DNA of 20,078 nucleotides from contig NW_003151255.1 in assembly GCF_000003605.2 (NCBI RefSeq), positions 602,528 to 622,605 of the forward strand, given 5' to 3'. This document shows, piece after piece, positions 1-20,078 of this stretch. The number at the start of each line of letters is the position of its first letter. Position 1 is the stretch's first letter. The notes beneath the pieces were generated by a model. That model made no database searches, was not told where the DNA came from, and saw only the letters and a list, made by a program, of their open reading frames with translations. A program made the position numbers and the translations under genes. Source of the stretch: Saccoglossus kowalevskii (lineage: Eukaryota; Hemichordata; Enteropneusta; Harrimaniidae).

Positions 1-145
1 TATTTAATATAACAATGCACAGAAAAAAGACTTTCATACCATATACAAAAGTTTCCAATGGCTGTACAAGGTACCATACCACTGGATCAGTTGTATAACA
101 CCGTAACAAGACCTGAAATGTGATCACTCATCGGAGCATATTGCC

Positions 146-160
146 ATATATATATATATA
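146..160. repeat. Short (AT)n microsatellite
   Basis: About seven and a half perfect AT dinucleotides in AT-rich upstream DNA. No function is implied. Confidence 0.8.
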
Positions 161-1580
161 GTCTAGCAATCAATGTTTTCGATAATGCTACCCTAAGTTT
201 ATTTAAGCACACCCTATAAGTAGCATGATATATTATGTCACATCTGCTATTTATCCAACACAGCTCTTCATTAATTCCAGTGCACAAATCTGCTAATAGG
301 GAGCACTCAAATGATGGCATTCTCTCTTTACACCACGTTATACATGCCAATCATAATGGTGACCATGTTATGTTGTGTTCCTTCATATGACCTTCGTCGA
401 ACAGCGAGCCTATCAACTCAGAAAAGCTTGGAGATTTTCCGCAAGGGGATTTTTTTCTTTCTTATGTCCGTGTGCAAACACTGATATTGCATTTCCTTTT
501 TAGTACATATACCGTTCATTAAAAATAATTAACACCTATGATAGTCTGCCGTTACTTGTCGGCAGTTCTAAGCAGCAAGAATTACTACCAGTCACAATAG
601 AAATATGTTGCGGCAGCTTTACACTTGTTGCAGGTCTAACGGTTTGAACGGTTTTATCCCGTTCTACGATATTCGAACTGGAATGCCACGTTTGATGACG
701 TCTTCTTGTTAAAAGGGTGAGTCATGTGAGAAATTGAAGATTGAAGAGAGTAAAGAAAATTATACTATTGCTATACAAACAATGATTCTTTGTCATAATG
801 GAGTTTTTATTACTAATTCCCGTATACAACATTACAATACATAAATTCACATCTAGAAGCGAAAATAATAAAAATTGCCGTTCTGTAAAAAAAAAAACCG
901 TATGCTTACTTGTTCAAAAACGTATCAGCACTCATTTGAACGTCACCAACAATAGATGTGTTCAGATAGGACTATTTGGCTCGAGGTGAATTGGCATGAG
1001 CCGACTTGAGCCAGCAGATTTTTCCGTTTGTCACCGAGTCAAACTTTTTTGATGGCCTGTGACTTTTTTATCAACATGGCTCAGGGAGAATTGCTCAAGG
1101 GTTTGTACATATACCTTCAAATATGTTTTCGGTTGCCTGAGGTTTTGGCGGGTTGGATTCTTTTTGAAGATTTAATTTTTAAGCAATGCCCACTTTATGC
1201 TTATATCACACACACACATGAAAACTGTATAATCTAAAATGGAATAAAACATTAACTGAAGCAGTAATGGCAAAACAAATATTTGTGGTTATTTAATAAA
1301 TGTTCAAGTTAGTTCGTTTTAATTGTCGTATATATGCAAAATAACAAACAGTAACAAATAGTGACGTATATTGAGAACAAGTGTAGGTAGTAATAATATT
1401 GAAGAAACTACGTTTGTACGGAATAGAAATAAATAATTTCCGCCAGTCACGTCTAATGTAAATACACGTCTACAGTCCCGGGACAACAGTGATGGCGTGA
1501 TTCACGGCTCGAACAGTTTCGACTTCCATAACAAAATACTCTTGTAAGAACAGACGTCAGATTATTAAATCGTTTACGCA

Positions 1581-1595
1581 TTGTTGTTGTTGTTG
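1581..1595. repeat. Short (TTG)5 trinucleotide repeat
   Basis: Five perfect TTG units in non-coding DNA, and only 15 bases long. A similar GTT-rich tract occurs at 10209-10231. Confidence 0.75.
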
Positions 1596-4500
1596 AAATC
1601 AGTAATTGATGAATCCAAGATTATTGACGTCGCGTGCTAAATTTTTTTTTACATTGGGAAAAGGAAGGGCTGTAGAGCGCGAAGGAAATGGAATCTCATC
1701 ATTGAACGCAAACGTTCACACAAAGCAAAACGCTTTTGGTTACTTTTAGAAGGTATAATCACCCATTAAACTGATACTACATTGAAGAAAAGGATGCACA
1801 CTAACAAAGTTACCACGAGAGCACCGAAAAGTACGCACTCAACCATTACGGGATCGCATCAATCCCCGCTACGCATCAGTCGATACGATAGCATTAACGG
1901 CATTGTATGTGTTCTTAAGCACAAACAGTATGTGATATCTAAACGAATCTCCTTGACCACGCGATTCGATTGAAATATGATATAGAAAACTTATCTTTTG
2001 ATAACACGGAAGTTAATGCTGCTATGCGACACACACAAGACCAATTGTAGCGCAAGAAAAATAATAGAACATGTTGCTATCCCACATAGGATAAAAGATA
2101 AAGAATTGCTTTGATTTCACCGACTGACAGGTATATAAACCATGAATAGATTACAAACAAATGGCGACATGTGTTATGTCAGTGTTCAAAAATGTCTCTT
2201 GTTTCACTTCCCGCTGTAGCGCTTTCACTCTTTGCACATTGACGGATTGTACAATATTTATGAAAAACTAGTAAGTAGTCAATCACGCAATTCGGAAAAC
2301 AAACATTTAGAGTTTATATTGTATACAACTTATGACATTCGTCTCTGAGTACAATAAAACATCATACAATTACGTTAACGTTTGAATATAACTAACTTAT
2401 TGTCATGGTAAATTAAAGGGTCGTCGTGCTACGCTTGTGCGACATTTGTGGTGATAAACATAAACATTGATTTCCCCAAAATCCAATGCGCTTTTCTAAT
2501 GCAAATCACAAGTATTAGGTTTGACATGGGCGCGACTTGCACTAATTACCGCCAGTGACTGCTGATATCTTCCAATCACCTAACATAATACCAAATAAAA
2601 GCTCGGTAACGTTTCAGTTTGTACTCGCTGATCTGCGCAACAGTCAATGTCACCATCTTTGTTTATATGAGACCCATATGTCTTGCGCATGCGTGTGGCG
2701 ACGAATACCGCCCGTTAATTTTTAGCAAGGAGATAGGATTTATTTTTATTGAGCCCACTATAATAAGTGCAAATTAAAAATCAACGATATCACCAATCCA
2801 TACATAAAAATACATTGGAGAACGAACATTTCCATTGTACAATTTACATTTTGTTTTAAATATGCGTGTTTTAACTGTGGCTCTGAGCAGCAGTAATAAT
2901 AGATAAATGTGTATTATTCCAAGGTTACCAGTTCGCGATGTAAAGCGCATAAATATAATATAAAAAGCATACACTTGATATTGCTTTCTATTTTGCAACT
3001 AAAATGTAAATAAACAACAATTAAACAATGTGTTCAATGCAGTTTCACAGTTATGGACAAATTACAATGATGTAAGTTGATTATGTCAACTTATATCGAA
3101 TAATTCAGTATTGAGGTTCCAACGTTTCATTTGCGTCTTTTATGTACGACTCGTGAACTTGGCATCTACAAAAAGAAGGCTTACATCAAACATTGTCAGT
3201 CATTCACTGTCTAATTACAAGTGTGTTTTACAATGAACACACTTAATTTGTATTGTGTCAATCTCGCGTCATCGTTATCTGTATCGAAATGACCATACAC
3301 CGAGGGTGCTATAGTTGTATGTCAGCTTTTGTTATCATGAGGTGTCCGCGTACCTAGTCAGGATGATGAATGAATTGAAGCTATTTTTGCCCTGGTAAAA
3401 AAAAGTCAGAGTTTTGGTCTTTTTAGAATTTACTCATTGTATATGTTTCATGTTTATTTATAGCTTAACACTTCAGGTAGACAAGAAACACTTTTATGTT
3501 TATAGCTGACAATATCAATTTGAGAAATATAATACACATTTGTGGAAGGTCAAATTCTGATTCGTCGCGTTGTGTGTTTGTTGTATGTTAGATGGCGGTA
3601 GACTCGATTATTAGAGTTACCTTATCAAAGCATAAATAATTTGTATCATTGTCACGAACTTTATAGGATACATTACAAATGCAGTTGTTTCAAACTTCTT
3701 ATGTTTTATGTATTCATGTAGTTTGTTTTAGCAAATGTGACGGTGTTGCATATAGGCACGCACCACAAAATAACTGCAATCACGAGTGAGTACGATATGC
3801 TCCATGCTTAGCGGATGTTGTTCACCGTTATCTACCCGACAAAAGAGAGATAAATTTAGCGACATGCTAAATGCAAAATACTATATACACGTACTGAAGT
3901 TACTTGTTATTGTGTAATGGTGAAATAGTACATTGTAATGTAATGTTTGCTTTTAATTGATAATTAATTGCTCAATATTAAACTACTGATAACAGCGTGT
4001 ATACTGTAATTTTAGAATTTTATCTGCTGTTATTGATGTGAGTCAATAGTATTCGTTTAATTCACACTGGTAGATGAGAATACATTATTTAATTTGCTTT
4101 GCTGTTGAACAATATCATATTTCCACAAGACATGATTCTGCGTTGAAACGATTCTACTAATGCATTGCACGGGGTTTGTCATGTTAATTTATAGCAAACA
4201 TTCAAAAAAGCCTTAATATTTTAATGTAAATAACATATTGAGGTCATTGTTTTAATCTATACTCAATATATGTAATGCTTGGTTTGTTTTTCATCCGATT
4301 TTGAAGGGCGCAGTTTTAAACAAATTGTGAAAAAATAAGGTAACTATATTTTATGTGGTACGAATTGGACCGGGCTTAGCAATATAACAGTGTGTCTATT
4401 TATTCGCATTTGGGTTATCAGGTTCGACCATTTGGGTACAAAAATTGCGATTGTCGAAGAATTTTAGTGAGCTCTGATATTGAATATTATAATATTGTCG

Positions 4501-4710
4501 TCAAGATATATGGCTAGATTGTATTATGAACACTTTTTCATTGTATAACGTATCAATCTTTTAAAATTAGAATGTGAACTACATTTGCCAGCGTGTATAT
4601 TTCAATATGTAAACACGTAAATAACCATGGTTACATAGAGGTCAGGTCAAGTTATGTTAACGTGGGACTAATCGCAAATTAAACTGAGTTGGTTCACTCT
4701 AACACTACAA

Positions 4711-4758
4711 ACCATTTTCTTAACAGACATCAAGAAGTAGACAGTGAAGAAACTGAAA
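4711..4758 (+). promoter_or_regulatory. Splice-acceptor-like site and 5' leader just before the start codon
   Basis: A pyrimidine-rich run followed by AG at 4725-4726 resembles a 3' splice site, leaving a 32-nt leader before the ATG at 4759. An in-frame TAG at 4738-4740 shows that the reading frame cannot extend upstream, and AAA precedes the ATG, giving the favoured A at -3. The site could be the end of a 5'-UTR intron or a spliced-leader trans-splice acceptor. The sequence alone does not decide, and the AG could also be fortuitous. Confidence 0.45.
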
Positions 4759-4869
4759 ATGTTGTCATATATGTTGATTGTATGCTTCCTTGTCGATTAT
4801 GCCAAGTTCTCGAGTCATGCAGAAGAAACACACAGAGAGCGACGAGACGTCAATACTGATCTGTTTGAT
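4759..4869 (+). CDS. Exon 1: signal peptide and short basic propeptide
   Basis: It encodes residues 1-37. Residues 1-21 form a signal peptide: a Met-Leu-rich hydrophobic stretch (LIVCFLV, 6-12) and small residues near SSHA, with likely cleavage after A21. This is followed by a charged segment with RERR at 26-29, matching the furin-type R-X-R/K-R processing site. The start is supported by an in-frame stop 18 nt upstream and an A at -3; a second Met lies at codon 5. The exon ends GAT|GTAAGT, a strong donor in phase 0, and joins the EGF exon without changing frame. Phase 0 is unusual here, because secretory leaders of shuffled proteins often end in phase 1. Confidence 0.75.
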
Positions 4870-7800
4870 GTAAGTTGACACAATTTGTACTATGATACAC
4901 AATTGATATTAATTTATCCTCATACGAATCGTGTAATGAATCGACCATTTAATTGTTTTAGGACTCATTCTACCTATTAAAAGAGAACAATATCGAGATT
5001 CACCCAGTGTGGATTTAATCCACGCACTTCACAATGTCGTCTGTAAATGTGTAAACATGGCAGTTAAAATGGACGCAGATTCTACTAGATTAATATTTGT
5101 TCTCCAATTTATGGTAAACGATATGTCTCTTATTATAGCAGTGCAGTGTTTAAAAGACAATTCTGTAAACGTGAACATTATTTAACCACCGTGATATTAT
5201 GCTAACTTAACACATTTTAAAATAAGTTATATATTGTATTAAGTGACATGTGGCAATTATATTGTACAAATTGTTGTGTTCTCGCCACACCATATTTTTC
5301 GCCGTTTATGAATTCTATTGTCCTCATTAGTGCGCTTAGTTTATTATTGCGTTGGTTTTATATTTTTGACGAGTTAATTTATAAAAACTTTAAACACTAA
5401 ATTGAGCGGGAATACCACTCCGTATTGTATTGTCAGTGCATGTTATATACATCTTTTATTCATCGCAGAAGTAACGACTCACGTGGGACATTACTTAATG
5501 GCTGTCGCTATACGTTACCAAGAAGTCATTGTGAGTGAATCAAAAAACACGCCTTGCGCACTGATTCTAATCGTTACTCATTGCCAAAGGAAGTGATTTA
5601 GAAAGGCGGCGTGAAAAAAATTTTTTGCAAAATAGCTTCTGCTTTCTTCTAACTAAATCGCCGTTCGTTTTTAAATGCGTTCCACTTATTTATAGTTGTG
5701 ATGTTCGAAGCGATGAAATCAGCGAATGCTTAATCTTTTCCGAAATCGGACAGGAATTTGTCTCTAAATCGAACAATGGATGAGTTTGCAGTATGTATAG
5801 TACAATTGTTATTGTGTGTGTTGCCTAGTAACAATCTCATTTGTCATTCATCCTCTGGTTATCTCAGACATATTTGTAATCAAATAGTTTAATAGCACAG
5901 GTGAATAACGTATGCAATGGGACGAAATACAGGACACAATGCCTCTAAGGACGGTAGTTGTCGCGCAGCTCATCTTCGAATTTATTTATGTATGTGTAAG
6001 TCGCCATGTAAATCGCTATGCTTAACTTCATATCGTTTTATTCTTCATTCCAATTTGAATTTCTTTCACGTCGTGATAATATTATGGACTCTAGTTTAAT
6101 GAAATTGAATAGTCTAACTGAAATTGACCAATGTATGACATATGATACGTTTGAAACATATAGTGGGGTTCCTTGCATCCACCCTGTCGTAATTGTATCT
6201 AGATTTGTGACAACCTCGTCTCAACCTCATCTAATTTAAACTGAGTGATTCACACAGCAGTTACAAATAAGACGGTTGTACATTTACGGCTAGTAATCAC
6301 TAGCATCGAAATCGAGATAGTTGTAGAAAATGATGATTATTAGTTTTGATTAACAAGTAAAGATCAGAGACTTAAATTGCCTCTTCATGTAATGTCCCTG
6401 CCCCAAGAGCTGTGGCTTATGATGTTGACGAACAAATGACTCTGATTTTATGAAACGTACTATTAATTTTTAAAATAGATGAATTACTATTTTTTTAGTT
6501 TCGTGAATTATATATCATACTGCACAAATAACAGAACCCGAAGTAATTTCCAAAAGTGATTTCACAAGATAAAATGTTCACAGAAGGGCGTGGTTAGTAT
6601 TTGTAAGTACATAACATCATGATTTCTCGGGCATTTATGCATATAGGTTGAATATATCTAGCTTAGTGTTTTACGGTGCAAATAGGCGATGTATTTCCAA
6701 ACCGACACTGTCGCAGATGTTGAATTTAACCCGTAATGTGTACTGTAAGCACCTCACATGCGAAAATCGAAGACGAATTGATTGACTCGGCATTCGAGTA
6801 AGGTTACAATACAAATTACAAGATGGCATTGTATCATCGATTTTATTGACATCACGTGAAATGTGATGTTATTATAATTTAAGGATTGGCATTTAATAGA
6901 GATGTATTAGATTATGGGCATGCTACAATGTATAACATTTTACAGCAAGTCTGATAAATCAAATTTACACGGTAATAATGATTTTGTAAGTATAAGTAAT
7001 GTGCATTGTTATAATAAATATCTTAGGTTGTAGTGCTTGGTGAAGGATTGTTTGTGTTTTTTTTAAGAATCGAATTTACATCAATCAGTATGAATAATCA
7101 GGATGATTCATGACAAAAAATATGTAAATATAACAATCGTACAATATCAATGATATTTACTAGACAAAATAATTATATTCATGATGAAATCAGTTTATGC
7201 ACACAAATAAACTTTTAAAATATACCCATACTAATTACTTACGCTACATGATAAAGACACTGTTTGAAATATGCGTTGTCCTTTGTAATTAATTACAATC
7301 ACAAATTCAGGATATTACAGTAAAGTATAAAACAAACATACCTAATAGAAAACCCACAATTCACCGAAATGCTATGTTTCAAAAAGGATATTATGTTACA
7401 TTAATATATTAGAACTAATGGATGTACTGACTCGCTAGAAAGCTGTAAAGCAGGGATATGGCATAGATAGGGTATTAGTATATGACCCGTATATGTGTTA
7501 AATTTTTATAGTAAATTGTATTTGGTAATCGCAAAGGTTAATTGAAATTGTCACGACTGTTTAATACATTTGATATAATTGTATGGTCACTCATATAGAT
7601 ATTGTTTATAGTCATTGTGATGATAATTTAATGTGAGTATAGCAGATATACTTGTAAATACTGGTTAACGCCAAGTTTGTTCATGCCTATATTCCCTGAT
7701 CACACTAATCTATATTGTGTTCAACAGACATGCGCCTCCATCACCGAAGACACGGGGAATCCCTGTGTAAATAATCCATGTCAACCACCAGCTGTATGTC

Positions 7801-9323
7801 ACACATCGTGTACTGAATTGGGATATATATGCCTGTGTCGTACTGATGTATTTACTGGTCCTAATTGTGACGTAGTGGATGTTAAAATTGGTAAGTTGGT
7901 GTACTACTACGGCAATTTATTTATCAGTTTAGCTTTTGTTTCACACATTTTTGACATATTTTTTACATTCCGAGTTTTTTTTACCCCCGATACTCATCAC
8001 TTTGCGCGACGACTCCGGTTTTCACGACTTTTTCCTCACTGAGGTATTGTATTCTTTATTTTTAGGGCAGTAAATGTGCTGATCAAAACAAAATTTATTG
8101 TTTTTTTTATTTTTATATAAAGCTCTCGCTAGTTGCAGTATGTCATAGTTAGACAACATCTTGGTGTTACCTACGTGGTATAATGTGACGCAACGACACA
8201 CCATGTATATACGTAACTAGTTCGTGTCACTTCATCTGCATGTCAACATCCAAATTCCGAAATCGGCTGAGTTCGCAAAAGCTGAAGAGTCTTATATAAA
8301 CCAGAATTATTATGCTGATATTTGTTATATACTAGACTGTATCATTACCTCAGGTATTTATTATTCTTTTTACAGCTGAAGATGGAAGTGAATGCTACTA
8401 CGAAGATGATGGCAGTGACTATCGCGGTTATCTTAACATTACGGAAAATGGAAGGACATGTCAAAACTGGTTAAAACAGTATCCACACGCCCACACAAGG
8501 ACACGTAAAAATTATCCTTCTTTTGGGCTTGGAGATCACAATAGCTGTCGCAATCCAGATAACGATTTGCGTCTATGGTGTTACACAACTGATCCATGGG
8601 CACAATATGAATACTGCGATGGTGTTCAACCAATGGAATATTGTACTAATGGTATGGTATTTACATTTTTTGGTCATTTTAATCAAACGAGTGAATCCTG
8701 AACGCGTCAACTTCAACAATTCATTCAAATAAATCCAATATTGTCTAAAAGTAAAAAAGAAATAATTTTAATAGCAAGAAATGTAAATTCATGTTATAAA
8801 TTGAGACGGAAATGTACCACTGTTGATATTTGAATCTTTGCTTCACAGTATTTACTCTAAACGCATTAACACATTATTTAACGAATAATCATTGCCAAAT
8901 AATGTGTGACTGATTTTTCGTGATATCACAATTGCCCGACAATATATTTATGCATGACTCGAATTTTTCAGTTGAGCAGTGACATGTTTCAGACGATGCC
9001 ATCATCGATTTATAATACATTTATCACAGAAGATATGTTCTGTGATATTCATGTCAATTTCATCACAAAAACGTTACTCATGCACATTTTGAAAGCAGAA
9101 TATTTGGGACAAACTTAAATAAAGAATTATAGAACTATTGCTGAAATAACCGAATACAGATAAATTGTGTCCTAATGCTATCGACGCCACGATGTTCTAT
9201 TTCACGAGGTCTTCGCTGTGGCGATTCGGGTCGTTCGTGATATTTGCAGCAATGCGTTACGATTTTGTTTTTTTATTTTTAACTGGAGGGGCTGAATAAT
9301 AATATAAAAAATACATAGGATCC

Positions 9324-9358
<35 letters not shown>

Positions 9359-12300
9359 TGTGGGGATGACGTGATAAATCGGGTTTCAGCGCGTACACGG
9401 TGTGGTGACCATGGACTAACACACTGATACAGTCGTGTTGTTCGATGATCATTGGGAAAATGCCGACAAAAAGCAGCCATTTTTAGAAATATCAACTTCT
9501 ACACGAGCTTAGAACCTATCCACAGTGAGGAAAGCTTATATTGGAATATCGATATATGCAAATCACTTCACTTTGTGAGTGAACTTGTCGTAGATAGTTT
9601 CCTTCGACGTTAGAATTTACCTAAATACATTCTACCCAAAACGGTGTCTTGCCACGAAAATTTTGATAATCGTTGTTCTCTTCGGGATTCACACAGTGCA
9701 GCTATTTTCTGCATTAGGCCTTCTGCCATGTTCAGATTTTGACCTTTTTCATTATCGAAACATCAACTATCCGTTATTAAGCATTTCTGTCCAGTACCCG
9801 TGAATTTAATCTATCGAGGCTTCCTTTTTCTTATTCGATTTTTTCACTTGTTTGAACTGCACTAATGGAGTTTTGCCTGGCTCATTGTAAAATGCGAGTT
9901 TTTGCTTGAATGACATTGTTTGTTGTTGATGCATGACCTCACATCGGTAGCATGTGTTCCTGTTTCGATGCATGTAATATAGGTGTATAGACGCTCATTG
10001 CATATTAACTACATGAAGCTTTAAACTGAGTTAATTAAACAATTGTTTCCATATTTTACGTGTCTACAAAAATATACTCATACCTATATTTTGTGGTATA
10101 TTTGCTCGTTCTCAAGAAACCATTTAAATCGAACATACGGTTATCTTTTTAATATCTTTTAAAAATCTCCTGTTCCATAATAGACATTAACGGACGTGTA
10201 ATCTGTAGTGTTGTTGTTGCTGTTGTTGTTGGGGAGGTGAAATAGATACACACTGTGCATATATGTCGTGACATACATACTAACTTATTCCAACAATGAA
10301 GTATTAAATAATGATTTTGTATACTTATAACGCGCGTAGGGGTCACAATAATTATGCAATATATTTAATATTTATAATATTTAATACATAATATTTATGT
10401 CGTGTACAGAATAATGAAGCTATAATACAAACTGAAAGAGCTCAATAAATTATTGATTTGCAAACCATTTCTAAATTTAACATTGATTACATGAAAACAA
10501 TAAAAATAATAAAATCATTAGGATTACTTAATCAAATATGGCTATGCGGTCAAATGAAAATTTCTAAAATATAATATTTGTGTCTCATTTCCCATGTTTG
10601 CTCATTAACAGAAATTCTTGTTCTTTTGACAGACCTATTATACTCGAATAATAAAAATAACATGAAGACAACACTGAACTAGGATTTCCAGGCTTACTAT
10701 AATTCTTTTAGTAATCTCGTTCTTATGAAATTGTGATTATGCCTATCAAAATTAGGCCACGACACAAAACATGGAATTACCTAAATCATAGATAAGACTT
10801 CAACTATTTGGGCAATCATATGTTAAATATAGTTTTCTAGTTGCAGTAACGAATAATTTACACTTACATGTTATCTTGCACTTTTAACTTTTCAGAACAG
10901 CCACCTAATATATCTTACATTGGGTGCTACCATCAGTGTGAGCATGGCAACTGGATTGCGATTTCACGGAGAAAGTTCACTCCGGGCAAATGTGTCAGAC
11001 ACTGTGCTAAATATGGTTTATTATTTGCATCAGTGAGAGTGAAAGATGAAGTTAAATGCTACTGTGATAACATGTATGACCGAACACGACCAATGGATGA
11101 ATCTGATTGTAGCACACCCTGTCCGGTTAAGAGGAACTACCTCTGTGGAGGCACGGACAGTGTATCTGTGTACTACACAGGAATACGTACGTTGTATGCC
11201 AACTACATCGTGAATATCGTGACATGATATGATATATAAACGTATTCTAGAAAGATATGTCGAATATTGACTAATCCCCTTTTCTTTTTATCATTTCATA
11301 GCTTATCCTAAACTAGACCTGTGTGGATTCGGGGATGAAATCGGATTACTTCTTAATTCCCAAACATGTTTATGGTTTTCAATGGAAGAAAAAACGTGGA
11401 TGGAATCTGAGCAGGACTGTGTTTTACGCGGTGGACATTTAACAAGAGTACAGGACAAGGTCACTCTGGTATGTCTTGTTATATATGATATTATAACAAT
11501 ATATACAGTAAAATATATATAAGTGACTTTTGTTAGTGTCTGTACCGTGTTATCATTAATACAACAACACTTTACTGAACGATTCATTAGTTCGTGTTAC
11601 GTGTAATATAATGATGAAATGTGAATATCAACGGGACGAGAGTGATATTTGCATATCTGCCATCGACGATTGGGTATTTTGATAATCGTGTCAGAGATAA
11701 CAAACATATGAAGTGTTCTCAAAGGAAAGACAAAATACAGAATGATAATGGGCAATAAAACATTGCAATAAAAATTGCATTGTCCAAATTTATTGAAAAA
11801 AACCTCTTTGATTATAAGGCAGCAACACCTTTTGTCGGCATCGCATAATACTTATTTTATGTTGTTTTTCGGACCACAGCAGAATTTAAATGTTTACATT
11901 GTATAGGGGTCCTTGTTTTAAGCTTGCTTGTGTGAGCGTGCATTCCTGTAATGAAGTGTTCTACTGTATAACAGTACTTTATTTGTTATGAAATGCATGT
12001 ATTTCGTCCTGTATTTAGTCTTTAACTGTAAGTGTTTTAATTATTATTATTACTTTGTCAATTAGATATATCTGTACAAATTGTATGAATGACATATCGT
12101 GTACCAACTCATGGCGTTCAATGAACTTAAAACAGATAACAGAAGCATTCGTAAACTGTTATTTTCATGAACTCCCTAACGTAAAGATAATGTATGAAAA
12201 ATCCATGCCTCCCATACATTTTATCCTATGAATTATTGACTTAAAAACCACGGATATAGTCACTATCATCAATAAGCCTTTTTGGACAATGGTTCAGAGA

Positions 12301-15300
12301 AAAACAGCTAAAAGCGTGCTCATTCATTATTTTGACCTTGTCAAACAACATTACTTTGAAATGAATCCATATTAAACCCGAATAGGATAATCTACGCATT
12401 GAACATGTGTCGCTTTTGTCATAGTATATATTTCTCATTCATTGCTTCGCAAAAATGTTAAGATGTATTAAGTCATGCAGCGTGAATTAGTAAAAGTATC
12501 ACCAACACAGATTTGGAGGAAAAACGTTGTTATTATTCTAAATGAAGTATTTCCAATATTACGCTCCCCTCACCAGGAAGAAAACTTTTCACGTGTTTTA
12601 TAGTCCAAATACAATACAATATCTATTGCTTACAGATCGGCTAGTTAGGTTTTAGGCATTTGAATCAGCGTTATTCAATCTGTACTTAGGTATCTAGTAC
12701 GAGTGTTCAACCAGTAGCGTTGATTATACTGACAAACATCGACAGGCCACTCATAGCGACGTATTCAACGCGTATAAAATACCTTGTTTACATGAAATTC
12801 GAACACGCGCTGATGGAACCATTTACATTTTGCTTTTATTTCCACGTAATAGATATTGTAATTTAATACACAAATAATATGAATATTTTCTTAGGAGGCA
12901 ATTGTCTACCATATTTTCGAAGCGTATAGTGGGTTGGAAACTTATTCGTACTGGATTGGTGCAAATGACTTAGAGCACGAAGACCAATTCATCTACAACG
13001 ACATTGATGAGACAGTAGTTGACACAGAATCAGACTTGTTTTACAGTGGTGAGCCTAGCAATTCAGGGGACAATGGACAACAGTGCCTACGTAAGTGACC
13101 AATTCAGTAATGTCAGTACGCAACTTTCATATTTTATATTACAATGTCAACAATCTTTTTTTGGAATATACACTATGAAGTCTAATACTGATGAAAATCT
13201 TCTGACTAACGACTTCGAAATCGTTTTTACAGTTCTGCTGAATGAGTTTGGATTTCGGATTGATGATTTTTGGTGTGATATTCCGCAACGATATATATGT
13301 ACACCTAATAACATCGTAGGTAAGGATATTTCCTATTTTATTACGTTAATTGTACTATACACATTGCTTTTATATTGTCACAAATATATTTATATAAAGC
13401 CCCACAATATTTGAACATTGCCCGTCACTTCTGAAGTATCTCACATATTTACTTCTCGAATAAGTTGAATTACAGACAAATGGAAGTGAAAAGCCAAAAT
13501 TCAGCAGTTTTTACGCCAAATTTGACATTATAAATTGTACTCTCGAAATTATGAATAACAAACACGTGAATGAGTCTATACAGGGTTTTTAATTCTGATT
13601 GCACATTATAAGTGCATGAGACGCAAACGTTTCGATTATTCAGAGACCACTTAAATAACTTGGAGTTGAATACAAATAGGTAATGATGCGTCAATTTCAA
13701 AGCTGAGATTGACAGTGTTCTGTCTATATGGTAACAGAATTTCTAATCATGCGTTTTTATTCAATCACTGAATATTTCTGATTATAGTATACATGAAATA
13801 AATGTCATCAAAACAACAACATATAACAATACAGGACATGTTGTTTACGCATATATTCGGTAGGAAACCCTTTACCACAATGGAGATCTGATCAACGCTG
13901 TGGTGGGGATTGGGAGGTGTACGACGGCCAGCTAGCCCAATGTAATCCTAACGGAGCGTATCCCTGTTGTTCACCTTATCAATGGTGTGGCATTACTGCG
14001 GAACATTGCGAGTGTCCTTCGTGTATTGATTACAGAATGGTTTATGGCGTGAACAGCACTATTGTGGACGGTACTTTTTAACATAGTAGTAGTAGTAGTA
14101 TTTATAAGTAGCGATTGTGATATTTTTCAGAGCAGTAGAAATAAAACATATAGTAGTCCACAATATATATATCAAAACTACCACTAATTAATTAAAATTA
14201 ATTAATAATCCAATAAAACTAACTAGGTGAAAGTAGTCAAAGTAGTCAGCGATCATATAGAATACATTTAACAATCTTATGATGAGAGGAGAGAAAATAC
14301 ACTCTCACACATGAGTCATAAATATATTAATTTAATAATCATGCAAAGAAAATGTGTCAGCACAAGACGTGCTCAAGTCAGGCAGATTATTTCAACTTTT
14401 CACTGTATTTTGGTTCAAATTGTGGCTTATTCAGTATTTCCTACCTTGTTGTACAATAACATCGTCTATCAATTTAAATTAGCTTAAACATTATTTATCG
14501 TTAGGATTTTGAGTTAATTTTATTAGAATATTGTGCTATAATTAATTATAATATATTCCAATTAATTAGTCATATTCAAACTGAAAATTCATTGTTCAGA
14601 CTTTAAACAAATTTCTTGTCAACGTAAATTTCTGAAATACAGAATGATGAATCATTCGATGCAAAAGGGTGACAATCTTTGAAAAATCTGCTCTATACGG
14701 GCATAACCTGAGAAAACCTGAGTTACATTTGTTTTACTTGGTTCTTATGCATCGAACACACAGGTACCCTTTCTAGCAAATGATTGGACAGATAGTCATA
14801 GCTTAAACCAACACCTGTATTTTCATTGGATTTTAGAGGTTTTGGTAATGACATCACCACTGACTAGAAGGATTCTTGGCTTTAGAACAAATATTAAGAA
14901 TTGAAATTATTTCATTTAGCAATTTCCTCTACTTATAGTTGTTAAATTTCTGGAATGCTATTCAGGGGGATATATATTTGTGTTTGGTACCATGAAAAGT
15001 CATACTGTTGCCATTATTAGTGGCAGGTTAGACATGATTTGTCACTAAATTGACTGGGCTTTAACCTAAACAATCTAATAATTATTTGTATATATGGATG
15101 AATCAGGGATGAATGCACAATAAATATAAACATTTAATTGAACGAGTACTGCTATATTTACTGCCAAAAATAATTTCATGACATATCATATCATTATTTT
15201 CAATTTTGAAATCAATTATTTAAACATGCTAAAATTACGGCAAGCTATTCGCATTCTCTGTTTAAGCGTTAGAACTTGATAGTAGTATTAGTAGAATTGT

Positions 15301-18300
15301 TGATTCGTTGGACAAGAACAACTAGAATAAATCACTCCAACAAAACAGTAATCTTACGTTATGGTTTTGAACACAACATGACGGTGAATGGTAAAATGAC
15401 GATACACTGAACATTGTGTTTTGTAGCCTCTTCAGATGATGGTTGTGGTGTTGGTGGAAATGGCGCTTTACATAATGGAACTTGTTTTCATCTCATCAAA
15501 GAGGTTCATAATTGGGATTATGCAAATTTGGCATGTGCCCGAGTAGGTGGACGACTTGCGACGATTAAAGACAGAGATACTCAGGTAATTCTGAAAACAA
15601 ATAAAGTGATGTATATTGTGAAAATATAAATATAAGTAAAAGGTCTAACATTTTTCTATCAATTTTACTCCGTAACTTCGGTCCAGCTATATGTAAACAA
15701 TGATTGACCGTCACATCTTCATTTCAAGTCAAATGCAGAATCCACTACGAATGCTTTATCGTAGTTTGTTTATAATATTACACGTTTATTTTAGTTTACT
15801 TTTTAATCTCGTCACACCTCAAATATATTGCATGATTTTTTTTACGGATTTTTACGGCAAAATGTCGTGCATGCCCCCGGCCGATAGAATGCAATTGAGT
15901 ACCTCTTCAATGAATGCTGACCCAAGTCGTTTTCCCACTATTTATACTAAGCAATTACACAGGAACATAGTCAGGAACAGGAACATAGTCAGTCGGGACC
16001 TTTGAAACACACATAATCAAAGCCTTCCCTGCTTATACACAGCGTTACAATTTGTTGATGAAACGTGATATCTTCTAAATAACGTATTGCGGAAGCAATA
16101 TGCTTTGTTGTCGGGAACGCAAGCGATAGTTCTCCATCAACGGTGCTGATGTGCGTTGTGTGATATCGAGCGACGTAAATTGCCTTATTTCTCGTTTATT
16201 GCGTGAATAATTTATCTAATCATTTGTCGCCAGCACACAACATTGCGGTAATGGGACACATTAAAGCTTTCACAAAAAAAGCTGCGTTCCTTGTTATTGA
16301 TTAAATAATTTACAGAACTAGAAGTAGATGGATTCGAAAATTATGATTGTCATTTGCTTTCAATAAATTCATTTAAATACTAGTTGTTTATCAGACGTCA
16401 AGCACTGCTGATTGGGAGTAGCGGAAGTTGGTGGTTTGGACTACATTATGACAGTGAAATGAATGGAATGGTGTACACAGACCAATCACCTGTTCAGAAT
16501 GAAGCCATGTTTACCAGCCAGATTCCCCAATCTGGTAATTGCACAGGTACGTATGGTATAGCGTCAATATTGCCAAGGATAGGGACCATATTTGTCCTAA
16601 AATGTCACACAAAAGGAATGTTTTATTGTTGGTAGCTATGGACGTTGCTTTGTTGCTAGGACCACGCCCATCTACCCATCTGTTTGCATACCTGTTCCTT
16701 TAATGGTTAGCTTGCAATAAGTCGAATATGTTTTGATTGAGGTCACGTGACCACCCTATCATTTTAAATATTTTGTACAATACGACACTCACACCATTCT
16801 ATACAGACAATATTCCAAAATATGTACACAACAAATATAAAATAAAACATTCAGTTAAATTAAAAGTTATATTTTTTTTAAATAACGTTCATGCGGATAT
16901 TTTAGATTTTTTTTTTCACCAATTTGAAGGCACAAACACTTTGGGCCAGAAGATATGGGAATTAGCTACATAATCTAATAGCGGCGATGCGTTTCTCGTG
17001 TCGCATCATAACTATACTAATCATACATATAGAAAATACAACTATATGCAGTATTTGAAATTCAAGCCACGTAACACATTTGCATATACATTTTGCACAA
17101 ATACAAACACATGATAATACACTACCCCGGCAAAACATTGATACAATCCACAATACAACAACCCATCTCGCATGTACATGTTCATCAACAACAACCAGAT
17201 ACGGGAACATCTACCTCATCAAAACATCAATAAAAAATACTAAATAAAATACTTAACCTTCATTTGAAATGCCGCTTGGCAAACGAACAATTCCATCAAA
17301 ACTTGCCTTCAGGCAACAGGAAAAATAACCGGAATTTCTGATTTAGAGCCAAAACCATTTTTTATAAAAAATAAAAAAGCTAAACGAACTCGAGAAAAAA
17401 TTGATTTATTTTTCACATGGTGAGAACATGATTTAAAAACATGTTTTGTAACCCTCTTTTAAACGCTAATATGGTTTTATCACTTGTTTCATTGTGGTGA
17501 GTGTGGTATATTTTCTGTTGGATACCTTCATTGAATTGCTGTTACTCGTGTTTAGTTTCAAGGACATTGAGATACGTTAAGTATCTTCCCTTACGTTAGC
17601 TCCATGACAACATATACTTTAAAGATACATAAAACAAATATTTTATAAAATATAAACTAGCAATTTTAGCATTAAAAGTAGCATGTATGTGCCATTATCG
17701 TCCGACCTTATGTTGTGTTATTCTTCTGTATACCGTCCCACAGCTTCACAACCCTATCAGTTTAACGCTGGTCATATATAGTTAATTATAATATTGTGTT
17801 TTCATCTATGTCATTTCAGTATTAGACTATGAATATAACTATTTCTGGAAACAGACCAGCTGCGCTGACAATAATTTCTTCATTTGCCAAGAAGGTATGT
17901 CACCACAAGAGCAATTTTTAAGCCAAGTTTCCCCAATTGATTATACACTGTTGTATTGAAACTATATTTTGAATATGGAAAAATATATATTTTGAAACAA
18001 CCTACGTCATATAGATAAGTATTCATAAGGTTGAGCAATGACGAGTAATGGTTTCTAGTCAATCATTCATGCAATGTTAAGGAGTATATATCATGTGTTT
18101 AACTTGTTATTTTAAATATGGAATTTGAATTGTTTATTAGGAAGATTCACAACGTAAATATACATTTGCGTTTAAAACATTGTTGTGCTATCATTATTTT
18201 ACGCTTTCGTCATATTTGCGAATTCCAAACATATTTTATCAATATCCTATGCATGAAAACGTTATTTTTATTTATGAGACACGGTCTGAAATTTAGTTGT

Positions 18301-19603
18301 GAGCCGATAGATCTGGTGAATTTATCGCAATAATGTACCTTGCTCCAGCCTTTGAATCGAGAGATTTGCCGAAGAGTTAACTGTTATCTGAATATTTACT
18401 TCCAGTTGATATAAGTCGCCACCATGATATAGTTTCTTCATTCATAATGAAATGCAAGTTAAGAATTTTATACAAACGAAGTGATGTAAATGTACACATA
18501 GCAATCAAAGTAGTTTAGACTTAAGTGTTGACAAAACGAGTTCACAATTCTAACGAGAAAAGATGAGTATCCTCAATGAAATCACTAAATTTTCTTAAAG
18601 TAATGAAATAATTGTAATTCGGTTACAGATATCGATGCTTCTACTGGATGTCCATACGGTAAGCAATTCGACACTAACAAAGACAATGTTACAAGACAAA
18701 GTTTGATCTAAACACGGCATTTACCTTAGATATTATATGATATTGTATTGTTAAGTTCTAAACAAACAATCAATGTTGCAAACGACCAACAGAAGTCAAT
18801 GTGTGATATTTTTGAATTGTAGGATGGGAAATGGCAGAAGACAACAAGTGTTATTTATATTTAGGAGACTCGTTTTCTTTGAACTTTTCAGATAGCTTTC
18901 AGCATTGTGAAATGTGAGTATAATATTGCTCTTCTAATGATACATTTCGACATAAATTTTGCAAGTGCAGACAGGCGATAATTTATTTTTCAATAGTCAC
19001 ATATCAGGTGACTCGTAGTTTTTTCGGAAACAATATCTGTACATCTACCTGTTTTTTTTGTGGGTCTAATTATCTAATCATATATATATATATATATACT
19101 ACTTTTCTACTAATAGGGCTGGGGCATTATTGGTTAACATAAGTACCGAACAAATAAACCAGTTTGTTGTTGATCTTATACAGAATTCATGTATTGGCTG
19201 TAGTGGTTATGCCTGGATCGGTAAGTGATATATAGTTCTTAAGAATTATAGAACATAGTTTCATAATAATGAAACGTCAAATATGTCGCTGGGTTATCTG
19301 AGGAAAGAAGCAAAAAACAATTACACTGTGTCTGACTCTGTTATACCTGATATGACATAATAACAACAAGTAAGAGATTCAAGTCACACATTTCACATGT
19401 CACCCGTGATATTCATCCATGTTGTATTTTATATTCCAGGTAATTTAGTTGATGATCCAAATGTCCAATTTGAAAACTGGGCGGTCGACAATATTACATT
19501 TACGGAGGAGTGTTCATCCATTGATATTACAGAAGGGGTTTGGTATACAATGAATTGTACAGAAACTCTTTCATTTGTGTGTTCTATGTCAGCCTTTATA
19601 TAG
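4759..19603 (+). CDS. Multi-exon gene for a secreted EGF-kringle-WSC-lectin-hevein-lectin-lectin protein
   Basis: This is the hand-spliced coding model: join 4759-4869, 7728-7890, 8376-8651, 10896-11186, 11302-11468, 12895-13090, 13233-13319, 13864-14070, 15427-15610, 16395-16546, 17820-17894, 18629-18658, 18823-18913, 19117-19220, 19440-19603. The sum is 2,298 nt, or 765 residues plus TAG. All introns are GT-AG and all phases agree; only the donor at 15611 is weak. Domain order by residue: signal peptide 1-21, RERR 26-29, EGF 50-84, kringle 98-181, WSC 191-277, CTLD1 288-424, hevein-like 442-484, CTLD2 506-634, CTLD3 644-759. No membrane segment or GPI-like tail is visible, so the product should be secreted. 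Several N-glycosylation sequons are present (N112, N188, N494, N516, N609, N667, N684, N729, N750). Kringle-WSC is known from Kremen, but I recognise no named family with this whole order. A glycan-binding or recognition role is inferred from the modules. Exon borders are predictions without transcript support. Confidence 0.85.
4870..7727 (+). other. Intron 1 (about 2.86 kb)
   Basis: It runs from the strong donor GTAAGT at 4870 to CAACAG ending at 7727. I see no convincing extra exon. A 45-nt candidate (4962-5006, phase 0 to 0) with a weak donor is discussed in the findings. Short open frames near 5402-5596 and 5917-6239 have no recognisable similarity. A 7-bp inverted repeat (ACATCAC/GTGATGT) lies at 6849-6869. 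Confidence 0.65.
7728..7890 (+). CDS. Exon 2: EGF-like module
   Basis: It encodes residues 38-91, entered in phase 0 and left in phase 1 (ATTG|GTAAGT). The six EGF cysteines are C50, C55, C61, C72, C74 and C84, with the typical ending C-L-C followed by a TGPNC element. Two additional cysteines, C39 and C65, make eight in all and could form a fourth disulfide. No calcium-binding EGF signature (D-X-D/N-E before the first cysteine) is seen. EGF modules are extracellular disulfide-stabilised spacers or protein-contact modules, and the specific partner is unknown. The acceptor has only a modest pyrimidine tract, so the exact left border is slightly less certain than the others. Confidence 0.82.
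7891..8375 (+). other. Intron 2 (485 nt)
   Basis: Phase-1 intron with donor GTAAGT and a clean acceptor, TTATTCTTTTTACAG. It holds T-rich runs and no coding signal that I can recognise. Confidence 0.75.
8376..8651 (+). CDS. Exon 3: complete kringle domain
   Basis: It encodes residues 92-183 with phase-1 introns on both sides. The six kringle cysteines are at 98, 120, 149, 160, 172 and 181. Family hallmarks are clear: YRG (107-109), NITENG then CQNW (120-123), PHAH, SCRNPD (148-153), LWCYTTDP (158-165) and YEYCD. Kringles are triple-loop disulfide modules that bind proteins, in some cases through lysine. The lysine-site acidic pair (D153, D155) and aromatic W159 are kept, while the position matching plasminogen kringle-4 Arg71 is Gln168 and the second Trp is Tyr169. 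N112-I-T is a glycosylation sequon. The direct continuation into a WSC domain recalls the Kremen ectodomain. Confidence 0.93.
9022..9047. repeat. Perfect 10-bp inverted repeat with 6-nt loop
   Basis: Arms TATCACAGAA (9022-9031) and TTCTGTGATA (9038-9047) are exact reverse complements around the loop GATATG. It lies inside intron 3. No miRNA-length stem or transposon terminus is evident, so its role is unknown. Confidence 0.75.
9326..9355. repeat. (TA)15 microsatellite
   Basis: A 30-bp perfect TA dinucleotide array, the longest simple repeat in the window. Its length is likely to vary between individuals. Confidence 0.92.
10209..10231. repeat. GTT-rich trinucleotide tract
   Basis: GTT units interrupted by one GCT, within intron 3. 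It is simple-sequence DNA with no coding support. Confidence 0.7.
10896..11186 (+). CDS. Exon 4: WSC domain
   Basis: It encodes residues 184-280 with phase-1 introns on both sides. The pattern matches WSC: YIGCY (191-195), FTPGKCVRHC (211-220), the central FASVR...CYC (227-240), DCSTPC (254-259), YLCGG (265-269) and the ending SVYYTG. Cysteines lie at 194, 198, 216, 220, 238, 240, 255, 259 and 267. C198 is an extra one beyond the usual eight and could be unpaired or pair with another module. WSC domains are known from yeast cell-wall sensors, polycystin-1 and Kremen, and are thought to bind carbohydrate. Only about nine residues separate it from the last kringle cysteine. N188-I-S is a sequon. 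Donor TAC|GTACGT. Confidence 0.93.
11302..11468 (+). CDS. Exon 5: first part of C-type lectin domain 1
   Basis: It encodes residues 281-336, entering in phase 1 and leaving in phase 0 (CTG|GTATGT). It carries the long-form N-terminal cysteines C288 and C303, then CLWF, TWMESEQDC (C320, first core cysteine) and GGHLTRVQD, the usual strand-helix-helix opening of a C-type lectin fold. The acceptor TTTTTATCATTTCATAG is good. It continues in exons 6 and 7. Confidence 0.92.
11469..12894 (+). other. Intron 5 (about 1.43 kb)
   Basis: Phase-0 intron interrupting CTLD1 after the second helix starts; the acceptor is ATTTTCTTAG. It is AT-rich, and I recognise no gene, RNA or mobile element in it. Confidence 0.72.
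12895..13090 (+). CDS. Exon 6: middle of C-type lectin domain 1
   Basis: It encodes residues 337-401, phase 0 to phase 1. It completes the second helix (EAIVYHIFEAY), then the WIG core motif as YWIGAND (355-361), and the long loop ending GEPSNSGDNGQQCL with core cysteine C400. EPS at 389-391 occupies the position of the EPN/QPD sugar-specificity motif, so part of the calcium/sugar site may persist. Donor CTAC|GTAAGT is strong. Confidence 0.92.
13233..13319 (+). CDS. Exon 7: end of C-type lectin domain 1
   Basis: It encodes residues 402-430, phase 1 to phase 1. It holds FRIDDFWCDIP with core cysteine C416 and the closing YIC (C424). IDD stands where many sugar-binding members have WND, keeping one acidic side chain. 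The 142-nt intron before it and the TTTTTACAG acceptor are clear. All core disulfide partners of CTLD1 (320-424, 400-416) and the long-form pair (288-303) are therefore present. Confidence 0.92.
13320..13863 (+). other. Intron 7 (544 nt)
   Basis: Phase-1 intron, donor GTAAGG. The acceptor is the TAG ending at 13863: using the nearer upstream ACAG (ending at 13834) would create an in-frame TAG right before the hevein-like module. No other content is recognised. Confidence 0.7.
13864..14070 (+). CDS. Exon 8: hevein-like (chitin-binding type 1-like) cysteine module
   Basis: It encodes residues 431-499, phase 1 to phase 1. The core runs RCGG (442-445), QCNPNG (456-461), PCCSPYQWCG (464-473), TAEHCEC (475-481) and C484, followed by IDYR. 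The order C, C, CC-S-x3-W-CG-x4-H-C-x-C-x2-C closely resembles hevein/WGA chitin-binding modules, including the adjacent cysteine pair, serine and aromatic residue next to CG that frame the sugar site. Eight cysteines are present (443, 457, 465, 466, 472, 479, 481, 484). Classical hevein domains are known mostly in plants and fungi, so binding of N-acetylglucosamine polymers is a reasonable inference here but not shown. N494-S-T is a sequon. The donor GACG|GTACTT is moderate. Confidence 0.85.
14085..14100. repeat. (AGT)5 trinucleotide repeat
   Basis: Five perfect AGT units immediately after the intron 8 donor. Simple sequence without coding role. Confidence 0.8.
14185..14204. repeat. AT-only palindrome
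   Basis: Arms TAATTAATT and AATTAATTA flank an AA centre. Such palindromes are frequent by chance in AT-rich DNA, so little weight is placed on it. Confidence 0.5.
15427..15610 (+). CDS. Exon 9: first part of C-type lectin domain 2 (3' border uncertain)
   Basis: It encodes residues 500-560 plus two bases. Entry is phase 1 after TTTTGTAG. It shows the long-form cysteines C506 and C519 (GTCFHLI), NWDYANLAC (C536) and GGRLATIKDRDTQ, a textbook C-type lectin start. The best donor, CAG|GTAATT at 15585, matches the phase-0 position used in CTLD1, but joining it to the next exon gives a stop nine codons later. Extending to AT|GTATAT at 15611 keeps the frame and gives a second helix of about the right length. 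The 15610 border is thus chosen for frame, not for donor strength. A missed small exon or a one-base sequence error are alternatives. The border at 15427 is firm. Confidence 0.72.
15611..16394 (+). other. Intron 9 (784 nt in this model)
   Basis: It ends GTTTATCAG at 16394. It contains an imperfect tandem of an 18-nt unit (15961-15996) and locally more CpG-containing DNA near 16060-16190. The 101-codon open frame at 15700-16005 has no recognisable similarity and is regarded as chance. Confidence 0.6.
15961..15992. repeat. Short direct repeat, 18-bp period
   Basis: The 14-mer AGGAACATAGTCAG occurs at 15961-15974 and again at 15979-15992, separated by GAAC. It lies in intron 9 and may be replication slippage or part of a decayed element. 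Confidence 0.8.
16395..16546 (+). CDS. Exon 10: middle of C-type lectin domain 2
   Basis: It encodes residues 561-611 and leaves in phase 1 (ACAG|GTACGT). It holds the WIG-type core as WWFGLHY (573-579), then a loop ending SGNC with core cysteine C610. There is no EPN or QPD motif, so this domain has probably lost calcium-dependent sugar binding. The proper frame requires a preceding exon ending in phase 2; no in-frame acceptor for a phase-0 entry exists between the upstream stop at 16381-16383 and the WW motif. The right border falls at the same lectin position as in CTLD1. Confidence 0.82.
16547..17819 (+). other. Intron 10 (about 1.27 kb)
   Basis: Phase-1 intron, donor GTACGT, acceptor CTATGTCATTTCAG. 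It has A- and T-rich runs and short open frames on both strands without similarity. Nothing else is recognised. Confidence 0.7.
17820..17894 (+). CDS. Exon 11: end of C-type lectin domain 2
   Basis: It encodes residues 612-636, phase 1 to phase 1, donor GAAG|GTATGT. It supplies YFWKQTSC (core cysteine C626) and FFIC (C634) closing the fold. The WND position reads FWKQ, without calcium ligands, consistent with the missing EPN motif upstream. CTLD2 cysteines pair as 506-519, 536-634 and 610-626 by family rule. Confidence 0.9.
17895..18628 (+). other. Intron 11 (734 nt)
   Basis: Phase-1 intron between CTLD2 and the linker exon, acceptor TTCGGTTACAG. It is AT-rich with no recognisable content. 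Confidence 0.7.
18629..18658 (+). CDS. Exon 12: 30-nt linker exon leading into C-type lectin domain 3
   Basis: It encodes residues 637-646 (acidic DIDAST, then GCPY). It is flanked by TTACAG and G|GTAAGC and is phase 1 on both sides. The CPYGW junction with the next exon is the standard start of long-form C-type lectin domains, with C644 pairing with C656, which strongly supports this small exon. Being symmetric, it could be skipped without a frameshift, at the cost of one lectin disulfide. Confidence 0.85.
18823..18913 (+). CDS. Exon 13: first part of C-type lectin domain 3
   Basis: It encodes residues 647-676, phase 1 to phase 2. It begins GWEMAEDNKCYLYLG (C656) and reaches the first core cysteine C675 in FQHCEM. 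The donor AAAT|GTGAGTA is good. N667-F-S is a sequon. Confidence 0.9.
19080..19098. repeat. (AT)n microsatellite
   Basis: About nine AT units in intron 13, ending 18 nt before exon 14. Length variation here could touch the branch-point/acceptor region. Confidence 0.85.
19117..19220 (+). CDS. Exon 14: middle of C-type lectin domain 3
   Basis: It encodes residues 677-711, phase 2 to phase 1. It shows AGALLVNIS, the amphipathic second helix INQFVVDLIQ and YAWIG (708-712), the core WIG motif. An added CIGC pair (702, 705) lies between helix and WIG and is not part of the canonical disulfides. N684-I-S is a sequon. Donor ATCG|GTAAGT is strong. Confidence 0.91.
19440..19603 (+). CDS. Exon 15: end of C-type lectin domain 3 and stop
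   Basis: It encodes residues 712-765 and TAG, entered in phase 1 after TTTTATATTCCAG. It contains ENWAVDN, core cysteines C736 (EEC), C751 (MNC) and C759 (FVC). EPN and WND are absent, so classical calcium-dependent sugar binding is unlikely. The protein stops six residues after C759, leaving no membrane anchor. N729-I-T and N750-C-T are sequons. A 69-codon open frame on the other strand is only a shadow of this exon. Confidence 0.92.
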
Positions 19604-20078
19604 AAAAAAATACCACTCAGCACAGTATTTAACAACATTGCAACTCAAGATATCTATCGCACCATATCCAATGTTTGTGTAATAATATACGGTGAGAATA
19701 TATGTTCAAGATCTTTGAAATGATCAAGCTACATAGTTTATATATAAAAAAGAAGCATATTTCAACGTCAACATCAACGTCACATTAAGCGTTTCAGTCT
19801 TTGTATAGAAGTTCAACAACTGTGGATTACGTAAGGGTTTACGTAGTGAATATGATAGCATCCAGGCGATGTCAAACAAGTGGAATAACATCTAAAGGGA
19901 CGATAAGTAATAATGAATTACAACTTTTCAACATACAAAAATTATGGAGACCTTAAAGGCATAAACACACATGAAGGATGCTATGAAAAAGAAAATAAAA
20001 GCACAGAACAAAAGCAGTGTCGAAAAGAACATTATGTTTACATGTAAGGAAAAAAGCCCAAAAGCGCAAGCGAAGCTA
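19604..20078 (+). other. Probable 3' UTR and downstream flank
   Basis: AT-rich sequence after the stop with no further coding signal. Transcription probably ends near the AATAAA at 19994-19999, giving a 3' UTR of roughly 400 nt. Confidence 0.55.
19994..19999 (+). terminator. Candidate polyadenylation signal AATAAA
   Basis: This is the canonical hexamer about 390 nt after the stop. Nearer variants such as AATATA (around 19684) could also be used; the true cleavage site is not visible. Confidence 0.45.

Follow-up and report, generated by a model that had tools for sequence, protein, structure and literature searches.

The stretch of DNA analysed here, 20,078 nucleotides long and referred to as the window, raises the question whether one gene encodes a secreted protein built in the order EGF-kringle-WSC-CTLD-hevein-CTLD-CTLD and, if so, whether this combination stands alone and what it would bind. 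Fifteen exons on the + strand, separated by GT-AG introns of up to 2.9 kb, were joined into a single open frame of 760 residues plus stop, running on the + strand from the ATG at 4759 to a stop ending at 19603. An earlier note on this DNA had claimed a continuous frame of 765 residues; one continuous frame between the ends chosen there was recovered, with the length corrected to 760. Neither a premature stop nor a frameshift nor a faulty splice dinucleotide occurs in the 2,283 coding bases of the window copy. Both unused frames are interrupted by stops in 14 of the 15 exons, the used frame being stop-free until the final stop; exon 12, of 30 bases, is open in all three frames. The seventh codon upstream of the ATG is an in-frame TAG. 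The features of the window are as follows, P2 and P3 denoting related copies introduced further below.

4759..4869, + strand: exon 1, start codon, signal-peptide-like stretch and RERR (furin-like) propeptide end, residues 1-37 (frame, GT donor; similar exon in P3)
7728..7890, + strand: exon 2, EGF-like module with 8 cysteines, residues 38-91 (frame, family profile; no Pfam match)
8376..8651, + strand: exon 3, kringle, residues 92-183 (Pfam Kringle 1.8e-20, module alone)
10896..11186, + strand: exon 4, WSC domain, residues 184-280 (Pfam WSC 2.9e-12, module alone)
11302..11468, + strand: exon 5, CTLD1 part a (frame, Pfam)
12895..13090, + strand: exon 6, CTLD1 part b, EPS instead of EPN (frame, CLEC6A alignment)
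13233..13319, + strand: exon 7, CTLD1 part c, IDD instead of WND (frame, CLEC6A alignment)
13864..14070, + strand: exon 8, hevein-like chitin-binding module of the amphioxus PGRP3 type, residues 431-499 (PDB 4zxm and 4z8i matches)
15427..15584, + strand: exon 9, CTLD2 part a (frame, Pfam)
16384..16546, + strand: exon 10, CTLD2 part b (frame, Pfam; acceptor the same in P2 and P3)
17820..17894, + strand: exon 11, CTLD2 part c (frame, Pfam)
18629..18658, + strand: exon 12, 30-base exon with linker and first cysteine region of CTLD3 (frame; kept in P2 and P3)
18823..18913, + strand: exon 13, CTLD3 part a (frame, Pfam)
19117..19220, + strand: exon 14, CTLD3 part b (frame, Pfam)
19440..19603, + strand: exon 15, CTLD3 part c and stop (frame, Pfam)
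19994..19999, + strand: possible polyadenylation signal AATAAA, 391 bases past the stop (sequence)

The six module borders from EGF/kringle through CTLD2/CTLD3 are in phase 1, whereas exon 1 joins the EGF exon in phase 0; shuffled extracellular modules are typically recognised by phase-1 borders at either end. From module order and frame only, we infer a single transcript, and one gene would encode all seven modules. The stretch 4691-4758 contains TTTTCTTAACAG, a sequence like a strong splice acceptor whose last base is 4726, 32 bases upstream of the ATG; an upstream non-coding exon and trans-splicing are possible readings of it. Intron 3 contains a (TA)15 tract at 9326-9355. The window contained no Rfam or tRNA match, and NCBIfam likewise yielded none.

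Behind the signal/propeptide region, the modules follow as EGF-like, kringle, WSC, CTLD, hevein-like, CTLD and CTLD. Pfam analysis of the whole 760-residue protein revealed Kringle (2e-18), WSC (2.5e-10) and Lectin_C (9.3e-27, three stretches). Taken alone, each CTLD exceeded the Pfam cut-off (8.8e-10, 3.2e-12 and 2.1e-8), with PF00059 scores of 39.7, 47.6 and 35.3 bits at a cut-off of 22.6, and the PLA2 receptor, among solved-structure sequences, aligned across residues 515-707. The EGF-like module gave no Pfam EGF match at E ≤ 1; a five-sequence family profile of it matched the EGF of coagulation factor VII (E 1.1e-4), and the exon fits the six-cysteine EGF order with two extra cysteines (8 in total), its assignment as EGF-like being likely but not certain. 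The hevein-like module reached 20.1 bits against Pfam Chitin_bind_1 (PF00187), below the gathering cut-off of 27.8. The seven modules were borne out in the order given by the earlier note, through Pfam for kringle, WSC and three CTLDs, a PGRP3 match for hevein and the family profile for EGF; the Pfam run on the spliced protein that it had proposed as a check recovered the former five, missed the EGF and left the hevein module under the cut-off.

A whole-protein search of the genome (572 Mb, 4,830 contigs; otherwise, only PDB sequences were compared) yielded at least 62 matches at E ≤ 0.01, with 59 of 312 candidates scored. The relatives considered here are listed below.

P2, contig C1599, 266987-250201, minus strand: near copy
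P3, contig C4124, 665448-648012, minus strand: exon 1, hevein, CTLD2 and CTLD3
P4, contig C4124, 692229-686141 (end not fetched), minus strand: matches to EGF, kringle, CTLD1, hevein and CTLD2
P6, contig C4732, 101615-103816: EGF, kringle, WSC and the start of a CTLD, then N (locus L033, all N)
P7, contig C4732, 126407-132144, plus strand: EGF, kringle, WSC, part of CTLD1, CTLD2 and CTLD3
P10, contig C3324, 319865-329128, plus strand: matches to EGF, kringle, WSC and three CTLDs

The stretch fetched for P2 did not extend to exon 1, and exon 8 went undetected; all 13 remaining window exons were recovered in order, in frame and at equal length, without indels and with the splice dinucleotides kept. 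Identity of these shared exons to the window is 87-99%, about 94% overall, as against 74-92% for the blocks containing introns (n = 15; 12 of them under 85%), i.e., the exons are better kept than the introns. The dN/dS of window versus P2 was 0.48 (bootstrap 0.33-0.73, 644 codons), with module values of 0.74 for the kringle, 0.74 for CTLD1, 0.52 for WSC, 0.48 for CTLD3, 0.44 for EGF and 0.16 for CTLD2. Between CTLD1 and CTLD2 of P2, where the sequence contains no N, the hevein exon had no match at E ≤ 0.01, and window positions 13620-14313 are replaced by about 1.86 kb. Since P2 still shows constraint without the hevein module, chitin binding is not the shared function of the family. The segment replacing the hevein exon also holds a 42-base inverted repeat (L027:6063-6190), the arms of which show 98% complementarity and lie 44 bases apart; it is perhaps a mobile-element trace.

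P7 and P10 are more divergent, with amino-acid identities of 33-57% (collinear matches of at least 24 residues) and 31-65% (collinear matches over 20 residues), respectively. Twelve of the 13 exons from EGF to CTLD3, the hevein exon not counted, could be placed in P7 with both end phases as in the window; no last CTLD1 exon was placeable with the window's phase, and P7 may carry a defect there. Pfam analysis of the P7 pieces revealed kringle, WSC and three Lectin_C stretches, CTLD1 being partial only. No hevein exon was detected in P7 in the about 425 bases between the last placed CTLD1 exon and CTLD2 (E ≤ 1), the sole hevein match being chance-level and on the opposite strand, nor in P10 in the about 300 bases between the last CTLD1 match and CTLD2 (E ≤ 0.1). 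A few kb before the window, on the minus strand, degraded pieces resembling CTLD2 and CTLD3 of the family are found (L009; C4124:598424-596834); L010 and L011 are all N, and the 20 kb past the window are thus unreadable.

The hevein exon of P3 carries a TAG stop; the region 655752-663151 of C4124 reads N, with EGF, kringle, WSC and CTLD1 of P3 being unreadable there. As this stop-bearing copy also gives a dN/dS of 0.44 versus the window (0.24-0.92, 359 codons), a value below 1 is no proof of a working gene. P4 has no WSC match in the fetched stretch, retains three of the six kringle cysteines, has a hevein exon that is 2 bases short and a stop in CTLD2, and offers no clean kringle-CTLD junction; it therefore looks like a pseudogene. 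Its EGF exon (L029; C4124:692229-692067) is 97.7% identical to that of the window over 131 bases, the other exon matches being 72-75% identical (one 29-base piece, 86%), which looks like gene conversion.

A CTLD2 tree of six sequences and about 105 residues separates P7 and P10 from a group formed by P4, the window, P2 and P3 (support 0.970), in which the window pairs with P3, apart from P2 (support 0.867). If P7 and P10 serve as the outgroup, the most parsimonious account, as far as this six-sequence tree suggests, is that the window's subgroup gained the hevein module once and that P2 lost it. EGF-kringle-WSC-CTLDx3 would then be the core of an older family in this genome, in one subgroup of which a symmetric phase-1 exon encoding the hevein module would have been inserted after CTLD1 and ahead of CTLD2, and later lost from the near copy.

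Among solved-structure sequences, the hevein-like exon matched amphioxus PGRP3 (PDB 4zxm, E 7.8e-12; 4z8i, E 1.2e-10), with the 4zxm match spanning residues 5-62 of the 69-residue exon and plant lectin-C giving only E 0.095. The hevein-like module of the earlier note is, thus, present, its kind being corrected to the animal PGRP3 type. According to the PGRP3 study, the chitin-binding domain is hevein-like with four disulfides, its putative chitin site comprises Ser51, Trp53, Trp55 and His62, and it binds chitin beads, which a W53A/W55A double mutant does not (PMC4610682). The window reads Ser, Tyr, Trp and His at these places, three of the four being identical and the fourth still aromatic; Trp53 and Trp55, the tryptophans mutated together in PGRP3, correspond to Tyr469 and Trp471. 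We regard it as plausible that the module keeps a chitin site. BbtPGRP3 (4zxm, 4z8i) carries one chitin-binding domain fused to a PGRP amidase, and the window resembles it in the 'WRSD.RCG' start, the eight cysteines of the module, the kept places of Ser51, Trp55 and His62, and the placement of a shuffled hevein-like module within an extracellular protein. It differs in the change of Trp53 to Tyr and in having six other modules, without a Pfam PGRP match, instead of the amidase.

Calcium-dependent sugar-binding C-type lectins carry EPN or QPD plus a WND motif. Alignment of CTLD1 to CLEC6A, which we take to be Dectin-2, revealed EPS for EPN and IDD for WND, and neither canonical calcium/sugar motif is present in the sequence of CTLD2 or CTLD3; CTLD1 of P2 keeps EPN, but has IDD. 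Because no CTLD of the three keeps the canonical EPN/WND site, classical calcium-dependent sugar binding is unsupported. The lysine site of kringles, as in plasminogen, comprises Asp-x-Asp, aromatic residues and Arg. Compared with plasminogen kringle 1, the window kringle shows D-N-D, W, Y and Y, but Gln replaces Arg; the acidic pair reads D-N-G, with Arg, in P2, one acid is left in P10 and none in P7. Lysine binding by the kringle was rejected as a shared function of the family, the acidic pair not being kept. The WSC domain contains nine cysteines, the one at residue 198 being tyrosine in P2. Kringle and WSC can be protein-binding instead of glycan-binding.

Hydrophobicity peaks at residues 2-12, the highest 19-residue value of the protein being at the N-terminus; the chain ends directly after CTLD3 and contains nine N-glycosylation sequons. 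The N-terminal signal peptide and RERR furin site are putative, and the protein is probably secreted and soluble. We propose, at what we consider an even chance, a secreted multivalent recognition protein that would bind chitin or peptidoglycan via its hevein module. This module would attach to chitin or to N-acetylglucosamine polymers such as peptidoglycan, which appear to be the best-grounded ligands, and the CTLDs, kringle and WSC would most likely contribute additional binding to proteins or glycans, mostly without calcium; in this way, the protein might tag or cross-link a chitin- or peptidoglycan-bearing target, be it a microbe, a food particle or own matrix. The soluble, multivalent glycan recognition put forward earlier is supported in part: it fits the plausible chitin site, but the three CTLDs lack canonical calcium/sugar motifs.

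The main rival, which we judge rather improbable, is a structural or adhesive protein of extracellular matrix or mucus, the modules of which would link matrix proteins and, by way of the hevein module, chitin-containing own tissue, without microbe recognition. A matrix protein could equally well have nine sequons and many cysteines, the absence of canonical sugar motifs from the CTLDs agrees with it, and most of these modules also occur in matrix and adhesive proteins; however, the nearest hevein relative among solved structures is an antimicrobial amidase, and the family is duplicated with decaying copies (P4, and P3 by its hevein stop), a pattern common in immune families, though not specific to them. 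The mannose receptor family and phospholipase A2 receptor likewise have several CTLDs per chain, together with cysteine-rich and FN2 domains and a membrane anchor, whereas the window protein has three CTLDs and no anchor was seen.

Recognition through the hevein module must also be weighed against an extracellular regulator of the Kremen kind, in which kringle-WSC would bind a Dickkopf-type or growth factor and the CTLDs would be protein-interaction modules. As in Kremen1/2, the kringle is directly followed by WSC, and the whole window protein aligns to Kremen1 across residues 95-277 (5.2e-13). Kremen consists of kringle-WSC-CUB plus a membrane span (PMC3927609, PMC5014086), the kringle-WSC pair of Kremen1 forms the Dkk interface (PMC5014086), and Wnt antagonism needs the intact kringle-WSC-CUB triplet together with membrane attachment (cited in PMC5014086). 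The Dkk interface favours such a regulator and the last point counts against it, as the 760-residue window protein gave no Pfam CUB match at E ≤ 1 and no membrane span was seen by 19-residue hydrophobicity. Unlike Kremen, it has an EGF before and CTLDs after kringle-WSC. WSC alone matched two chains of the solved-structure sequences at E ≤ 1, neither named Kremen, which implies that the Kremen match is mostly kringle. The comparison with Kremen drawn in the earlier note holds for the kringle-WSC order and is otherwise weak, and a Kremen-like role is, in our view, very unlikely.

Still less probable is that the window locus is a recent pseudogene of the family. Decay of family members is evident from P3, with its hevein stop, and P4, and the similar dN/dS of P3 would allow it; against this stand the undisturbed 2,283 coding bases, without early stop, frameshift or bad splice dinucleotide, and the better conservation of exons than introns versus P2. 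The least probable alternative, two neighbouring genes (EGF-kringle-WSC-CTLD1 and hevein-CTLD-CTLD) spliced into one, might be entertained given introns as long as 2.9 kb, but the phases fit at all junctions, and P2, P7 and P10 keep the same exon types in succession on one strand across the proposed break, without the hevein exon.

The modules themselves are frequent in this genome, where 86 kringle matches (77 above the cut-off), 43 WSC matches, at least 147 matches to C-type lectins (150 of the 480 candidates having been scored) and 42 matches to the hevein-like module, the window's own included, were found. On contig C120 (877-11350), eleven hevein-type modules succeed one another on a single strand, spaced about 1.03 kb apart and with identical scores for ten of them, which reads as a tandem array of a chitin-binding-type exon. 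A second mosaic family is represented by L037 (C1505:76001-83500) and L038 (C3618:133501-138501), each comprising, in one row on one strand, two kringles, a laminin-G/pentraxin-like, a hevein-type and a PAN-type module and a CTLD-type stretch; of the laminin-G and PAN peptides, Pfam tests covered only those of C1505 and C3618, respectively, and the hevein-type module of C3618 gave no Pfam match at E ≤ 0.1. Both CTLD matches contain one internal stop each in six-frame reading, and no WSC or EGF match occurred in the stretches fetched. Like the window gene, these rows combine kringles with a hevein-type module of that kind and a CTLD-type stretch on a single strand; unlike it, they have two kringles, a laminin-G/pentraxin-like module before the hevein-type one and a PAN module after it. 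In place of the two PGRP3 tryptophans, this second mosaic carries Ser, or Gly-flanked Ser, and Gln in its hevein-type modules, which, unlike the window's, thus lack the aromatic pair; these replacements imply that not every module of this type binds chitin. A CTLD piece located upstream on C3618 shows EPNNGG and LND, closer to the canonical calcium site. On contig C4830 (L036), a single cox1 match reads TGA as Trp and has AAA at a Lys place, with no AGA/AGG in the codons counted; ATA is found at places that are Ile in other animals. Such a code speaks against amphioxus, vertebrates and tunicates, in which ATA stands for Met, and against echinoderms and flatworms, in which AAA stands for Asn, and would suit an acorn worm, among others. 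The hevein-like domain of amphioxus PGRP is common in this genome and is joined there to kringles and C-type lectin modules; if the source is an acorn worm, this domain type is not confined to amphioxus.

A literature search, outside of which most subscription papers lay, gave no description of the order EGF-kringle-WSC-CTLD-hevein-CTLD-CTLD, nor was it found in the available passages of PMC3927609, PMC5014086, PMC10855680 and PMC4610682, and the WSC, C-type lectin and kringle domains appeared nowhere together in the literature searched. Unnamed database entries with the same module order may well exist. The view that the combination is unlike any known agrees with this in so far as no paper with the order was found, but the protein is one member of a family instead of a lone case. 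The building blocks and exon shuffling are known; the combination and the variable hevein module are, as far as seen, new.

Lacking antibodies, invertebrates presumably broaden what they recognise by reshuffling extracellular modules. Tentatively, and with more doubt than confidence, we suggest that the window represents an undescribed secreted family with an EGF-kringle-WSC-CTLDx3 scaffold, among the near-identical paralogs of which a symmetric phase-1 exon binding chitin or peptidoglycan would be swapped in and out, so that the target range would shift by exon gain and loss and not by point mutation. The window and P2 form a natural near-copy pair with and without the chitin-binding module, with which the effect of this module can be asked directly.
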